In this document: positions 1 through 64,000 of the stretch, piece after piece
Layout: each line of letters starts with the position of its first letter
Numbering within the stretch: the stretch's first letter is position 1
Source of the DNA: a virus
IMG/VR virus record: IMGVR_UViG_3300025030_000089
Span: 1-64,000 of that record
Strand: one strand, 5' to 3'
DNA: 64,000 bases
Position numbers and translations under genes: made by a program
Notes under the pieces: model-generated
Databases searched by the model: none
Seen by the model: the letters and a program-made list of their open reading frames with translations, nothing else
Told to the model about the DNA's origin: nothing

Positions 1-596
<596 letters not shown>

Positions 597-2432
597 CTAC
601 TTGTTACCGGGCGTTGGAATACCCCGGTCAGAGTTCTGCGTTGTAACCCCTGGAGACTTATCATCGTCTTCACCTTGCATCATTTTGGCAATCATACCTA
701 GAATCGAACCTGACAAATCATCTTGTTCACGCATAGCACCGATCATCGGTTTATTCATGAACTGGTCAAACTCACCAAAATAAAGATCCTTGACACTTGG
801 GCGAGAAGTTGCATTTGAAACCGCCGCTTGTGTTCCTGCAACCAATGGGCGCAAGGCGTCTACCCAATGGGCGCTACCAGAATCAACGCCTTCCGAAAGA
901 TTACGAGCACCTCTGTTCAAAAGATTGACCGCATCGATGATATGTTTAGATTGAGGTGAATGTTGTTCTACAGCGGGAAGAATATTGTGCTTGATGTTAG
1001 AACCGTTGGAAGGTCTCAACAAAATGGCAGCGGTTTCTTCAGGAGTCGACGCATTCTTCAAACTTGCAGTAACATCATTGTCAAACGGTAGAACATCTTC
1101 TTGCCAACGCTTCATTGCATTAGCGTGTTCTTTAACGATTTCGGCGTAACGCTTCTTAGTCGCAGGAGAACTTCCTTGACCCCACTTTTCAAAGTCATTA
1201 TAAGAACGACGATAGGCGTCTGACGCCATTGTTCCGGCACTCTTATCTAGTTCACCATTGACAGCCATTCGTTTTGCACGAGCAGAGGCTTTACCCAACA
1301 TCTGTTGGATTTCTCTGAACTCGTCGTATTTCAATGGATTGGCAACAGGATCATCGACCCATTGATTGAAGCGATCAAGTCGCGTTTTCTCATAGAAACT
1401 TGGTTCAAAAACAGATGGAAAGTCTGTTTTCAATTGCTTTGCTGCGGCGTGCATCTCAGTCGGGTTAATAAGAATCGATGTTCTACCGATCTTCTGCTTT
1501 ACAGGCGCAAAGATGTCGTTACCGACTTTTGACATCTCTTTAGAAGTTTCTTCCAATCCTTTTGCCAAGTTGTTCTTATTCACACCGATCAAATCTATCA
1601 GTGCATCACCTTGCTTCTTAAGAATTGGACCACGATGACTTTCATTAGAAAACCCTTGTTCAATCGCTCTAACCAAACCGCTACCATTGATATCACCGAT
1701 TGAAGCAGGTGCTCCAAAACTATCGGCCAGAAGTTGTTTACCCTGTGCAATGGAATCGGTCCATTTGGTCTGAATCGGCGCAGCAGGTAACGACGTATCG
1801 CCTGTGAAGCGTTTAGTTCCTTCGATAAGATCGTCTACAAGGCCACCGATACGAGGTTGTAAGAAAGTCGCACCTTTACCCAGAACACCTAGACCTCCTA
1901 TACCGAGCGCCGCACCTGTTGCTCCCAAACCACCCGCCATCCCACGTTCTTCAGCAGTTCCAGGGGTTGTCAATACTTCGTAACCACCGGCAATCGGCGC
2001 ATTTTTGAGTATCGTTTGGGCGATTGTCTTGCCTTTTAAGAATGGCAGAGCGTACCCCATCGCAACATCGCCGGCCAGTTGACCACCTTTGGCCCATCCA
2101 GCTTGCGGATTTTGATCACTTGCAATTCCGTTCTTATATAATTTATGATCTTCATTTAGACGCTCTTGCAACGCTTTTCGTTTATCTCCAGCTCCATCGA
2201 TGCCGATCATTTCTTGACCGGCAAGGATCAAATCTTTAACCCCGCCATAAGCACGATCGGCAGCATGGCCTGCGCCAATCAGCGCCGTTTGACCTTTGGA
2301 ATAACCTTTGGCATACTCAGGAAGTTCACGGATTTCACCTTGTTCTTTAGGAACAAGGTCGTTTTCAGTCAACGCTTCAAAAGAAGAAGTATTGTCGTCA
2401 AGATCATTGAAATCTAAAGCGTCATACGCCAT
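597..2432 (-). CDS. Putative internal virion / ejection protein (611 aa)
   Basis: No named family is recognised. The first 40 residues are acidic. Residues about 120-190 are rich in glycine, alanine and hydrophobic residues (GLGATGAALGIGGLGVLG-type), suggesting membrane insertion. The rest is charged and helical. It is the last gene of the virion operon and follows three proteins of similar style, the usual position of podovirus ejection proteins. The ATG at 2432 is preceded by AGGAAG at 5 nt; a GTG two codons upstream overlaps the previous stop. Function is inferred from position and composition only. Confidence 0.5.
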   Translation of the reverse strand: MAYDALDFNDLDDNTSSFEALTENDLVPKEQGEIRELPEYAKGYSKGQTALIGAGHAADRAYGGVKDLILAGQEMIGIDGAGDKRKALQERLNEDHKLYKNGIASDQNPQAGWAKGGQLAGDVAMGYALPFLKGKTIAQTILKNAPIAGGYEVLTTPGTAEERGMAGGLGATGAALGIGGLGVLGKGATFLQPRIGGLVDDLIEGTKRFTGDTSLPAAPIQTKWTDSIAQGKQLLADSFGAPASIGDINGSGLVRAIEQGFSNESHRGPILKKQGDALIDLIGVNKNNLAKGLEETSKEMSKVGNDIFAPVKQKIGRTSILINPTEMHAAAKQLKTDFPSVFEPSFYEKTRLDRFNQWVDDPVANPLKYDEFREIQQMLGKASARAKRMAVNGELDKSAGTMASDAYRRSYNDFEKWGQGSSPATKKRYAEIVKEHANAMKRWQEDVLPFDNDVTASLKNASTPEETAAILLRPSNGSNIKHNILPAVEQHSPQSKHIIDAVNLLNRGARNLSEGVDSGSAHWVDALRPLVAGTQAAVSNATSRPSVKDLYFGEFDQFMNKPMIGAMREQDDLSGSILGMIAKMMQGEDDDKSPGVTTQNSDRGIPTPGNK

Positions 2433-2434
2433 GT

Positions 2435-4105
2435 TCACTTCCTTTTGTCAGGTGAATATGCGCCTTTTTGCATGGCGAAATTGTACCATTCTTTCTGTTG
2501 ATCTTCTACAGACGCCTTCGGATATTTGGCAGTGAATTTAGCCAAGAATGTTTCTTTGGTCAAAGGTTCGTAACGAACATAAGTATTACCATCAATAACC
2601 TTCTTAACAGGCGCAAGACCAATAATCGGATCTTTTGGATCTAATTTGAAGTCAGCCATCGTTCCACCATTGGCAAGGTGCTGACGTTGTTTCTCTTGGA
2701 TGATCGCCATCGCTTCATTCATTGCTCTTGATGCACCGATGATCTTCAAACGACCGTTCAAAGTATTGTCAAGTGAACCTGCTGACATCTGTGCAACGAT
2801 CAAGTCCAAGTTAGACACTGCTGTACCTGAACCGTAAGCACTGATGAATGTACGAACTTGGTTCTGCATTGCAGAGAAGAAGGCCGCGTTGTTGCTCGCA
2901 GTCTTAGCCAAAGTTCCTTTAGGATCAAAGTAGTTCACCCAACCACCAAGGTTAGTGATCAACTCTGAAGCAGGTCCTTGTGAAGTGATCAACTTTCCAG
3001 TCTTAGGATCAGCGGCCAAAGAAAGACGTTCCATGTCCATCAATGCAGCGTTTGAACCTCGCAAAGCTTGTCCCGATGCGTCCAATTCAGCGATCTTTTC
3101 AGCATCTTTGGCTCGTTGCTGAGTAGTTGGAGCGAAACCGACCCCTTGTGAAGAAGTGGGAGCGGTAGCTCTTGCATTCGCAACCGGAGGAATCGACCCT
3201 GGAATATTGCTTCTAACATCAGGGACGCCTGTTCCCGCTGCCATTTTAGCCATTGAAGCTTCTTGACGCGGTGTACCAGCGTAAGCCGGAGGTAACACAT
3301 TACCCTCCAACATTGCGGTCAAACGCTGTTTTTCTTCATTCAATTGCGCGACAGGAGCAGCATACCTAGGATTGTTCCCATACTTTTTCAACTGTTCTTC
3401 AATTTCTTGCAGTTGAAGTGCAGCCGTTGAAGATGTATCTTTCGGTTGCGGAGTTGTCAATGCAGTATTGTCCAATGGGCGGATGCCCATATTTCGCATC
3501 TGTTGTTCAATCGCAGCTTGCTGTTCTTCAGTACCGTTGGCGTAAGACTTTGCCAAAATCTTGGCCTGATTATCGATATCATCATCGGTCCAACCTGGGC
3601 GTTTGTAAAGACCGACGGTATTAGCGTGATCAAGTAGACGTTTCTTATAGTCTTCTTGCAGTTTGAACACATCGACCGGGCCGACTGCCCACTTACCTTC
3701 ACCAGTGGCTTCATTGTTCAACCAGATACCGTCGCGTGCCTTTGAAGCAACCCAACGATTCTTAGTTTCTTGCGCCGCCTTCGCAGCATTCATCCGTGCG
3801 ATCACCTTCTCGCGCAAATCAGCAAGTGATTTCTCTTTAGAAGCAAGATTCTCATTGATCAAACTGCGGCGCGTTCCTTCGCGAGCAATCCCGGGTAGGC
3901 GGGCACGTTGATATTCCTGAAACGGATCGCGTCCGTAGATACCACCGATACCTGCGGCAAGCATCGGGTCCGTGTCTCGTTTATCTTGCTGATTCAGATA
4001 GTCAGTCTGTTTCTGAAGTTCAGCATCGCGACGAGCTTCGTTCTCAATCCATTGACGATTGACATCTTCGTATTCGTTGCGCAGATATTGAACAGTTTCA
4101 TCCAT
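2435..4105 (-). CDS. Putative internal virion / ejection protein (556 aa)
   Basis: A long, charged, alpha-helical protein. The N-terminal 120 residues are rich in Arg, Glu and Gln, with heptad-like spacing that suggests coiled coil. A proline- and threonine-rich linker lies at about 215-330, and a helical domain follows at about 340-470. There is no signal peptide or membrane segment. ATG 4105 has GGGAGG 6 nt upstream. It lies between two glycine-rich virion proteins with 2-3 nt gaps, so it is co-translated with them. A role in the ejection apparatus is inferred from context. Confidence 0.45.
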   Translation of the reverse strand: MDETVQYLRNEYEDVNRQWIENEARRDAELQKQTDYLNQQDKRDTDPMLAAGIGGIYGRDPFQEYQRARLPGIAREGTRRSLINENLASKEKSLADLREKVIARMNAAKAAQETKNRWVASKARDGIWLNNEATGEGKWAVGPVDVFKLQEDYKKRLLDHANTVGLYKRPGWTDDDIDNQAKILAKSYANGTEEQQAAIEQQMRNMGIRPLDNTALTTPQPKDTSSTAALQLQEIEEQLKKYGNNPRYAAPVAQLNEEKQRLTAMLEGNVLPPAYAGTPRQEASMAKMAAGTGVPDVRSNIPGSIPPVANARATAPTSSQGVGFAPTTQQRAKDAEKIAELDASGQALRGSNAALMDMERLSLAADPKTGKLITSQGPASELITNLGGWVNYFDPKGTLAKTASNNAAFFSAMQNQVRTFISAYGSGTAVSNLDLIVAQMSAGSLDNTLNGRLKIIGASRAMNEAMAIIQEKQRQHLANGGTMADFKLDPKDPIIGLAPVKKVIDGNTYVRYEPLTKETFLAKFTAKYPKASVEDQQKEWYNFAMQKGAYSPDKRK

Positions 4106-4107
4106 GA

Positions 4108-5115
4108 TCAACCTCCCAACAGCTTGCTTGCATCAAAAACATTGTTCGTTGAACCTGCACCGGCGGGATTGAAATTACCAACACCTCCAGACCACTTGTT
4201 GAACATGTTCAACGGCATAGTGCGATTACGTTGCCATGCAGCCAATGCGCCTTCAACTTGTTGCTGATTGTTCTGCTGCTCAGTTCCTGCAAGATTCATA
4301 CCTTGCGTGATAGCGTTCTGACCAAACGTTCCTTGTTGTTTGAGCATGTTCATATAATCGGTGGAAGCCTGACCATAAGCGCCGACCATACCCTTCGTAT
4401 TTGCATCTGCAATCGCTTGTTGCGTATCACGGATCGCACGATTACCAAACTCAGCATTGCGCGTAGAGCCAAATTGACCTGCCCCGGTGAACGTTGAATT
4501 GACTCCGGGAAGAATGTTCTCAGTCAAATTCTGGCTAGTCAAACGATTCGCCGTACTCAACGCACCTTCTGTATAAGGGTTCAGATAACTGTTAACCTGA
4601 TTCGGGTCATAAGTTCCAGAAGCCGAAAGCCATTCGTTACCTTTCTGCATCAATCCAGGAGCGTAACCAATACCTTTCTTCTGAGCATCGGTCAATCCTG
4701 CGACTTCTGTTCCAGTATAAGGTGTGTAACCCGAAATCAAACTTCCAGTCTTACCAGCAAGATCACGCCCTTGACCAAGAAGTTCTTGCCAGTCTACCTG
4801 ATTAGAGATTCCATAAGCACCTCCAAGCAAACCTGCTAAGTTAGAACCAACACCACCTTGACCAAACAGATCTGCGAGTGAATTAATTCCACCGGAGACC
4901 GCACCCCCGACACTATTAGAACCACCGGAAAAAAGTGAATCTAACCAGGAAACCCCAGTGTTGCTGTTCTGATCCCAAACAGTACTCGGGTCGCCGTCGT
5001 AGTTCGAAAGAGCGTCGTTACCGAGACCCCATGTATCTATCCAACTGTTATCTCCACCTGAAACATAACTTCCAGTTCCACCGAAATTATCAGAGTACCA
5101 ACTGTCATCAGCCAT
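4108..5115 (-). CDS. Putative virion protein, glycine/asparagine rich (335 aa)
   Basis: Low-complexity N-terminus rich in Gly, Ser, Asp and Trp, a glycine-rich hydrophobic stretch at about 65-105, then a motif region NPYTEGAL...NILPGVNSTFTGAGQFGS. I associate that pattern with internal or tail-tip proteins of large podoviruses (family memory, not a search). The C-terminal 120 residues are Gln-rich and helical. It sits between two other candidate ejection proteins. The start has GGGG at 7 nt. Confidence 0.45.
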   Translation of the reverse strand: MADDSWYSDNFGGTGSYVSGGDNSWIDTWGLGNDALSNYDGDPSTVWDQNSNTGVSWLDSLFSGGSNSVGGAVSGGINSLADLFGQGGVGSNLAGLLGGAYGISNQVDWQELLGQGRDLAGKTGSLISGYTPYTGTEVAGLTDAQKKGIGYAPGLMQKGNEWLSASGTYDPNQVNSYLNPYTEGALSTANRLTSQNLTENILPGVNSTFTGAGQFGSTRNAEFGNRAIRDTQQAIADANTKGMVGAYGQASTDYMNMLKQQGTFGQNAITQGMNLAGTEQQNNQQQVEGALAAWQRNRTMPLNMFNKWSGGVGNFNPAGAGSTNNVFDASKLLGG

Positions 5116-5119
5116 TTCA

Positions 5120-6406
5120 TTACCCCTTAAATTGGTTACCGATTATTTTGCCACCTGTGTTCCAAGCGGACTTAAGTAAACTGTTTTTCATTGCTTCTTC
5201 TACGTCTTTACCCATCAGCACACTAGTTGTTCCTGAAGTCAGTAGTCTTGATATGGCAGGGTTGATGTATTGACTTCCAGCGCCAGAAACATATTGATTA
5301 CCTCCGAGCGAACTTCCGATACCTGCTGACAAACCACCACCTAACGCAGCTTTACCAACGTCACCACCTGTTAATCCTGCCAAAGCACCACTGATCAGAC
5401 CGTTCGCAAGACCTGCCTGTATTGCAGTATTGGTTATACCTGTAGCCCCGCCAATAGCCCCACCAACTTTGCCCACAATACCTGTCGCTGGAATGAATGA
5501 AGCCAATGCACCAAGTGGATTCTTATTAACAACTGCATTTGAAGCAGAAAGAGCTATTCCGATCGGTTGCATTCCTGGAATAAAAGACAATAATGAACCT
5601 AATGGACCAGCAATACCACCTTTACGATACGATTGTGTTTTAGAATCTTGGTTACGATCGTAATCGTAAGTCATTTCCCCAGGATCTTGAGTGAAATAAC
5701 CGTAGTTAGGGTCGTACAGTTCGTTATCTTTCCAATCCCAACCTGCCGTATCTTGCAACGTCGGCATCAAATCCATTGATGCTTTTAACAGCGGCCCTGT
5801 GTTTTCAAGATCATAACGTCCGGTTGCAGACCAATCAGGATTAAAGTAATGGGTCTGGTTGTTTCGTTTACCTACAGATTTAGTTTGACCAGAATAGTCA
5901 AAACCGAGTGTTGGATCGAAGCCGATATCTGAACCGCTTCCAACATGACCACCGAGCGCCATTTCGTAAGGAGTATAGTAACCTTTCGTCACTTCATCGG
6001 CCAGATTTTCTGTCTCGGTCATATGACCCAGACGAACCATGTCTTGAAGACGAGTCCAGTCGCTTGCCAAATCAGTTACACCAGTCACTTTTCCGGTAGC
6101 GATGTCACCATAAATATCATTCTTCCAAGAGTCGTCGCCCGTATACGACTTGTCGCCGTAAGTGTACGTCGGATCAAGAACTTCACGCAAGTCATATTCG
6201 TTATAACCTTTTCCGGTATCACGAACATCTTGAATCTTACCGTAAGGAGTATAAGAATTTATGTTAAGATCAACTTCAGGTGCTTCATAAGCCTGCCGAT
6301 AAATGTCTGGAATGTTTTGTTCATAGTAAGAAAAGTCAGGTGTGACGTAGTCATAACTGGACGTATTTTTATACTTCTTACCGAACAGGAGACTGCTTAA
6401 ACCCAT
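5120..6406 (-). CDS. Putative virion / ejection protein with hydrophobic C-terminal half (428 aa)
   Basis: The N-terminal 255 residues are soluble and rich in Tyr and Asp. From about 265 to 365 the protein is a near-continuous glycine/alanine/isoleucine stretch with repeated GxxxG spacing (GKVGGAIGGATG, GLISGALAGLTGG), typical of membrane-active sequences. This bipartite design and the gene position suggest a DNA-ejection channel component, which is an inference. Its own sigma70-like promoter lies at 6434-6462, and the last four virion genes may form a sub-operon. Confidence 0.45.
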   Translation of the reverse strand: MGLSSLLFGKKYKNTSSYDYVTPDFSYYEQNIPDIYRQAYEAPEVDLNINSYTPYGKIQDVRDTGKGYNEYDLREVLDPTYTYGDKSYTGDDSWKNDIYGDIATGKVTGVTDLASDWTRLQDMVRLGHMTETENLADEVTKGYYTPYEMALGGHVGSGSDIGFDPTLGFDYSGQTKSVGKRNNQTHYFNPDWSATGRYDLENTGPLLKASMDLMPTLQDTAGWDWKDNELYDPNYGYFTQDPGEMTYDYDRNQDSKTQSYRKGGIAGPLGSLLSFIPGMQPIGIALSASNAVVNKNPLGALASFIPATGIVGKVGGAIGGATGITNTAIQAGLANGLISGALAGLTGGDVGKAALGGGLSAGIGSSLGGNQYVSGAGSQYINPAISRLLTSGTTSVLMGKDVEEAMKNSLLKSAWNTGGKIIGNQFKG

Positions 6407-6433
6407 AATTCTCTCCGAAAGCCAACGGTTTAC

Positions 6434-6462
6434 ATTGTAGCCTCAAACCTCAGGTTTGCAAA
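6434..6462 (-). promoter_or_regulatory. Sigma70-like promoter before gene at 5120-6406
   Basis: On the minus strand TTTGCA and TACAAT are separated by 17 nt. The element lies in the only gap of this part of the virion operon, 28 nt upstream of the ATG at 6406. An inverted repeat (CCTGAGG/CCTCAAAC-like) lies within the spacer. The call is from consensus match and position. Confidence 0.55.
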
Positions 6463-6822
6463 TTATTCGATTGTAATGCAACCAGAACATATTCCTGAAG
6501 ACGTATAAGTGAACATGAAGTCTTTATAACCTGTAGAATCAATTGACTTCAACAACGTATAACTATCGGTTGAAAGTGAAACTGAAACATTCGTCAAACT
6601 GAACAACTTACCGTACATTGAAACTGTTGCAGAACTGAGATTGACAATCTGAAGCTTTCTACCGTTACGAGGTTCAGGTAATGTGATTACAATCGTTCCT
6701 GTCGCAGCGGCAGCAACGATAATGATTGTGTCTCTGTCGACAATGGTGTAACTTGCTGAAACAACACGTTCAGTTTCCTGACTATCTTGCCAAAGAGTTG
6801 TATCGCGATCGGGAAGGTTCAT
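6463..6822 (-). CDS. Small structural protein (119 aa), unknown
   Basis: No family is recognised. The sequence alternates hydrophobic and polar residues (TIVDRDTIIIVAAAATGTIVITLP), as in a beta-sandwich, and ends with two cysteines in GICSGCITIE. It overlaps the upstream nozzle-like gene by ATGA and is followed by a promoter rather than directly by a gene. A small tail or head accessory protein is likely. Confidence 0.4.
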   Translation of the reverse strand: MNLPDRDTTLWQDSQETERVVSASYTIVDRDTIIIVAAAATGTIVITLPEPRNGRKLQIVNLSSATVSMYGKLFSLTNVSVSLSTDSYTLLKSIDSTGYKDFMFTYTSSGICSGCITIE

Positions 6823-8525
6823 GACCTAGGATCACCTGCTTCAAGGTGTAACAGACATTTACCCATCTGATAATCGCCACCCGATTCATTCGATTCGAAC
6901 TTCAAACTGATCAAGCGACCTTGGATGTACGGGTCAATCTTTTCAGTTGTGTTCGTAAACGTATACGGCCCGTGAACAACTTCAGGAGACTTGGCGTATT
7001 CCTTGGTCAACACTGACAAGCTCAGATTACCAGTTTGAATGAAATCAGGTTCAATTCTAAGGAAGCGTGTCCAAAGGTTGATAGATTGGTCTGCAGACAA
7101 AAGACTCACATTTGACGTTGTGAAATGACTTTTGATTGCGTAGAAGAAATCGCCTTCAACATGGTCTTTACCGAATTCGTGCAAGAACAATCCACAGGTT
7201 TCAGTAAATGTAACGATGTCAGCGGTGTCTGTATCTCCAATGACGTCAATAGTCGCACCAGCAACGAACTCAACGTTATTGGTATGTTTTATGAAATAAA
7301 CAACCCCTTGGACACTAATTACTTCAAACGTCGCACCACTTGCGTCAACCTTAACAATATCACCTTCTGCGATAGTTCCGGTAAGGTTTTCTGTTATGAC
7401 TTTGTAGAGATTGTTTGAAGATATTGCATATTGAACAGGATTGCTTTTGTAGTAAGAACCCGCTGTACGACTCAATTCATAATCATACCAGACCTTCTCA
7501 CGGATATTGAAAACGACTGCGTGAGAACATTCCTCATTATCTCCGTAAGGGAAGTACCAAATGACTTCGCCAAAGCGGGTGTTCTTTGTTGCCCAAATCT
7601 TTGTAGAACATTCGCGATTCAAGTTATCAAAGAACCAATTCTTATTTGTATTGTTTTCAAGTTCAGTGACACTCTGTCCATCGCTGACGTAGAATTTGTC
7701 AACGCCTGCCCAAAAGTAACCACCGTCAAACTCAACAACTGCGTTTTGACTGATTATTGAAGAACTTGTTGTCAACTTGCCGAAACGGAATATTGCTTGT
7801 CCTCCAACCCAGTCCATACGAATAACTGATGTTAAGGAGAACAACAAACCTCCTGGCCCGCTGCCAGTGGGCAAGGACAAGCCTGCCACAATACCATCGC
7901 TTGTCACTCGATCAGAACCTGCGTCGCCTGTTGTCGTATTGAATGGTTCATTAGCATTAGACCAAGTGACTGAACCGTTTGGACCATAATAAATCGCATA
8001 CGGCTGAGTGACAAACAGACCACGACATGTCAATCCTGATACGGCAGTGAACGCAGTTTCATCAAAAACATTACCTTGGTAAACCTGCCCCACATCGATT
8101 GTGTCTAACGCTCGCAGCGACGCAGTTGCGACAGAAAGAACGATTGATTTATCTGCACCAGCGGCATCGTCATACATTGTTCCAACAGACCAAAGATAAT
8201 TGTCATTTTGAGCAAACGCTGTCGGGGTGCGGTCAACAATGAAAGAACCGAGACCGTTATTATCAACAAGGATAGATTCGACACCTCGTACTGAAAATGA
8301 CAAAATGCGGGCAGTGGCATTGTAAGGTGTAACAATTGAGGCACGTACAGGGGCGCTCAGACGGTCGCTGACGCGTATAAAACCACCCATTTTGCGCGGC
8401 CTACCACGTTGAAAACGCACCCATTGACCGTCAATATAACCGACCCCTTTGACGTCAAAGTTTGTACCGTCTCGCTGTATTCCGGGAGAAGGTTGTAACG
8501 GCTGAAGCGATTTGACGTCAGACAT
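6819..8525 (-). CDS. Tail nozzle / hub protein, P22 gp10- or T7 gp12-like (568 aa)
   Basis: The N-terminus (QPSPGIQRDGTNFDVKG...WVRFQRGRPRKMGGF) has the pattern of short-tail hub or nozzle proteins, in which a viral name-less beta-propeller is built after an N-terminal strand giving Gln-Arg-Asp-Gly and RP-K-GG motifs. The remainder is beta-rich throughout, with SF and LVDNNG blade-like repeats. It lies immediately after the fibre gene and two genes after an adaptor, matching podovirus tail order. It likely forms the distal tail tube through which DNA leaves. The call is by pattern and context. Confidence 0.6.
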   Translation of the reverse strand: MSDVKSLQPLQPSPGIQRDGTNFDVKGVGYIDGQWVRFQRGRPRKMGGFIRVSDRLSAPVRASIVTPYNATARILSFSVRGVESILVDNNGLGSFIVDRTPTAFAQNDNYLWSVGTMYDDAAGADKSIVLSVATASLRALDTIDVGQVYQGNVFDETAFTAVSGLTCRGLFVTQPYAIYYGPNGSVTWSNANEPFNTTTGDAGSDRVTSDGIVAGLSLPTGSGPGGLLFSLTSVIRMDWVGGQAIFRFGKLTTSSSIISQNAVVEFDGGYFWAGVDKFYVSDGQSVTELENNTNKNWFFDNLNRECSTKIWATKNTRFGEVIWYFPYGDNEECSHAVVFNIREKVWYDYELSRTAGSYYKSNPVQYAISSNNLYKVITENLTGTIAEGDIVKVDASGATFEVISVQGVVYFIKHTNNVEFVAGATIDVIGDTDTADIVTFTETCGLFLHEFGKDHVEGDFFYAIKSHFTTSNVSLLSADQSINLWTRFLRIEPDFIQTGNLSLSVLTKEYAKSPEVVHGPYTFTNTTEKIDPYIQGRLISLKFESNESGGDYQMGKCLLHLEAGDPRS

Positions 8526-8528
8526 TAG

Positions 8529-10235
8529 TTAGGTTCCGGCAATAATAACTGAAAACGGCCAATCTGCATAGACTTCACCAGCTGCGATCTTAATAGTTAG
8601 TTTGGAAATCGTCTTAGAGTCTACCCAACCTGATCCATACTGACCTGCAGAACTGTATCTTTGTATACTTACAATCGCCGCATAGTTTGCATTAGTTGCG
8701 TTGGTTGTCAAATTGACTTCATATTGCCCAGGTCCTATCTTTGTTACAGAAGATATACCGTTGCTTCTTAACAACGTTCCGTCTGCCGCTACAGATGCGT
8801 AAATCGTCGCAATAGCTACACCGAGAGTCGCCCGTTGAGCAGCAACATCAGCATCGTCAACTAACGCTCGTCCTGCAGCAGTAAAATCTGCAAGCGCGGC
8901 AGTACCCGATCCAGTAAAATAAGGGACCTTATTGGCGGCTGAAGTTAATCCTGCAATCGCTGTCAATTCTGCATCAGTGACTTGACGAGTGTCGATGTCA
9001 GTTTGAAGTTCTGCAAGTGCGGCGTTCAAATTAGTAGAAGTAAGATTACCGCTCGCAGCAGTTGTCAAACCTGCCGAAGTAAATACTCCAACAGAAGAAC
9101 CATTTACCGATATACCGACATCTTGTGAACCTGATTTATAAAGACCTGAATTAGTCTTTGTTGCAAAATTAATCGACGGACCTGTCGCATTACCATCTTC
9201 AAATGAAATCGCGCTTGTAGCAGCAACGCTTTGAGCACTGACGACATTCACAGAATCACAATAAACGATTATACGAGATGTTTGAGGAATCGTTGCCCCT
9301 GAACCTGCTGCAGTTTTGATTACGATGTTTTGAGCAGTAGACAGTTTGTTATAGACATAGTAAACCTGAACAGATGAAGGGACTACAATATTGACTCCTG
9401 CTTCAGGAGTACCGGTGAAGGTCAACAGTTTGTTAGATGCTTCCGCGGTGGTCAATGTGATCGTACCACCTGCGGAAACGTCCTTTGTCAACTGTGTGAA
9501 ATTAAATGAGGTTGAACGACCGTAACCGACAGTAAACCATTCTGTACCAGATGCACAGATAATGGTTGATTCACCAGGATTCAAATTGAATGTAATCAGG
9601 TCGTCAATCGTTTCTGAACCGTTTGGATTTATAGTGAGATTACCTGTCCCACTGTTTCTCAACAGAAAGAAGAAGTCTTCACCAACGGTGGCAGCGGTAG
9701 GGAGGGTAACTTCTGAAATACCACCGGTGAATAGAACCAATTTAGAACGGTCTGTGGTTAAGATCGTGTAATTAGAATTGATCGCAGTGATCGGATGTGA
9801 TTGATTTAACGTAGTCCCTACAGCTTTGATACCATTACCAACGAGAGAAGCTGCGTCAGCAGAAGAAGTGCCTGTCCCATAAATGAACTGCCCCCACGTT
9901 CCGGCGGAAGTTGAATTATTGGTAACATAAATCAATACCGCTTGACCTGCCGCGACAGTTGTCAATGAAGACGCATCGTTCTTGAGAACTGTTATCGCAC
10001 TTGCACCAAGGTTGCGAATCATGATATCGCGACCGTTTGACACCTCAGCAGCCGAAGGCATTGTTATCGAATATGCCCCTGTCGGGGTAACTTCAAGAAT
10101 ATCAGTTAAAACAAGACCTGTGCCGCTGTAATTGTCGGGCCAATGTGATGAAACATCGGATGTCAGCGAGTATGCGGAATATGACTGTTGTGACGGAGGG
10201 ACGGAGTTGTTACCAAAGACGTCAATGTAGTTCAT
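8529..10235 (-). CDS. Tail fibre / spike protein (568 aa)
   Basis: Beta-rich and Ser/Thr/Gly/Asn rich, with few charged residues. Residues about 400-470 carry the common phage-fibre segment AELTAIAGLTSAANKVPYFTG and AAGRALVDDADVAAQR, followed by a C-terminal domain that may bind receptor. The N-terminal about 330 residues contain several repeats of a beta-prism-like unit (TILTTDRSKLVLFTGGI, LTFTGTPEAGVNI). It overlaps the adaptor gene upstream by 4 nt, so fibre and adaptor are translationally coupled. Confidence 0.7.
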   Translation of the reverse strand: MNYIDVFGNNSVPPSQQSYSAYSLTSDVSSHWPDNYSGTGLVLTDILEVTPTGAYSITMPSAAEVSNGRDIMIRNLGASAITVLKNDASSLTTVAAGQAVLIYVTNNSTSAGTWGQFIYGTGTSSADAASLVGNGIKAVGTTLNQSHPITAINSNYTILTTDRSKLVLFTGGISEVTLPTAATVGEDFFFLLRNSGTGNLTINPNGSETIDDLITFNLNPGESTIICASGTEWFTVGYGRSTSFNFTQLTKDVSAGGTITLTTAEASNKLLTFTGTPEAGVNIVVPSSVQVYYVYNKLSTAQNIVIKTAAGSGATIPQTSRIIVYCDSVNVVSAQSVAATSAISFEDGNATGPSINFATKTNSGLYKSGSQDVGISVNGSSVGVFTSAGLTTAASGNLTSTNLNAALAELQTDIDTRQVTDAELTAIAGLTSAANKVPYFTGSGTAALADFTAAGRALVDDADVAAQRATLGVAIATIYASVAADGTLLRSNGISSVTKIGPGQYEVNLTTNATNANYAAIVSIQRYSSAGQYGSGWVDSKTISKLTIKIAAGEVYADWPFSVIIAGT

Positions 10236-10858
10236 TTCTTACCCCGCATAGAACTGTCAGATTCACGCATAGTGTTCTCTTGTTTTATTGCTGCCATCGC
10301 TCGGTCGTAAAGTCCTTGGAACTCCTGCAACCTTTCAGCGCGTTTCAAAAACGGTTGAGCCTCGAGCAGTGTAGCATAAAGCATGAGTTGCGGCGCATAG
10401 CGCGTGGTCCAATTCGTTTGATTCTCTTCCGACAGAGGTTCAGGGCGTTCGTGGTACAGAAGTTCGCAAGAATAAACCGCATTCGGTGCTGCAACCATGA
10501 GGAAATGCTCATAGTCATAGTCGGCATAGAACTCGGGTTCTGCCGTAACGTCATTATTGGGCCAATACATGCGACAGTATTCGTAAGTCCTTGGATACAA
10601 ATACTTACGACCTGTTGAAGTCAAAATTGACAATGAAAGCGTCTCACGCCAGCGGGCAGGTTTCTCGTAAATGTAGTCACCAATGGTAGTTGAGAAGATT
10701 ACAGGTCGAACGTAACCAAGACCTTTGACTTCGGTCGCAATGCGATTCTCAGCCAACATGATGAGACGAGGAATTTGCGTTACAAATGGTTCGTCACTAC
10801 GCTCGGCATAGTTTTGAATATCAGAAATTAAAGAAGTATAGGTTAGTGCTTCTGTCAT
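10232..10858 (-). CDS. Head-to-tail adaptor, SU10-adaptor-like (208 aa)
   Basis: It starts with TSLISDIQNYAERSDEPFVTQIPRLI and has AENRIATEVKGLG, the helical pattern of the phage adaptor family seen in SU10/phiEco32-type podoviruses (PF24175, from memory). The middle has a beta region (PARWRETLSLSI, YLYPRTYEYCRMYWP). The C-terminal helix (YAPQLMLYATLLEAQPFLKRAERLQEFQGLYDRAM) fits the ring-forming adaptor. It connects the portal to the nozzle. The downstream fibre gene overlaps by ATGA. Confidence 0.75.
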   Translation of the reverse strand: MTEALTYTSLISDIQNYAERSDEPFVTQIPRLIMLAENRIATEVKGLGYVRPVIFSTTIGDYIYEKPARWRETLSLSILTSTGRKYLYPRTYEYCRMYWPNNDVTAEPEFYADYDYEHFLMVAAPNAVYSCELLYHERPEPLSEENQTNWTTRYAPQLMLYATLLEAQPFLKRAERLQEFQGLYDRAMAAIKQENTMRESDSSMRGKK

Positions 10859-10911
10859 GATTTAATCCCCTGTTCACAATAGCATGGAGGTCCGTAGCTC
10901 ATGTGGAGTCC

Positions 10912-11607
10912 TTAGCAGGCTACGTCAGGAAATGGCGCAGTGGGCGGCGTGAAGTCGGTTGTGTAGCGGGCTACGGCATTGGTAATGCGGAGGTCGTCTA
11001 TGTAACCTTTGGTGTAAGAGCCGCTATATGAAGTTGATCTAAAACTGCCTATAGACAGCATTGTCGTGTCTATAGGCAGCGAAATGGAACTTGTAGTAGA
11101 GGCCGCAAGGGCGCCATCCAAAAATAGTCTTGTAGTCACCCCTGATCTGGATAGCAGGACATGTGTGAACGTCGAATACGACCTTGCCGGGGCAGAACAG
11201 ATATCACACCCAAGCACGTAGCTGTCAGGCGTCACGCCGACAGTAGCACTAATACTGAAAAGAGCTGATGTACTGCTTGGATAATGAAGTGCCACCAGCA
11301 CGCAAGTCGTGTTGACTAGTGCTGCGTCTAACTTTACCCAGAAATCAATTGCGAAGTCGCCGGTGATTTGAAAATCAGTAGATGTGAAATTTACTGACCC
11401 GAACGAACTTCCATCGAAATAGCCCGAACCACCACCGAACTGATTAGTTGCAGAAATAGAAGAACTACCATAGATGGTTGGCGTGTGCCCTTTCTCATCG
11501 GAGAAATCTGCATCCATGTGCATAACCAGCACAACCTGATCCCAGTAGAGGTCGCAAGCCGCCGCTATCGCCTGCCGAAACGCCGCGACTACGCCGGGAA
11601 TAATCAT
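10912..11607 (-). CDS. LamG / concanavalin-like domain virion protein (231 aa)
   Basis: After a short N-terminal helix, VVLVMHMDADFSDEKG begins a LamG-type jelly roll, with GSGYFDGSSF, FAIDFWVKL, HVLLSRSGVTTRLFLDG and KGYIDDLRITNAVARY in the expected order. This is a frequent carbohydrate-binding module of phage tail proteins. The start is ATG 11607, which overlaps the previous stop (ATGA). Base composition is visibly higher in GC than in the flanking native genes, matching the 3-prime half of the upstream gene and suggesting recent module acquisition. Confidence 0.75.
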   Translation of the reverse strand: MIIPGVVAAFRQAIAAACDLYWDQVVLVMHMDADFSDEKGHTPTIYGSSSISATNQFGGGSGYFDGSSFGSVNFTSTDFQITGDFAIDFWVKLDAALVNTTCVLVALHYPSSTSALFSISATVGVTPDSYVLGCDICSAPARSYSTFTHVLLSRSGVTTRLFLDGALAASTTSSISLPIDTTMLSIGSFRSTSYSGSYTKGYIDDLRITNAVARYTTDFTPPTAPFPDVAC

Positions 11608-12299
11608 GCGGCCTCCAGATCGCCGTAAACGTCCCATTCATTGGTCGCCACTTTTGTCAGCGAAATAATTGCACCAGCCTTGCGAAGCTTCAACGTCTCC
11701 GGCGTGTTGATGGTTACGCCCGTTCCGGCAACCAGTGTCACCTGCCCCGCACCAACTTGGCGAACATGGCACGTCGAACCGACGGCAATCGCCACATCGG
11801 CGTTCGGCGGCACAGTCAACGTGCTGGCCGAGGCATTGTTCATGCGGATGTACTTCAGCGCGTCAGCCAGAACCAACGTATAGGATGTTCCAGTCTGGTC
11901 GTTAATGGTTAACAGTGCATTTGCTTTCAGGTCGAGCGCGGTTTGTTGCGCGGTACTGATAGGCTTGCTGGCGTCGCTAGTATCGTCGCAATTACCAAGG
12001 CCAACCATACTTTTCGTAATACCTGCTACCGTTCCGGTAAAAGTTGGTGAAGCAAGATTGGCTTTTGCAGCCAGATCACTGGACAGGGCATAGGTCTCAT
12101 TCTTCCATACCCAAGCGGAACCGTTCCAGGTCAAATAACCTGTTGACTTTGAAATAGTGGGTTCACCACCTGCTTCAGCGGAAACGAATGCAACAACAGC
12201 GTCAATCGTCACCTTAACAGTTGAAGAACTCTGGACAATCGGTAAAACTTCAGTTCCTGTTAACGTTCCTGCGGAAGTTAGTTCTGATATCTTAGGCAT
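11604..12299 (-). CDS. Tail fibre protein (231 aa), mosaic
   Basis: The N-terminus MPKISELTSAGTLTGTEVLPIVQ is a common fibre anchor. The centre has KANLASPTFTGTVAGITKSMVGLGNCDDTSDASKPIS and the C-terminal part is a beta-rich domain. The N-terminal third is AT-richer like the phage core; from about 12100 leftward GC rises and continues into the LamG gene. The two appear to have arrived together as a receptor-binding cassette spliced onto a resident anchor. Confidence 0.7.
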   Translation of the reverse strand: MPKISELTSAGTLTGTEVLPIVQSSSTVKVTIDAVVAFVSAEAGGEPTISKSTGYLTWNGSAWVWKNETYALSSDLAAKANLASPTFTGTVAGITKSMVGLGNCDDTSDASKPISTAQQTALDLKANALLTINDQTGTSYTLVLADALKYIRMNNASASTLTVPPNADVAIAVGSTCHVRQVGAGQVTLVAGTGVTINTPETLKLRKAGAIISLTKVATNEWDVYGDLEAA

Positions 12300-12310
12300 A
12301 GTTTTCTCGA

Positions 12311-13516
12311 TTAAATAGCACTTTCAACACAGAACGCCGTAGCGACCCATTGAATTGTCTTACCGGAAGCGCCGGTGACGGTAATCTTGATAGCGTTGTT
12401 TACAGTATCAAGACCCACATCGCAATCCCAAGAAGAATCTGTTTCGCCAAGTACAGTCTTCGTAGGTGTACCGATGAAAGAAACAGTTGTATCTGTCAAA
12501 GTTACACCTACGAATTCGTAACCCGCACCATCTGCTGTCGTATCTGAACGACGTGCTGCCACAAGTATTCTAAAAGAATAGACACTGTTGACAGGGGCGA
12601 TTATTTGATTGGTCGCTCCAGCAGCCGAAGAAGTGCTAGTCAGAACCGTTGGAGTTGCATCAGTGGTTGTTGTGGCAAGAACTGTAACACCTAGTTGTGA
12701 AGCTGTTCCAAGATTGCGACCACTGAACGCCAATTTTCTATCGTATTGAGATTTTGCAAAAGAACCTACTGCAAAAGAATTGGCACCAGACGCAGTACAA
12801 GTGTTCCCAATGGCGTAGCTGTAATCTCCAGAAGCGGTTGAGTTGTTACCCAGGGCCATCGCTTGGTCACCGGAAGCCACCACCCCGTTTGAACCTGCCG
12901 CGAAAGATTGTTGGCCCGATGCAGTGCACTGATAACCGACGACGGTTGCAAATAAACCCGACGACGTAGATCCATGTCCAATAGCAGTCGAACTTACCCC
13001 TGAAGCAGTACAATCGTATCCAAAAACCTTCGAACCAGACCCACTTGCCTCTGAATTATAACCGAGCAGGACTGAGTTAGAACCTGAAGCGTAATCAGTC
13101 CCTTCACCGACCAACTGTAGTTCAATCGAATAGTCACCCCTGACCCTTGTATCTTCTTTAAGTCTGAAACCACCTGTTCCACTTGGTCTGACGACCATAG
13201 ACACGTTAGTTTCATCACCAGTACCTCTAGCTATCAACCTCGTTATTGTTGATGTGTTAAATGCGTAGAATGTGTCTATTCCGTAACCTTCTAGTGTTGT
13301 GGGTTTATCTGTGATCGCACCCCACCCGATTGAAGAAACTGTGTTCGCAGAGTTGATCCACTTCGTTCCGTTATAAGAAAGAATTTGACCGTTTGAAGGT
13401 GTAGTAATAGTTACATCATTTAGATTGGAAAGTGTTCCATTGTAAACAACAGTGTTGACGTCATTTAACCAATCTGAAGATATAATCGTTCCATTTGTGA
13501 AGGTTGTATCGGCCAT
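12311..13516 (-). CDS. Tail fibre with YadA-like head repeats (401 aa)
   Basis: The N-terminus MADTTFTNGTIISSDWLNDVN is a frequent phage appendage anchor. Residues about 140-255 contain serial ASGxxSxAxGxxxxASG units (ASGSNSVLLGYNSEASG, ASGQQSFAAGSNGVVASG), the trimeric beta-roll repeats of YadA/Hep_Hag adhesin heads. The C-terminal about 130 residues form a beta-sandwich-like tip. A trimeric receptor-binding fibre is the best reading. Confidence 0.75.
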   Translation of the reverse strand: MADTTFTNGTIISSDWLNDVNTVVYNGTLSNLNDVTITTPSNGQILSYNGTKWINSANTVSSIGWGAITDKPTTLEGYGIDTFYAFNTSTITRLIARGTGDETNVSMVVRPSGTGGFRLKEDTRVRGDYSIELQLVGEGTDYASGSNSVLLGYNSEASGSGSKVFGYDCTASGVSSTAIGHGSTSSGLFATVVGYQCTASGQQSFAAGSNGVVASGDQAMALGNNSTASGDYSYAIGNTCTASGANSFAVGSFAKSQYDRKLAFSGRNLGTASQLGVTVLATTTTDATPTVLTSTSSAAGATNQIIAPVNSVYSFRILVAARRSDTTADGAGYEFVGVTLTDTTVSFIGTPTKTVLGETDSSWDCDVGLDTVNNAIKITVTGASGKTIQWVATAFCVESAI

Positions 13517-13525
13517 TTTGGTTCC

Positions 13526-13903
13526 TCAGATGTTTCCAACTATTGCGATGTCGGCAGCACCGATATCGGATCTTGACAATTGTCTGCTATCACCGGATGA
13601 AGATGAACCTGTGTCTATCTCCAAACCTTCTTCGGTTTCCGTCAATATTAACGAACCGTCTTCTGATAACAGGTAATCAATTATTAAATTTGCTTCAGGT
13701 CGTACAAAAGGAAGCGTGATATCTTCAGTTTGGCGCGGGGCAAGTTTGTAACGATCCTTTTGGTCATTACACTTTCTACAAACGCGCAAACCGGGATTGT
13801 CCCGGTCAGGTTTAAGATCTGTCAAATAAAACTTGAATCTACAGCGGTCGCAAAGTCCTACCGCTGAAGATTGACCTCGTCTAGGTCGCAGAAATAATGG
13901 CAT
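13526..13903 (-). CDS. Zinc-ribbon virion-cluster protein (125 aa)
   Basis: Cys18 and Cys21 (CDRC) and Cys42 and Cys45 (CRKC) form a four-cysteine zinc ribbon in the first 50 residues. The C-terminal half is acidic and Ser-rich with a hydrophobic end. The gene lies between the second adaptor-like protein and the YadA-type fibre, overlapping the former by one base. Structural role unknown; proteins of this type often lie between tail genes in large podoviruses. Confidence 0.5.
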   Translation of the reverse strand: MPLFLRPRRGQSSAVGLCDRCRFKFYLTDLKPDRDNPGLRVCRKCNDQKDRYKLAPRQTEDITLPFVRPEANLIIDYLLSEDGSLILTETEEGLEIDTGSSSSGDSRQLSRSDIGAADIAIVGNI

Positions 13904-14583
13904 TATGAATAGACACCGATGTCCGGTTGCAACATCACCGGGGCATTGTCAACGTCTTCTGCCTCAACCTCAATTTGATATTCAGCAGCCATTTGGATCA
14001 CTCGCTGAACGACATTCGGATCCAAACCCGGCAAAGAAAGAACTATACGTTTCGCCAATTGACAAATCGTTGGTTCAACCCAACGAACCGGAATGTCAAG
14101 TTGTTCAGTCAATGCACCTACATCACCAATCTGGCGTTGACGTACGACGCGCAAGGTTTGCGTCGCATCGGTTGGAACAGGCCAAAGGGTCAAAGTCGGT
14201 TCAAGTTGACGATCGTACCAATATTGAACAGGGTTTCCAGACGTTTCTTTGTTCGGTAATAAGAAGTATTGATCACGGCTCATGCGCGTAATCGGACGAT
14301 CAGTGTAGGTCGCGCCTACGACAGATCGCAAATTGACCATCAAAACATCAACCGTTCCGGCAGGGCAAGTGTATTCTTTTGTACCCGCTACAATCGAAAT
14401 GCTAACTTCTTCAACACACCATAATGGAAGACCGCGATTACTGTAACTTGCGAATACGAAGAACAGACTGTCTCGTGCGAGTTGGATAGTGTCTGGAGTT
14501 TGTTTTTCAACACCGATACCTGCTCTACGGAAAGCATGTTCAATAATGCGAGCCGTTGAAACCGTAGTCAGTCCGACAGTCAT
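13903..14583 (-). CDS. Tail accessory / second adaptor-like protein (226 aa)
   Basis: The protein begins with TARIIEHAFRRAGI, then a beta region (VEEVSISIVAGTKEYTCPAGTVDVLMV, ITRMSRDQYFLLPNK, YWYDRQLEPTLTLWPVP) and a C-terminal helical part (IPVRWVEPTICQLAKRIVL). This alternation matches the P22 gp4-type tail accessory proteins that bind under the portal. It shares one base with each neighbour, so it sits in a tightly coupled block with the zinc-ribbon and LysM proteins. Confidence 0.6.
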   Translation of the reverse strand: MTVGLTTVSTARIIEHAFRRAGIGVEKQTPDTIQLARDSLFFVFASYSNRGLPLWCVEEVSISIVAGTKEYTCPAGTVDVLMVNLRSVVGATYTDRPITRMSRDQYFLLPNKETSGNPVQYWYDRQLEPTLTLWPVPTDATQTLRVVRQRQIGDVGALTEQLDIPVRWVEPTICQLAKRIVLSLPGLDPNVVQRVIQMAAEYQIEVEAEDVDNAPVMLQPDIGVYS

Positions 14584-15494
14584 TATCGCGTACTCGCCAG
14601 CAGTTGTTCAAGTGTCAAACCACCAACAGGGGGCTGAGCACCTTGCGGCATCATTGGACGGCCTGCGTTGAACGGAATGCCGCTCATCCCACGCGGACCA
14701 ATATTAGGACGCTGCGCTTGCTGATTCATCATTCCACGAGCCGTTGCTTGCATCGCACCAAGACCACCTTCAAGCGGGCGGACATTTCCCATCGCAGGTC
14801 TCGCTCCTGCCCAATTCACAACACCTTTGCTAGTGGGCATCGCGACTCTACCAGCTGGGTTGAGCATATTAGGCATGGCCCTAGTAAGGCCACCCAACAT
14901 CGCGCCGCCTGCTGCCGGTCCTGCCGCTGCTGCCATTGGCAATAAACCCGCACCCATACCCATTAAACCTTGCCGCAACATCTCCTCACCGTTAGGTTCA
15001 AACGCTTGATGCGAATAACGTGAAGGATCTGCTTCAGGTGCGCCAAATCGCTGCATCATCTGCGAAGGAATTTCCTGAGAAGTCCGTTGATCCATGTTCA
15101 TTATTTCACGAGGCATCGGAAGACGAACTTCCTGTCCAGGGAATATACGATCAGGATTCTTGATCTCAGGATTCAATTTGATCAGCGTCTGGACATCGAT
15201 GTTATTTTCACGAGCGATCTTAGTGAAGCTGTCGCCGCGACGAACTTCATAAGGAACCGTATTCATCTTCAACATTTGCTGTTGCATCTGCTGAGGGTTC
15301 GGTTGTTGACGTTGCCGCGTTTGAGGAGGTATCATTTGCTGACGTTGCGTCACCTGTCCTAACCCACCTTGCATCTGCTGAGGCGTTACCTGTGGAGGAC
15401 GTTGTTGTGCCTGCATCTGCTGCAAGAACTGCTGCAATTCTAAGTCAACACCTTGTTGATTCTCTAGCTCAGTTAAACCTTCATCTGGATCCAT
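14583..15494 (-). CDS. LysM-domain virion protein (303 aa)
   Basis: Residues 1-80 are Gln/Pro rich and probably disordered. Residues about 82-126 form a LysM domain (YEVRRGDSFTKIARENNIDVQTLIKLNPEIKNP...PGQEVRLP), a peptidoglycan- or chitin-binding fold. Residues about 175-225 are Ala/Gly/Met rich and hydrophobic, and the tail is Pro/Arg/Gly rich. No catalytic domain is present. It may hold the virion to the cell wall during entry. Confidence 0.7.
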   Translation of the reverse strand: MDPDEGLTELENQQGVDLELQQFLQQMQAQQRPPQVTPQQMQGGLGQVTQRQQMIPPQTRQRQQPNPQQMQQQMLKMNTVPYEVRRGDSFTKIARENNIDVQTLIKLNPEIKNPDRIFPGQEVRLPMPREIMNMDQRTSQEIPSQMMQRFGAPEADPSRYSHQAFEPNGEEMLRQGLMGMGAGLLPMAAAAGPAAGGAMLGGLTRAMPNMLNPAGRVAMPTSKGVVNWAGARPAMGNVRPLEGGLGAMQATARGMMNQQAQRPNIGPRGMSGIPFNAGRPMMPQGAQPPVGGLTLEQLLASTR

Positions 15495-15557
15495 AACTGT
15501 TCCTTAAATAAATCGCACCGATACAGGTTGTTGCAGTTTGCCGGTGGAGATCATAAG

Positions 15558-17135
15558 TTATCCTGCCTTCCGCATCGCCGCGCGCCACAGTTTCAGCGTT
15601 GCCGCCCCTGATCCGCTGGTGCCAAAAAACAGCCGCACACTCGGCGTTACGTCGGTTGGCGCTCCATAGCTATCCCTTATTTTGAGGTCGTGTGATAGCG
15701 TACCCGTTACGGTTTCAGGGATGTTTCCGCCGGCTGCGGCGATGTACGCCAAGTCATACCCGATGCGGTTATGGGCGCTGCCATTGTTGGAGGTGTTACC
15801 GCAGCGGAAATTGTAGCCCTTGATATCGGTGCATCCCGAGAGGGCAAACGGCATGTAGATATCCGCCTCGTCGCCCGCTGCAAAACTGGCGTGCGCCGAT
15901 GTACTGCGCTCGATTCGGACCTCGGCCCCCGACGACGCAGCAGAAATCGCAACGGTGAAGTTGTTGCCGATGTTGTCGCCATCGGTGGCGACGGTGCGCG
16001 CATCCACGGACACATCCACTGTTGCCGTTCCGGTGGATACCTGGATTTTCCACCCGTCCGGCACGGAATCTCCGGTAAACGTCGATCCCACACCAACTGT
16101 GCTGCCACCCGTTCCGGTGAACAGCCCGGAGAGCAGGTTGGCGGTTTCCGCTGCCGAGATTGCCAGAGGCGGTTGCCACAAGCCAGAGTCTTTTGCGATC
16201 CATTCCGCAATCTTTTTTCCGGCGGCGATTGCCGCGCAGTTGGCTGCATGGATGCCATCTGTTGACATCATGCCGCTGGATGGGTTTCCGTTGGCGTCGG
16301 AGGCGTTGACGACCGTTGCAGAGCCGCATACCGCACTCCACCAGTCGATAAATGCGAGGCTGTTCGCACGGCAGTATTCCGCCGCAGCGCGCCGCCAATC
16401 CATAGCTATTGCCAGCGTCGATGCGCTCCACCCGGATCGACTGGACGATTGCGGCGGCGCGGTCAAAAACCCCATTTTCGCGCCACGCGAGCGAACATAG
16501 GCGTGGATCGCTGCGAGTGTATCGAGCATGTCGGCGACAGTCAGCGCGGAGCCATAGACATCATTGGTGCCGTAGCACAGGAGCACATGCGTCGGACTGA
16601 TATCGTCCAGATCGCGGTTTAGTCGCTCAATGATACATGCGCCCGTGTCCCCGCCCTGACTTCGGTTGACAAATTCAAACGCGCAATTGCTCATCATGCG
16701 CGCATTGGCTACCGGACCATTGCAGCGCGTCTGCCACGGAAGCACAGCGGTGCCACCTGTTGCAGTTGCAGCAGCCGGCACGGTCAGCGGCGTGTATGTG
16801 ATCTGGATCGCGGGCGATGTGGTGTAGCTCAGTACTTCAACCTCACCCTCATAGCCGGATATGTTATCGGTAACGGATTGTATAATGATGGTGTCTCCCG
16901 CGCGGATGCTTGGGTCGCTGGCAAAAACGGCAGTTACCAGACCGGTTGCACTGTCGTAGGAGTAGCTCGTTATGTTCGTGGTGTTGTAGTCGTAGGTGAA
17001 CATCGAATCGCCGAGCGTGACCAGCAACGGGCGGCGCGGAATGATAGCTGTGTTGGTTTCGCCGTCCGATCCCTTCAGCCCTATGACGTTACCGCTGGCG
17101 TCGTAGGCGAAACTTACTTCATGCGGCCAACTCAT
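15558..17135 (-). CDS. SGNH/GDSL-family esterase, virion associated (525 aa)
   Basis: Block I LVTLGDSMF supplies the nucleophile Ser in GDS, block III has CYGTNDVYG with Asn, and block V has DGIHAAN with Asp-x-x-His, so the catalytic set of an SGNH hydrolase is complete. About 230 C-terminal residues form a beta-rich domain that may trimerise or bind sugar. Such enzymes on phage tails remove acetyl groups from surface polysaccharide. ATG 17135 overlaps the upstream stop (ATGA). GC-rich codon use differs from the flanking genes, indicating import. Confidence 0.75.
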   Translation of the reverse strand: MSWPHEVSFAYDASGNVIGLKGSDGETNTAIIPRRPLLVTLGDSMFTYDYNTTNITSYSYDSATGLVTAVFASDPSIRAGDTIIIQSVTDNISGYEGEVEVLSYTTSPAIQITYTPLTVPAAATATGGTAVLPWQTRCNGPVANARMMSNCAFEFVNRSQGGDTGACIIERLNRDLDDISPTHVLLCYGTNDVYGSALTVADMLDTLAAIHAYVRSRGAKMGFLTAPPQSSSRSGWSASTLAIAMDWRRAAAEYCRANSLAFIDWWSAVCGSATVVNASDANGNPSSGMMSTDGIHAANCAAIAAGKKIAEWIAKDSGLWQPPLAISAAETANLLSGLFTGTGGSTVGVGSTFTGDSVPDGWKIQVSTGTATVDVSVDARTVATDGDNIGNNFTVAISAASSGAEVRIERSTSAHASFAAGDEADIYMPFALSGCTDIKGYNFRCGNTSNNGSAHNRIGYDLAYIAAAGGNIPETVTGTLSHDLKIRDSYGAPTDVTPSVRLFFGTSGSGAATLKLWRAAMRKAG

Positions 17136-17410
17136 CGCACGCTCCAAGTATCGGTGATTGCAGCGGTGAATTTGACATGAGAAATAGGTGCAGAAATACT
17201 GACCACAAGCATTGTTGCACTGTTGACGTCGTAAACAGGTTGAAAATATTCAACACCGTCGTCGGTGCTCAATTCGATCTTACGACCAGCGTCTGCAGAT
17301 TTCAAAGTTATAGTCGCAGGGAGTGGTGCTCCGTCCATAGGTACAACAAGTGACGTGCCTGCTAGTGTCCCAGACATGAACTTTCGACCGGAATGTGTGG
17401 TTACTTGCAT
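17132..17410 (-). CDS. Small structural protein (92 aa), unknown
   Basis: Beta-rich sequence (GTLAGTSLVVPMDGAPLPATITLKS, KIELSTDDGVEYFQPVYD) without recognised motif. It is translationally coupled to the esterase by ATGA and may be its carrier or a short fibre base. A strong stem-loop precedes it at 17431-17448. Confidence 0.4.
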   Translation of the reverse strand: MQVTTHSGRKFMSGTLAGTSLVVPMDGAPLPATITLKSADAGRKIELSTDDGVEYFQPVYDVNSATMLVVSISAPISHVKFTAAITDTWSVR

Positions 17411-17430
17411 TTCCTACTCCTAAACTGATT

Positions 17431-17448
17431 CTCCCGCCGAAGCGGGAG
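17431..17448. terminator. Stem-loop between 17456-18217 gene and 17132-17410 gene
   Basis: Perfect 7-bp GC stem, CTCCCGC/GCGGGAG, with a UUCG-type loop on the minus-strand RNA. No U-run follows, so it may attenuate or protect the 3-prime end of the abundant capsid-region mRNA rather than end it fully. Confidence 0.5.
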
Positions 17449-17455
17449 AGTTTGA

Positions 17456-18217
17456 TCAACGCTCTTGTGCGACGAAGATGTAGTCGATTTGTAGCGTTTC
17501 AGCTGCCGCCGTTGGTCCAGCTTTGATACCGAAAACAACGTGCATTTCTTCAAGACCAGTAACGGTCAGAGATTGCCCGGTGTAGGACGTCCACTCATCG
17601 CTACTGTTGACAGCCGCAAACGGATAAACCTTGTCCACACCATCAAAGTAGAATGCGACTTTAGTCCAAGTGTCGGTGACAGAAGTAGCGAAGGTGGCAA
17701 GCGTGTTCTGAGTACCTGCATTCGACGTTTCGAAATTCAACGTCATTGCGGTTTCAGGAGTTTTCCAGAACAACGCGCCATCATACGAGGCCAGAGGGCC
17801 AAGTGCGTTCGCTTGAACACCACCTGTCGTCAATGTGTCGGTAAGACCGACCCACCAAGTCGACTCATTGGTCGTTGCTTCTGCAACCTTGACACGAGCT
17901 TCCAGCCACAACTTCTTACCAGCAGTGAACTTGAAAATCTCATTCGCACTGGCATAAGCCGAGTAGTCATTGTCAGCAGCAGCAGTTACGACATTGGCAA
18001 CACCACCAACGGCATCAGCATTGAATACCGGAGTACCTGTACCACCGTCATTGGTCGCAGTCCACGCTTGAACATCGGAAGCCGTTGCAGAAGCGGGATA
18101 AATGAAGTCATCGAAGACAGTGATGAACTTGATTGGAGAAAGTTGACCCATCTCGTAAAGAGGATGGGTCTCGCTGACATTAGAAATGCCGTTTTGAAAA
18201 CTGGTAACGAGACTCAT
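17456..18217 (-). CDS. Head decoration / minor capsid-like protein (253 aa)
   Basis: The mature start MSLVTSFQNG at ATG 18217 has AAAGGAG 7 nt upstream. The protein has FDDFIYPAS followed by a lectin-like beta-sandwich pattern (KLWLEARVKVAE...WWVGLTD, WTKVAFYFDG, MHVVFGIKAG, IDYIFVAQE), as in structural proteins encoded just after phage capsid genes. It lies next to the capsid gene and is flanked by stem-loops. An outer capsid or fibre-like decoration role is inferred. Confidence 0.5.
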   Translation of the reverse strand: MSLVTSFQNGISNVSETHPLYEMGQLSPIKFITVFDDFIYPASATASDVQAWTATNDGGTGTPVFNADAVGGVANVVTAAADNDYSAYASANEIFKFTAGKKLWLEARVKVAEATTNESTWWVGLTDTLTTGGVQANALGPLASYDGALFWKTPETAMTLNFETSNAGTQNTLATFATSVTDTWTKVAFYFDGVDKVYPFAAVNSSDEWTSYTGQSLTVTGLEEMHVVFGIKAGPTAAAETLQIDYIFVAQER

Positions 18218-18235
18218 TTGAAACTCCTTTGTAAG

Positions 18236-18258
18236 TTCGCCGGTCAATGACCGGCGAA
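18236..18258. terminator. Stem-loop after the capsid gene
   Basis: TTCGCCGGT/ACCGGCGAA inverted repeat just after the capsid stop codon. The minus-strand RNA would form a 9-bp or longer stem without a clear U-run. It may modulate read-through or mRNA stability to give high capsid expression. Confidence 0.55.
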
Positions 18259-18267
18259 GAACGTAGA

Positions 18268-19182
18268 TTAAACGCCGGGAGTTCCGAACAGTTTACGCCA
18301 GTCAGTCCAACCGGAGCCGTAACGCTCGGTAGCTTTGTAGCGAACACTGTCAGTCTCAAAATCACCTTCCATAGAACGCTCGAGGCGGCGACGAGTCAGC
18401 ACCTTCAGGCCATTCGGGGCATCGGTCTCGACGAACCACGCGGTGTTTGAAGTCATACGACTCACAACAGCAGTTTCACCGGACAGCATACCCATGGACT
18501 TGATGGCGTTGATGTCGTTGTTAGCGGTGCCCGAACGCAGCACAGACTTGAGGATAACCTCGGCCTGGAACACGTTGGACGGACTAACGATCAATTTCTG
18601 CGGCATCAGGCGGATGTTCTTTCCGTTGCTGTCCTTGGCGTTACGAATCTGGATTAACATCTGTTCCAGAGAGGTTTGCGACAGGACAGCAGAGGTAATC
18701 AACAGATTGGACTGAGTACCGCCGATCACCGGGTGAGCGTTGGAGATCAGTTCGACTGCATCACCGCCTTTGTACGAGCTGTTGAAGGCACGATTCAGGT
18801 GATTCGCCATGATCGTTTCCTTGGTTTCAGTCATCGACTGAGCCAAGTGGCGAGACATGATATTGCCCATACGGATATGGTCACCGTCTTCAACCAGGAT
18901 CTTGGTCAAAGCGTAAGCCAGACCATAGACCTTGTAGGTGTAACGAACCTTGTACAGTTCGCCAGCAGACTGATAGGTAACGGCTTGACCATCACCGATC
19001 TCAGGCGCAGCACCCATACCGTACAGCATGACTTCTTCCTGATAAGAGCGTGGGATACCCGACTCTTCAGACATGAACTGCTTGTACTCGTTCTTACGTT
19101 GTTCATAAATACCGTCGAACGCCTCATTTAGGATCGGTTCAACGATGCTGCGGAAATCACTGGAACGCATTGGGGTTGCCAT
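18268..19182 (-). CDS. Major capsid protein, HK97-fold type (304 aa)
   Basis: The gene lies after scaffold and decoration genes and before the stem-loop, the standard capsid position. The sequence shows an N-terminal helix (FRSIVEPILNEAFDGIYEQRKNEYKQFM), then YTYKVYGLAYALTKILVEDGDHIRMGNIMSRHLAQSMTETKE, similar to the spine helix of HK97-type capsids. A RNAKDSNGKNIRLMPQKLIVSP segment and a C-terminal RYKATERYGSGWTDWRKLFGTPG follow. No protease motif is fused. The length fits a small capsid subunit. Confidence 0.8.
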   Translation of the reverse strand: MATPMRSSDFRSIVEPILNEAFDGIYEQRKNEYKQFMSEESGIPRSYQEEVMLYGMGAAPEIGDGQAVTYQSAGELYKVRYTYKVYGLAYALTKILVEDGDHIRMGNIMSRHLAQSMTETKETIMANHLNRAFNSSYKGGDAVELISNAHPVIGGTQSNLLITSAVLSQTSLEQMLIQIRNAKDSNGKNIRLMPQKLIVSPSNVFQAEVILKSVLRSGTANNDINAIKSMGMLSGETAVVSRMTSNTAWFVETDAPNGLKVLTRRRLERSMEGDFETDSVRYKATERYGSGWTDWRKLFGTPGV

Positions 19183-19195
19183 GATTCATTTCTCC

Positions 19196-19822
19196 TTATG
19201 CAGTACCAGCGTCATTCAAGGCAACGCGCCCTGCACGACCCAATTGAGGATTGGCGATACGAACGATAACACGAGTGTACGTGTCGCCAGCGGTATTGGC
19301 TCCGTCTTCAACGAAGTCAATGATTTGGAAGCCGCCTTGCGAGGCAGAAGCCGTCGGAGTAGCGGAAACCATTGCGGTCGAAAGGCCGGTTGCGGTAGAG
19401 CCGTAAGGAGAAGCCGAAGCAACCCAGTCACACTGAGTACCGATGTCAGTCTTGGCGATAGCACCGTCAGCCTGAACTTCGAACTCATTCTGGTCACCTT
19501 CGATAACCCAAGCGACGATGTTGGTCGCGCTCGTGGAGGCGGGCCAGTAAGCCGATTTGGTCGGTTTGCCAAGGGAGTCGATGTATTCGCAACCAACAAA
19601 GATACCGAGGATCGGCATAGCAGCGACAGTACCGGGACGGTCGCCAGCGAGAGTGGCGATTTCAATACCGCCTTCACCAGAAGCCGTGCCTGCCAGAGAA
19701 ACCGGGTCACCGGAGAAAATGTTTACCGCGTAACCCGTTACGATCGGAAACGGACGAGCAATGCCGTGTACCGAAGGTTGACGAGCCAAACGGAAACCAA
19801 AGGGAGCAGAAGTAGTGCTCAT
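19196..19822 (-). CDS. Head decoration / structural protein (208 aa)
   Basis: An Ala/Thr/Gly-rich beta protein starting MSTTSAPFGFRLARQPS, a pattern I associate with decoration proteins encoded beside podovirus capsid genes. It has GIFVGCEYID and FEVQADGAIAKTDIGTQCDWV. It precedes the capsid gene by 13 nt. A capsid-stabilising role is inferred from position. Confidence 0.55.
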   Translation of the reverse strand: MSTTSAPFGFRLARQPSVHGIARPFPIVTGYAVNIFSGDPVSLAGTASGEGGIEIATLAGDRPGTVAAMPILGIFVGCEYIDSLGKPTKSAYWPASTSATNIVAWVIEGDQNEFEVQADGAIAKTDIGTQCDWVASASPYGSTATGLSTAMVSATPTASASQGGFQIIDFVEDGANTAGDTYTRVIVRIANPQLGRAGRVALNDAGTA

Positions 19823-19833
19823 TTAGATTCCTT

Positions 19834-20367
19834 TCAATTGAAAACAGGGGCGGGAGAAGATCTGCTCAGTGAGCGGAAACCTTCATCGTCTTTATCAAAG
19901 CCACCCAACCGACGACCGTTAGAATCAGACTCTTGACCAACGACGTTGGACTTAAGACGATCTTCTTCTTCGTTCGGCATGTTGTGGTGATACTCTTCCA
20001 TGATCTCCTGGTAATATTCCTGCGGGATTTTGAAAAGCACCATTTCATTGACAGAAATCAAGCCTTCATGTTCCCCGGATTTTACCCGGTAGTTCTCATA
20101 ACCCGGAAGTTCTTCTGCTTTCACTGGCTCATAACCCATTCGCGTGCGCTTATAAATCGGGTCATATTGGTTCGTGGTCGAAAGCCAAACATAATGCCAT
20201 CCTGGGATGGACGGAGGCGCGGGCAACGCTTCCTGGATGAAGTCACGGAACATCTTGCGACGCTCAGCGGCTCCGGACAGTGCCTCAGTCGCACTTGCGC
20301 GAGACTGATCTTCAACTTTACGAGATTCACGTGAGGAATCTGGGGTACGCTTAATACGTTCGTCCAT
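19834..20367 (-). CDS. Conserved virion-assembly protein (177 aa), unknown
   Basis: ATG 20367 follows TTAAGGAG. The N-terminal 45 residues are Arg/Glu/Ser rich. The centre has LPAPPSIPGWHYVWLSTTNQYDPI and GLISVNEMVLFKIPQEYYQEIMEEYHH, and the tail is polar. This GWH-WLS-Y-I-R layout is familiar from proteins encoded between scaffold and capsid in large podoviruses, but its function is not known to me. Confidence 0.5.
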   Translation of the reverse strand: MDERIKRTPDSSRESRKVEDQSRASATEALSGAAERRKMFRDFIQEALPAPPSIPGWHYVWLSTTNQYDPIYKRTRMGYEPVKAEELPGYENYRVKSGEHEGLISVNEMVLFKIPQEYYQEIMEEYHHNMPNEEEDRLKSNVVGQESDSNGRRLGGFDKDDEGFRSLSRSSPAPVFN

Positions 20368-20368
20368 T

Positions 20369-21358
20369 TCAATTCTCCTTAACTTGGTTCTTGTCAAAAT
20401 CCATATAACGCTTGATCATTTTCTTGCGTTTATCTGGGTCGTCCCACATTCCAGCTTCCTTAATCGCTTTTACCTTTTCAGGTGACAAACGATAACCTTC
20501 AGCTTTCACTGGACCACTTCCTTGACTTGAACCAGAAGTCGGAGGCTTGTTCCTTCGTTGAGTCTCGTTACTGCTCATGTTAGCACCTGAGTTTGAGCCT
20601 GTAAAGCGGTGAGGCAAATATTTTTGCAAGCGATTATCAAGTTCAGTCCAATACTCCGGAGAACGCGGGTCCCAACCTTCTTGGGCCATCTGATTATCAA
20701 CTTGTAAAGTGATCCGACTATCCATATCTTTACCAGTCGGGTCGTACCACGCTTTAGAATCCATCCAAGATTTCGCACCTTGGATGACAACAGGATCAAC
20801 GTTCTGCTGCGGAGGTGCTGCCATTTTCTGGGCAATGCCTGCTTTCAAACGGGTCAGATCTTCTTGACGCTTGCGAGCCGCGTAATACAATTCTTGCGCG
20901 TCTACCTGAGCTTCACCATCCTGATTCTTGGTCGCTTCAACAATCGCTTGCTTTGCAAGATTGATCGCAGAATTGGCATCAGAAAGCGCCTTGTCAATCT
21001 GTTGAATACCAGTGTCAACGTGGCGACGCTCAACAGTATTCTTCCAGGTATTGACTTCTTCCAACTGCCGACGCAGGGAATCAATCTCACGTTTGTAAGA
21101 ATCTTCCTTATTAACACGATTCAGTTTCTTTTGACGACGCTCTTCACGACGTCGCTGACGAATTGCTTCACGCTCAGGATCAGCATCCGGAGTATCGTCA
21201 CCCTCTTCGTCATCGTGCTCTTCGTGTACTTCGTTTTCAACTTCTGCTTTTTCTTCAGGAGGATCGATTACGCCCAATTCCTTGAAGTCGGCAGCAAGTT
21301 GATTCTGGTCCTCTTCTGTAAGAGTACCGATTTCTTCAACAATTACTTCATCAGCCAT
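20369..21358 (-). CDS. Scaffolding-like protein (329 aa)
   Basis: ATG 21358 follows AAGGAAATTCAA. Residues 1-70 are highly acidic with runs of Glu and Asp; residues 70-115 are Arg/Glu/Gln coiled coil (IRQRRREERRQKKLNRV, DSLRRQLEEVNTWKN); the C-terminus is basic. Acidic N-terminus, central coiled coil and basic capsid-binding tail, upstream of the capsid, is the usual design of phage scaffolding proteins. Confidence 0.65.
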   Translation of the reverse strand: MADEVIVEEIGTLTEEDQNQLAADFKELGVIDPPEEKAEVENEVHEEHDDEEGDDTPDADPEREAIRQRRREERRQKKLNRVNKEDSYKREIDSLRRQLEEVNTWKNTVERRHVDTGIQQIDKALSDANSAINLAKQAIVEATKNQDGEAQVDAQELYYAARKRQEDLTRLKAGIAQKMAAPPQQNVDPVVIQGAKSWMDSKAWYDPTGKDMDSRITLQVDNQMAQEGWDPRSPEYWTELDNRLQKYLPHRFTGSNSGANMSSNETQRRNKPPTSGSSQGSGPVKAEGYRLSPEKVKAIKEAGMWDDPDKRKKMIKRYMDFDKNQVKEN

Positions 21359-21375
21359 TTGAATTTCCTTCGAAA

Positions 21376-21777
21376 TCACTTGTTAAGGTATTCCCAGAAT
21401 TGCATCGGATCGCCAGTGATTTTTGCAATCAACTCATGATCGTTCAGCAGCATAAACAGGGCAGGTTCTTCAGGGTCGTTGGGAATCTTTACTTCAAAAC
21501 GATCACCACCATATTTCGGTACGCGGACAAAGTCACCGAGATCTGCCCAAACACCTTCAGGCCAAGGTTCCATCGTATCACGTTTCTTGAATGCAAGCGG
21601 GCCAATTGAAACCACTTTGGCGACTTGCGTATTGTACTTCTCATGTTCACGTGAATCATTGGCAAGAATGATGCCAGAATCAGTCGTCTTTTTAACGCGA
21701 CGCAATTGAACAAGAACTCGTGATCCTAGCGGTTCAATACCGGGATCAACTTCGGGGAACGCCCATTTCATACTCAT
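21376..21777 (-). CDS. GroES-like co-chaperonin (133 aa)
   Basis: The order of motifs matches Cpn10: IEPLGSRVLVQLRRVKKTTDSGIIL, then YNTQVAKVVSIGPLAFK, then DLGDFVRVPKYGGDRFEV and LFMLLNDHELIAKI. The mobile loop carries Thr-Asp-Ser-Gly-Ile-Ile-Leu, the GroEL-binding tripeptide position. It is longer than bacterial GroES (about 95) because of an insert near residues 75-85. It lies just upstream of scaffold and capsid, so, as known for T4 gp31, it likely adapts the host GroEL for capsid folding. AGGAG lies 6 nt before the ATG. Confidence 0.75.
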   Translation of the reverse strand: MSMKWAFPEVDPGIEPLGSRVLVQLRRVKKTTDSGIILANDSREHEKYNTQVAKVVSIGPLAFKKRDTMEPWPEGVWADLGDFVRVPKYGGDRFEVKIPNDPEEPALFMLLNDHELIAKITGDPMQFWEYLNK

Positions 21778-21795
21778 CTACTTCTCCTTCAGAAG

Positions 21796-21975
21796 TCAAC
21801 GGTCAATTTCTCCGTCGTTTTGTAAATCAATTAAAATATCAACCGCCTGACGAAGTCCTTGGTAGACTCCCAATCGACGTTGATACTCTTCCCATGTTGA
21901 AGCAGGTGTTTCGTATGCCTGAGAAGACATGTCGTCAATCTGCTTCCACAATCTTTGCAATTCAGGTGTGTTCAT
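21796..21975 (-). CDS. Small protein (59 aa), unknown
   Basis: Begins MNTPELQRLWKQIDDMSSQ and is mostly helical with a charged C-terminus (ILIDLQNDGEIDR). Its ATG overlaps the upstream stop (ATGA), so it belongs to the same transcript as the chaperonin. No function is recognised. Confidence 0.55.
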   Translation of the reverse strand: MNTPELQRLWKQIDDMSSQAYETPASTWEEYQRRLGVYQGLRQAVDILIDLQNDGEIDR

Positions 21976-22340
21976 GCTACCATCAGAAGAAACTCTTCTT
22001 CATCCTCATCGTTCGTAAGACCTATCTTCTCAATAACCTTATCAATCTTCGCTAACTTCGGTATTTTGAACGTCGGTAGCGGTGAATTGACAAGAGCTTT
22101 GATTGCGAGGTCAAGTATACTCGTTTCTGGAACAAATGTAAACACTGGAGCCAAAACTTGCAGGGGTTTGTGCATAACTTTTTGCTCTACGCCTGCAAAA
22201 CGCTCCACCTTGCGTCGTTTAGCTGCCTTTTTAACGGCTTTTGGCGTTACAGGGGCATCAACAACAGGTCTTTCTGCGTAAGCGCCAATTTTACGCCTTT
22301 TATGATCTTCTTCAATAGATTCAGCATAAAGGTCGTACAT
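21972..22340 (-). CDS. Basic/acidic small protein, possibly 3-prime half of a split gene (122 aa)
   Basis: From ATG 22340 it reads MYDLYAESIEEDHKRRKIG, followed by a Lys/Arg-rich segment (KAVKKAAKRRKVERF) and an acidic tail (TNDEDEEEFLLMVA). The reading frame is open further upstream to 22442, overlapping the gene at 22247-22489. No ribosome-binding site precedes ATG 22340. Adding one base in the ACAAAC tract near 22370 would join the two frames, so this may be the C-terminal half of one gene. Confidence 0.45.
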   Translation of the reverse strand: MYDLYAESIEEDHKRRKIGAYAERPVVDAPVTPKAVKKAAKRRKVERFAGVEQKVMHKPLQVLAPVFTFVPETSILDLAIKALVNSPLPTFKIPKLAKIDKVIEKIGLTNDEDEEEFLLMVA

Positions 22341-22489
22341 CCAAAGGCGTACAACACCTGAATGTTTGTTCCCATATTTTGACAACAGTCTGCAATCTGT
22401 GTCAGTTTGTTGGTATATGAAACGCCTTGCGGATGTGACCATATCGCGTTAGATATCGCACCACGGTCTTCATTAGTCAGACTAACCAT
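22247..22489 (-). CDS. Small protein (80 aa), duplicate of a neighbouring C-terminal domain
   Basis: Residues 1-37 (LTNEDRGAISNAIW, HPQG, LTQIADCCQNMG) match the C-terminal end of the upstream gene (LTPEDIAAIADAVW, HPDA, LDQILACCNG), a local duplication. Downstream of this segment the frame loses resemblance and ends at 22247, which agrees with a frameshift into the frame of the 21972 gene. ATG 22489 lies inside the previous gene's last codons. Confidence 0.4.
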   Translation of the reverse strand: MVSLTNEDRGAISNAIWSHPQGVSYTNKLTQIADCCQNMGTNIQVLYAFGCTTFMLNLLKKIIKGVKLALTQKDLLLMPL

Positions 22490-23011
22490 TGCAGCACGCT
22501 AAGATTTGATCAAGTTGATTGTGAGCAGCGATTGCATCTGGGTGCAACCACACTGCATCGGCAATCGCTGCGATATCTTCAGGAGTAAGAGTTATTGTGC
22601 CTGATTTTGCTGCAATACCAACTATTTCAGAACCGATGCCTGAAAGTGTTCCTAAGAAATCATGAATACTAATATGTGTTGCCGATCCTACCAGCGTTGC
22701 CCCACTACCCTGTAAATCACCGGATGCAGCATGAACACCTGACGGTGCGACGACTGTTGCGGCGCCTGATACCGTTGCGCCCGTACTTGCCAGAATGCCT
22801 GAGCAAGTGTGGATAGTAATATGAGCGGTAGTACCTGCGAGTGTTGCACCTATTCCAGCTAGCGAACCTGATGTTGCGTGAATACCGACATGAGCAGATG
22901 TTCCGGTAATCGTCGCTCCAGAACCGGACAATGTTCCAGAGGAATCATGAGTTGTACCCAACTCAATCCATCACCATTACTGCCAGTATCGGAGACGTGA
23001 TATATCGTCAT
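22482..23011 (-). pseudogene. Repeat-containing fibre-like gene split by a one-base frameshift
   Basis: ATG 23011 (TGATG overlap with the preceding stop) gives MTIYHVSDTGSNGDGLSW, an N-terminus typical of beta-helix proteins, then reaches a stop at 22859. The next frame, open from about 22961 to 22482, encodes five or so copies of an SGxLxGxGATxxGTxxHxxIH unit of about 23 residues and a C-terminal helical part. One extra G in the GGG run near 22960 would restore a single 176-residue protein. Either the assembly misses a base or the gene is broken. Confidence 0.6.
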
Positions 23012-23457
23012 CAAGTAGTCCCAATTGCGGCAGCACGCCCTGGTGCAAGTTTACCAAACTGCTCGAAATAGGTTAGTCCGGCGATCAGCAGAGGATCACC
23101 GGGCGTTACATCTGTTACAGAATCAAGTATCTTCCAGTAGTAAGTAGCCACTCCGTCTGACAGAGCGAACGCCGAACAGGTGGCATATTCCTGCGGCGTG
23201 ATGCGCAACCAGAATTCCTTTTTACTCCACGGTATAACGTAGTTTTTAGCTTCAGCGGCAACGGCGGCACGGACGTCAATCTCCGCACCGAGATTCTGGC
23301 CGCGCAGCGTAAGCACCTGTACTACATCTATCCCGGTCGGCGCGTAATACTGATGATCGTGTTGCTTGCCAGTGTGGTCGGTATGTCGCTCATGCACAAG
23401 CGTCGATCCGTCCGCCTGCGGCGACTGGGCAACGATCTGGCTGGATACAATAGGCAT
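23011..23457 (-). CDS. Conserved phage tail-region protein (148 aa)
   Basis: The start MPIVSSQIVAQSPQADGSTLVHERHTDHTGKQH is a pattern I recall from many phage tail modules encoded before the lysis cassette. It continues with VDVVQVLTLRGQNLGAEIDV-type and WSKKEFWLRITPQEYATCSAF segments. ATG 23457 is preferred over an in-frame alternative 13 codons upstream because it follows the previous stop closely. Function unknown. Confidence 0.55.
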   Translation of the reverse strand: MPIVSSQIVAQSPQADGSTLVHERHTDHTGKQHDHQYYAPTGIDVVQVLTLRGQNLGAEIDVRAAVAAEAKNYVIPWSKKEFWLRITPQEYATCSAFALSDGVATYYWKILDSVTDVTPGDPLLIAGLTYFEQFGKLAPGRAAAIGTT

Positions 23458-23459
23458 AG

Positions 23460-23860
23460 TTACGCTGCCAGTGCTTTGTATGTCAGCGACGAACAACTCA
23501 CCGTATCTCCAGACGTAACAGCAAGACCGCCGGAAGTCACGTTAATATCGCTACCCGACGTAGATACGGCACAATGGATCACTATGGTATCTGCCGAGGT
23601 TTGAAGTGTGGCGAACGCGATCGTTCCACCTGCGGCATTTGTGTCGCTTGTAATCGCGCCCGCTGTTGCTGTGCCGGAGGACGAAGCACCGAATGCAGGG
23701 GTTGCAAAGGTCAATGTAGCGACGGCGGTAGATGGAGTACCGAGCGATGATCCCGTAATGCGGAACACCAATTTGCTTCCCGCACCATCGAGTAGGTCAA
23801 CTACGCCGTTTGTGGCTGCATCCTGTGCTGCCGTGCTGCCGTGCTGTGAGTAAGTGCCAT
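23460..23860 (-). pseudogene. Conserved phage protein disrupted by an 8-bp tandem duplication
   Basis: ATG 23860 opens MALTHSTAA, the start of a widespread phage protein, but the frame stops after 19 codons. A tandem copy of CGGCAGCA near 23828-23843 causes the shift. Removing one copy restores MALTHSTAA-QDAATNG-VVDLLDG and joins the open frame running to 23460 (KLVFRITGS...GGTIAFATLQTSADTIVIHCAVSTSG...LTYKALAA), giving 130 residues. The restored spacing fits the family as I remember it. Without repair only an internal start could yield the C-terminal 104 residues. Confidence 0.65.
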
Positions 23861-23861
23861 G

Positions 23862-24014
23862 TCAGTCTTCCTTTTTCGGTTCAATCAAACCGAGCTGTTC
23901 AACTTGTTCTTGCGTTACTTTCCCCACCATCTGTACGGTCTGGCTTTCGCCAGTCGGTTTAGTAATGGTGATTGTGAATTCGACTTCGCCAACTTTTCCA
24001 CTTAATTCGGACAC
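23862..24014 (-). CDS. Small protein (50 aa), GTG start
   Basis: Reads VSELSGKVGEVEFTITITKPTG and ends VEQLGLIEPKKED. GTG 24014 is preceded by AAGGAG at a suitable distance, and its stop is followed directly by the next ATG. A beta-hairpin plus short helix is likely. It lies in the block just before the lysis genes. No function recognised. Confidence 0.55.
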   Translation of the reverse strand: MSELSGKVGEVEFTITITKPTGESQTVQMVGKVTQEQVEQLGLIEPKKED

Positions 24015-24027
24015 GTTGCGTTACTCC

Positions 24028-24252
24028 TTAAATCCAAGGAAGGTTAGGGTTACGGAGGTGATCGTTAAAATAAGCCCGCTTACAGTGACCTGGATCTATC
24101 TTATTGAGTACCTTGCATAACCACGAACAGAACCAACATCCTTTAGCGATGCGACGATGGCAGCGACCTGAGATGGTTTCAGCGCGACCGCCGAACCATT
24201 TGTCATTGATCCAGATATCGATCCAAACAAGAATTCGCCAGAACCGGTTCAT
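24028..24252 (-). CDS. Conserved small phage protein (74 aa)
   Basis: MNRFWRILVWIDIWINDKWFGGRAETISGRCHRRIAKGCWFCSWLCKVLNKIDPGHCKRAYFND: an N-terminal aromatic helix, RAETISGRC, two cysteine pairs and DPGHC. This layout is frequent in proteobacterial phages beside lysis genes. The ATG overlaps the upstream gene (ATGA). Function unknown, possibly membrane-associated. Confidence 0.6.
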   Translation of the reverse strand: MNRFWRILVWIDIWINDKWFGGRAETISGRCHRRIAKGCWFCSWLCKVLNKIDPGHCKRAYFNDHLRNPNLPWI

Positions 24253-24482
24253 GGTCGTATGATACCTTTTGAACTAGCCCAGAACGCCAATCCGATGACC
24301 AAGATGCCTGCAAGTGTGAGTATCTTTTTGATCACACCTTTTCCAATCTCCTGATACAGAGAGGCAGTCATCTTCGCGATGGCTTTTTCGGCCGCACGTT
24401 CGGCAATGAACTCGACCTGATCTTCACTGAGAATTGTGTTCACGCGGCGCTCCGGTCCATGATATAGCTCGTGTTCACTCAT
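24249..24482 (-). CDS. Small membrane protein of the lysis cassette (77 aa)
   Basis: Starts MSEHELYHGPERRV, then an amphipathic helix (IAERAAEKAIAKMTASLYQEIGKG), and one transmembrane segment near residues 52-70 (ILTLAGILVIGLAFWAS). Coupled by ATGA to the spanin gene upstream and to the 74-residue gene downstream. It may be an accessory holin or anti-holin, inferred from position. Confidence 0.5.
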   Translation of the reverse strand: MSEHELYHGPERRVNTILSEDQVEFIAERAAEKAIAKMTASLYQEIGKGVIKKILTLAGILVIGLAFWASSKGIIRP

Positions 24483-24979
24483 TTCACAGTCTCTTTATGT
24501 TCGTGCCAGTCAATGAGTGCATTGAGTTGGGCAATGCAGGCGTGACATCTGGGGTAGTTGGTGCCGATATTGGCGGCGATAAGAGCGGCTGCAATGGAAG
24601 CGGACGCATCAGTAGGTGTGCCGGAGGTTTTGGGCAGACTGGAGTCGGTCGAGGCGGATTGAACCAGCAGCCCGAGATCAGCAGGACAGTTGCCAGTAAT
24701 GCCGTTGGCATACGCCAGATATTCCGTCTTTGTTTCATCGAGCCTCCGCTGTGTTTTGATCAATTCCGCACTCAGCACGTCGCCGCGTGCGACCTCTGCA
24801 AGATACGTCTGGTGCGCTTCTTCTGCCGCGTGGAGATCAGCCAGTTCATGCTCTGTCTCGCAAGCAACCATACCGCGAGAAAAAATAGCAAAATAGCCGC
24901 TCCAAGCGAGAACGGAGACAACAATAACAGCGCCAAGAACGGCCCAAGAACGCGCTGATAGAAAGGAGAAGAAAGGCAT
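24479..24979 (-). CDS. Rz-like inner-membrane spanin (166 aa)
   Basis: One N-terminal transmembrane segment (residues about 12-33) is followed by a charged, helical periplasmic domain (HELADLHAAEEAHQTYLAEVARGDVLSAELIKTQRRLDETK), the plan of an i-spanin. A complete second gene for a lipoprotein lies inside it in another frame, which is the diagnostic Rz/Rz1 arrangement. The pair would link inner and outer membranes and complete lysis of a Gram-negative host. Confidence 0.75.
   Translation of the reverse strand: MPFFSFLSARSWAVLGAVIVVSVLAWSGYFAIFSRGMVACETEHELADLHAAEEAHQTYLAEVARGDVLSAELIKTQRRLDETKTEYLAYANGITGNCPADLGLLVQSASTDSSLPKTSGTPTDASASIAAALIAANIGTNYPRCHACIAQLNALIDWHEHKETVK
24484..24738 (-). 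CDS. Rz1-like outer-membrane lipoprotein spanin, nested in Rz (84 aa)
   Basis: ATG 24738 encodes MKQRRNIWRMPTALLATVLL with a lipobox Leu-Ile-Ser-Gly-Cys ending at Cys24, followed by a proline-rich mature region (WFNPPRPTPVCPKPP), just as in Rz1 proteins. It lies entirely within the i-spanin gene in a different frame. Expected to be lipidated and anchored in the outer membrane, pairing with the i-spanin. Confidence 0.75.
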   Translation of the reverse strand: MKQRRNIWRMPTALLATVLLISGCWFNPPRPTPVCPKPPAHLLMRPLPLQPLLSPPISAPTTPDVTPALPNSMHSLTGTNIKRL

Positions 24980-24980
24980 G

Positions 24981-25097
24981 TCATTCGCCCTCCTTCCAGA
25001 AGTATAAGGCAGCCGTGATTGCGTAAACAGCGGGGATCGTCAGCGGAGCAACTGCTGGCACCAGAGCAAGCAGGATCGTTGTTTGCATCTCGTCCAT
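24981..25097 (-). CDS. Tiny membrane protein (38 aa)
   Basis: MDEMQTTILLALVPAVAPLT then IPAVYAITAALYFWKEGE: one long hydrophobic helix with charged ends. Its ATG overlaps the stop of the holin candidate (TGATG) and its stop is followed by the spanin ATG, so it is embedded in the lysis operon. It may assist membrane lesion formation. Confidence 0.5.
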   Translation of the reverse strand: MDEMQTTILLALVPAVAPLTIPAVYAITAALYFWKEGE

Positions 25098-25327
25098 CAC
25101 CGGCCTCGCGCTTCAAGTGATTCGCTGGTCTTGGCACGAAGGATGACGATCAGCAGACCAAAGCATATCATGATCTGCCCCACTGCGTCAGGTCCGAACC
25201 ACTCGGTGATGATCTTGTCCTGCGTCTGTAAATAACCGATTACGGCGAGCCAAGTGCCGGTGTGAGCGGTCCACGAGCGTGATAGGCCACGGAGGATACG
25301 TTTACTTGATGCAGAAAGGGAGATCAT
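25097..25327 (-). CDS. Holin candidate (76 aa)
   Basis: ATG 25327 overlaps the stop of the M15 peptidase gene (ATGA). Two hydrophobic segments are visible: residues about 22-36 (WLAVIGYL region) and 46-64 (VGQIMICFGLLIVIL), with a basic N-terminus and a charged C-terminus. Size, topology and position between endolysin and spanin genes fit a class II-like holin. Confidence 0.6.
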   Translation of the reverse strand: MISLSASSKRILRGLSRSWTAHTGTWLAVIGYLQTQDKIITEWFGPDAVGQIMICFGLLIVILRAKTSESLEARGR

Positions 25328-25749
25328 TCTGGAAACTCCGCAAGTTGGAAGTGCATCGGATCTGGGCGATCCCAATCACCGCCCCATTCAAAACCTGCGT
25401 CTGTGAAACATCTGACAAACGCAGGAGTCATATTACCAACTGAACCAAGTGTGTTCCATGAAGCATTAACGTCAATCGCAAGACCCCACGAATGCAGGCT
25501 TGCATTTGATCCACCGCGCATTTGACGAATGTTAAAACATCCGTCCCACGTCTTCAACTGATTGATGACTTTGCGAGTTATTAAATTGACGATAGCTTTG
25601 GCAAGAACAGGTTGGAGTTCACGATTGCAATAAATGCGTCGCGGAATAGCGCCGACTTCCATAACGTCTGGAACGTCCCAAATGATCATTGACGTTTCGT
25701 GTACCGGGGATCCGTAACGTGCCAGACATTGTTTAGAAGTTATTGTCAT
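25324..25749 (-). CDS. M15-family peptidase, endolysin (141 aa)
   Basis: The LAS/M15 motif set is clear: SLHSWGLAIDVN supplies His86 and Asp93, and DPMHFQ supplies His133 as zinc ligands, with GFEWGGDW between them (numbering from ATG 25749). The fold is that of D-Ala-D-Ala carboxypeptidase or L-alanyl-D-glutamate endopeptidase lysins. There is no signal peptide, so release through the holin is expected. It leads the lysis cassette. Confidence 0.85.
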   Translation of the reverse strand: MTITSKQCLARYGSPVHETSMIIWDVPDVMEVGAIPRRIYCNRELQPVLAKAIVNLITRKVINQLKTWDGCFNIRQMRGGSNASLHSWGLAIDVNASWNTLGSVGNMTPAFVRCFTDAGFEWGGDWDRPDPMHFQLAEFPE

Positions 25750-25910
25750 CACTCTTCTATGTCACATTTATAAACAGGACAATTATGCGCGTTTCCAAAC
25801 TCTTTACGATTATAATCGCACGCGACCATTTTACACTCGCGCACCACGTTTAAGCAAGTAGCACATTGACCTTTGATATCGTAAAACGATAACCAACCTA
25901 AGAATGTCAT
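25749..25910 (-). CDS. Cysteine-rich small protein (53 aa)
   Basis: MTFLGWLSFYDIKGQ is followed by six cysteines in CATC, C-x4-C and C-x4-C spacings and ends KCDIEE. The clustered cysteines suggest a metal site. The start overlaps the portal stop (ATGA) and the stop overlaps the peptidase start (TGATG). No function is recognised. Confidence 0.55.
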   Translation of the reverse strand: MTFLGWLSFYDIKGQCATCLNVVRECKMVACDYNRKEFGNAHNCPVYKCDIEE

Positions 25911-28657
25911 TCTATTTCCGATCTGGCGGCAATGAGTTTTCCGTTTTCATCGCGAATCGCTTTCGTAGTCCTCGGAGCGCGAGAAGCTGAAATGGTTTCC
26001 TTCAAAGCTTCCATGATTAGTGACATTTGTTCAGAAGCTTGCGCGCTCTTCGCTTTTTCAAGCACGTTCTCTAGTTCCTTAAGATATTTCTTATCGTCAG
26101 GCTCTTGGTCAATCGGCATCGCTTCAGTAAGCGCCAACTTCATCTGCTCGATGATCACCGCCGTGCGATTGTCATCGCGATTCTTGAGAAGTTCGGTCGT
26201 TTGTTTCTGCTGATTATCCATCTCATTCTTCAGCATCTCAACCTGTTGCGCCAAATTCGCTTCAGCATTCTTTTGCTGAAGCTGCAACTGGTCAACCATC
26301 TCGTTGTGTTCTTGCTTTCGCTGATCAAGCATTTGTTCAAACGCCGTACGATTCTGGCGATTCTCTTCCTGCATCATCTTGATCTGGAGATCGTTACTCT
26401 GCTTCTCGTACTGAAGTTCAAGTGCTTTCTGTTGCGCGTCAGCCTGAACTTTGACCATTTCCATTTCAGGATTCTGGCCCATCATGGTTGTGCGAACGAA
26501 TTGATCAACTTCTTCAATAACGGTCAATGCTTCGCTGGCAAACGCCATGTCGACTTGCATAATCTGTTCAGAAGTCTGAACCATCAGTTGCTCAGGGCGC
26601 GGTGAGCTTTGTGGCCCTTGTAACTGCATACCCGGTATTGCTCCAGCTTGCTGTTGCCCCTGCTGCGCGGCCATCTGTAGGCGTGAAGCAAAGAAATGTG
26701 CAATATGCTCTTTCAAATGCTCCAAAACTTTGGCGGTAATAGGAACCATAATCGGATTCCATCCACACATCGGATTTTTCAAGAATGCAAGGTGAATCAA
26801 GATATGACTCGCGTGATCCATTTCTGGAACAGTGATCACCTGTTTACCGTTGACAAACGATACGATTTCCGCAGCAGGGTCTTGAGGTTCTGATTTCGGA
26901 GGCGGAGGAAGGATGCGATCAAGATTGTCAACCTTCATTAAAGACAACACTGACCGATGCAGTTCATACATATCGTATTGAACGCGAGGATCTTGTTGTG
27001 CCTTCTCTGCTAGCTGAAGAACACCTTGTGCCTGAGCGAATCGTTGTGCTTCGCTGAACACGCGAGGATCGCTGGCAGGATGAACGCCGCGCATCGTAAC
27101 GATTTTCGGATCAAGACCGTATTCCTGCAATTTCTGCGGGAAGTAGGTTTTGAGAATACGCAGTACGATTTCGAATTTCTTGGCTTGACTGAAGTGCAAA
27201 CGGGCATGGATGCTGGAGAAGATCACAGCACCTTGTTCAATCAACGCCTGAACAGTTCCTACAGGCGTGTTAGAAGTCGCATCTGCAATCTTTTCACTGG
27301 CAGTGCTGACAACACCTTTGGAAGCATCGGTCAACCATCCCAACAACTGCATGAGGACCGGAGAAGGTGCGTTGAACGGCATCGGCATGATATACTTGCG
27401 AATGTCGTCAATACCGACAGGACCTTCAATATCTGCAATCTGCGTAACGGCAACCGACTGACTCGTTCCGTTGATGCGCGAACCTTTAAGCTTCAACAAC
27501 GTCGGTGCATTATTGATGTGCGCGCTGTCAAGAAGTGCGCGAAGAGCACCTGTCGCTGCACCAGCAAGACCACCGATCAAATGGGGAAGACCGATACCTT
27601 GAGCGCCGCGCCAAGGGATGAACGTATCTTCAACAATCCAATTCAACGCTTTGCGAATTTGATCCTGTTCTTCCCAGTTACGACGAATTGAAACAATCTT
27701 GTTTTCGTGTTCATCGATTGCAATGATATAGGGTGATTTACGACCACCACTAAAATCATCGTCTTTAATCGCCATACGGGTGTAAACTTCGTAAATGACG
27801 CGATCGCCATCTTCGTTCATTCCTGAACTGTCTTTACCCTCAATCCGATCATTTGCCAGCGCAGCATCGCTGCGCTCTGGATCACTCATTGCAGCAATAA
27901 TGCGAAGGTCGCGATATGTCGCGTTCTCTACACGTTCTTCGTAAGTATCTTGTGAAACATACTGACGATGCGTTTGCCGACTTGCTGAATAGAAGTTCGG
28001 TGCGTTGAATGGAATGAAGATATCGTCAATTGGAACGAATTCTACGTCAATCTTTTCATCGGCTTCGTTTACTGAGAACTTGACGTACTGGCTACCGCCG
28101 AGCGGTAGTTGAGTCAGAACCTGTTCTTGTACAGCGCGATATTCGGGAATTTCATGAACAAACTGATTGTTCAGGCAGAGTGCCAACTGTTTGACTTGCG
28201 TCTCAAGTTCGGGTGAAACAAGGTTCTCTGTCTCAACCTTTACCGGACCAGTCGCAGGGAACAATTCCTTGATTGCGCGGGCAGCGAAGTCAATACAACT
28301 TTCTGCCATGACCGGATGCACGACACGACTTGCTCCGTGGAACTGAGCACCACCCGGAGCGTCGTTACCAAGACCTGTACGACGGATACCTTCTTCGTAG
28401 AGTTCGTCACGACGCTTACGAGCAACTTTGTCGTTATCAATTTTCTCAAGCAGATCTTGAGCAAGATTGTCAAGGAACTTCTCAGGAAGTTGTTCCGCCA
28501 GATTATCGTCAAACTCCGGAGGAATAAGTTCGTCGAGCATAGGAACAATAGCAGAGCCATCGTCTTGCTCAATGATTTCCTCAAACGGATTATCTGTGAG
28601 TTCAGATTCATCAACCTGATAACTTTCTTGCATATCTAATTGAGGTTGCTGAATCAT
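25907..28657 (-). CDS. Portal protein (916 aa)
   Basis: It follows terminase and one other virion gene and is the largest protein of the window. The N-terminal 80 residues are acidic, then GDAPGGAQFHGASRVVHPVMAESCIDFAARAIKELFPATGPVK marks the portal wing region. Further motifs include IPFNAPNFYSASRQTHRQYV, SGMNEDGDRVIYEVYTRM and a barrel-like C-terminal part with a long Gln/Glu coiled coil (about residues 700-860). Size exceeds P22 or T7 portals and resembles the large portals of phiEco32-like phages. It has its own promoter at 28684-28712. Confidence 0.8.
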   Translation of the reverse strand: MIQQPQLDMQESYQVDESELTDNPFEEIIEQDDGSAIVPMLDELIPPEFDDNLAEQLPEKFLDNLAQDLLEKIDNDKVARKRRDELYEEGIRRTGLGNDAPGGAQFHGASRVVHPVMAESCIDFAARAIKELFPATGPVKVETENLVSPELETQVKQLALCLNNQFVHEIPEYRAVQEQVLTQLPLGGSQYVKFSVNEADEKIDVEFVPIDDIFIPFNAPNFYSASRQTHRQYVSQDTYEERVENATYRDLRIIAAMSDPERSDAALANDRIEGKDSSGMNEDGDRVIYEVYTRMAIKDDDFSGGRKSPYIIAIDEHENKIVSIRRNWEEQDQIRKALNWIVEDTFIPWRGAQGIGLPHLIGGLAGAATGALRALLDSAHINNAPTLLKLKGSRINGTSQSVAVTQIADIEGPVGIDDIRKYIMPMPFNAPSPVLMQLLGWLTDASKGVVSTASEKIADATSNTPVGTVQALIEQGAVIFSSIHARLHFSQAKKFEIVLRILKTYFPQKLQEYGLDPKIVTMRGVHPASDPRVFSEAQRFAQAQGVLQLAEKAQQDPRVQYDMYELHRSVLSLMKVDNLDRILPPPPKSEPQDPAAEIVSFVNGKQVITVPEMDHASHILIHLAFLKNPMCGWNPIMVPITAKVLEHLKEHIAHFFASRLQMAAQQGQQQAGAIPGMQLQGPQSSPRPEQLMVQTSEQIMQVDMAFASEALTVIEEVDQFVRTTMMGQNPEMEMVKVQADAQQKALELQYEKQSNDLQIKMMQEENRQNRTAFEQMLDQRKQEHNEMVDQLQLQQKNAEANLAQQVEMLKNEMDNQQKQTTELLKNRDDNRTAVIIEQMKLALTEAMPIDQEPDDKKYLKELENVLEKAKSAQASEQMSLIMEALKETISASRAPRTTKAIRDENGKLIAARSEIE

Positions 28658-28683
28658 GAGATGTCCCGATTGATTATTGGCTC

Positions 28684-28712
28684 AGTTTAGCACCGTTTTT
28701 GAGGTTGTGCAA
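28684..28712 (-). promoter_or_regulatory. Sigma70-like promoter before the portal gene
   Basis: Minus-strand TTGCAC and TAAACT separated by 17 nt, 27 nt before the portal ATG, in one of the few gaps in the virion operon. The call is from consensus match only. Confidence 0.5.
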
Positions 28713-28720
28713 ATTGAGTG

Positions 28721-30700
28721 CTAAATACCGTCGATTCCGATTTGACGATTATTGTTCCAATAATTAATACCTCTACCAAGGTCACCGTCATCAATAGGAT
28801 TGAGGTTCCTTTCGATCATGAAATCAACGAAACCCGGTTCTTTGATTAGATCTTCACGCGTCGTATACGACGAACCGTTCCTAAACATGTCAACATTATC
28901 CAAATCACTCACATCCGAGAAGTTACCAGACTTCACGAAATCTTGAAGATAAGGAATATGTTCGGCTTTCGGTTTTTGATTATGTTTACCTTTGATTTGA
29001 CCGATACCTAGTCTAGTTTCACCCGGATTTGGATAACGACCAACTATGTCTGGAAATTCTTTCTTAACAAAGTCGTAAAACTCAGGTTCATCTGAAAGTC
29101 TATAGAATTCATCAACAAGTTCTGGTCGCCTGTTTATAGCACTTTCTAGTTCAGAAAACATATTGTGGAACGTAGAAGTAGAACTCGCTTCGCGTTGACT
29201 TCTTGGAAAAATTTCTTTTGAAGTCTCCACTTGAGCAACCTGTTTTCCTTCAGGATCAAGTAGAAGATTGATACGGGAATCACCTGATCCGTATTGTTCA
29301 AGCATGTCGTCACCTTGCGTACACCATCCACCTTTTTCTCCGCAAGCTTTACCGATCTTGAAAGCTTCTTCAGAATCTGCAACGTCAGGGAGGCGCACCA
29401 TGCGATAACCGTCGGGGTATTCTTTTACAACGTTCCAATCGGGGAAGTCGCGAATTGCTTCGTTGCCTTTCTTCTCAGCTTCGATTGCCATGCGGCGGCG
29501 ATGTTGGTTGATTTTGGCAACCATATCAACCATTGATTCCATAGAATTCCTACGCGGATTTGCGAGGTCTTCAGGAGTGAGACGAAGGTTGTTCGGAAGG
29601 TCGCTTGTCGGGTTGAGCGCGTTGCCGATTTCGTCGACAAGGTGATCGAGATTTAAATCTTCTTGTGCTCCTCCTAATAGGTAGTGAATCGGGTCCGTTT
29701 CTTTATATGTACTTAGATCATAGTTGTCTCCGAACTCTTCGTAGAGTTCTTTTTTCGTACGAGGGACCGTATTCCAGTCCGCTGTGCGTTCCCAATTCTT
29801 ACCGAAAGAGGTGGTTGCGAAATCTTCTTTCGGTAAATTAGATTCGTTTCTTCTTATTAAATTCGCGTCAGAAACATAAACAGGGATGTCGGGGATATAA
29901 TGCAAAATCCCCGACATTTCATCTTCGTAACGTTCCTGCGCGCGGCGGATGTCGTTTGTGCGGGCGGTAAGACGATCGTCGTTCGGATATTTCTTGAACG
30001 CTTTATCTTTCGCTGCGTAAAGGCGATCTTCTGCCGCTTTTGCAAGGCGATCTGCACGCAAGCGAATCGGATCTTCCGGAGTTGCCATTGAGTTCTTGAT
30101 ATAATTTACGAGCGGGCCGTCGATCCAGTTATTTAGTGAAGCCGACGGTTGGATTTCGGCCATTACCTTTCTAACGTAATTTGAACCATCGTTTTCCGTA
30201 ACCGCATTTAGAATTTCATCCGGCCATTCCCTTCTCAGTTCTTCTAATACATCTTCTGAATATCTGCCATTGTGACCAGACCTCTTCTTCAACCCCTTTA
30301 AAGCGTTTTCAACCGACCCTGTCAACCAATTCCCACCTTTGTTCTTGATAACGCCGAGTGCGCCTTCTGCGGGCAATGGGACTGGCATGTCAAGCAGGCG
30401 TTTGTCAGGGGTCGGAAGACGCCCGGTTTTGCCGCCTGAGGTCAACGGGTTGAGACCGTAGGACATGTCGTCAAGGAGTTCGGGTGATTCACCGAAGATT
30501 AGCGAGCCGAGTTCGTGCCCTGCACCGTAACGATTCCACGGAACATCTTCATTACTGATCTTCTTCGTTTCGTATTTGTTCAGAAACGCTTTAAGCTTCT
30601 TTGCAAGATCGGCTGGACCGGAAACTAGCGGGTTCCGTGGCGGTGCTTTGACAGTGTTTGTCTTCTGAAAGTCGTCAATCAGGTCTTGAAGAGTTCGCAT
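28721..30700 (-). CDS. Large virion-module protein with PcfJ-like segment (659 aa)
   Basis: N-terminal 400 residues are charged and helical with no recognised domain. Residues about 420-580 show YPDGYRMVRLPD, CGEKGGWCTQGDDMLEQYGSGDSRINLLLDPEGKQVAQVE and GQIKGKHNQKP. This order resembles the core of PcfJ-like proteins (MxHCVG-type, SLRD, TIEV, QIKGKxNxxP), where Trp-Cys-Thr replaces HCVG. It lies between portal and terminase, so the product may be packaged. Function unknown; polyvalent-type effector is a speculation. Confidence 0.5.
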   Translation of the reverse strand: MRTLQDLIDDFQKTNTVKAPPRNPLVSGPADLAKKLKAFLNKYETKKISNEDVPWNRYGAGHELGSLIFGESPELLDDMSYGLNPLTSGGKTGRLPTPDKRLLDMPVPLPAEGALGVIKNKGGNWLTGSVENALKGLKKRSGHNGRYSEDVLEELRREWPDEILNAVTENDGSNYVRKVMAEIQPSASLNNWIDGPLVNYIKNSMATPEDPIRLRADRLAKAAEDRLYAAKDKAFKKYPNDDRLTARTNDIRRAQERYEDEMSGILHYIPDIPVYVSDANLIRRNESNLPKEDFATTSFGKNWERTADWNTVPRTKKELYEEFGDNYDLSTYKETDPIHYLLGGAQEDLNLDHLVDEIGNALNPTSDLPNNLRLTPEDLANPRRNSMESMVDMVAKINQHRRRMAIEAEKKGNEAIRDFPDWNVVKEYPDGYRMVRLPDVADSEEAFKIGKACGEKGGWCTQGDDMLEQYGSGDSRINLLLDPEGKQVAQVETSKEIFPRSQREASSTSTFHNMFSELESAINRRPELVDEFYRLSDEPEFYDFVKKEFPDIVGRYPNPGETRLGIGQIKGKHNQKPKAEHIPYLQDFVKSGNFSDVSDLDNVDMFRNGSSYTTREDLIKEPGFVDFMIERNLNPIDDGDLGRGINYWNNNRQIGIDGI

Positions 30701-30701
30701 G

Positions 30702-30947
30702 TCAATACCACCGTTTAACCGTAGGGTCAGGATTCAGAATGTTCGAATAACCGCGATCATAGATCTGTTGAAGATGTTTAGACATCTCAGGATCATTGCG
30801 ATATACCTGCATCAGATTCAGCAGAGCGTTGTCTTCCTTCTTAGGACCACTGAGCTGCATTTCTTTGAGAATGCGATCGATGTATCCAGCTAGATCTTGG
30901 ATACCGCTTCCTCGAGGAACTGAATCTGAATAAACGTCACCCATCAT
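30702..30947 (-). CDS. Small helical protein (81 aa), unknown
   Basis: Reads MMGDVYSDSVPRGSGIQDLAGYIDRILKEMQ and ends DPTVKRWY. It is helical and polar. Two adjacent ATGs (30947, 30944) follow GGCGGTGAG; a TTG upstream is less likely. It is the first gene after the promoter at 30974-31001 and is co-transcribed with the 659-residue protein. Confidence 0.5.
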   Translation of the reverse strand: MMGDVYSDSVPRGSGIQDLAGYIDRILKEMQLSGPKKEDNALLNLMQVYRNDPEMSKHLQQIYDRGYSNILNPDPTVKRWY

Positions 30948-30973
30948 CTCACCGCCAAACAAAGTTTGAGCAC

Positions 30974-31001
30974 AGTATAGCTCAATGGCTCAGGGTGTAA
31001 A
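30974..31001 (-). promoter_or_regulatory. Sigma70-like promoter between terminase and head genes
   Basis: Minus-strand TTTACA and TATACT with a 16-nt spacer, starting 8 nt after the terminase stop codon. It would let head genes be transcribed separately from terminase. Confidence 0.6.
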
Positions 31002-31008
31002 GCTGAGT

Positions 31009-33882
31009 TTAACCGTCGTACGGATTCTTATACTGTCCGTCGATTCCGTCATCATCTTCTTCATATTGATTCTTCTCTGGTTCTGGGTCAATTGAGATCC
31101 ACTCCTGATCACGAAATACCGCAAGACTCTGGCTGAGACAATCTACCATCTCGTCATGTGCGCTATTGGGGAACGAGCAGACCTCGCGCAGAAAGTCTTC
31201 TGACCATGTCACGAACTCCCCTGGGACTTGTTTCGACTCTGGAATGTAAACGCGCCCGTTGTAGACCAAATGAGAAACAGCGTGGAGTCGCATCGTCTTG
31301 TCTGGACGTCCAGGGTTGTATTTTCGTATCGGCAATCCTGCGCGTTGCAAATCTTGAATCAAAGGAATACCAGAACCTTTGTCTTCGATCAATAGAAGAT
31401 CAACAGGTGCCTCTTGATCTCCGTAAGTGCATTTGAATTCTTCTACGGCTTTCTTACGGAGTTCTGGATATTTCAGATGCTCGGTCCAACAATCTAGAAT
31501 CATGACACAATGAGGTTCATCAGGTGAGGGGCGGAAGACACCAAAGGTCACGCATCCAGTTGGGTCATTCTCGGTCTTCTCTGTGAACGCCGTGTCGTAG
31601 CTCTGAATGACAAATTCGAAAAGAGGCATCGCCTTCTTCGCGGGCCATTGTTTGAACCAAGAGCGTTTGAGAATACCTGATTCTTCGATGTCAATCAGCT
31701 CTGCATATATCTCTTGACGACCGAGATTCGTACCTTCATATTGCGTGATCTGCCGCATGAACGGCGCTGCAAGATTTGTCTTGTTCTCGTAAGTGCTTCC
31801 GGTCGTCATTACGATCTTGTTGATCGGATGCCTTGCGAGTTTGACCAACTGCTGGATCAATGGAGTGGGTTTCGGAGTTGTCGTTACGACGCATCGTGGA
31901 TTGTTACCCAAGCGCAAAGTGAATTGTAGCATATCCCAGGTCATCTGTTGCGTGTTGATATCGTAACCAGCGATCTCGTCAACCCATGCGAAGTCAAACT
32001 GAGGACCACGTAGACGTTCAGGTTCTTCTGCTGAGAATAGGCTCGCTTGTGCCCCATTGGGCCAAGTCACCTTACGTTTCGTAGACTCGTACAACGGACG
32101 CGCCCACGGAGGGCAAACGCTGACCAGACCGGATTGACCTTCTACCGCAACGTCGCGGGCGTCACTGGCAGTTGGTGAAATGACTGCAATTCGACGCGCT
32201 TGACCTGTTTCAACCATCTCTCGTGCAAGTTCAGCTCCGACTCGCGTGTTATGAGTTGGGACCATTTGTTTACCGATTAGGTAAAGACTAGATGGAGAAT
32301 CTACAGTTAAGCATCTGACATAACGACCTTCTACCTTTTCAATAGATTTAACAATACGATGCTTATGACGTAGACCCTGTTTCCCATATTCAGGTGGGGT
32401 TATACGGTCCCTTTTTCTTGGTAGAGTGAAAGGATTGATATTCGGTCGATAAGAAACACTCCAACAATACTTCTTTTTGACACCGTACAACATTCCGTAA
32501 CCATCATTTTGTCTTGGTTTTTCACCAAGGGAAATCGCCAATTCGTAAACACCATCTGCAAGGTTTTGGATTGTTGAGCTGAATCCAACATAGTTTTTAC
32601 TATTTTCGTTACCCGCACCTCCATCGGAATCCATTAAACCTTGAAGAAGTAGCAGACGTTGTTCTTTAGATGCTCGCAAATAGATAGGAGGTATATGTTT
32701 GTTGCCCAATAGATTTTGAGATAACAATTCTTCGTGTAGTTTTTTAGATGATATAAAGCCGCACGTTGTTCTTGGATCAGCTCTGAACAACGGATATTTA
32801 AACTTTTCAAATTGACTTTTAATATGTTCGAAATCCATTTCACCCAAGTGTGAACCAGTGTGAACTCCTCCATCACGTGTGTCACCGTTTCCTAACCAAT
32901 AACCTAGCACCCAAGGATGTATAGGAAGTTCTACGTTTGGTAATTGTAAAGGACGAGTCAAAGGTATTCTTGGAACTAAATGTAAACGATTTTTCAATTC
33001 TTCCGTGTTAAAGGTTTTGGCCCCGAAGTGACCTACCACATTGCCATGACAATCGTATTTCTCACCTACGAAGGTTGCCCAGTTGTTTGGAAACGAACCA
33101 CTGTCTATGTTTTCATCATAACGACCGTACTGCTTGTTATCCAGATGTTCCCAAAAAGTCCACAGGTGTTCTTTATCAACGACAATTGATGTTTTATCTG
33201 AAAAAGTTAGTTCATACACGTCGTCTGTAAAGTATTTATCGTGCGCCTTTACGACTGTCGTTTTCTCACCAAGTTCATTAAAAACAATGTCTCCGTCGGT
33301 TATTTCACCGAGTTTTTTCCAACCATTGGGAGTCGGAACAGGTGTATTTATATCTGACGCTTTTCCAAATCCACGCCCTGCAAGAAGTACCCATGTTGCC
33401 CAAGATTTGCGAAATTCACAAACTTCTTCGTTAGGATTAGGAACTTCCTTGATCCAGACATTTGGCGTTAGATGTTGGATCGGCTTCCATCCGTCTTCGT
33501 CTGGCGGTTCGTAAGTAATTATGACATTTGTTTTTGGTTCATCTTCAACCCATTCACGTCGGTCAAGTGTCGATTGCTCAACTTTCGAATGGTGATGACA
33601 CCCTGGAAAATTTTCGATTTTTAATTTTTTGTCTGTCTGACTTTGAGCGCGGAGATAGGCGCACATACAATAAGACGTCGCTTTTGACTTCTTATGGTCG
33701 GGAGCCAACTGTTTCGGACGACCAAGGAACTCCCAATCAAACTGGAGTTTGGCAGCGTCTTCGTCTGACATCGCGCGTACCATCTCCGCCCGCTTCTTCG
33801 CTGGGAGTCTGTCGAATTTCTCCTTGGCGCTTAGATATTCGATTGATGGTTTTTCAGTCGATTTGAGAACGTCGCTCGTCAT
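31009..33882 (-). CDS. Terminase large subunit, intein-containing (957 aa precursor)
   Basis: The packaging ATPase/nuclease. The P-loop ends LLAGRGFGK at residue 174; after a 371-residue intein the next residue is Thr (TRVGAELAR), so excision rebuilds GRGFGKT. Walker B is FDFAWVDEIAG. The nuclease part has YDTAFTEKTENDPTG, LLIEDKGSGIPLI and SAHDEMVDCLSQSLAVF. The spliced host protein is about 586 residues, normal for TerL. ATG 33882 overlaps the small subunit stop (ATGA). No packaging can occur without splicing, because the intein splits the catalytic loop. Confidence 0.9.
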   Translation of the reverse strand: MTSDVLKSTEKPSIEYLSAKEKFDRLPAKKRAEMVRAMSDEDAAKLQFDWEFLGRPKQLAPDHKKSKATSYCMCAYLRAQSQTDKKLKIENFPGCHHHSKVEQSTLDRREWVEDEPKTNVIITYEPPDEDGWKPIQHLTPNVWIKEVPNPNEEVCEFRKSWATWVLLAGRGFGKASDINTPVPTPNGWKKLGEITDGDIVFNELGEKTTVVKAHDKYFTDDVYELTFSDKTSIVVDKEHLWTFWEHLDNKQYGRYDENIDSGSFPNNWATFVGEKYDCHGNVVGHFGAKTFNTEELKNRLHLVPRIPLTRPLQLPNVELPIHPWVLGYWLGNGDTRDGGVHTGSHLGEMDFEHIKSQFEKFKYPLFRADPRTTCGFISSKKLHEELLSQNLLGNKHIPPIYLRASKEQRLLLLQGLMDSDGGAGNENSKNYVGFSSTIQNLADGVYELAISLGEKPRQNDGYGMLYGVKKKYCWSVSYRPNINPFTLPRKRDRITPPEYGKQGLRHKHRIVKSIEKVEGRYVRCLTVDSPSSLYLIGKQMVPTHNTRVGAELAREMVETGQARRIAVISPTASDARDVAVEGQSGLVSVCPPWARPLYESTKRKVTWPNGAQASLFSAEEPERLRGPQFDFAWVDEIAGYDINTQQMTWDMLQFTLRLGNNPRCVVTTTPKPTPLIQQLVKLARHPINKIVMTTGSTYENKTNLAAPFMRQITQYEGTNLGRQEIYAELIDIEESGILKRSWFKQWPAKKAMPLFEFVIQSYDTAFTEKTENDPTGCVTFGVFRPSPDEPHCVMILDCWTEHLKYPELRKKAVEEFKCTYGDQEAPVDLLLIEDKGSGIPLIQDLQRAGLPIRKYNPGRPDKTMRLHAVSHLVYNGRVYIPESKQVPGEFVTWSEDFLREVCSFPNSAHDEMVDCLSQSLAVFRDQEWISIDPEPEKNQYEEDDDGIDGQYKNPYDG
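32248..33360 (-). mobile_element. Intein with LAGLIDADG endonuclease in terminase (371 aa), class 3-like
   Basis: Starts Ala-Ser-Asp-Ile (ASDINTPVPTPNGWKKLGEI) and ends VPTHN, followed by Thr. The first residue is Ala, not Cys or Ser. A Trp follows the block B His (KEHLWTFW), a Cys stands in block F (YVRCLTVDSP) and Thr precedes the final His-Asn (PTHN): the W-C-T triplet that defines class 3 inteins. Two LAGLIDADG-like motifs are seen (VLGYWLGNGD and LLLQGLMDSDG), so it probably encodes its own homing endonuclease. Confidence 0.8.
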
Positions 33883-34517
33883 TCTTTGCACTCTTCGTAG
33901 TCAATATCTTCGATCTCTGCTTCAATAGCGTTTAAGAAAGAAGCCTTGACCTCTGCAAATTGAACAGGTCCGCCATTGGCTCCGGTCAATTCCGTCACCT
34001 TAGTTTCTTTCCACCCTGCTCTAGTCTTGAGCCAGAATTTGACCATGTCCGTGTCGCCCCCGAGGGCGCTTTGGAGGGCGACTTTGGCTACTGCCTGATT
34101 GATGCGTTGAGCGCTCGTCTCAATTTCGTATTTGTAATACTTTTCAAGAAGTTTGGGTTCAATTCTTAAGGTCGCAGCAATGTCTTGGACACTGAGGCCA
34201 AGGGCAGTCATTTGCTCTACCTGCTTTGCTTGTTCAAATCCTGGGTCAAATCCAGGACTACCCTTGATATTCGCCTGATTGATCAATGCGTCGCTTATGT
34301 TCTTTGACCACTCTGGCAAGAGATACTGAGCTACAAGGGGGTCCCTGCCGAGTCCGACAGGGCCATTCTCACCACCTACGACGTTTGTCAATAGATTGCC
34401 TTCGGCGTCGTAACGCTTGGGTTCAAACGGTTTGACTACGACAGGGACGAAGTCCTCACCGAGGCTGAACGGTTTCTCGTCAGGATCTCGGACTTTCGGT
34501 TTTCTGGGTCGGGCCAT
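33879..34517 (-). CDS. Terminase small subunit (212 aa)
   Basis: Directly upstream of, and overlapping, the large subunit. The N-terminus is basic (MARPRKPKVRD). A helix-turn-helix-like segment at about 105-135 (TALGLSVQDIAATLRIEPKLLEKYY) suits DNA recognition, followed by a helical oligomerisation region and an acidic C-terminus (ENDIEDIDYEECKE-like) that may contact TerL. First gene of the virion transcript. The family varies strongly, so the call is mostly from position and HTH pattern. Confidence 0.7.
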   Translation of the reverse strand: MARPRKPKVRDPDEKPFSLGEDFVPVVVKPFEPKRYDAEGNLLTNVVGGENGPVGLGRDPLVAQYLLPEWSKNISDALINQANIKGSPGFDPGFEQAKQVEQMTALGLSVQDIAATLRIEPKLLEKYYKYEIETSAQRINQAVAKVALQSALGGDTDMVKFWLKTRAGWKETKVTELTGANGGPVQFAEVKASFLNAIEAEIEDIDYEECKE

Positions 34518-34538
34518 TTTATCTATCCTTTTGTATGC

Positions 34539-34556
34539 GAAGATTGATCAATCTTC
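34539..34556. promoter_or_regulatory. 18-bp perfect palindrome in the terminase leader
   Basis: GAAGATTGATCAATCTTC is its own reverse complement and lies between the -10 box at 34565 and the TerS start codon. It could be a repressor operator, a TerS binding site or a hairpin in the leader RNA. Confidence 0.6.
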
Positions 34557-34564
34557 ATTGCTCA

Positions 34565-34573
34565 ATTGTACCA
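34565..34573 (-). promoter_or_regulatory. Extended -10 promoter before terminase
   Basis: Minus strand reads TGTGGTACAATTG: TGG-TACAAT is an extended -10 element. The region upstream is very AT-rich (A/T tracts at 34570-34605), as in UP elements; no good -35 is present. Confidence 0.5.
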
Positions 34574-34646
34574 CAATTTTTGAAATTTTAAAATTTTTGT
34601 CGTTTCATATTGATTGTGATAAACGAGCACCCTGTTCTAATCAGTA

Positions 34647-34713
34647 AGTGTCGACAGTGCGGGAGTGATTCTTAATCAATATTCGTAAGTCAATAGTGTC
34701 GACAGTGCGGGAG
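34647..34713. repeat. 19-bp direct repeat pair around GTCGAC
   Basis: AGTGTCGACAGTGCGGGAG occurs at 34647-34665 and again, identical, at 34695-34713, 48 bp apart. Each copy contains the palindrome GTCGAC. The pair lies upstream of the terminase promoter. A binding site for a phage regulator or packaging (pac) signal is possible. Confidence 0.65.
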
Positions 34714-35060
34714 CGGGTGAGCACTATATGGGACCCTAAACGTTTTATTTTAGGTCTCACGCCCCCTCGTAGTACATACGTATCATACGCCGGCCTTGGC
34801 ACGGCGCTTGCCTATAGCATGGGCCGTGCCACCTGCTGCGCAGTAGTACATACGTACTAGATAACGGTGTTGCATTATGCAACATAGGGCTAGTACGTGC
34901 TGCAATGGGCCTAGCGTGCACGCTATTAGGTAGTATGTAGGGTAGCCTAGGCCAAGGGTTAAACGTGGCTGGCTGGCTGGCTGGCAGGCAGGCAGGCGGG
35001 CATTGTGCAACCGTGTTGTATATGCGTACATAGCCATATACTAATATACTGGGCGTTAAA
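34714..35060. other. Non-coding CTAG-rich, GATC-free block with TGGC repeats
   Basis: No gene is supported here. AGTACATACGTA occurs twice (near 34772 and 34846), and a (TGGC)n/(AGGC)n run spans 34966-35001. A near-perfect inverted repeat GACCCTAAA/TTTAGGTC lies at 34731-34758. CTAG, normally rare, is frequent and GATC is absent, unlike the rest of the genome. Together with the gene at 35099-35620 it looks like imported DNA. Confidence 0.5.
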
Positions 35061-35082
35061 AAGCCGGGCAATTGCCCGGCTT
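35061..35082 (-). terminator. Rho-independent terminator after gene 35099-35620
   Basis: GCCGGGCAATTGCCCGGC is a perfect 18-bp palindrome. On the minus strand it is followed by a T5 run, the normal intrinsic terminator design, 17 nt after the stop codon of the alanine-rich gene. Confidence 0.8.
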
Positions 35083-35098
35083 AAACTAAGTAAACTGT

Positions 35099-35620
35099 TT
35101 ATACAGTTACCGCCAGCCAGCCACTACTAACAGCATACCTTACCCATGCCGCGCCGGCATGCCCTATGGCGCTTGCCGCTTGGGTTGCGCTGCAAGGGCC
35201 GGCCTTAATTGCAGCTTGTACCGCTTGCCATGCGTTAGCGTTATACCCTGGCTTGGGGTTGTATGCCGCGCCCTTGGCGGTAATGCTAAGGCTACCGGCA
35301 GGCAACTTGGCAGTATTGCCTACGCTTTGCCCACCCTGGCCCCAAATATGTGCCCGTGCCGTTGCGCCCGCTGCTGCTGTACCGGCGGCAACGGCAGCTT
35401 GCAACAATGCGGTGCTTGCTGCTTTGCCCGCTTGCGGCTTTACAGGTTGTGTGGTAAGCGCCGTTACCATTGCCCCAAGGCCATTGGGTAAAGCGCCCGG
35501 TACGCCAAGGGGTGCGTTAGTGTTAATGGTAGCCGGCTGGCTGGCTGGCTTGGTAGCGCCCTTATTACCCTTTGTAGCGGGAGCGGATTTGGCGGCGGAA
35601 GTAGTATTAGTACGTGACAT
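35099..35620 (-). CDS. Ala-rich basic protein with possible winged-helix C-terminus (173 aa)
   Basis: ATG 35620 has a TATAGGGG leader element 7-16 nt upstream. Residues 1-45 are Lys/Ala/Thr/Pro rich and probably disordered (TSAAKSAPATKGNKGATK). The C-terminal 65 residues (NAWQAVQAAIKAGPCSATQAASAIG, WVRYAVSSGWLAV) have the pattern of a small winged-helix domain. GC-rich, GATC-free codon use stands out from all neighbours. Isolated gene with its own leader and terminator. A DNA-binding role is only a guess. Confidence 0.55.
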   Translation of the reverse strand: MSRTNTTSAAKSAPATKGNKGATKPASQPATINTNAPLGVPGALPNGLGAMVTALTTQPVKPQAGKAASTALLQAAVAAGTAAAGATARAHIWGQGGQSVGNTAKLPAGSLSITAKGAAYNPKPGYNANAWQAVQAAIKAGPCSATQAASAIGHAGAAWVRYAVSSGWLAVTV

Positions 35621-35627
35621 GATGTGA

Positions 35628-35656
35628 CCCCTATAAGTGAGCCGTAACGTTACGGC
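35628..35656 (-). promoter_or_regulatory. Hairpin-TATAGGGG leader element, copy A
   Basis: On the minus strand: GCCGTAACGTTACGGC palindrome, then TCACTTATAGGGG, then the start codon 7 nt later. Same arrangement as copies at 40491, 41039, 45173, 45328 and 49941. GGGG may also act as the ribosome-binding site. Confidence 0.6.
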
Positions 35657-35840
35657 AAACACATTACACCACGTTTGCAGGTAATTGGGCAAAGCATTGT
35701 TTTGTACTACCTCTAACGTACTAGTGGTGATACAAACGTACTATTGCCAAGATGGTTAAAACCTGCTAGCCACCAGCCTAGTACAAAAATACCATTGCCA
35801 AGGGCGCGGCGATGTGCTAGCCAGAGGCTACTTAAATAAT
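35657..35840. other. Non-coding spacer before the origin-like block
   Basis: No gene. Contains several CTAG and ACGTACTA words and continues the GATC-free composition until the sharp change at 35845. Confidence 0.4.
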
Positions 35841-35844
35841 AGGC

Positions 35845-36044
35845 GATCTGCAGATCAGTTGATCTCCTTGATCTGGCGACTATCAGTCACGTATAATCAA
35901 TTCTGTATAATCAATGGATCACAAGATCTTAGGATCGTGGCGACTGTTAATTTCAAATCGCGTATAATCAGTCTCGGTAGATCAATGGATCTGTGGCGAT
36001 TGACAAATCGCGTATAACCAATGGATCAGGTGATCATCGAGATC
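35845..36044. other. Origin-like block: 12 GATC sites and iteron-like repeats
   Basis: Twelve GATC tetranucleotides lie within 200 bp (about 0.8 expected). Three imperfect direct repeats of the form TGGCGAYTG...CGCGTATAAYCAATGGATC begin near 35875, 35938 and 35993. The neighbouring 300 bp are AT-rich. Clustered Dam-type sites, iterons and an AT-rich flank are the classical build of a theta origin, so this is the best origin candidate of the window. Confidence 0.5.
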
Positions 36045-36580
36045 TCAAGGACGCTCTCCCATAGTCGTCTCAATCATCTCTTTTCAAGTTCTATAATATT
36101 CTATTCTAAAAATGCCCCCTGATTGTCGAATTATAAGACTCGTTTTATACTCGAAAGTCTGTGTGATCTGCTCTACTTTTCAGGTTGATTTTACCTACTT
36201 AGGTCTGTATAATCAGTTCAATTTGTAGTGATTTCACTAACCTTGCTTACAGCATCAAATCTACCTCAATTCTACTCAAGTTCTCTCAAAACACTCATTT
36301 TGCCTATTATTTAAGCAATTATACTACTGCCTATTTTTTAAGCAGTAGTGCAACAAATCGATGCTTTCTAACCTTAAACTTACGGTCAATAAAAACAAAC
36401 ACTTAACCCTTAAGTTAATTAGTTACCATCTGTAATTATGGCACTTTTTTGCAAACAGCATATTGCCTGGCGTAGTAGCAAATGTTAACTACCAAAGCTG
36501 GAACAAAAGTCTCTAACCTTAAACCCGCCATATGCCACATCGGCGCTAACCTGGACCATTACCGAGCGCTTAACAGTACC
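36045..36580. other. AT-rich non-coding region between origin block and plus-strand gene
   Basis: No gene seen. It has another CTGTATAATCAGTTC word near 36205, two TTTAAGCA/TGCTTAAA-like short inverted words near 36308 and 36338, and a segment at 36385-36480 related to 280-365. It may serve as DNA-unwinding region and as the leader of the rightward transcript. Confidence 0.45.
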
Positions 36581-36608
36581 TTGCAACCAACGTTTAACCT
36601 GTTATACT
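36581..36608 (+). promoter_or_regulatory. Sigma70 promoter, plus strand
   Basis: TTGCAA and TATACT with a 16-nt spacer and a TGT extended -10, ending 70 nt before the ATG at 36679. It is the best host-type promoter on the plus strand and suggests immediate-early transcription. Confidence 0.65.
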
Positions 36609-36678
36609 GTTACCAGTCGCAACGACCAAACTGCGTGCGACCAATCACTTCAATTTAACCGACGATAGGAAAACAGAC

Positions 36679-37836
36679 ATGAACTACGATTCAAACGCTT
36701 CATTTGGAATGTACAAGAAGATCAAGATTCACTTCACCTTGGATGAGAACCGTGAACTGATACCGATATTGACCCGCAAAGATATGAAGTATTCTCAGTC
36801 AAGTATGTTGAAGCACAAACTGAAGTATTACGAGAAAGGTGCGGATTTCATGCGTACACCTGAATTCAAACGTGCCGGTACGCATACCCATCAATTTGAA
36901 ACTATCAACAGTTTCGTCTTCCTCTTTGGTATAAGCAGAGAAGTTGAGCCAGATGGCCGTCGTTTTATTCGCATGGGCCGTCGCACTGTGATTCCTTTCG
37001 GCGCTCTATTTCAATCAATTGAACATCAAGGCGTCTTTTACAAAGAGTTCCCAGTCACCGCCAATTTGAAAGAGATTGATATCTCCACTGTTGAGATTGA
37101 TTTGAACACTTCAAATGTGGTAGTCACTGCCCATGTACCGCGTAACTTCGCATTGATTGAATCACCAGTTGATTATGCAGGACACATTACGAACCAAATC
37201 TACCCGATCATTGAGGCCCTCAAGGATATACGATCTAAAGTAGACGTCGATCTCTATTCCAACTCACTTGGTCAATCAGAGATTCTAAGAACTATGATCA
37301 TGATGTTCTCCAATCTTCGCATCATTCGCGGCATAAACACAGACAATACGCGCAAGGTTCGTGAGCGCCTGATTGAATCGTTGATTGAGAATGACGACGC
37401 ATCCTTTGACAATGAGACAGGTAAAGTCACTCTTTCCGCAAATGATTCAACCGAACAAAGAGACATCCCATCTCACAATCTTTATGAAGTCGACGGTGCT
37501 TATTGGAAGGACAAGATCGCATTCGAGTCAGCTCTTGAATGCAAGGACATGTACCGCGATGTGCCATACGAAGAGTTCATACAAAATCAGAAAGATGCCA
37601 ATCGCGCCGAATATTTGACCCAGCACTGCACATTCAACGAACGTCTCCGTTCAATGACTCGTGCAGAGATTGAGCGCAAGGACAGCCCGCACATCGGCTC
37701 ATGGTTAATCATGACAGAAGATGAAGCCAATGTCTATTTCGATTATGAGAAACAGGAAAATCTCCACGGGATGCGGCGGATTGAGTTACAAGCGATTGAC
37801 AGATGGGAAGCGTTTAACGGCAAGTTCGGAGCGTAG
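36679..37836 (+). CDS. Unknown rightward gene next to the origin block (385 aa)
   Basis: One of only two plus-strand genes. The ATG is preceded by AGGAAAAC. No domain is recognised. The protein is soluble, mixed alpha/beta, with QFETINSFVFLFGISREVEPDGRRFIRMGRR, VEIDLNTSNVVVTAHVP, and a charged helical C-terminal half. It is monocistronic: own sigma70 promoter, and a terminator at 37845. Placement beside the origin-like block suggests a replication initiator or early host-takeover protein; the sequence itself does not decide. Confidence 0.75.
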   Translation: MNYDSNASFGMYKKIKIHFTLDENRELIPILTRKDMKYSQSSMLKHKLKYYEKGADFMRTPEFKRAGTHTHQFETINSFVFLFGISREVEPDGRRFIRMGRRTVIPFGALFQSIEHQGVFYKEFPVTANLKEIDISTVEIDLNTSNVVVTAHVPRNFALIESPVDYAGHITNQIYPIIEALKDIRSKVDVDLYSNSLGQSEILRTMIMMFSNLRIIRGINTDNTRKVRERLIESLIENDDASFDNETGKVTLSANDSTEQRDIPSHNLYEVDGAYWKDKIAFESALECKDMYRDVPYEEFIQNQKDANRAEYLTQHCTFNERLRSMTRAEIERKDSPHIGSWLIMTEDEANVYFDYEKQENLHGMRRIELQAIDRWEAFNGKFGA

Positions 37837-37844
37837 AAATGAAA

Positions 37845-37867
37845 ATGCCCGCTCACAAGGCGGGCAT
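37845..37867. terminator. Bidirectional terminator
   Basis: ATGCCCGC/GCGGGCAT stem with a 6-7 nt loop between convergent genes. T-rich flank on the minus strand (ATTTTC) and TTAAACT on the plus strand. Confidence 0.7.
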
Positions 37868-37885
37868 TAAACTACTGCTTAAAAT

Positions 37886-38170
37886 TTAAGCAGTCAGTTC
37901 AGCAACATATCCTGCATACCGCGCCAACGTATCAGCACGAATACCTGCACATTGTTTTTGCGACACAGGGATTTGATACCATTTGAGTTCAATCATTTCG
38001 TACCAACGCGCATATTCAACACAGTACGAAAGCTTATATGCCGTGTGCCGACGGAAGAACACGATCGCCGCGACAGTGATATCCATCCACGGATTGTTCG
38101 CCAAGAACTCTTCGCGATGCTTGTTACGCAAGAACTTAGCGACACATTCCTTAACAGTATTATTCGACAT
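37886..38170 (-). CDS. Small protein (94 aa), unknown
   Basis: MSNNTVKECVAKFLRNKHREEFLANNPWMDITVAAIVFF, then RRHTAYKLSYCVEYARWYEMIELKWYQIPVSQ: helical, aromatic rich. It is monocistronic between a terminator and a leader element (38175-38210). No function recognised. Confidence 0.6.
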   Translation of the reverse strand: MSNNTVKECVAKFLRNKHREEFLANNPWMDITVAAIVFFRRHTAYKLSYCVEYARWYEMIELKWYQIPVSQKQCAGIRADTLARYAGYVAELTA

Positions 38171-38174
38171 GATT

Positions 38175-38210
38175 ATCTCCTAAAGGTTGTACCGCAATAA
38201 GCGCGGCAGG
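38175..38210 (-). promoter_or_regulatory. Hairpin leader element, divergent copy
   Basis: Minus strand: CCTGCCGCGCTTATTGCGG hairpin, then TTTAGGAG, then ATG at 38170. Same layout as the TATAGGGG copies but with GGAG. Confidence 0.5.
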
Positions 38211-38294
38211 TATTACTTTACCTGCAATTAAGTTCGCCTACCTGCATATTTAACCTACCTTGCAAAGCTCACACGAACAGCGCACACTAACCAC

Positions 38295-38747
38295 ATGACA
38301 CCTGAACAACGACTACACGCGAAACTCAAATCAAAGTTCGCCACGCTCCTACCCAAAGGCAGATGGATGCTACAGAGGATCGAGACCTCAACAGGTTCAG
38401 GTGTGCCCGATTGTTATTTCTCGTGTCAGCATATCATCAGATGTCGCGACGTACCTGAAGAGAACGAATATTCAAACTATTCCTGCTGGCTAGAGACAAA
38501 GACGCAAGAGTATAAGGTGACTCCCGAGCAGGTGAATTGGTCTCACTCTCACGAGCTAACTGGAGGAGAATCATTCGTCGTTACCGAAGTCAACAAAGAG
38601 ATTGTTGTATTAGACTTCGATGATCGCATGACCGATTGTTCCAGTCTCGGTGTATATATCCGTCGGTATAAACCTTTACTTTTAGAAGTAAAAGACTGGC
38701 TTGCGATGGTACAACTTGACGCGGCGATTGTCAAACTTAGAAGTTAA
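38295..38747 (+). CDS. VRR-NUC-type nuclease (150 aa)
   Basis: PD-(D/E)xK signature: RIETSTGSGVPDCYF gives Glu30 and Asp39, SCWLETKT gives Glu67 and Lys69, then Q79 and W in PEQVNWSHS. This is the VRR-NUC arrangement (virus-type replication-repair nuclease), a structure-selective endonuclease fold. Plus strand, without a clear ribosome-binding site before ATG 38295. It may resolve replication or packaging intermediates. Its divergent orientation beside the origin block is notable. Confidence 0.8.
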   Translation: MTPEQRLHAKLKSKFATLLPKGRWMLQRIETSTGSGVPDCYFSCQHIIRCRDVPEENEYSNYSCWLETKTQEYKVTPEQVNWSHSHELTGGESFVVTEVNKEIVVLDFDDRMTDCSSLGVYIRRYKPLLLEVKDWLAMVQLDAAIVKLRS

Positions 38748-38938
38748 CCGATTGGCTGGCGCATTGCCGTATAACTGGCCTAAAACAAGGTTAAACATAG
38801 CACCAGGACAGCCTACAAGCGCCGTGGCGCAGCACCGAGCAACGTTACCTATACTACCACCTACCACGCTTTGCTCTAGTGCCTTAAACGCTCGGTGACA
38901 AGTATCAACAGATCGCCTGACCAAGCGCAGTAAACAAA
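38748..38938. other. Non-coding gap with intergenic repeat copy 2
   Basis: No gene. Contains CCTACCACGCTTTGCTCTA at 38860-38878 (also at 581-599 and, degenerate, at 41149-41166) and an inverted pair ACCGAGC/GCTCGGT around it (38834 and 38890), which could fold into a long hairpin presenting the repeat. Confidence 0.5.
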
Positions 38939-38954
38939 TCCGGCCGAAGCCGGA
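38939..38954 (-). terminator. Terminator of the 38961-40939 operon
   Basis: TCCGGC-CGAA-GCCGGA stem-loop followed on the minus strand by ATTTGTTT, 7 nt after the stop codon of the last gene. Confidence 0.75.
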
Positions 38955-38960
38955 CAACAA

Positions 38961-39188
38961 TCAAGAGTGAAAGGAGTAGTCTTCACCGTTCCAAACCGCT
39001 CCGATTGTATAACCACAGTCGCCATCTTCTTTGAAGTAATGTGCCATTAAATTTGGCGACTTGTTATCCTTGTAAATCAAGACCTTCGGAAAGGTTGGGT
39101 TCCACGTTGAAAGATAACCGATAGCGTAGAACAACTTCGCAGGCGGAACACCGACCGGCATTTCAACATTCAGTTCAATGATTCTCAT
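38961..39188 (-). CDS. Small protein (75 aa), unknown
   Basis: MRIIELNVEMPVGVPPAKLFYAIGYLS, then NPTFPKVLIYKDNKSPNLMAHYFKEDGDCGYTIGAVWNGEDYSFHS: an alpha/beta single domain. Last gene before the terminator. No function recognised. Confidence 0.6.
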   Translation of the reverse strand: MRIIELNVEMPVGVPPAKLFYAIGYLSTWNPTFPKVLIYKDNKSPNLMAHYFKEDGDCGYTIGAVWNGEDYSFHS

Positions 39189-39189
39189 T

Positions 39190-39432
39190 TCAATCTCCTC
39201 TCGATTTCACTACGACGTACTGAAGTTCATCCTTTTCAACAACGGTAAATTCTTGTTCCTCAACCACTTGTTCAGCAAATTCCTCCATCTGAGCATGGTA
39301 AACGAAAGCATTGTAGATGATCCACACAATACCAACAAAGAAAGGAATCAAGAATAGCGACGTTTGCCAATCAAACGCAGCAAGAATACAGCCGAGATAA
39401 ACAATCCCGCAACCAACAATTACCTTTTTCAT
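39190..39432 (-). CDS. Small inner-membrane protein (80 aa)
   Basis: Two transmembrane segments (about residues 3-19 and 25-45) and a charged, Glu-rich C-terminal tail (EEFAEQVVEEQEFTVVEKDELQYVVV). One base separates it from its neighbours. Function unknown; early membrane proteins of this type often affect host physiology or superinfection, which is only an analogy. Confidence 0.6.
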   Translation of the reverse strand: MKKVIVGCGIVYLGCILAAFDWQTSLFLIPFFVGIVWIIYNAFVYHAQMEEFAEQVVEEQEFTVVEKDELQYVVVKSRGD

Positions 39433-40080
39433 TTAAGTCTCCTTCGCAGGTGAAATTTCAATAATCTGTTTCAAAATAGGTTTCCATTTCTTCCACCAAT
39501 CCAACGCACGATTTTCCATTTGTTCAATTTTAGAATCATCAAACGAAAACCATTTTTCAATGGAATAGTTTTGACAACCGATTTGCATCCTATCGAAAGT
39601 GTATGTTATAATCCAAATGTCAGACTGAATTGTCTTCATCTCTAATCCATTGCCAATCGCACCGTTCAAGTCCGCACCGCGCAAGTCCGCACTGCTCAAG
39701 TCCGCACTGCGCAAGTCCGCACTGCGCAAGTCCGCACTGCGCAAGTCCGCACTGCTCAAGTCCGCACAGCGCAAGTTCGCACTGCGCAAGTCCGCACTGC
39801 GCAAGTCCGCACTGCGCAAGTCCGCACGGCTCAAGTTTGCATAGCTCAAGTCCGCATAGCGCAAGTCCGCACGGCTCAAGTTTGCACGGCTCAAGTTTGC
39901 ACTGCTCAAGTTTGCATCGCGCAAGTTCGCATCGCGCAAGTTCGCATAGCTCAAGTTCGCATCGCGCAAGTTCGCACTGCTCAAGTTTGCACGGCTCAAG
40001 TTTGCACGCTTTCCAAGAGGGTCATCGTTCAACCACAATAAATGATCTGCAACAATTTTATTCAACTCTTCTTTAGTCAT
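39433..40080 (-). CDS. Pentapeptide-repeat protein (215 aa)
   Basis: ATG 40080 follows GGAG. After a short N-terminal helix ([20 protein letters not shown]) come 23 consecutive A(N/D)Lxx units that would form a right-handed quadrilateral beta-helix, then a 70-residue non-repeat tail ending in a charged helix. Some such proteins mimic DNA and inhibit gyrase; whether this one does is unknown. The underlying DNA is a 15-bp tandem repeat, so copy number may vary by slippage. Confidence 0.85.
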
Positions 40081-40082
40081 TT

Positions 40083-40321
40083 TCAATACTCCACAGTAGC
40101 AAAGGCAACAATACACTGACCGACAGGGCGCAATTCAATCAGGTCACCATAGTCAATCCGTTTGCACGTCACATTCGTTAATCCTGCAAACTTCTTCAAT
40201 GTCAGAACAATCTGCCGCGTCGTGGGTTGTTTCTCGAACTCAACGCTACCACGCTTGACCCAGAATAATTCGTCTCGCCACCGAATGTATCGGTAACTTC
40301 GAAGTTGACTTTGATTGTCAT
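40083..40321 (-). pseudogene. Small gene with one-base frameshift
   Basis: ATG 40321 gives MTIKVNFEVTDTFGGE and then runs into a stop at 40202. The alternative frame from about 40270 encodes ELFWVKRGSVEFEKQ, LTLKKFAGLTNVTCKRIDYGD and ends VAFATVEY at 40083. One missing base near 40274 would restore a 79-residue protein in frame with both neighbours' coupling (stop just before the pentapeptide gene, start overlapping the zinc-ribbon stop). Confidence 0.65.
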
Positions 40322-40482
40322 TTCGTCACCTCTTTACCGAAATCTAATGCTTCGCTTTTGCATTTGCGACATTTAGTTTCACGCCACTTCTCTTTCTTAT
40401 CTTCAAGATTCGGTTTGGCGTAATTTCCAACATACCCACACTCTTGACAAGTCCGCTGCCAATGAATCGAATTCTTAATCAT
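40318..40482 (-). CDS. Zinc-ribbon small protein (54 aa)
   Basis: MIKNSIHWQRTCQECGYVG and CRKCKSEALDFGKEVTK carry two CxxC pairs 24 residues apart, a zinc ribbon. Start chosen at ATG 40482 just behind the TATAGGAG leader. Similar to small phage zinc-finger proteins of unknown role. Confidence 0.65.
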   Translation of the reverse strand: MIKNSIHWQRTCQECGYVGNYAKPNLEDKKEKWRETKCRKCKSEALDFGKEVTK

Positions 40483-40490
40483 TTCATTTC

Positions 40491-40514
40491 TCCTATAAGC
40501 CGCAACGTTGCGGC
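40491..40514 (-). promoter_or_regulatory. Hairpin-TATAGGAG leader element, copy B
   Basis: Minus strand GCCGCAACGTTGCGGC perfect palindrome followed by TTATAGGAG and the ATG at 40482. Confidence 0.6.
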
Positions 40515-40573
40515 AGGTAAATAGTGCCATGCCGCAACGTCGTATGCAAACAGCGCAGGTTAGAGGCCCGAAG

Positions 40574-40747
40574 TTATTCGTCCCCGTATTCAAAAATAGT
40601 TTGAACATCGGTTGCGAGTGCGCCCTGTAACTGAACGTTGATCTTCATACTTGCATTTTCTGCATCTGACAAGTGATCAAATCCTGCCTCTTCACCGTTG
40701 ATCATGACTGTTTCATCAGTTACAACATCATAGACACGATATTTCAT
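40574..40747 (-). CDS. Small protein (57 aa), unknown
   Basis: MKYRVYDVVTDETVMINGEEAGFDHLS and a helical acidic C-terminus (QTIFEYGDE). Follows AAGGAGAA at the right distance. No function recognised. Confidence 0.55.
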   Translation of the reverse strand: MKYRVYDVVTDETVMINGEEAGFDHLSDAENASMKINVQLQGALATDVQTIFEYGDE

Positions 40748-40753
40748 TTCTCC

Positions 40754-40939
40754 TTAAAACAGGATGTCAATCAGGTAGTCAGGCTCAAGGTCAAATGCTT
40801 CCATGAACAACTCTTCAGCGTCATAGCAATCGCCATTCAATAGTTCATCCTTGAATCCGTTGATTTGTCCCATGACCTCTTCACGGGACATACCATCACG
40901 GCTCATCAAGATTGCAATCATTTCGTAGTCTTCAGACAT
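40754..40939 (-). CDS. Small acidic protein (61 aa), unknown
   Basis: MSEDYEMIAILMSRDGMSREEVMGQINGF, DCYDAEELFMEAFDLEPDYLIDILF: strongly acidic, helical. The pattern of repeating Glu/Asp with conserved DLEPDY is familiar from small phage proteins of unknown function. Good TTAAGGAG upstream. Confidence 0.6.
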   Translation of the reverse strand: MSEDYEMIAILMSRDGMSREEVMGQINGFKDELLNGDCYDAEELFMEAFDLEPDYLIDILF

Positions 40940-40951
40940 GATCGTAACTCC

Positions 40952-41032
40952 TTAAAGAATGTGGCAACGTGGGAGATCGCAAGGCAGTGCGACAAACCAG
41001 TAGAATTGATGTTGCTGAAATTGACGTTTCAT
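40952..41032 (-). CDS. Possible micro-protein (26 aa)
   Basis: ATG 41032 lies directly behind leader copy C (TATAGGGG, 6 nt spacing) and reads MKRQFQQHQFYWFVALPCD to a stop at 40952. Length alone would not support it; the leader does. It may instead be a leader peptide. Confidence 0.35.
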   Translation of the reverse strand: MKRQFQQHQFYWFVALPCDLPRCHIL

Positions 41033-41038
41033 TTCTAG

Positions 41039-41068
41039 CCCCTATAAGTTTGCCGTTATGTAACGGCA
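41039..41068 (-). promoter_or_regulatory. Hairpin-TATAGGGG leader element, copy C
   Basis: Minus strand TTGCCGTTACATAACGGCAA hairpin, 3 nt, then CTTATAGGGG and the micro-protein start. Confidence 0.6.
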
Positions 41069-41195
41069 ATGCAATACTAACAAACGCCCCGTTCCTACGC
41101 AATACGGCACACCTACAGCGCATCAGAGTTAGCTGCCACATACTACGGCATACCCTGCTTTGCTCCGCAGCCTTAAAACGCGCCACCTAATAAGC
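41069..41195. other. Short non-coding gap with degenerate intergenic repeat
   Basis: No gene. CATACCCTGCTTTGCTCCG at 41149-41166 is the third, degenerate copy of the 581/38860 repeat, again just before a terminator. Confidence 0.45.
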
Positions 41196-41230
41196 AAAAA
41201 GCCCGCCGAATCCGAAGATCGGGCGGGGCT
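41196..41230 (-). terminator. Terminator after gene 41247-41759
   Basis: GCCCGCC/GGGCGGGGC stem around a 12-nt loop, followed on the minus strand by T5. Located 16 nt after the stop codon. Confidence 0.8.
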
Positions 41231-41246
41231 AACGGCGGAGGTTGAA

Positions 41247-41759
41247 TTACGCAGCGACGTTCAGAGCGATTGCACCACGCTTGATTGCATAACGCAGACA
41301 GGTCTCGGCGGAGTAGGTCACTTCGGTGCCGTCCTTCTTGGTATGCGTATAACCGTTGCAGACTTCAAGATACTTACCAACATTGGTACACTGCATCATC
41401 AGCTTGAAGGCTTCACCACGAGGACCTTCGTCAGTCGTTGCATCGAAGTCAGCCTTGAGAACGGTATAATCCATCTCTTTGGTGATCTCAACACGCGGGC
41501 CGCGAGGAGCACGTTGAACAACTTCGCCTTCGACCTTTTCTTTCTTGGCCTTCACCGGAGCATTCTCAGCTTTCATTTCCTTGAACACATCGCCAACACC
41601 CAGTTTCTCAGCGGTCTTGTGATGCGTAACCAGAGTCTCACCTTCACGCAGATCATACTCATCACCAGCCATCACCCAACCGATAACTTCAACTGCACCG
41701 TTCGCGTCAGTACCGACCAACATACCTGCCTTATCAGCAACCATCATTTCATCAGACAT
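41247..41759 (-). CDS. Unknown, probably strongly expressed early protein (170 aa)
   Basis: MSDEMMVADKAGMLVGTDANGAVEVIGWVMAGDEYDLREGETLVTHHKTAEKL, a basic linker with APVKAKKEKVEGEVVQRAPRG, and a C-terminal domain with VGKYLEVCNGYTHTKKDGTEVTYSAETCLRYAIKRGAI. The gene is monocistronic, with a near-consensus promoter and a strong terminator, so high expression is likely. Codon use is GC-richer than neighbours. A nucleic-acid-binding role would fit the basic linker but is a guess. Confidence 0.6.
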   Translation of the reverse strand: MSDEMMVADKAGMLVGTDANGAVEVIGWVMAGDEYDLREGETLVTHHKTAEKLGVGDVFKEMKAENAPVKAKKEKVEGEVVQRAPRGPRVEITKEMDYTVLKADFDATTDEGPRGEAFKLMMQCTNVGKYLEVCNGYTHTKKDGTEVTYSAETCLRYAIKRGAIALNVAA

Positions 41760-41886
41760 TTGATTCTCCTATTGCCATTCCGGCAAAGTGTAAAAAGATA
41801 AAAAGGGTGTGGTGAATACGCAGGGCTTTCAGTCATCGGTTATGTCGATCCCGATATCTGCTTTCCACACATCCACCACGTAACGA

Positions 41887-41914
41887 ATTATACAGCGACC
41901 ACTCTTTAATGCAA
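41887..41914 (-). promoter_or_regulatory. Strong sigma70 promoter
   Basis: Minus strand TTGCAT, 16 nt, TATAAT (consensus -10). It drives the gene at 41247-41759; about 125 nt of leader remain before the ATG, with an AT-rich inverted segment. Confidence 0.7.
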
Positions 41915-41927
41915 CAACTATTTCGCT

Positions 41928-42101
41928 CTAATTGTACTTCATCTGAATTATCCCGATGATCTGCTCAACGGTTTCCTTAACTGGGATACAAAGTTCACCA
42001 ATGAAAACGTCGGTCAAACCAACTTCTTCAGAAGGTGTAATCGCCAGGATGTATGCTTGATTGATCAACGCAGTTCCGTTTGTCGTAGTCAGTATAATCA
42101 T
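41928..42101 (-). CDS. Small protein (57 aa), unknown
   Basis: MIILTTTNGTALINQAYILAITPSEEVGLTDVFIGELCIPVKETVEQIIGII: beta-rich first half and a C-terminal helix. ATG 42101 overlaps the stop of the preceding ribbon-helix-helix-like gene closely (GTGAATGAAATG). Often such proteins are annotated as hypothetical. Confidence 0.55.
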   Translation of the reverse strand: MIILTTTNGTALINQAYILAITPSEEVGLTDVFIGELCIPVKETVEQIIGIIQMKYN

Positions 42102-42102
42102 T

Positions 42103-42237
42103 TCATTCACCTTTTTGAAGTTGTAATGCAAGAATCACCTTGATAAGTTCCTCAACAGTAACCTCTGCAGAGTTTGCGATTTCAACCAACTTCTCAGTCA
42201 TTTCCTTTGTAAATCTCAACTGTACTTCAATGTGCAT
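42103..42237 (-). CDS. Ribbon-helix-helix-like small protein (44 aa)
   Basis: MHIEVQLRFTKEMTEKLVEIA, SAEVTVEELIKVILALQLQKGE: one beta strand then two helices with EVQLRFTKEM, the plan of Arc/MetJ-type DNA-binding proteins. Follows AAAGGAAA. A dimeric regulator is possible. Confidence 0.5.
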   Translation of the reverse strand: MHIEVQLRFTKEMTEKLVEIANSAEVTVEELIKVILALQLQKGE

Positions 42238-42283
42238 GATGTTTCCTTTGATTTGTTAGAATTTTCAACCCTTAACCTACGAA

Positions 42284-43084
42284 CTACTTCACCTGAACTA
42301 ACGGAGTCGCATTACCTAGCATGACCGTATGCGTACCTTCTTTTGCGAAACGTGCTTGCATTTCAATTTCACGCAAACGTATCAGCGTCGGTGTCAAACT
42401 TCTTGCAATGATTTCATTTGCATCAGCCTGCCCTTTGGCCTCAACTCGCAATCGGTCTGCTTCCGCCTTAGCCAGTTCGAGTTCTTGTTGTTTACGACTC
42501 ACTTCGAATTGCGTTTGAGCAGCAGATCGAATTGCGGCCTCAATCTGAGGATCAGTCACAATGTTGCGAATGTTCACATTGGTGATAACGAACCAGTTCT
42601 TACCTGTCGTTTTGTCAAGTTCTGCTTGAAGATTTGAACGAATCTTTTCAGCAATTTCCGGCCGCTTGGGGTTCATATCTGCACCGTTGAACCCCGAAGC
42701 GACTTGGTAGGTTGCTTCACGAGCATTACGATAGACAAACCCGTTACCGACAATCATTGTTCCGTCTTGCATTGCAGACATATCCCCTGCGTAACGCACC
42801 ATGATGTCGGCAGCCTTTGTAGGATCGATCTTATAGTAAATGTCGACGTCGAAGTCTGCCATCGTAAGGTTGTCTGCAGACTTCGGACGCAAGTCATTCA
42901 ACGGCAGTGCAATCTCTTTTACAGAGACTTCGTTTACAGTTTTGAACATCGTGAAATACATACCAGGAAGATTTTCTTCTTCCTTCACTTGCCCAAGGGA
43001 CGCCTCCACACCGACGTTACCTGTGTCGATTTGAGTACAGCCGAACATTGCAAACAAAAGAGGAGCGACGATAAACTTTTTCAT
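42284..43084 (-). CDS. SPFH/Band-7 (prohibitin-like) lipoprotein (266 aa)
   Basis: The N-terminus MKKFIVAPLLFAMFGC is a lipoprotein signal with Cys16. The body follows the SPFH plan: GNVGVEASLGQVKEEENLPGMYF, VSVKEIALPLNDLRPKSADNLTMADFDVDIYYKIDPTKAADIMVRYAG, and a long C-terminal coiled coil (QELELAKAEADRLRVEAKGQADANEIIARSLTPTLI). Bacterial HflK/HflC and stomatins have this fold and form membrane rings regulating proteases. A phage copy bearing a lipid anchor is unusual and may act in the envelope to protect or inhibit. Confidence 0.75.
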   Translation of the reverse strand: MKKFIVAPLLFAMFGCTQIDTGNVGVEASLGQVKEEENLPGMYFTMFKTVNEVSVKEIALPLNDLRPKSADNLTMADFDVDIYYKIDPTKAADIMVRYAGDMSAMQDGTMIVGNGFVYRNAREATYQVASGFNGADMNPKRPEIAEKIRSNLQAELDKTTGKNWFVITNVNIRNIVTDPQIEAAIRSAAQTQFEVSRKQQELELAKAEADRLRVEAKGQADANEIIARSLTPTLIRLREIEMQARFAKEGTHTVMLGNATPLVQVK

Positions 43085-43273
43085 TTAGAACACCTTAAAG
43101 GTTGAAGTTGATAGAACAACAAGAAGTGAGAACAACGTCACTACGACTAACAAGAAAGGTAGGAAGATCTTTCTACCGTATTGAAACACTTTGTTTCGTT
43201 GTTCCTTTGTAAGGAAGATCATCGTTACAACGATTGCCGTTATGATTAACGAAAGAACTATGACTAATTTCAT
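43085..43273 (-). CDS. Two-helix membrane protein (62 aa)
   Basis: Transmembrane segments at about residues 3-22 and 37-56, separated by a basic loop (TKEQRNKVFQYGRK). It is directly upstream of the SPFH lipoprotein in the same operon; the two may act together in the membrane. Confidence 0.6.
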   Translation of the reverse strand: MKLVIVLSLIITAIVVTMIFLTKEQRNKVFQYGRKIFLPFLLVVVTLFSLLVVLSTSTFKVF

Positions 43274-43509
43274 GACGTAATCGTCTCCAGTAAATGACGC
43301 TTCACAATGTCAATTGCCAAATTCGCTTCAGCATTTGACGCCCCGGCTTTGAAGATATTGGTTTGCCAGAAACCAGCGCGATCATCGATGGTAATGATGA
43401 TTACTTTATCGCAGCCTTTAAGAACTGGCAACGTGCGCTCCAACAACTGCTCAGGTGTTTCAGATTGAACTTCGTTGGTAGCAGGAAAAAGGTTTACAAG
43501 ATTAGTCAA
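43270..43509 (-). CDS. Small soluble protein (79 aa), unknown
   Basis: MTNLVNLFPATNEVQSETPEQLLERTLPVLKGCDKVIIITIDDRAGFWQTNIFKAGASNAEANLAIDIVKRHLL. An alpha/beta domain, ATGA-coupled to the membrane gene. Similar small proteins occur in phages with DUF932 genes, but I assign no function. Confidence 0.55.
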   Translation of the reverse strand: MTNLVNLFPATNEVQSETPEQLLERTLPVLKGCDKVIIITIDDRAGFWQTNIFKAGASNAEANLAIDIVKRHLLETITS

Positions 43510-43513
43510 TTTA

Positions 43514-43552
43514 ACTCCTATGAAATTGTTTAACTACCCTGTAAGTTTACAG
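43514..43552 (-). promoter_or_regulatory. Hairpin leader element, variant
   Basis: Minus strand CCTGTAAACTTACAGG stem-loop, 14 nt, then CATAGGAG and the ATG of the 79-residue gene. Same build as the hairpin-TATAGGGG leaders with a different stem sequence. Confidence 0.45.
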
Positions 43553-43565
43553 GATAAACCTGTCA

Positions 43566-44732
43566 TTAAGTTGTTGCGACGTAATCAAGTGCCAGTTCAA
43601 ATGCCTTGGTCTTCAGTGTGTTTCCAGCACCATACCAGGAATTATTCAAGCGACTGTCTGTAGTGCGGTGCGAGGTGTGGTAGTCCATTGTTTCTGTTAT
43701 CGCGTTGACCAAACCGAACCAAGTTCCATTACTGCTCGTATAATCGCTACCCATCCCTTCGCCTGCGAACAATGACCAGACGTTGGCGCACTTCTGTGTC
43801 ACCGCAGGAGATTGCGAAGCAATGGTTTCTTCCCACCAATCGGCTCGGGCTTTCAAAAACGCTTCAGTTTCCTCATGCCTTGCACCTGTGGGAACCGGCC
43901 GCTCGACAACATCAAGATCACCGAAGAGCGTCACCAAGTATTCAACAGCTTTGTAACGTGGCGCAGTTTTACCTGCCAAGGTTTTCAACTGTTGCGAGAA
44001 CTTATTCCAACCTTCATCAATGAATCCGAGTTGCTCCTTGACTTCCGAAGGTTTCCATACGCGATTATGAGGGACACGAATGCGCGTGTTGTTATCCTTT
44101 GTTGCAATGGACAAAGTATTGTTACAGACAACTCTTACAGACGTAAACTGCGCCGTCGTTGCCAACGTACCATCACACGACGTGGTCAAAAGAAGATAAC
44201 CTTTGACTGTGTCAGGTATCATCTTTCCGTCGACCTTCGTGCCCGCCAGTTCAGCCATCCTTCCTGTGTCGGCAAGCGCCCAGAAACGTCGCCCGCCAAA
44301 CAGAACACCCGCAGTCTCAAGCTGCATGTCTGCTGTACCAACGAGGTCACGGTAGAACTCAAGCACTTCCTGGGGCTGCACGATGTTGTAAGAAGGACTG
44401 ACCACCGACAGCGGGCTGTTCGTATCGCTACGGTACAGAACATGTTTGTCAGGGTAGATGATTGTCTGTGTGAGCGCAGATACCCCGAAGTCTTCCTGCA
44501 TCTGTTTCTGCACTTCAGAAGTGTATACTTTACCATCAACTTCCAAAAGTTGATCACGAACAACATCAAACTTCACAGGAGCACGGAAGATCTCCCACTC
44601 CATTCGTGCAGCTTTCGCCCATTCCTCAATGGATGCACCTTTTTCAAGGTTAAATCCCAAACCGTGCCAAGGGGTATTACCGACATATGCCATCGCAGCT
44701 TCGCCGGTTGAAAAGTCTAATTCATGTACCAT
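43566..44732 (-). CDS. DUF932 phage/plasmid-like protein (388 aa)
   Basis: TPWHGLGFNLEKGASIEEWAKAARMEW, then RSDTNSPLSVVSPSYNIVQPQEVLEFYRDL and FGGRRFWALADTG..., GYLLLTTSCDGTLATTAQFTSVRVVCNNTLSIA are the signature blocks of DUF932 (PF06067). The family is common on phages and plasmids; a role in DNA maintenance has been suggested but not proven. ATG 44732 follows GAGGAGTTGAAC. Confidence 0.85.
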   Translation of the reverse strand: MVHELDFSTGEAAMAYVGNTPWHGLGFNLEKGASIEEWAKAARMEWEIFRAPVKFDVVRDQLLEVDGKVYTSEVQKQMQEDFGVSALTQTIIYPDKHVLYRSDTNSPLSVVSPSYNIVQPQEVLEFYRDLVGTADMQLETAGVLFGGRRFWALADTGRMAELAGTKVDGKMIPDTVKGYLLLTTSCDGTLATTAQFTSVRVVCNNTLSIATKDNNTRIRVPHNRVWKPSEVKEQLGFIDEGWNKFSQQLKTLAGKTAPRYKAVEYLVTLFGDLDVVERPVPTGARHEETEAFLKARADWWEETIASQSPAVTQKCANVWSLFAGEGMGSDYTSSNGTWFGLVNAITETMDYHTSHRTTDSRLNNSWYGAGNTLKTKAFELALDYVATT

Positions 44733-44734
44733 GT

Positions 44735-44899
44735 TCAACTCCTCAAATAACGAATATATTTCAGATTTTCAATAGCTTCAACACAGTCGTCGTAGGTTTT
44801 GAAACAATCGACATAGTTGTAAAAGAACAAAAGGTGTCGTTCATAGAGACGATACCAAGTTCCACTTGCGTCTCTTGTGATTTTGAATCTAGCAACCAT
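44735..44899 (-). CDS. Small protein (54 aa), unknown
   Basis: MVARFKITRDASGTWYRLYERHLLFFYNYVD, ending YIRYLRS. Basic and aromatic. Preceded by AAAAGGAGAATGAA; stop lies 2 nt before the DUF932 start. Not recognised. Confidence 0.55.
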   Translation of the reverse strand: MVARFKITRDASGTWYRLYERHLLFFYNYVDCFKTYDDCVEAIENLKYIRYLRS

Positions 44900-44913
44900 T
44901 TCATTCTCCTTTT

Positions 44914-44937
44914 ACCGGAGGTTGTCACGCCTCCGGT
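44914..44937. terminator. Stem-loop between 44946 and 44899 genes
   Basis: ACCGGAGG/CCTCCGGT stem with an 8-nt loop 9 nt after a stop codon. A weak minus-strand tail (TAAAAGG) makes full termination uncertain. Confidence 0.5.
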
Positions 44938-44945
44938 TTAATCGG

Positions 44946-45164
44946 TTATTCAGTAGGTTCAACAGAAGGAAGAGCGTCAACCAACTGATCATCCTTTATC
45001 GTCATAATGATCACTTCCATTTTGTCCGGCGTGTAAAGTGCATCAGCACCGTATCCGTTAATGTAACGTACCTCGGATTTGCTCAGCACTTCAGTGAGTT
45101 TGTTGAAAGTAACTTGATCCATTACCAAGCATTGACTGTAACCGATACGTATTGCGAATTTCAT
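44946..45164 (-). CDS. Small protein (72 aa), unknown
   Basis: MKFAIRIGYSQCLVMDQVTFNKLTEVLSKSEVRYINGYGADALYTPDKMEVIIMTIKDDQLVD: alpha/beta, with acidic tail. Follows a TATAGGGG leader (copy D). No function recognised. Confidence 0.6.
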   Translation of the reverse strand: MKFAIRIGYSQCLVMDQVTFNKLTEVLSKSEVRYINGYGADALYTPDKMEVIIMTIKDDQLVDALPSVEPTE

Positions 45165-45172
45165 TTTCAGTA

Positions 45173-45202
45173 CCCCTATAAAGTTACCGCGTTACTTCCC
45201 GG
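45173..45202 (-). promoter_or_regulatory. Hairpin-TATAGGGG leader element, copy D
   Basis: Minus strand CCGGGAAGTAACGCGGTAACTTTATAGGGG-type segment (stem part degenerate) before ATG 45164. The 13 nt from GCGGTAAC to TATAGGGG match copy E exactly although they overlap the end of another gene. Confidence 0.6.
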
Positions 45203-45320
45203 CCGAACGTTTGTGTCTGTGCAAAACCTTTTCCAACCCCTTCATCTGAGCCAACGCATTCAATTGCCGTTGCGAGTATTCTGACCACGTTGGTTTACGA
45301 CGTTTGTATCGATCGTTCAT
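45192..45320 (-). CDS. Basic micro-protein (42 aa)
   Basis: MNDRYKRRKPTWSEYSQRQLNALAQMKGL ends VLHRHKRSAGK. Very basic; could bind nucleic acid. Starts 8 nt behind leader copy E and its last codons overlap leader copy D. Confidence 0.55.
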   Translation of the reverse strand: MNDRYKRRKPTWSEYSQRQLNALAQMKGLEKVLHRHKRSAGK

Positions 45321-45327
45321 TTCAGTA

Positions 45328-45359
45328 CCCCTATAAAGTTACCGCGTTACATAGCGGCA
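45328..45359 (-). promoter_or_regulatory. Hairpin-TATAGGGG leader element, copy E
   Basis: Minus strand CTGCCGCTATGTAACGCGGTAACTTTATAGGGG-type layout: CCGC/GCGG stem, AACTTTATAGGGG, start codon at 45320. The best-preserved copy. Confidence 0.65.
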
Positions 45360-45367
45360 GGTAAATA

Positions 45368-45541
45368 TTAACCAAGGTTTAAATCATTTACAACGTAAAA
45401 GACGCAGCAATTAGACCGACTGCAATCATTGACCACATTGGTCGCAGTGTAGAAATGAACTTTCGTAAATGCGGTGATCGCTTCAGGAATAAGATACCCC
45501 ATCATCGAACAACCTATGATGAACATGATATTGTTAATCAT
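45368..45541 (-). CDS. Small membrane protein, possibly frameshifted (57 aa as read)
   Basis: ATG 45541 reads MINNIMFIIGCSMMGYLIPEAITAFTK, a first hydrophobic helix. The current frame continues as a cysteine-rich tail to 45368. If one A is removed from the AAA near 45460, it continues FISTLRPMWSMIAVGLIAASFTL, a second membrane helix, ending at 45388. The latter looks more natural, so a frameshift is suspected. Confidence 0.45.
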   Translation of the reverse strand: MINNIMFIIGCSMMGYLIPEAITAFTKVHFYTATNVVNDCSRSNCCVFYVVNDLNLG

Positions 45542-45753
45542 TTTCTCGGTTTCCCAGTTTCAGGATCGTATCCGTTTACGCACTCAACGATCGGGAATTC
45601 GTATCCTTTCTCCTTCGCAGCTTCAATCGGGCAACCTGACTCAACAAAGATCGTATTGACCAGTTGAAGATCGGCATCATACATCTTCAAATAATTACTT
45701 TTACCCTTGGCGACAACTGAAGGGATATTTTGTTTGTAAACGTGATACAGCAT
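45538..45753 (-). CDS. Small protein (71 aa), unknown
   Basis: MLYHVYKQNIPSVVAKGKSNYLKMYDADLQLVNTIFVESGCPIEAAKEKGYEFPIVECVNGYDPETGKPRK. ATG 45753 chosen since AGGAG lies 7 nt upstream; the ATG two codons earlier abuts it. The C-terminus overlaps the next start by ATGA. No function recognised. Confidence 0.6.
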   Translation of the reverse strand: MLYHVYKQNIPSVVAKGKSNYLKMYDADLQLVNTIFVESGCPIEAAKEKGYEFPIVECVNGYDPETGKPRK

Positions 45754-45755
45754 TA

Positions 45756-46241
45756 TCATTCTCCTGTTTTAAAATCAACGCCACTGACCATAATTCCGTC
45801 AGCAATCATCAGCGAAGGTGCCCATCCGCCTCGGGCGATACGCAACCAACCTTCATACGACCCTGTTTGACTTCCGAACGCACTGGCGTTATTGTCCACC
45901 AACCATTGGGCCAACTCTTCAGAAGTCTCGAAAGCAGGGCTGATCGGCGTACCTTTGGTTGTGTCTTCGTACATCATGAAGTGAGTGCGTTGTTCAGCAG
46001 GCCAATTCGACATGTAATCTTCAACATTCGGACGAGCGCCTACCCATTCTTCGAATGTCAACTTCTTATTTTCATCACTGACATAATCAGGAAACTCACC
46101 TCGTTCCCATTCTTCCTTTTCTTTGTCCCAATTGTCGACTCGCGATTGATAACGGTCTCCTGGAAACAATGGGATAAACTCACCGTTTTCAGATTTTGGG
46201 TGTTGCCAGTCTGCAGGAACCATCCTTACTTCTCGTCCCAT
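45756..46241 (-). CDS. Conserved phage protein (161 aa), unknown
   Basis: REVRMVPADWQHPKSENGEFIPLFPG, MSNWPAEQRTHFMMYEDTTKGTPISPAFETSEELAQWLVDNNASAFGS. This set of motifs (WQHP, THWMMYEDTTEGTPISP-like, ASAFG) is shared by a family of proteins found in diverse proteobacterial phages and prophages. No biochemical function is known to me. Coupled to the genes on both sides. Confidence 0.65.
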   Translation of the reverse strand: MGREVRMVPADWQHPKSENGEFIPLFPGDRYQSRVDNWDKEKEEWERGEFPDYVSDENKKLTFEEWVGARPNVEDYMSNWPAEQRTHFMMYEDTTKGTPISPAFETSEELAQWLVDNNASAFGSQTGSYEGWLRIARGGWAPSLMIADGIMVSGVDFKTGE

Positions 46242-46242
46242 T

Positions 46243-46728
46243 TTATTCTCCTGTCTTGATGATCCAGCCGCGAGTCAATGACCACGCGATTTGTTCTGCA
46301 AAGGTGAAGACCCCTTTACCCTCTTTTGTGTACTTCTCACCCGGAGTGTGATCGGTTTCCCAGTCGGCAATCGCTGCTTTGACTGAGGTATTGCGAGCAA
46401 TGACTTCCATCATCTCGTGGCGGATGTCACCGTCAGGGGCGCGAAGACCATTCTTGACAAACGAATAGTCGTAGTTCGCACTTGTTCCAGGGGACTTGCG
46501 CTTACCGGGGGTTCCAAAAGGATTCGGAGGTTCGATGATTTCGAACTCTTCACCGTATTCATGACTTGCATTGAATGTCTGCCGCACAAGCGCCCGTTTG
46601 AATCCTTCAGGCTGCTTGTTCTCAAACTTCTCAGCAGGGATACCGAGATGTTTGATACCGACCATCTTTACTTCATGGAACGGCGCGTTTTTGAACCATT
46701 GCTCTGAGAGAACTTTGACAAGCTTCAT
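46243..46728 (-). CDS. Hypothetical protein (161 aa)
   Basis: MKLVKVLSEQWFKNAPFHEVKMVGIKHLGIPAEKF, FEIIEPPNPFGTPGKRKSPGTSANYDYSFVKNGLRAPDGDIRHEMMEVIARNTSVKAAIADW. No domain recognised. First gene of its operon; TATGTTCGGTC-like TCATAGGAGCTTCG leader precedes it. Confidence 0.55.
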   Translation of the reverse strand: MKLVKVLSEQWFKNAPFHEVKMVGIKHLGIPAEKFENKQPEGFKRALVRQTFNASHEYGEEFEIIEPPNPFGTPGKRKSPGTSANYDYSFVKNGLRAPDGDIRHEMMEVIARNTSVKAAIADWETDHTPGEKYTKEGKGVFTFAEQIAWSLTRGWIIKTGE

Positions 46729-46890
46729 GATCGAAGCTCCTATGTTCGGTCTGCTCTATTGTGCCGACCTTGGGTTAAGCTGCTCGGTAACCTTGCAGCA
46801 CAATTACAATTTTACAGCATTAATTGTCGCCTGCAATAAGTAATTACTTTAGGGATGGGTCGCCGAGCATCCCTGCATCAACGTTCTCCT
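46729..46890. other. Non-coding gap with stem-loop
   Basis: No gene. It carries a stem-loop AGGGATG/CATCCCT at 46851-46874, downstream of the gene ending at 46891, probably a terminator without a strong U-run, followed by an AT-rich stretch that may hold the promoter for the next operon. Confidence 0.5.
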
Positions 46891-47073
46891 TTAGGTTAAG
46901 TTGAGGCGACCCGTTGATGTTTGCCGCCAAGGGTGATCCTCGGCAGGTTTGCTTTGAATTTGTTTCTCAAGTTCACTATTTAGCAATGCTTTCAATGAGC
47001 TGATTGCGTTTCTTCCAGGGCGACCTTTGAGATACTCAATACACTCACGAATGACTTCTTCTCTTTCAGACAT
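46891..47073 (-). CDS. Small protein (60 aa), unknown
   Basis: MSEREEVIRECIEYLKGRPGRNAISSLKALLNSELEKQIQ, C-terminus DHPWRQTSTGRLNLT. Starts inside the end of the preceding gene (8-nt overlap), so translation is coupled. Helical, no function recognised. Confidence 0.55.
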   Translation of the reverse strand: MSEREEVIRECIEYLKGRPGRNAISSLKALLNSELEKQIQSKPAEDHPWRQTSTGRLNLT

Positions 47074-47341
47074 AATCTTCAAACCCTTCTTCGTAACCTT
47101 CTTCAAAGAACCTATCGTATTGTCCAAGCTTACCACATTCACTTGTTTGTGCCAGTCGTAGCAATCTGACGGCAAGAGCCAACCTTCGCTTCTGTATAAG
47201 ATTCTCCTTCTCAAGCATTTCAGTCTTCGCAGGGTTGATCGGAAGACTTGCGTAATAATCACGACAATCTTCCCACCCTTTGTCGTAAACCTCAGCGACA
47301 AGTTTATCTGCGCGCTTTATAAACCGTTTAAGATCAGACAT
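47066..47341 (-). CDS. Small helical protein (91 aa), unknown
   Basis: MSDLKRFIKRADKLVAEVYDKGWEDCRDYYASLPINPAKTEMLEKENLIQKRRLALAVRLLRLAQTSECGKLGQYDRFFEEGYEEGFEDYV. Coiled-coil-like centre, acidic tail. AAGGAG precedes the start. It overlaps the upstream zinc-ribbon gene. No function recognised. Confidence 0.6.
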   Translation of the reverse strand: MSDLKRFIKRADKLVAEVYDKGWEDCRDYYASLPINPAKTEMLEKENLIQKRRLALAVRLLRLAQTSECGKLGQYDRFFEEGYEEGFEDYV

Positions 47342-47489
47342 CACGACTCCTTAGACAATCAGAGCATACCCATTTACGATTCAATCCGTTGTTGTAGGTG
47401 ATAAACTCACCACCTTTTATGAACTTAGAGTTCCTGCAAGAAGAACACCAACGGGTTTCAGGTTCGAAGTGACGTAGTTTCCAGGTCAT
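47334..47489 (-). CDS. Zinc-ribbon small protein (51 aa)
   Basis: MTWKLRHFEPETRWCSSCRNSKF and WVCSDCLRSRDV: two CxxC pairs spaced by 25 residues. Start overlaps the preceding stop (ATGA), stop overlaps the next start. Small treble-clef or ribbon type. Confidence 0.6.
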   Translation of the reverse strand: MTWKLRHFEPETRWCSSCRNSKFIKGGEFITYNNGLNRKWVCSDCLRSRDV

Positions 47490-47605
47490 TTGCAATGATA
47501 CACGTTTCGTTGATCGAAATTACAATCAAGTAACCCTTGCGGAGCACTTGATTTACTTGGTGAAATAAAGCAAAGCGAAAGAAGTAACGACACTACGAAG
47601 TTCAT
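47486..47605 (-). CDS. Small secreted peptide candidate (39 aa)
   Basis: MNFVVSLLLSLCFISPSKSSA forms a short signal peptide-like segment with Ser-Ser-Ala before Pro-Gln; the mature part (PQGLLDCNFDQRNVYHCK) holds two cysteines 14 residues apart. GTCCCAACTT-side leader GGGACTGAAA precedes the ATG. A periplasmic peptide is inferred. Confidence 0.45.
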   Translation of the reverse strand: MNFVVSLLLSLCFISPSKSSAPQGLLDCNFDQRNVYHCK

Positions 47606-47607
47606 TT

Positions 47608-47781
47608 TCAGTCCCAACTTCTATCGTAAGACCGAAAACTTTCGTTAACGAAGTTCTTCGTAGCGTAGTCTTTCAGCATTTCTCTCATGATTCGGCGCAC
47701 ATCATCTTCCGATAAAATCGGCGCACCGTTTTCTCGCGGCATTTTGTATTGAGGGTCTTCAACGTCTGGTTCAATTTTCAT
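47608..47781 (-). CDS. Small protein (57 aa), unknown
   Basis: ATG 47781 follows AAGGGTAGACAA. MKIEPDVEDPQYKMPRENGAPILSEDDVRRIMREMLKDYATKNFVNESFRSYDRSWD. Acidic N-terminus, helical C-terminus. No function recognised. Confidence 0.55.
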   Translation of the reverse strand: MKIEPDVEDPQYKMPRENGAPILSEDDVRRIMREMLKDYATKNFVNESFRSYDRSWD

Positions 47782-47847
47782 TTGTCTACCCTTGTTAATT
47801 ATGGCAAGCAAACTATACCGCACACCATGTTCGTTAACAACGCTTGT

Positions 47848-48351
47848 TTACCTATGATACACCCATTCCCTACCAGCAGCAAGCCATGCCTCTTTTCCGG
47901 ACTTGGAGTACTCTTCAAGGAATACGATCCGTTGGCAGGAGGTATTCAACAAGAGCTTGATACACTGTTCATTGCAAGGGCTTGACGTTGTATAACAGGT
48001 GTGAATCTTCATGATGTCAGGGCACTGAAGCAAGGCATTCTGCTCAGCATGGATCGCTTGACATTTACCCAGACCTTCACCACTGTCGTACTTCGCACCT
48101 TCGCAGGCGTGAGGATATTCACAATGAAGTTTCGATTTCAATTTTTCAGGAGACTCGATGCCGTACCAAACCCCGTCTTTTCGCTCTTCATTACAATGCG
48201 GCAATCCCGACGCCACACCGTTGTATCCGGTTGACAAAACGTGTCCGTTGGCGTCAAGTAAAACGCACCCAACTCCTTTACGGACACAGGTAGTTTGTTT
48301 CGCCAGCTCTTTGCAGATATTCAACCATATCTGATCTTTACTCGGGCGCAT
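47848..48351 (-). CDS. dCMP/cytidine deaminase-family protein (167 aa)
   Basis: Zinc site: HAEQNAL (His101, Glu103) and SPCNEQCIKLL (Cys126, Cys130), the HxE...PCxxC signature of deoxycytidylate deaminases. KGVGCVLLDANGHVLSTGYNG is the typical substrate loop. A second cysteine/histidine set (HCNE, HCEYPHACEGA) suggests an extra structural zinc, as in T4-like dCMP deaminases. It supplies dUMP to the thymidylate-synthase-family enzyme at 57957. Starts by TAATG overlap with the upstream small gene. Confidence 0.85.
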   Translation of the reverse strand: MRPSKDQIWLNICKELAKQTTCVRKGVGCVLLDANGHVLSTGYNGVASGLPHCNEERKDGVWYGIESPEKLKSKLHCEYPHACEGAKYDSGEGLGKCQAIHAEQNALLQCPDIMKIHTCYTTSSPCNEQCIKLLLNTSCQRIVFLEEYSKSGKEAWLAAGREWVYHR

Positions 48352-48479
48352 TATTTGACAACCTCTAACGTCTTATGAATCTGTTGCCAACCATTCCGAT
48401 GATTCTCAATCAATACCCAACGTGAATAACTTAACGATATTCCACCGGGCCAATAGACTCTAACGAATTGATTCATCAT
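48351..48479 (-). CDS. Small protein (42 aa), unknown
   Basis: MMNQFVRVYWPGGISLSYSRWVLIENHRNGW, ending QQIHKTLEVVK. Overlaps both neighbours (end of the 68-residue gene, start of the deaminase). Two adjacent ATGs. No function recognised. Confidence 0.5.
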   Translation of the reverse strand: MMNQFVRVYWPGGISLSYSRWVLIENHRNGWQQIHKTLEVVK

Positions 48480-48666
48480 GGTTGATCACCTCAAACATTT
48501 CGTACAGATAAAGTTCATAAGCGTCAGCAGCACGGCGCAAACACCTTGACAGAGGCTCTTCGCGTTTATGAGTGAACGTACAAACGACATTCTGATTTAT
48601 TCGAAGTTCGTAATCATTCGGCCCCGTAGGAGTCGGTTTCTTTGAAACATTGACGATAGCAATCAC
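48460..48666 (-). CDS. Conserved small phage protein (68 aa)
   Basis: MIAIVNVSKKPTPTGPNDYELRINQNVVCTFTHKREEPLSRCLRRAADAYELYLYEM. A beta-hairpin start and helical end; IVNVS and GxNDYExRIN motifs are frequent in small phage proteins near ligase genes. Coupled to ligase by ATGA. Function unknown. Confidence 0.6.
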   Translation of the reverse strand: MIAIVNVSKKPTPTGPNDYELRINQNVVCTFTHKREEPLSRCLRRAADAYELYLYEMFEVINHDESIR

Positions 48667-49577
48667 ATATCCTCCTTGTGGCGTATGCCGAGATAAGCGG
48701 GGAACCTCGGCTTCGTTTTAGAACCCTTATCAAAGTATTTGTACTTCACAATTAAGTGAGGTATGGAAGACCTGATCAACCTGCCACCGTCGTTCTGTAA
48801 TGAAACTTTATGATCTAAACAATTTAATCTATTCCACCACCAATCACGTTCTTCATCAGTGAACCCTGTTCCGATGTTGAATTCAACCCCGGTTTTCAAG
48901 TCACTCACAATCAATGCGCCCATTGTGTCCAATGGTACAAGGTTTTCCTGATGCGACGTCCGTTTGGTCTGCCCAAGTTCTCCAACCGTTGCCTCGTTCC
49001 CGTTGTGAAGCTTCTCTTCCATGCCGAGAACAATGGCCTCGCTGTCCTCAAATCGTTTGACTTTCAACAGCCAACCTTCCTTCGCAGTAGACCGACCATA
49101 CTTATACGGGCCATTAGGATCACGAAGCATGACACCTTCGTAACCTTGTTCAAGATATATGGTTTCTAACGCTTCCATTTCTTCGTGCGAATAGATAAAA
49201 ATGTGTTCCACCTTTTCAACATCGAACCCTTCGTTCAACGAATCGAACCTATCTTCCCAAGGAAGAACTACGTCATGTCGATCGAACACACAATAGCGAA
49301 CATTAGGTTTACCATCGCGAGACATCACACCCGATGTTGTATTGCGGAAGCAATCCTTGTCAGTTGGTGAGCCGACGATCAACTCACCATCGTACCCTTC
49401 AAGATGACCAAACAGTTCTTGAACGTGTTGATTCGGTATCGGCTTTAGACTACGGCTCACGACAATCCCATTAATGACCAGAGCGCGAATACCATCCAAC
49501 TTCGGACTAAGCCAAAGCGGGAAGCGTAACTTGATCATGTCAGCAGGACTGGCGAGCATAGGGCGGAATTGTTTCAT
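48663..49577 (-). CDS. ATP-dependent DNA ligase (304 aa)
   Basis: Motif I SPKLDGIRA with nucleophile Lys26; motif III DGELIVG; motif IV EGVMLRD; motif V WLLKVKRF; C-terminal OB-fold with GVEFNIGTGFTDEER and HLIVKYKYFDK. Short, T7-like form without extra domains. It seals nicks during replication. ATGA-coupled to the preceding small gene. Confidence 0.9.
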   Translation of the reverse strand: MKQFRPMLASPADMIKLRFPLWLSPKLDGIRALVINGIVVSRSLKPIPNQHVQELFGHLEGYDGELIVGSPTDKDCFRNTTSGVMSRDGKPNVRYCVFDRHDVVLPWEDRFDSLNEGFDVEKVEHIFIYSHEEMEALETIYLEQGYEGVMLRDPNGPYKYGRSTAKEGWLLKVKRFEDSEAIVLGMEEKLHNGNEATVGELGQTKRTSHQENLVPLDTMGALIVSDLKTGVEFNIGTGFTDEERDWWWNRLNCLDHKVSLQNDGGRLIRSSIPHLIVKYKYFDKGSKTKPRFPAYLGIRHKEDM

Positions 49578-49733
49578 TGTTCATTCTCCAATTTCTCGTG
49601 CTCAGCAATAGCTCGTAACCAACGTTCAATATACTCTTTAAGTTCAGTTTTTAGCACCTTCATGGTACAAAACGTCACCTGAAAAGACAGCCGCATCAAT
49701 TTCTTCGCAAGCATCTGTTAGATATTTAGACAT
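49574..49733 (-). pseudogene. Small gene with one-base insertion
   Basis: ATG 49733 gives MSKYLTDACEEIDAAVFSGDVLYHEG and stops at 49644 after a run of five A. Reading four A instead continues TELKEYIERWLRAIAEHEKLENEQ to 49574, where it overlaps the ligase start by ATGA. The joined 52-residue protein fits a family of small phage proteins (FSGD...ELxxYxxRW) that I remember. Confidence 0.65.
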
Positions 49734-49931
49734 CTTCAGTCTCCAGTTCGTCAATCAAGCGTTGTGTTTTGCAACGCGACAACCAGTAATCAATCTCGCG
49801 GTGCGCTTCGCTTGCACCTTTCCAATCGTGCGAATTGAGGTAAGAAATAACCTTTTCCATTGCCAGTTTTGCTTTCTGAATTTGACTTTCAAGCTTGTCA
49901 ATGAGCCAGCATTCAATTCATTACGTGTCAT
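49726..49931 (-). pseudogene. Small gene with one-base deletion
   Basis: ATG 49931, behind leader copy F, gives only MTRNE before the natural frame is lost. The next frame encodes IECWLIDKLESQIQKAK, MEKVISYLNSHDWKGAS, ending LIDELETEDV at 49726 and overlapping the following gene's start. One extra base near 49918 would restore 68 residues. Confidence 0.6.
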
Positions 49932-49940
49932 GATATTTAA

Positions 49941-49970
49941 CCTATATGGTAGGCCGTAAAAGTGCGGCAG
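49941..49970 (-). promoter_or_regulatory. Hairpin-TATAGG leader element, copy F
   Basis: Minus strand CTGCCGCACTTTTACGGC stem, CTACCATATAGG, then ATG 49931. Upstream CACCTGCCGC word is shared with copies B, E and the 38175 copy. Confidence 0.55.
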
Positions 49971-49987
49971 GTGTATTGTGCTACACG

Positions 49988-50173
49988 TTAGCCGTCTGCC
50001 GCAACCGTGTTTATTTCTTGAATCGTCAACACTCCTGTCGAATAGTCATAGAATCCTTTAACTTCAACCATTCTACCGTCGTCTCCGAAGTCGTACACAA
50101 CGAGTTCCTTACAACCTGCTGGAACAACATCTTTGGGAACTTCGGAGATGACCTGACCAACATCGAACATCAT
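49988..50173 (-). CDS. Small protein (61 aa), unknown
   Basis: MMFDVGQVISEVPKDVVPAGCKELVVYDFGDDGRMVEVKGFYDYSTGVLTIQEINTV: beta-rich single domain. ATGA-coupled to the dUTPase gene. No function recognised. Confidence 0.55.
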   Translation of the reverse strand: MMFDVGQVISEVPKDVVPAGCKELVVYDFGDDGRMVEVKGFYDYSTGVLTIQEINTVAADG

Positions 50174-50646
50174 TGTTTCCCCGTTGAACCAAAGCCGTTC
50201 GCACCCCGTTCAGTCACATTGCTGAATTCTTCAACGACAGACATCACAGGGTGGATTGCAAGGGTGAAGACCAGTTGTGCAACGCGGTCCATCGGTTGAA
50301 TATGAACTGACTCGTTTCCTTCATTGTATAAGCAGACAATGATCTCACCTTGGTAGTCAGCATCAATCAATCCAGGTGTATTGCGCGGCTTCACACCTTT
50401 GCAACCGAGGCCAGAACGCGGCATGATGATGGCACAAGGTAGTAGATCGAAACCATGACTTTGCCAGTTCTCATTCGTTATCAACGCAGATTGGTCAATA
50501 GCGATACCTGTCCGAATCTTTTCCTGCCCGCCCGGAGTAATCCAAATCGCCTGTTCAATGCAAGCACGAAGATCGTAACCTGCCGCCAACTTGGTTGAAG
50601 GTTTGAACTCAGTCAACCGTTTATCTAAAAACTTAACTTCCATCAC
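50170..50646 (-). CDS. dUTPase (158 aa)
   Basis: All five trimeric dUTPase motifs are present in order: AAGYDLRA, PRSGLGCKGVK, NTPGLIDADYQGEI (with Asp of the catalytic water), RVAQLVF and the C-terminal RGANGFGSTG. It converts dUTP to dUMP, both preventing uracil in DNA and feeding the thymidylate-synthase-family enzyme. Between two small ATGA-coupled genes. Confidence 0.9.
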   Translation of the reverse strand: MMEVKFLDKRLTEFKPSTKLAAGYDLRACIEQAIWITPGGQEKIRTGIAIDQSALITNENWQSHGFDLLPCAIIMPRSGLGCKGVKPRNTPGLIDADYQGEIIVCLYNEGNESVHIQPMDRVAQLVFTLAIHPVMSVVEEFSNVTERGANGFGSTGKQ

Positions 50647-50873
50647 GCTTCCTTTACTTTAGTGAAAATACGACCTACGTTACCTTCGTTCGGTGTGATC
50701 AATTTGTACCGCCGCATCTTCTGAGTCATTGCGTTGACATTGAGGATTGTCATGTCCCATGCTTCAGAAGCCTGAGTCGGTGTGAATTGATCAGGCAGTA
50801 ATGCGAGAAGTTCAATTCGCTTCTTTTGAGCGCGTTGAAAACTTCTTTCATTTGCAAGATTCGTCTGCTTCAT
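50643..50873 (-). CDS. Small HTH-like protein (76 aa)
   Basis: MKQTNLANERSFQRAQKKRIELLALLPDQFTPTQASEAWDMTILNVNAMTQKMRRYKLITP: helices with FTPTQASEAWDMTILNVNAMTQ, resembling a winged helix or helix-turn-helix, then a beta wing (NVGRIFTKV). A DNA-binding regulator is possible. Confidence 0.5.
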   Translation of the reverse strand: MKQTNLANERSFQRAQKKRIELLALLPDQFTPTQASEAWDMTILNVNAMTQKMRRYKLITPNEGNVGRIFTKVKEA

Positions 50874-51040
50874 TGTTCATCCTTTTCCAAAATATAGGGA
50901 CGATCTCGGTATCTCTGGATTTCTCTTCTCCAGAAATCCAAGTTATAAGATCTTGCGCATTGTCAAGGTCGAGTTTAGTATTAACGATGCGCCACGAATA
51001 ACCTTTTGCAGTCTTGTATGCGATATAAAAAACAGAACAT
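50848..51040 (-). pseudogene. Small gene with one-base insertion in a T run
   Basis: ATG 51040, ATG-coupled to the nuclease gene and preceded by AAGGAGG, gives MFCFLYRIQ and stops after 19 codons. With five instead of six T near 51030 it reads MFCFYIAYKTAKGYSWRIVNTKLD, DLITWISGEEKSRDTEIVPIFWK and ends at 50848 (63 residues). Confidence 0.65.
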
Positions 51041-51786
51041 CAAAATTCCTCCTTCCCGTGTGAACAGTGTTGCAAAGTTGCCGGACAGTAGGTGCAATGA
51101 ACACCACGTCCAGTCTTTTTGACAATATCTCCAGGAACTTCAAACCAAACGTCAGTGCGGTAACAGTTGTCAATCTCTTCAAGAATATCTTTGAAGTATT
51201 GAAACATCTTGTCCATGTCTTTGCGGTAGAACCAATCACTCACTTGGTCATTGTAGTTCAAGAAGTGGAATGTGACTTTGACGGTGTCAACTTCAGGGTG
51301 CGCGAGCATAACCACCCATGCGTAAAGTTGGAGTTGTTTGGTCACCTTGACCTTGCCAGTCTTCCAGTCGGCAATTTCACACTTGTTGCCGTCAATCTTC
51401 ATCCAATCGACGAAACCTAAGTACCAGCGATCAGGGTCATCACCCTTACAGCGGACGAGTTTACGTTCGTAAACAGGTTCGAGTTTTTCAACAGCGTCTT
51501 CATTCAAAGAGATACAAGGAACCCACTTAAACGCATATTCCTCTTCGCACTTTCCGTCCTTTGCTTTGTAGACATCAAGGATGCGTTTCCACCGGGCGAT
51601 ATCAGGGTCAAGTTCACCACCTTTGATATATGTTTCAATCAGTTCGTGCAACCTCGCACCTTCGTTACCTGCTTCAGACTTCTGGCTTTCGATAAGTCGT
51701 TTGGCGCGAAGCAACTCGTACTTGCGCGGACATTCGAAGAGTCCTAAACTACTAAAGCTCCATGTATAATGCGGAACAAGGTTCAT
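51040..51786 (-). CDS. PD-(D/E)xK exonuclease, Cas4/RecB-like with iron-sulphur cysteines (248 aa)
   Basis: SFSSLGLFECPRKYELL (Cys19), RLHELIE (His47), GFVDW (Asp127), EIADWKTGK (Asp140, Lys142) and QLQLYAW are the RecB-nuclease motifs. Cys231, Cys234 and Cys241 near the C-terminus (CTYCPATLQHC) join Cys19 to make a likely 4Fe-4S cluster, as in Cas4 and AddB. It probably acts as a recombination or repair exonuclease. Coupled to a 53-residue gene upstream. Confidence 0.85.
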   Translation of the reverse strand: MNLVPHYTWSFSSLGLFECPRKYELLRAKRLIESQKSEAGNEGARLHELIETYIKGGELDPDIARWKRILDVYKAKDGKCEEEYAFKWVPCISLNEDAVEKLEPVYERKLVRCKGDDPDRWYLGFVDWMKIDGNKCEIADWKTGKVKVTKQLQLYAWVVMLAHPEVDTVKVTFHFLNYNDQVSDWFYRKDMDKMFQYFKDILEEIDNCYRTDVWFEVPGDIVKKTGRGVHCTYCPATLQHCSHGKEEF

Positions 51787-51947
51787 TATTCATTTTCCAA
51801 TTTTATTTTGAATAAGTTTTTAACGTCATTGGAAGCGACCACGGCACTTACCAAAGGGACATCTCCCAACATATTCGCATTCAACCACGCTTGAACGATT
51901 TCAATCATAGTCGCTTCATTAAGAATCAATTCGTTGTTACCTTTCAT
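51786..51947 (-). CDS. Small protein (53 aa), unknown
   Basis: MKGNNELILNEATMIEIVQAWLNANMLGDVPLVSAVVASNDVKNLFKIKLENE. ATG 51947 overlaps the FkbM stop (ATGA); beta-strand N-terminus and helix. Similar to small proteins of unknown function. Its stop abuts the nuclease start. Confidence 0.55.
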   Translation of the reverse strand: MKGNNELILNEATMIEIVQAWLNANMLGDVPLVSAVVASNDVKNLFKIKLENE

Positions 51948-52552
51948 TTCCGTCTCCAACATCCAATGGTTTGCCAATGGCCGCCGTCGAGTTTCGGCTG
52001 GCGCACACATTCCCAATCGGCAAAGAGTTTCACAAGTTCGTACGCTGCCGCGATATATTCTTTGTTCGTGCGGTGAATTTCAATAGTTACCTGTTTAACG
52101 AAGTCTGGAAGAGGTTTGGTAAGGAGCGTATATTCTGCACCCTCGCAGTCGATCTTAAGAACTTCAGGTTTGATACGCGCAAGTTCTTTATCGAATGAAA
52201 CAGTCGATACTTTGATCTCTTTACGACCACGCGTCGGACGGGTCGTATGCGAACCTTTGTTGATACCGTTCTCATTGACATAGAATGAGATCTCACCTGC
52301 AACATCTGACACCGCCAAATTTTCAGAATCTATCATGTGACCGAGAGCATTTTCACAAAGCAATCGGTAATTGTCAGGTTCAGGTTCGTAAGCTACAACA
52401 CACCTTGCACCTTTGTCAGCAAAGAAAACCGCCGCAGCGCCAAAGCAAGCGCCGATGTCCATTACAACTTTGTCTTTGACATCCATCCAGCCGTAAGTGC
52501 GGGCAATTTCTTTTACGATATAATCGTCGTATGTTCCTTCACGCGTTTTCAT
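51944..52552 (-). CDS. FkbM-family methyltransferase (202 aa)
   Basis: SAM motif I VVMDIGACFGAAAVFFADKG, motif II VVAYEPEPDNYRLL, then NLAVSDVAGEISFYVNENGINKGSH and VLKIDCEGAEYTLL, the FkbM sequence of blocks. ATG 52552 has GGAG at 4 nt; a longer frame upstream has no start signal. FkbM enzymes are O-methyltransferases, usually on sugars or glycosides. Next to a GT-A glycosyltransferase, this suggests a phage-encoded sugar modification, perhaps on DNA. Confidence 0.8.
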   Translation of the reverse strand: MKTREGTYDDYIVKEIARTYGWMDVKDKVVMDIGACFGAAAVFFADKGARCVVAYEPEPDNYRLLCENALGHMIDSENLAVSDVAGEISFYVNENGINKGSHTTRPTRGRKEIKVSTVSFDKELARIKPEVLKIDCEGAEYTLLTKPLPDFVKQVTIEIHRTNKEYIAAAYELVKLFADWECVRQPKLDGGHWQTIGCWRRK

Positions 52553-52592
52553 GCTACTCCTTTGTGGTTGGTAAATACAGTTTGCAGCAGGT

Positions 52593-53369
52593 TTATTTCT
52601 TTGCAACACCTTTCGCAAAGGCTTTTTTCCAGTAGATACGAACGTCAGTTCTTGTACCGCCACCCCATGATGTCTTGGTTTCCTTTTCAACAGGGACGAC
52701 TAGACCGGGGTATTTGGCAACCAGAGCATGAGCTGCTTCGCCCTGCGTTTCAATTGTCCGATACTCCTTGCAACCGCCGTCAAGGTTGCTACCGGGTTGA
52801 TTGTTTGTGAACGTGTTGATCTCAATGTTCTTGTAACCGTTGGTCAACAGAGTCAGTGTGACATCAAAGTCTTCCATTACCTTCAAGGAAGTGAAGTCGC
52901 AACCTGCTGCAATAAAGGAAGGTTTATAAAGCCCGAACACGCGCATGATCCGAGTGTTCTCACTCCATTCACCTTCCTTACGATTGTTACCTTCACGTGA
53001 AGAGATACCGACCATTGCATAGTCACCAAGATGATCTTCAACCAAGTTCACCATTGAGCGAATATCTTCATTCGTACAAGGGGTCAAATAAAGCAGATTG
53101 TCTGTACGCTTGCCGCGCCTTGCAAAAGCGAGATCATCGTCCATCATGAGCACTTTATCGCCTTCAGCGTTGTCCATAATAAATTGGCGGCTGTAGCCAA
53201 TGCCCTTGGGTAAATTGGCTAGTTCAACCATTACAGGGTGCCTCTCTGAGAGCTTTGCAGCCTCCTCGGGCCTACATACAAGGCGGTAGGGTACGCCAGC
53301 AGCGGCGAGCGCCTTAGCGGTCTCCTGCCGTGTCGTCCTACCGAGGGTGGGGATATAAACTGTTAACAT
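52593..53369 (-). CDS. GT-A glycosyltransferase, possibly TAGT-like (258 aa)
   Basis: LTVYIPTLGRTTRQETAKALAAAG...RLVCR begins a nucleotide-sugar Rossmann domain. KGIGYSRQFIMDNAEGDKVLMMDDDLAFARR gives the metal-binding DDD, and EDHLGDYAMVGISSREGNNR follows. This order resembles the TET-associated glycosyltransferase (TAGT) family that modifies hydroxylated pyrimidines in phage DNA (named from memory). ATG 53369 has GAGGAG. The target is not shown by the sequence; DNA modification is inferred with the neighbours. Confidence 0.6.
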   Translation of the reverse strand: MLTVYIPTLGRTTRQETAKALAAAGVPYRLVCRPEEAAKLSERHPVMVELANLPKGIGYSRQFIMDNAEGDKVLMMDDDLAFARRGKRTDNLLYLTPCTNEDIRSMVNLVEDHLGDYAMVGISSREGNNRKEGEWSENTRIMRVFGLYKPSFIAAGCDFTSLKVMEDFDVTLTLLTNGYKNIEINTFTNNQPGSNLDGGCKEYRTIETQGEAAHALVAKYPGLVVPVEKETKTSWGGGTRTDVRIYWKKAFAKGVAKK

Positions 53370-53370
53370 T

Positions 53371-55368
53371 TCATTTCTCCTCAGCAAAGGCTGCATCAAT
53401 AATCTTGTCCATCTCTTTGAAGTGTGCGATATCTTCTTTGGTCGGTTTTGGCACAGCTTTTGCACGAGTTTTCTTAACTACAGGTGGGCGGGCGACTAAA
53501 CCGATATCCATCAACAAATCGTTGACCTCGTTGATGTAAAAATTATAGTTTACATTGTTAGGGAAATCAATAGGTAAGTCCATTAAAGGCACACATCCGT
53601 CGGTTCGCGGTACTTTGTTACCAGACTTGACGTAGTTGATTGTACCGAGTGAATCTGTGCCGTAGAACCAGCGGACAACTTTGCCGAGATATTGACCTGC
53701 GTAGACACCACCACCCTTCACAGTTCGCACCGTGACAAACTTTCGTATGTCCTTGCAAGCGCGGATAGTTTCTTCAATCGGTGTACCGTCTTTCAGGTAA
53801 GCAATCAATGCTTCGTTGCAGATATCGTTCTGAGGATTCTTCTGCAAGTCACCTGCTTTGAACGTACCTTTGGTCTTAACCTCACCATCTGGCTTAATTG
53901 CGATATAGTTGTTCACATCTCGCGAATACAGTCCTGAATAGTGCGTGTCTTCAAATTCAAACTGCGTCTCTTGTTCAAACTGCTTAACGATTGCTGCAAC
54001 TTCCTCATGCCGCGAACGCGGGTAACGGGTCACAATACCATCAGTATTGGCACTGATCACCTTGATGCCTGCCATTTCAAACCGCTCAATCAACATCAAC
54101 AAAGTCAACTGCCCGGTAACGGTGACTTGAATCATCAAGTCGGGTGCGTACAAAGCGGAGTAAACCGAACCCAGTTTACCGAATGCCCCGTTAATGGTGA
54201 TTCGCAACGAATCCATGACAGTTACGGAACGGTCAAATTCGATGTCTTGCGATTCGTCAATCTTTTGCCGGTAATCGTCAGTTGAATTCAATCGATGCTG
54301 AACACCTTTCACCCCTAATTTCTTAAGTTCACGGTTCTTGCGTTTGGCAGATACGCGCCGGTCAACTAGAACCTTGAATACTTCCAACAGGTGTGGGCCG
54401 AGGGTTTCAGGATACAGACCTTGGTTCAAGATGATGCTAGGATAGTACGAAGTAACGTCACGGTCAACGATCATGTACCCATCGTCAGCCAAGTGTGTAA
54501 CTTCACTTTCTTGGGAATGTAAACCTCCGATCCCTAATTTGTAAACACTTCCGTTGATGTGGATGAGTGTCTTTGCCAACTCCTCAGTCATTTCAATTTG
54601 ACCATTGGTCTTGGCAGTGAACGGGCTGCGCTTGACCATTTCAAACACGTTGTTCAATTGGTCAGATTCGAACTTCATGTACTCAGGAACCTTGTAAAAG
54701 AATTCCTTTTCTTTCACCGAAGGTTTGGCAAGTTTCTTATTGGTCAACCGGAACAACTCAGTCTTGATCACTGCCTCGGCCACTTGGGCGTCAGACTTAC
54801 TGCGGAGGTCAGTACGGTATTCTGCCGACATGGTTTCCCGCAACGTCACGCGTCCCTTGATTGCGTCGTACAGTTGTTTAGTCACATGCAAGTCGTTACC
54901 GCAATACAGGTTGACCGCTTGCATCTGTTCACGTGTCAGCAATGCATCAGGGTCATAAGGTAAGTCTTGCATCTTTGGTGCATGGAGCCGCCCAGCATAC
55001 AACTTCAAACTGACCATGACGCCCGGTGCAACTTCCTTGATGTCAATGTGGTCATAACTCAACGCTTGGCAACGGAAATGCTTGTAGAAGTTCCAAGGTT
55101 TCATGTCATTAACAATGATCGCATCGGAAGCTTCTTTCAATGCTTCATTATCCGCGCCATTCAAAGCAAGCGACAGAATAGGCCAATCGTAGTTCACACC
55201 ATTGAACGTGACAACGGTGTATGAATTGAGCAATGCGCGAAGTTTGACAACATCCAATCCTTGCCCTTCGTACATTTCAAACTCACGAAAACGACCTTCG
55301 TCGTTCATGAGTTTGGCAAGAAAGTAGTTTGGATAACATTCAATGTCGAGGAAAAGTTTATCAGTCAT
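53371..55368 (-). CDS. Family B DNA polymerase (665 aa)
   Basis: Exonuclease motifs: LFLDIEC (Asp8, Glu10), TFNGVNYDWPIL (Asn56, Asp61), LYCGNDLHVT (Asp159). Polymerase motif A is DRDVTSYYPSIILNQGLYP (Asp304), motif B SLRITINGAFGKLGS, motif C ISANTDGIV (Asp443). Motif C lacks the usual first Asp (NTD instead of DTD), as in some phage lineages. There is no protein-priming TPR insert. ATG 55368 overlaps the upstream stop (ATGA). It replicates the phage genome. Confidence 0.9.
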   Translation of the reverse strand: MTDKLFLDIECYPNYFLAKLMNDEGRFREFEMYEGQGLDVVKLRALLNSYTVVTFNGVNYDWPILSLALNGADNEALKEASDAIIVNDMKPWNFYKHFRCQALSYDHIDIKEVAPGVMVSLKLYAGRLHAPKMQDLPYDPDALLTREQMQAVNLYCGNDLHVTKQLYDAIKGRVTLRETMSAEYRTDLRSKSDAQVAEAVIKTELFRLTNKKLAKPSVKEKEFFYKVPEYMKFESDQLNNVFEMVKRSPFTAKTNGQIEMTEELAKTLIHINGSVYKLGIGGLHSQESEVTHLADDGYMIVDRDVTSYYPSIILNQGLYPETLGPHLLEVFKVLVDRRVSAKRKNRELKKLGVKGVQHRLNSTDDYRQKIDESQDIEFDRSVTVMDSLRITINGAFGKLGSVYSALYAPDLMIQVTVTGQLTLLMLIERFEMAGIKVISANTDGIVTRYPRSRHEEVAAIVKQFEQETQFEFEDTHYSGLYSRDVNNYIAIKPDGEVKTKGTFKAGDLQKNPQNDICNEALIAYLKDGTPIEETIRACKDIRKFVTVRTVKGGGVYAGQYLGKVVRWFYGTDSLGTINYVKSGNKVPRTDGCVPLMDLPIDFPNNVNYNFYINEVNDLLMDIGLVARPPVVKKTRAKAVPKPTKEDIAHFKEMDKIIDAAFAEEK

Positions 55369-56357
55369 ACCAACACCTTTCCGCCACCAAGAACAAGATT
55401 TCCACACGTCACTAACCCGTCTTCCTCGTCCATTGACGGAACAAATACCAGAACATCGAACCCTACTGCTTTAAGGCGACGTTCTGCGGTCGCGTAGGGT
55501 GTATAGGTCTCATATCCGCCAACTGTAGATATTCCGTTTGTGCGACACGATTGGTTGTTGTGGATCGGGGTGATCTTCACCATGAACTTCTGCGGGTCAA
55601 ATAACCGGCGCAATTTATCGGCGTCGATTTCAAAGTCTGTGCTGTAAGCAAAGTTCAGGCAGTATTTCCGGCTCAACGGTTCTGGCATATCTGCCCCAAT
55701 ATCCGCAAGTTCTTCAAGCGCAATCGACTCACCCGCGAACATAGTTTCTCGCTGACTCTCATCGGTGGAATTGATGCTGAACTGTAATCCGGCCTGCCCT
55801 CGCATCATTTCGTTCTTGATGTCGCACCACTCCATGATTCGCGCCCCTAATTGCTTAAATCGGCGAGGAAGGGAGGTTGTAAGAACAGGGTGAAGAACTT
55901 CAACTCGCAAACCTGTTTCGCGCTGAAACGTAGCTTTCTCGTTAACTAACCAGCGAGAAAACTCAAACACCGCAGGGTTCAATATCGGCTCTCCCATCCT
56001 GGCAAAATGAAGGTTAAGTCTATCTGTATAACCTACTTCCGGAAAAAGCGCACGCGCCTCGTAAAGCTGTTTCTTGAGATCATCAAACGATGCATTCCCT
56101 TTGAATGGGATGTTGGGAACGTCGCAGAATGTACACTTTTGAGGACAACCGTACTGAGTACTCAAAGTAATAACCCATTTCTCTGAAAGTGGCATCGTCG
56201 GCATATTAGGAACGCCGTTTATCTCTTTAGTGAAACCTAGAAAGTCGGCCTTGATGTTGTGCCGCTTCCCATAGTCGCCAATTGAGAGCGTTTCAAGTTG
56301 GCCGCGACTTCCATCAGTGCAAAACAAGAATCCAGTCGGTATTTTAATAACATTCAT
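55365..56357 (-). CDS. Radical SAM protein, RlmN/Cfr-like (330 aa)
   Basis: CPQKCTFC (Cys71, Cys75, Cys78) binds the 4Fe-4S cluster; NLHFARMGEPILN corresponds to the GEP motif; HNNQSCRTNG and a C-terminal VTCGNLVLGG (Cys about 318) match the methyl-carrying Cys loop of RlmN/Cfr. The second catalytic cysteine of RlmN, normally seven residues before the cluster motif, is Thr in TLSTQYGC. It may methylate an adenine in RNA, or have a changed chemistry. Adjacent to polymerase and glycosyltransferase genes. Confidence 0.7.
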   Translation of the reverse strand: MNVIKIPTGFLFCTDGSRGQLETLSIGDYGKRHNIKADFLGFTKEINGVPNMPTMPLSEKWVITLSTQYGCPQKCTFCDVPNIPFKGNASFDDLKKQLYEARALFPEVGYTDRLNLHFARMGEPILNPAVFEFSRWLVNEKATFQRETGLRVEVLHPVLTTSLPRRFKQLGARIMEWCDIKNEMMRGQAGLQFSINSTDESQRETMFAGESIALEELADIGADMPEPLSRKYCLNFAYSTDFEIDADKLRRLFDPQKFMVKITPIHNNQSCRTNGISTVGGYETYTPYATAERRLKAVGFDVLVFVPSMDEEDGLVTCGNLVLGGGKVLV

Positions 56358-56369
56358 TATCTATTCTCT

Positions 56370-56858
56370 TTAAACAGGCCAGATGTAAGGTAAATCGTTA
56401 GATTCAGTCCAGCCGAATTGGCCGTAATGAACAGGGTCTTTGCGAAGTAGGTTGGAACGGTGCGCGGCGTGGAAGTCTTCGTTGCCGAGCCAAGGTGGAA
56501 GTCCGCTGTACGGTAACTCCAACAAAACGTTCATGATCTTATCGTAACAAGTGTCTTTATAACCACGTTCTATCCATTCTTGAACGATGGACAACCCGTA
56601 TTCACAAAGCGCATGTTCGTAACCGCGCCACATTTTCGCAGCAGGATGATTGAACCAAGGTGTGACGCGTTTGATCTTAGCTTCTTCATACTTACCTTCA
56701 GTTTCATCGTACTCACCTTTTATCGCAACCCATTGTTCAGGTCCGGTGCGAAGAGCGGTCAACAACTGAAGCACTTCAACACGTTGCTTGCCGAGGCGGC
56801 GGTAGTCAAGAACCTGAGCCGACATTTCAAAGTCAGGATAAGGGAGGAAGGTTTGCAT
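56370..56858 (-). CDS. Pyrimidine-dimer glycosylase-like (MSMEG_6728 family) protein (162 aa)
   Basis: MQTFLPYPDFEMSAQVLDYRRLGKQRVEVLQLL and WFNHPAAKMWRGYEHALCEYGLSIVQEWIERGYKDT, PPWLGNEDFHAAHRSNLLRKDP, GWTESNDLPYIWP are the complete blocks of this family, which belongs to the T4 endonuclease V-like group. It is proposed to excise UV photoproducts. The first Thr/Arg residues typical of the active site are present (Thr3, Arg20/21). Confidence 0.8.
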   Translation of the reverse strand: MQTFLPYPDFEMSAQVLDYRRLGKQRVEVLQLLTALRTGPEQWVAIKGEYDETEGKYEEAKIKRVTPWFNHPAAKMWRGYEHALCEYGLSIVQEWIERGYKDTCYDKIMNVLLELPYSGLPPWLGNEDFHAAHRSNLLRKDPVHYGQFGWTESNDLPYIWPV

Positions 56859-57085
56859 CAGTCGTAGTCCTTGTCGAAGTAGCGATCAGCCATGAAATCT
56901 TCCTTCATGTCAGCAACGTAATCGCTGTATGATTGCTCAGATTCCAGCGGGCCGTCGCATTCTTCACAGACAAAGTCCATCTGCGTATGAACACCCTTCG
57001 CTCCCCAGTATTCGTATGCTCCGATACCTTCGTCAACCCATTTACCTTCGACATCTTTGTGGCAGTGTGGACAGATCATGATCAT
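56858..57085 (-). CDS. Zinc-ribbon small protein (75 aa)
   Basis: MICPHCHKDVEGKW and FVCEECDGPLE provide two CxxC pairs spaced by 30 residues; the tail is acidic (DYVADMKEDFMADRYFDKDYD). ATGA-coupled to the upstream 55-residue gene. Role unknown. Confidence 0.6.
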   Translation of the reverse strand: MIMICPHCHKDVEGKWVDEGIGAYEYWGAKGVHTQMDFVCEECDGPLESEQSYSDYVADMKEDFMADRYFDKDYD

Positions 57086-57249
57086 TCATCCTTTAACCAG
57101 TTGGTGTGGAATTCGCGCAGCGCATCAAGAACTTTCTGGCTGCGTGCATCAATTTCGTCAGCCTTCAGTTCATGCTCAAGGTTCTCAAGCAAGCAAAAGA
57201 AATCATCAAGCATTACGAGGTCGGTAAACAACTGTTCAGTTTTGGTCAT
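57082..57249 (-). CDS. Small helical protein (55 aa), unknown
   Basis: MTKTEQLFTDLVMLDDFFCLLENLEHELKADEIDARSQKVLDALREFHTNWLKDE. It starts 24 nt after the tRNA, with a CTATAGGTGATAT leader. The stop overlaps the next ATG. No function recognised. Confidence 0.6.
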   Translation of the reverse strand: MTKTEQLFTDLVMLDDFFCLLENLEHELKADEIDARSQKVLDALREFHTNWLKDE

Positions 57250-57272
57250 ATATCACCTATAGAGTTGGTAGT

Positions 57273-57346
57273 TGTGCCGGGTGGGATTCGAACCCACGAT
57301 TTGCGCCTTATGAGGGCGTAACTTTAGACCGCTAAGTTACCGGCAC
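57273..57346 (-). tRNA. tRNA with CAU anticodon (Met-type)
   Basis: Cloverleaf is complete: acceptor GTGCCGG/CCGGCAC, D arm ACTT/AAGT, anticodon stem CGCC/GGCG with loop CTCATAA (anticodon CAU), T arm GTGGG-TTCGAAT-CCCAC. No CCA is encoded. CAU may be elongator or initiator Met, or Ile2 after lysidine modification; G1 and the T-arm do not decide. The gene is on the transcribed strand inside the operon, and its acceptor stem extends into the flanks as a 12-bp inverted repeat. Confidence 0.9.
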
Positions 57347-57361
57347 AACTACATGTTACAC

Positions 57362-57856
57362 CTAATTACGGTCTGTTGTATGTGGGCCAGACGTGTAAGG
57401 TAAATCTTGGTTAACATAACCTTGCGGTAAAGGTTCACCGCTGTCTTTCAAAAACTTATGCAACATCGGACTGAGTGCCTCTTCCTGCTTCAAACGAAGG
57501 TCTTCAAACTTTGCAGCGACTTCCTTCTGCCGCTCAGTAGGAACAAACTCTTTGAGATGGTCGGGTACACCTGTGCCCCTCGCCATTTCGTTCAACTCTT
57601 GAAAGGTTTCAGTTTGTTTTTCAGCTAACTCCTTGTCAATTCTGAGTTGACGGTTTGGAAAATTCAGTTCAAGATATTTCTCAAGAAAATGTAACGCTTT
57701 TTCAAGATCTTGAATACCGTTCTTTTTCTTCCAACGGGTGACGTACTTTGTAATTTGCGCCTGGAAATAATCAAGATCATTGGCAACAACGTAGTCCCAA
57801 TGCTGGATACTAGACTGATAATGTTTCCCACCGATTTGTAAATCATTTGCTGACAT
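57362..57856 (-). CDS. DUF3310-domain protein (164 aa)
   Basis: QIGGKHYQSSIQHWDYVVANDLDYFQAQITKYVTRWKKKNGIQDLEKALHFLEKYLELN is the DUF3310 (SaV-like) block with its GxHY, W and KYxxRxxxKNGxxDLxKA features. The C-terminal 90 residues are charged and helical. ATG 57856 has GGAG. A frame is open further upstream to a GTG at 57967 and may encode a separate N-terminal segment. DUF3310 proteins are linked with nucleotide metabolism in phages but unproven. Confidence 0.75.
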   Translation of the reverse strand: MSANDLQIGGKHYQSSIQHWDYVVANDLDYFQAQITKYVTRWKKKNGIQDLEKALHFLEKYLELNFPNRQLRIDKELAEKQTETFQELNEMARGTGVPDHLKEFVPTERQKEVAAKFEDLRLKQEEALSPMLHKFLKDSGEPLPQGYVNQDLPYTSGPHTTDRN

Positions 57857-57956
57857 AAAATTCTCCACACCTTTCTTAAGAGCTTCGTTAATCGTAACTT
57901 CGTATGAATGATTTAAAGCTGCGAGACGTATTTTACTCAACGTCTCGCAGTAGGCA

Positions 57957-58916
57957 TCATCCTTCACGGCGAGCAAGCCATTGTTCACAAGCCAATCTCC
58001 AATCGGTTGCCTGTATAGCACCTACGTAGTTTAACCCATTTTTACCTTCCTTATGCGCTCGATGAGCGATAGCCATCGGCTTTGCGACGTAGTTGAAAAA
58101 CGGATCGACGTAAGTCTGCCCACCCCAAGGTTTGTCCATCCACGTATACAAGTCTGACATCCAACTTTCTTTGTTGGTAATCAATGGAAATGACGACACG
58201 CGAGCATCTTTGTACGGGCAATCAACCGGAAGCGGAAGATCTTTCAGTTTCTCCCAATGTGGCGTAAGTTCTGTATAAACGTGCAAGCAGTTTGTGATCT
58301 GCTCGTAACTGCCCATCGGTACGCCGACCATGCGGGCAACATATTCTTGAATGATAGACATGTGGACGACGTTGGCCCCGGTCATACCTAGCAGATAATC
58401 ATTACTACGATTGAACACCGTCCAGTCGAGTTTACCTTTGCGGATGCGCGGAGTAATCACAAGATTGCAAGCGTAATCTTTTGACTCTTTATTAAGGTCT
58501 GCCGGATCCCAAATTTGCATGACAACGCGTCTATCATCTGGATTTTTCCTTAGTCGCTTGATTGTTTCCTCAATTTGATCCATTCCGAAAGCTGAGCGTA
58601 AACGTTGCCCATAGGCTGCGTTGAAACCATTTCCGTCATCGGAATACTGCGCCATTCTGGAGTTGTACTCGTTAAGGAAGGCAACGTCATTGCGTCCGGC
58701 GAGCATCCATAAAGACTCGAAGAGAGAAAAGAATGGGTTAGAGTCTCGTAGAGGTTCGAAAAGGACTCGTTCGTCGGGGTAATTGTAATGGACACAGACG
58801 GTTGTTGGAATTTCAAGGACGGGTCCGTTTCTTGAGTCACGTTTTTCTCCATTTTTCAAGTGCATGATGCCGATGGGTAGGATGTCATTTACGTTGTTAC
58901 CGCGGATAACTAGCAT
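57957..58916 (-). CDS. Thymidylate synthase-family enzyme (thymidylate synthase or dUMP hydroxymethylase; 319 aa)
   Basis: Catalytic Cys150 in KDYACNLVITPRI; the RSND box (Arg170, Ser171, Asp173), LLGMTGANVVHMS with Asn182, and HVYTE complete the active site, with the arginine pair at 129-130 contacting phosphate from the partner subunit. Asn182 corresponds to the residue that is Asn in dUMP enzymes and Asp in dCMP hydroxymethylases, so dUMP is the likely substrate. Methylation gives dTMP, hydroxymethylation gives 5-hydroxymethyl-dUMP; sequence alone does not decide. It follows dCMP deaminase and dUTPase in pathway logic. Confidence 0.8.
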   Translation of the reverse strand: MLVIRGNNVNDILPIGIMHLKNGEKRDSRNGPVLEIPTTVCVHYNYPDERVLFEPLRDSNPFFSLFESLWMLAGRNDVAFLNEYNSRMAQYSDDGNGFNAAYGQRLRSAFGMDQIEETIKRLRKNPDDRRVVMQIWDPADLNKESKDYACNLVITPRIRKGKLDWTVFNRSNDYLLGMTGANVVHMSIIQEYVARMVGVPMGSYEQITNCLHVYTELTPHWEKLKDLPLPVDCPYKDARVSSFPLITNKESWMSDLYTWMDKPWGGQTYVDPFFNYVAKPMAIAHRAHKEGKNGLNYVGAIQATDWRLACEQWLARREG

Positions 58917-59095
58917 TCGTAACTCCTTTTATTCCACATTTCAATCGCTGACTTTTCATCAACACACGCATTAGTTATTGGTTGAAAACAGGTTAAATAT
59001 TGATCAACACACTGGACAAAATATGTCCCTGCGTTAACATAACCGTCAATTTCAGCTTCTCCGCCGCAGAAAGGACAAGGTTTGAGTTCAGTCAT
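58910..59095 (-). CDS. Lar-like zinc-ribbon protein (61 aa)
   Basis: MTELKPCPFCGGEAEIDGY and QCVDQYLTCFQPITNACVDEKSAIEMWNKRS: the LKPCPFCGG start, further cysteines and the AIxxWNxR end are the Lar (restriction alleviation) pattern. Small proteins of this type are common in phages; anti-restriction activity is known only for the Rac prophage Lar. Overlaps the synthase start. Confidence 0.75.
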   Translation of the reverse strand: MTELKPCPFCGGEAEIDGYVNAGTYFVQCVDQYLTCFQPITNACVDEKSAIEMWNKRSYEC

Positions 59096-59434
59096 CTATG
59101 CTTCATCCCTGTAGACAAATACATCTTTCTCGATGCTGTTCAAAACACTGAAAATACCGAGGGCGATCTGATCAATCGGTTTCTCAAGATGATTGTTATC
59201 TTCATCCATCAACTCACGCACTTGCAAGCGTTCGACAATCACGTGCATGACTTCGTGCCAAAACGTCCGGTTCATCATCTCTAACGACTTGGTGTTGTCA
59301 ATACGAATTGATTCTTTGTCGTAAGATACTTCACCATAAAGATGTCCGCGTTCGTTGGTATGACTGACAGCATGTCCGCCGTTGGCAAATGAAACATCAA
59401 ACGGCAGGCCGCAAACTTTGATCTTCATTGTCAT
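59096..59434 (-). CDS. Putative zinc metallopeptidase-like protein (112 aa)
   Basis: RTFWHEVMHVIVERL has the HExxH zinc-binding motif; a Glu in the following helix (ELMDEDNNHLEKPIDQIALGIF) may give the third ligand. The N-terminal half is a beta-sheet (KIKVCGLPFDVSFANGGHAVSHTNERGHLYGEVSYDKESIRID). Resembles small phage proteins of the minimal gluzincin type. One base shared with the upstream gene. Confidence 0.6.
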   Translation of the reverse strand: MTMKIKVCGLPFDVSFANGGHAVSHTNERGHLYGEVSYDKESIRIDNTKSLEMMNRTFWHEVMHVIVERLQVRELMDEDNNHLEKPIDQIALGIFSVLNSIEKDVFVYRDEA

Positions 59435-60288
59435 TATTTGACTCCTGGGTAAAGTGAACGAGGACGACCTTCACCATTCTTAACACGTATCATCTTGTCG
59501 AACTCGCAGCATGAATTTTGGACATTGTGTACAGGGAGTTTCCAATCGAGTTGTTCAATCAACAGTTCTTGCAACACCAACATTTCCTTTAATCCTTGAT
59601 CTTGGCGTAAACCTTTATCAAGGGGCCGACCATGGATACGATTCAACCCACGAATACTTCCTGGTCCTAATGGTGCCCAGGTCCACCAGTCGGTGGCGTC
59701 TTTGAGATCAGAAGTGAACTTCAAGTCTGCAATCACTTGTCCTGCCATAAAACTACCGAGGCCGTCGAATTGGCGTAGGTTGTTCCAGTAACTTTCGAGC
59801 GATTCTTGTTCGATGATCCCTTCTCTTACAAACGGCGCACGCCCACGTTCCCAGATCGGTGTCAATACGCGGTCAAGAATGTAATCAATCTTGTCCATCT
59901 TAACGCCATTGGTTGAAACAAGGTAAGCGCCGGTGAATATTTTTGCACCTTGATCATCACGCAGACCTTTGAGATTGCGCCGCCACTTTTCTTTAAGTTC
60001 AGGAAAGGTTGTTTGCGGGAAACAAATCTCTTCAAGTGTCGGAGGCCAATTGAACAAACGTGCAACGATCATCACAAACCACATATTCGGATGCGGGTCG
60101 TTTGGCTTAATCCAGTTCTCAGTGATCCATTTGCTGACTGTATCGTCTTCACGCCTTACGTTTGTGAATTTGTAAGTCTGGAAAATAGGATCATCGGTCC
60201 AAGGTTTCGGCGCACCTGCTTCTTTCTTGACACGGATTGCTTCACGTTCTTTTACCCAGTAAACGAAGAGTTCTTCCATTTCAGTCAT
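59434..60288 (-). CDS. aGPT-Pplase2 / HMUDK helical-domain-like protein (284 aa)
   Basis: VYWVKEREAIRVKKEAGAPKPWTDDPIFQTYKFTNVRREDDTVSKWITENW is a sequence I associate with the family named alpha-glutamyl/putrescinyl thymine pyrophosphorylase clade 2, also listed as the 5-hmdU DNA kinase helical domain. NMWFVMIVARLFNWPPTL and FDGLGSFMAGQVIADL (helix-hairpin-helix-like) follow. No P-loop is present, so it is not a complete kinase. Family members occur in phages that hypermodify thymine. Together with the synthase, glycosyltransferase and methyltransferase it hints at modified DNA. Confidence 0.6.
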   Translation of the reverse strand: MTEMEELFVYWVKEREAIRVKKEAGAPKPWTDDPIFQTYKFTNVRREDDTVSKWITENWIKPNDPHPNMWFVMIVARLFNWPPTLEEICFPQTTFPELKEKWRRNLKGLRDDQGAKIFTGAYLVSTNGVKMDKIDYILDRVLTPIWERGRAPFVREGIIEQESLESYWNNLRQFDGLGSFMAGQVIADLKFTSDLKDATDWWTWAPLGPGSIRGLNRIHGRPLDKGLRQDQGLKEMLVLQELLIEQLDWKLPVHNVQNSCCEFDKMIRVKNGEGRPRSLYPGVK

Positions 60289-60421
60289 GATGTTTCCTCG
60301 TTTCTACTCTAAATAAAGACCATCTAGATTCAGCTAACCAATAACGACCAAGGGTATCTACATATTTGTTTACCCTATTACCTGTACAGATATCTGTGAA
60401 TTCAAACTTAAAAAATCGCAT
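60281..60421 (-). CDS. Small basic protein (46 aa)
   Basis: MRFFKFEFTDICTGNRVNKYVDTLGRYWLAESRWSLFRVETRKHHD. ATG 60421 follows a perfect AGGAGG at 7 nt, which decides the start over an in-frame ATG upstream. Overlaps the next gene by 8 nt. Not recognised. Confidence 0.6.
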   Translation of the reverse strand: MRFFKFEFTDICTGNRVNKYVDTLGRYWLAESRWSLFRVETRKHHD

Positions 60422-60453
60422 CGGTCTGCCTCCTAACAACTTCCGAAGAAAAT

Positions 60454-60990
60454 TCATTTCCATACTCCTGCCGCTTTAAGCAAGCGGATACAATGAAGAG
60501 CTTGACTACGTGCATCGTCAAGGGCGTTGTGAAATGTTCCGGTACGTTCCATCTTTACTTCAGGAAACAGGTTCTTCAACGTGTGGTAACATGCGTCTCC
60601 CCAATAAGGCCAAGGTTTTTCAAGTTTACACAATCTGTAAGCGTTGTCAAGTATCACGTTATCAAACGTCGCACCGTTACCCCAGACTTTACGATCTTCA
60701 AAATTTGGCGAATGTTCCCTAAGCCAAAGGGAGAATGATAACACTGCTTGTTGAATAGAGACAGCAGGTTTGTCGAACTCCGCTCGCGCTGCGTCGCTCT
60801 GCTTCATCCACCACATGACAGTCGACACTGAAATTTCCATACCGACATCAACACATGATTGCGGGTCAACACGTTTATAGAATGTTTCATTTGACATGCC
60901 ATCTTTGTCAAACAAAACCGCGCCGATTGAAATAATGACAGCGTTATTTCCAGTACCTAACGTTTCAAGGTCAAGCATTATATTGTTCAT
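60454..60990 (-). CDS. DnaQ-type 3-prime-5-prime exonuclease (178 aa)
   Basis: Exo I MLDLETLG, Exo II WGNGATFDNVIL and Exo III HNALDDARSQA, with the active-site Asp, Glu, Asp and His-x4-Asp, form a DEDDh nuclease like T4 DexA and Rv2179c-type RNases. It may assist proofreading, recycling of host DNA or RNA. It precedes a 56-residue gene and the helicase. Confidence 0.85.
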   Translation of the reverse strand: MNNIMLDLETLGTGNNAVIISIGAVLFDKDGMSNETFYKRVDPQSCVDVGMEISVSTVMWWMKQSDAARAEFDKPAVSIQQAVLSFSLWLREHSPNFEDRKVWGNGATFDNVILDNAYRLCKLEKPWPYWGDACYHTLKNLFPEVKMERTGTFHNALDDARSQALHCIRLLKAAGVWK

Positions 60991-60992
60991 CT

Positions 60993-61163
60993 CTATACCC
61001 TCTTTCCGTTAATAACAGTTCCACCACGTTTCAAACAATTCATTATATCGAACGTTTTGACGTACTTTTCAGCATCTGGAATTTTAACTATACGCTCTCC
61101 GATCTTTACAATTTCTCTAGGTATTTCTTTTACTGAAGGAAAGTTTATCTTCTGCTTTCTCAT
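60993..61163 (-). CDS. Small protein (56 aa), unknown
   Basis: MRKQKINFPSVKEIPREIVKIGERIVKIPDAEKYVKTFDIMNCLKRGGTVINGKRV. Basic, alpha/beta. ATGA-coupled to the helicase. It may be a helicase accessory protein, but only position supports this. Confidence 0.55.
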   Translation of the reverse strand: MRKQKINFPSVKEIPREIVKIGERIVKIPDAEKYVKTFDIMNCLKRGGTVINGKRV

Positions 61164-63508
61164 TGACTCTCTCCATAGTAGTCGTAGAAAAGTTTTGAAG
61201 AAGGAAGAACGATGGTCAGTTTTTCCTTTGCCCTTGTGACACCAACATAAGCAACGCGACGTTCGTTGTCTGGTTGCTTCACATACTCCTGATGAGACCT
61301 ATAAGCCATGTCGCTTAACAAGACAACATGGTCTGCTTCACCACCTTTCGCCGCATGTATCGTGCTAATAGAGCATTTTGGCGTGGCCGTTAGGCCATAC
61401 CCGTTTGCTCCGAGGCGCTGGTAATACGTAATAAGGTCGTCCCCAATACCGTTAAGCAAAGTGTACCAGGGCGCAACGTCCAATAGGCCAAAATTGTTTC
61501 GCAATTCTGCAAAACTAAATAGATCAGTATCTTTTAGATTGGCAACCTTGACCTTAAAGCCACGAGCTAGGTATTCACCAATTCGCATATTGTCGTACAT
61601 CGCCTTGACTTCTGCACCTGTTGCCGGCTCAGCCTTACGCAACTTCTCAACACCTTCAATTGCTTTGATATGTGCCGAACGCACTGAAGAGAATCCATAT
61701 TTGTTTGTATAAGGAATTCCCATCCGGTGCATGTAGTCTTGTATCTTCCTTGCGAGGTAAGTGTTGCGAACAAGGAACAACGTACTTTCCTCACCGACAG
61801 CGACATCTTCAAGTGAAGTCATGAAGTTGACCTCACCATCTGAATCACGCGGGTCAAACGGCTTATCAAAACGGTTCTCAATCTTCTGAACAATTCCGTT
61901 GGCAATCTCATGAACAGAACGCGGTAAACGGTACGACTTACTTAGAACCGTTTTATCACCTTCTAGTGCGAGAAACGCGTTGACATCGGCCCCACTCCAT
62001 TTATAGATAGAATTATGAGTTATGATCCCATCAGCAATATATGTGTGATACTTTTCAACATCAAGGCTATAGACAGGAGTATTCACAACCGACTCTTTAA
62101 CAACCTTTATCGGAAACCATGTTTTGACTCTAGAACTGTTTTCATAGATAGGAACACACATTATGTCTGATATAAGATTACACGCCTTTATCTCCATTAT
62201 CTGAGCACCAGATTTTGAATAAGGGTTGTAAAGTTTATCTACCAAAGGGTGACGTATGTCTAGATCAAAGTCTTTTAACAACGCCAGTGCGTTTGCTTTC
62301 GTGTCTATCAAATTGAATACTGAATCAGAAACTTCTTTTGAATATGTTCCTTCAAAGCAAATCTGTGGGAGACCATACTTTGCAGAATAAACCTGTTCAT
62401 ATATTCTAGCTTCATCAGCTGAATTACATACTCGAAGTATCCAAGCGGAATGAGCGCGTTCCACGTTGGTTCTTATATTGAGTTTGAGACCGTTACCGTG
62501 CCAGAGTTCACATCTTCCGATACGATAGTTGTCATTTTTACCCATAAGATACACAACATGCTTCTTTTCTTCCGAACGTTCCGTATTCCACTTTATCAAA
62601 CACTTGTGGTTCGCGGTATATTTCGATTTCAATTCACCTGCTTCAACTACTGTTAGTTTCCCAGTGTAGTTTCTAACAGATTTTTCAAAAAGGTATCCTC
62701 CGTTCCTAAGGCCGTACACCATAGAATCACATTGAGCATAAGTCAGTAACTCGTCAGAACTAGGATCCAGGAGTTCTATTGGCTTAACCCCTTTTGTCGT
62801 GTTTATCATTGTTCCAGCAGGTTGGCACTGATCGTCGTCACCTGCAATTATCGTTTGCCGAACATTGCCGTAAGCATGTTTCAAAACAGACCACTGGAGT
62901 GACGACAAATCCTGCGCTTCATCAACAATTACTTGCCGCGCCGGAGAAGGGTCGCACATGGCAATATAAGCCGACAACATGTCAGTGAAGTCCATTACGT
63001 ACTTACTGGACTTGAAGTCTTGATAACCTTCTTGGAAGCGCTCTAGTTCTTCCCACTTACACTCGTGATAATTCTCTTCCCACACTTCCTTTAGTGGGCG
63101 TTGTTGCACGCGAGCAAGGTTGTCAAGAAACAGGAGAGTGTCGCCTTTTTCACTACCGACAGGCACACCTTCAGACTCATCCCACGTACCTTCAAACCGA
63201 TAACCCAACCATTCTCCAAGTTCCCTATAGTGTTCCTTACCAACAACATCACTCTTACCTATACCGAGTCCAGCGAAACACATCGCATGAACCGTTTTGA
63301 ACATCGGTAACTGACGCGGCTTGAGATTGAACTTTTCACCCGCTCTTCCCGTTGCCTCTGCAATCGCCTTCTTTGTAAAGCTGACAAACGCTATTCGGTC
63401 AGGTGATTCGCCCGCTTGCAATAACGCGTCAATCTCGCTTAACACCTTCGTCGTTTTGCCGCATCCTGGAGGACCCAGTATTAACGACTGATTATCAGAA
63501 ATCCTCAT
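61160..63508 (-). CDS. SF1 (Uv-rD/Dda-like) DNA helicase, intein-containing (782 aa precursor)
   Basis: Motif I LILGPPGCGKTT (residues 10-20), Ia FVSFTKKA, II VIVDEAQD (194-200), III IAGDDDQ|SIYKWSGA interrupted by an intein after Gln227, IV SKSYRLPRSV, V ISTIHAAKGGEADHVVLLSDM, VI RRVAYVGVTRAKEK. The spliced protein is about 510 residues, the size of Dda/PcrA-type phage helicases. The intein separates the Q-tip of motif III from the rest, so only spliced enzyme can couple ATP hydrolysis to unwinding. Start follows GAGGATTTCTG-like ribosome site. Confidence 0.85.
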   Translation of the reverse strand: MRISDNQSLILGPPGCGKTTKVLSEIDALLQAGESPDRIAFVSFTKKAIAEATGRAGEKFNLKPRQLPMFKTVHAMCFAGLGIGKSDVVGKEHYRELGEWLGYRFEGTWDESEGVPVGSEKGDTLLFLDNLARVQQRPLKEVWEENYHECKWEELERFQEGYQDFKSSKYVMDFTDMLSAYIAMCDPSPARQVIVDEAQDLSSLQWSVLKHAYGNVRQTIIAGDDDQCQPAGTMINTTKGVKPIELLDPSSDELLTYAQCDSMVYGLRNGGYLFEKSVRNYTGKLTVVEAGELKSKYTANHKCLIKWNTERSEEKKHVVYLMGKNDNYRIGRCELWHGNGLKLNIRTNVERAHSAWILRVCNSADEARIYEQVYSAKYGLPQICFEGTYSKEVSDSVFNLIDTKANALALLKDFDLDIRHPLVDKLYNPYSKSGAQIMEIKACNLISDIMCVPIYENSSRVKTWFPIKVVKESVVNTPVYSLDVEKYHTYIADGIITHNSIYKWSGADVNAFLALEGDKTVLSKSYRLPRSVHEIANGIVQKIENRFDKPFDPRDSDGEVNFMTSLEDVAVGEESTLFLVRNTYLARKIQDYMHRMGIPYTNKYGFSSVRSAHIKAIEGVEKLRKAEPATGAEVKAMYDNMRIGEYLARGFKVKVANLKDTDLFSFAELRNNFGLLDVAPWYTLLNGIGDDLITYYQRLGANGYGLTATPKCSISTIHAAKGGEADHVVLLSDMAYRSHQEYVKQPDNERRVAYVGVTRAKEKLTIVLPSSKLFYDYYGESQ
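62012..62827 (-). mobile_element. Intein in helicase motif III with GIY-YIG-like insert (272 aa)
   Basis: Starts Cys-Gln-Pro-Ala-Gly-Thr (CQPAGTMINTTKGVKPIEL) and ends GIITHN before Ser (SIYKW), a standard class 1 (Cys1, Ser+1) intein with YSLDVEKYHTYIADG block F. No LAGLIDADG motif is found; instead VVYLMGKNDNYRIGR, then R and E residues (NIRTNVERAHSAWILRV) and SADEARIYEQVYSAKYG follow the order of a reduced GIY-YIG nuclease (YIG-like, Arg, Glu). Confidence 0.7.
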
Positions 63509-64000
63509 GCTTTATATCCTTTGGAGGTAACGGTAACTTCTTCTCTTTGCCGCTCGGGTCATACACTTCTTTTGGTACAATCCAACATTCGTTTTTCCTA
63601 TAATAGATCGGTTTAACACCTAAGTCCATCATCACCACCCAGACCTTACGAGGGTCAAATTCAATGTTCTGTCGTTTCAGGTAATCCATGAAGTCAGAAC
63701 CTCGGGTATAATAACCGTCTGGTTCATCTACCCAACGACCAATGTTGATGTCTGTTGGAACTCTTGCAGGTGGAGTCGTTGCAAAGTAACGTGTCAAATG
63801 ATCGGTAATACGATCATTCATGCGCGTTTCTCGCGGCACTTCTATAATCTCTATAGCTGACAACTTGTTCCGCATAAACTTGTCCCATTCTTCATTCTTC
63901 ATCTTTCCTGGGATCTTGTTTATAGTGTTGACGCAAACGATCTTGAAACGTTCTTGCGACAATATGTCTTCTGTTTCAACTTCAGTACGCACCCCTTCGA
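63495..64000 (-). CDS. C-terminal part of a larger gene, cut by window edge (unknown)
   Basis: The frame is open from the right edge (64000) to 63495 and overlaps the helicase start by 14 nt. Readable part: TEDILSQERFKIVCVNTINKIPGKMKNEEWDKFMRNKLSAIEIIEVPRETRMNDRITDHLTRYFATTPPARV and GYYTRGSDFMDYLKRQNIEF, RKVWVVMMDLGVKPIYYRKNECWIVP. It looks like the C-terminal, DNA-binding part of a phage primase-helicase, but no diagnostic motif lies in the visible part. Confidence 0.45.
   Translation of the reverse strand, partial: EGVRTEVETEDILSQERFKIVCVNTINKIPGKMKNEEWDKFMRNKLSAIEIIEVPRETRMNDRITDHLTRYFATTPPARVPTDINIGRWVDEPDGYYTRGSDFMDYLKRQNIEFDPRKVWVVMMDLGVKPIYYRKNECWIVPKEVYDPSGKEKKLPLPPKDIKHEDF

Follow-up and report, generated by a model that had tools for sequence, protein, structure and literature searches.

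An SPFH (Band-7) protein with a lipoprotein signal, encoded by a virus next to a gene for a small membrane protein, raises the question of whether the two genes form a unit and what such a unit might do during infection. Both lie in the window, which is the whole stretch of DNA analysed here (64,000 nucleotides, positions 1 to 64,000 of IMG/VR record IMGVR_UViG_3300025030_000089). The features of the locus, in window positions, are as follows.

42284..43084, minus strand: SPFH/Band-7 lipoprotein (by prediction), ORF of 266 aa (Band_7 E 4.9e-16; phrog_200 E 1.3e-45; model pLDDT 88.0, pTM 0.72)
43037..43048, minus strand: lipobox-like M13-F14-G15-C16, read from the sequence; Cys16 is the predicted lipid attachment site, with Thr at +2 (all 58 aligned relatives share the Cys; 62 clusters of 71 have a lipobox)
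42458..43033, minus strand: Band_7/SPFH domain, residues 18-209 (Pfam match; SPFH1/SPFH2 strands and helices in the model)
42338..42550, minus strand: C-terminal coiled coil, residues 179-249, in the predicted model (CC1 179-229, CC2 232-249)
43085..43273, minus strand: 62-aa two-helix membrane protein, putative partner, with a basic loop and short tails (two hydrophobic segments; TAA abuts the SPFH ATG; position conserved in relatives)
43270..43509, minus strand: 79-aa ORF, its stop sharing the bases ATGA with the start codon of the 62-aa gene; probably on the same transcript, and not conserved in the module

Gene order and neighborhood

Since both genes are on the minus strand, the 62-aa gene comes first in transcription, upstream of the SPFH gene. 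Its TAA is followed directly by the SPFH ATG, with no gap and with an AAGG motif upstream of that ATG. The start codon of the 62-aa gene in turn runs into the stop of the 79-aa ORF (ATGA); co-transcription is therefore likely. The original prediction had placed the 62-residue gene after the SPFH gene, on a shared transcript. Its presence, its two helices and, judging by the abutting and overlapping starts and stops, its probable co-transcription stand, whereas the order is the reverse. Promoter and terminator scans returned site numbers about equal to those in shuffles. The 79-aa ORF had no tblastn match in the fetched loci, and neither did any of 12 ORFs that flank the SPFH gene in the window, among them the 62-aa ORF. 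The pair's neighborhood in the window consists of DUF932 and nucleotide and DNA metabolism genes; the DUF932 protein adjoining the module (43566-44738, E 1.1e-51) is likewise without a relative in the fetched loci.

An SPFH lipoprotein of a known phage family

The 266-aa protein matched Pfam Band_7 with 59.7 bits, against a curated cut-off of 23.6, and PHROG 200, annotated "lipoprotein", over residues 4-265. No clear similarity to an unrelated family emerged, and both assignments identify the protein as SPFH. Its N-terminus, MKKFIVAPLLFAMFGC, ends lipobox-like at Cys16 (MFGC16), a residue unchanged across the 58 aligned relatives; Met at position -3 of a lipobox is less usual. The protein thus carries the lipobox-cysteine N-terminal signal by which bacterial lipoproteins are recognized, and lipid attachment is predicted. 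In the 62 clusters with a lipobox, the cysteine is followed by Thr in 44, Gly in 10, Asp in 5 and other residues in 3; at least one plausible lipobox, with Pro at -2 (L078), escaped the rule. Together with the modelled C-terminal coiled coil (see below), these results bear out the description of the protein in the original prediction. A single-sequence scan found no close relatives of the window SPFH protein, 24 kb of the window gave no megablast match to phages, and NCBIfam returned nothing above cut-off for seven proteins.

The SPFH protein had also been called rare in phages, which proved wrong. A tblastn search at E ≤ 1e-5 matched 476 of 50,697 phage records, all at less than 60% identity and, in 462 cases, with query coverage of 80% or more; the hosts of the matching phages were mostly Staphylococcus (275) and Salmonella (134), and at E ≤ 0.01 the number of records rose to 541. 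SPFH genes of T4-like phages were already listed in 2006 (PMC1524935). One SPFH match was found in the 70,179-base IMG/VR record, which may be a fragment. Members of PHROG 200, such as Kayvirus MbpS and Kuttervirus Vi01_108c, share the SPFH domain and a similar length with the window protein, but only about 26-30% identity. The Vi01 member resembles the window in having a lipobox and an upstream two-helix gene, while the Kayvirus member differs in its one-helix upstream partner and in lacking a classic lipobox. The SPFH lipoprotein of a Vi01-like phage has been detected by mass spectrometry, with a count of 3 (PMC10892097), and an SPFH protein of a Pasteurella prophage, a possible member of the same family, was reported from outer membrane vesicles (PMC9872710). 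By itself, therefore, the SPFH lipoprotein is ordinary for phages and of a known kind (PHROG 200); the finding is the recurrent pair.

Fold and nearest solved relatives

An AlphaFold2 monomer model built with 58 sequences, which superseded an earlier, shallower one (pLDDT 71.4), contains SPFH1, SPFH2 and helices at residues 179-229 and 232-249, so the predicted fold is SPFH1-SPFH2-coiled coil. Its best structural matches were prohibitin (9o9z_A; Z 17.8, rmsd 11.7 over 230), Erlin (9o9u_A; Z 16.1, rmsd 7.5 over 226), HflK/C (7vhq_E; Z 15.9, rmsd 7.5 over 230; another HflK/C chain, Z 14.6) and QmcA of the QmcA-YbbJ complex (8z5g_A; Z 13.1, rmsd 8.2 over 232). In a sequence profile search, prohibitins came first among the solved relatives (E 9.4e-8) and stomatins were reached too, with no HflK or HflC chain among the 10 sequences reached at E ≤ 0.01. 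By sequence profile, the window protein appears closer to prohibitins than to HflK/C. The prohibitins PHB1/PHB2 are thus its closest relatives by both profile and fold, although identity in the structural alignment is about 14%; prohibitins are mitochondrial heterodimers and helix-anchored. A published regression relates subunit number to CC1 length (0.1782x + 10.22; PMC12624060). If this length rule holds, the 51-residue CC1 would, by extrapolation from the model, correspond to a ring or cage of about 19 subunits.

A two-helix protein recurs upstream of phage SPFH genes

The SPFH gene of annotated phages repeatedly turned out to follow a small gene, for example MbpV in Kayvirus or Vi01_109c, and a wider collection of loci was therefore made. 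It comprised 180 viral-contig loci, 15 annotated phage loci and the window, 196 in all, of which 195 have an SPFH ORF; the remaining locus (L046) was left out. The viral-contig loci represent 80 of 477, 20 of 20 and 80 of 499 relatives among the matches listed, and the annotated loci were hand-picked from the 541 tblastn records, so that the set is not a random sample. A partner was defined as an ORF of 40-130 aa with its stop at most 30 bases from an SPFH start, and helices were called by a hydropathy rule (19 residues, mean ≥ 1.6) rather than by a trained predictor.

An upstream ORF with at least two helices was present in 23 of 30 clusters at 60% identity (one helix in 2, none in 5), in 57 of 71 at 90% identity (one helix in 5, none in 9), and in 8 of 13 at 40% identity (one helix in 1, none in 4). 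The same rule found two helices before only one of 91 other genes of at least 150 aa (one helix in 8) and in none of the 30 positions downstream of the SPFH gene (one helix in 5). The contrast of 23/30 upstream with 0/30 downstream and 1/91 controls supports the earlier suggestion that the pairing with a two-helix membrane gene is meaningful. Among the 15 chosen annotated phages, at least two helices were found within 30 bases in seven and within 100 in one more; three, two of Staphylococcus and one of Listeria, had one helix, and four, including both Aeromonas phages, had no partner. The two Aeromonas phages, phiWae14 and AsFcp_1, have instead a helix-less protein of 113-114 aa directly before the SPFH gene (L013 2629-2970; L016 upstream of 2446), and the two proteins look alike by eye.

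Searches of openly licensed PubMed Central papers turned up no description of the pairing as a general module. The Kayvirus authors placed MbpV and MbpS side by side and suggested help with secretion (PMC7150955). The small ORF is present and unannotated in Bue1 and, by eye, in a 107-kb Acinetobacter plasmid. RefSeq/GenBank records with an unannotated partner ORF beside an annotated SPFH gene include L221 (5001-5198), L214 (upstream of 3959) and L005 (2768-2962). That the partner gene is sometimes missed by annotation may explain why the pairing across phages went unremarked in those papers. The pairing of SPFH and two-helix proteins appears to be new; the evidence for it is strong as regards the pattern and weak as regards function.

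The window's 62-aa protein has hydrophobic segments at residues 3-21 and 36-54, with five Lys/Arg in the loop compared with two in the tails. It fits what appears to be the general partner architecture: about 58-64 aa, two helices, a basic loop and a stop abutting the SPFH start. In 60 two-helix partners, Lys/Arg were more numerous in the loop than in the tails in 50, fewer in nine and equal in one, which suggests that most partners should have a cytoplasmic loop. Ten partners that were scanned fell into several PHROGs (11680, 3667, 22697, 1130, 12697) or none. In Pfam, 20 partners had only scattered weak hits, with no NfeD among the matches listed (25 of 50 families). Partners of the phage clade and of the chromosomal loci described below are clearly homologous across groups (55.8 and 32.6 bits). 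As a profile homologue of the other partners, the window's 62-aa protein was rejected, its score being reached by 13, 66 and 5 of 500 block-shuffled copies. It is tied to them by position, length and architecture, and the sequence similarity is not significant.

Distribution in chromosomes, prophages and phage-plasmids

A search of bacterial genomes located 17 loci that encode an SPFH protein of the window type (46-50% identity); they belong to betaproteobacterial genera and to Lysobacter. A small helix ORF lies directly upstream at 14 of these loci, with two helices in 12 and one, at threshold, in two. In Undibacterium, Inhella, Roseateles and their relatives, the SPFH lipoprotein and the small upstream helix protein (59-63 aa in 13 cases) resemble those of the window, but the setting is chromosomal (EamA, AsmA, thiolase) and patchy; ten neighboring proteins from four loci were ordinary chromosomal genes or unknown. 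Of 100 genomes sampled from the order, three, with the centre genome among them, have the window-type gene, and the partner was not seen at the two further loci that were new in this sample. Phage and chromosomal sequences are intermixed in the tree, with full support for the grouping of L036 and L211 and for that of L034 and L208. The window sequence groups with L017/L018 at 92/86 only, and long branches meet. The tree therefore does not settle the direction of transfer between chromosome and phage.

A related prophage-type pair (L150) also occurs in E. coli: its DNA matches in 451 of 5,426 genomes, with query coverage of 80% or more in 193, and the matches comprise 301 chromosomal and 200 plasmid positions. 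The pair of P1-like records sits between tRNA-Thr and another tRNA, beside a dnaB homologue, at the site occupied in reference P1 by plp, upl and tciABC. This swap site, running from tRNA-Thr to the next tRNA before ban/dnaB (L222 13349-15009 versus L221 3883-6112 and L223 1858-4112), holds either plp-upl-tciABC, as in reference P1, or the helix protein and SPFH lipoprotein, as in the others. The idea that plp-upl of reference P1 might be the same pair was rejected; plp (378 nt) and upl are other genes on the opposite strand, and the non-essentiality data reported for P1 in PMC10695390 thus do not apply to the pair. In the P2-like P88, the pair is found among early accessory genes.

The pair recurs in loci where the window's neighbors have no matches, as would be expected of accessory cargo. 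With similar pairs in many unrelated phages and some chromosomes, it looks like a small mobile membrane module.

A possible role at the envelope, and its alternatives

We give an even chance to the reading that the two genes form a compact accessory membrane module, in which a lipid-anchored SPFH ring and a minimal membrane partner organize or guard the envelope during infection. From the computed family, fold, lipobox and recurrent pairing, we infer lipidation, a ring, contact between the two proteins and an effect on the envelope, in the following steps. The 266-aa protein would be exported, acquire a lipid at Cys16 and stay on the periplasmic face of a membrane; there its SPFH1-SPFH2-coiled-coil body could form a ring or cage. 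The 62-aa hairpin would be an inner-membrane protein, its basic loop facing the cytoplasm, and would serve as the ring's dedicated small partner, in the role that NfeD has for SPFH proteins or FtsH for HflK/C. During infection, the module might then organize or guard a patch of envelope, by stabilizing membrane protein complexes or by steering the turnover of membrane proteins.

An SPFH ring with a small membrane partner resembles the SPFH-NfeD and HflKC-FtsH arrangements, as described in PMC13086221 and PMC12624060. SPFH-NfeD pairs such as QmcA-YbbJ share with the phage pair a similar SPFH fold and a gene for a membrane partner, but the phage partners are mostly 54-69 aa and have no NfeD domain, and the phage SPFH protein is, by prediction, lipid-anchored, unlike that of QmcA-YbbJ. 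NfeD (PF01957) had no match in the phage record at E ≤ 1, whereas 13 of 14 control genomes were positive. The mass-spectrometric detection in a Vi01-like phage counts in favor of the module. Several observations count against it: the window's 62-aa protein does not clearly outscore its block-shuffled copies, the partner is missing at four of 15 annotated phage loci and three of 17 chromosomal ones and was not seen at two further chromosomal loci, the Staphylococcus and Listeria phages have a one-helix upstream protein and no classic lipobox, and the opposite charge pattern in nine of 60 partners suggests that partners may have several origins. In E. coli, Thr at +2 directs a lipoprotein to the outer membrane. 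By that rule, Thr at +2 would place the SPFH protein in the outer membrane, apart from its inner-membrane partner, which also tells against the module.

A broader claim, more tentative and with somewhat less than an even chance, is that an as yet unnamed two-gene system, travelling as one piece, has reached lytic phages, prophages, phage-plasmids and some bacterial chromosomes, and is a dedicated viral machine for organizing the envelope of the infected cell, its partners having been recruited repeatedly.

Of the alternatives, it seems unlikely, if worth serious attention, that the pair is an envelope moron, acting in superinfection exclusion or blunting a membrane-damaging effector of abortive infection. 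Such a role would suit the interchangeable-cargo behavior at the P1-like tRNA/dnaB site and in the early accessory region of the P2-like P88; genes called superinfection exclusion lie near the pair in Vi01 and Bue1, and one partner family, phrog_1130, is classed as moron/host takeover. The annotation of nearby genes is, however, weak evidence, PADLOC gave no match for the five window proteins scanned, and the exclusion lipoproteins Cor and Llp are small and not known to have an SPFH domain.

It is also rather improbable that the phage SPFH protein is a decoy of or substitute for HflK/HflC, which would bind the periplasmic part of FtsH and shift proteolysis, for instance by stabilizing a phage regulator or membrane protein. 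A disturbance of HflKC-FtsH by a phage mimic had been raised in the original prediction. HflK/HflC with FtsH shares the SPFH1-SPFH2-coiled-coil order and the predicted periplasmic location with the phage protein; in the structural comparison, chains of HflK and HflK/C come up as close matches (Z 15.9 and 14.6). All five Asp clusters are of the Klebsiella P18-100-like prophage kind, a subgroup whose partners have the reverse charge pattern, and under the Lol rule Asp after the lipid-bearing Cys keeps a lipoprotein in the inner membrane, beside FtsH. An effect on lysogeny was proposed by the CSP3 authors (PMC10269572), and a link to HflK/C was named for AH14b (PMC4936722). Against this, the sequence profile reaches prohibitins and stomatins and no HflK/HflC at E ≤ 0.01, and the phage record has a single SPFH match, whereas HflK and HflC act as a pair; the phage module has one SPFH gene rather than two, with a partner that is not a protease. 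The SPFH family is, moreover, also present in phages of Staphylococcus, a genus not known to have HflK/HflC.

A part in lysis control, in which the two-helix protein would be a holin or antiholin and the lipoprotein would work like a spanin, is very unlikely. The pair does come after holA-lysK in Kayvirus A5W, where MbpV is said to resemble holins (PMC7150955), and in Vi01 it follows genes annotated as endolysin and, further up, spanin. The window, however, has a lysis cassette at 24479-25752, with an M15-type endolysin (25324-25752, E 3e-15) and, by eye, Rz/Rz1-like overlapping ORFs (24479-24979 and 24484-24738); this lies 17 kb from the pair, which argues against a lysis role in the window. 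The window pair is instead near DUF932 and nucleotide/DNA metabolism genes, and the P1-like, P2-like and Klebsiella P18-100 pairs are among tRNA, early or repressor-side genes. Finally, that a helix protein stands beside the SPFH gene by chance, as an unrelated neighbor, might be argued from the weak sequence link between the window's 62-aa protein and the other partners and from the density and small size of phage genes, but it is highly improbable and, for the family, largely refuted by the 23/30 upstream, 0/30 downstream and 1/91 control counts.

Envelope organization or membrane-protein quality control during infection is the favored role, with FtsH interference and phage exclusion as live rivals. 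Guesses at the role of phage SPFH proteins in papers on single phages have been lysogeny control, secretion and lysis. The recurrent partner gives biochemical work a definite starting point, since the usual key to an SPFH protein is the protein that it surrounds or tethers (FtsH, NfeD). As P1-like and P2-like coliphages carry the pair, laboratory strains of E. coli can be used to address the question.

Some other window genes were observed in passing. A 960-aa ORF at 31009-33891 resembles, by eye, an intein-interrupted terminase large subunit, and a UvrD-like helicase ORF at 61160-63508 (E 1.5e-21) has a weak internal intein-splicing match (E 7.4e-5, below cut-off). At 39433-40116 there is a long pentapeptide-repeat protein (Pfam E 8e-45), a fold that occurs in DNA-mimic proteins.
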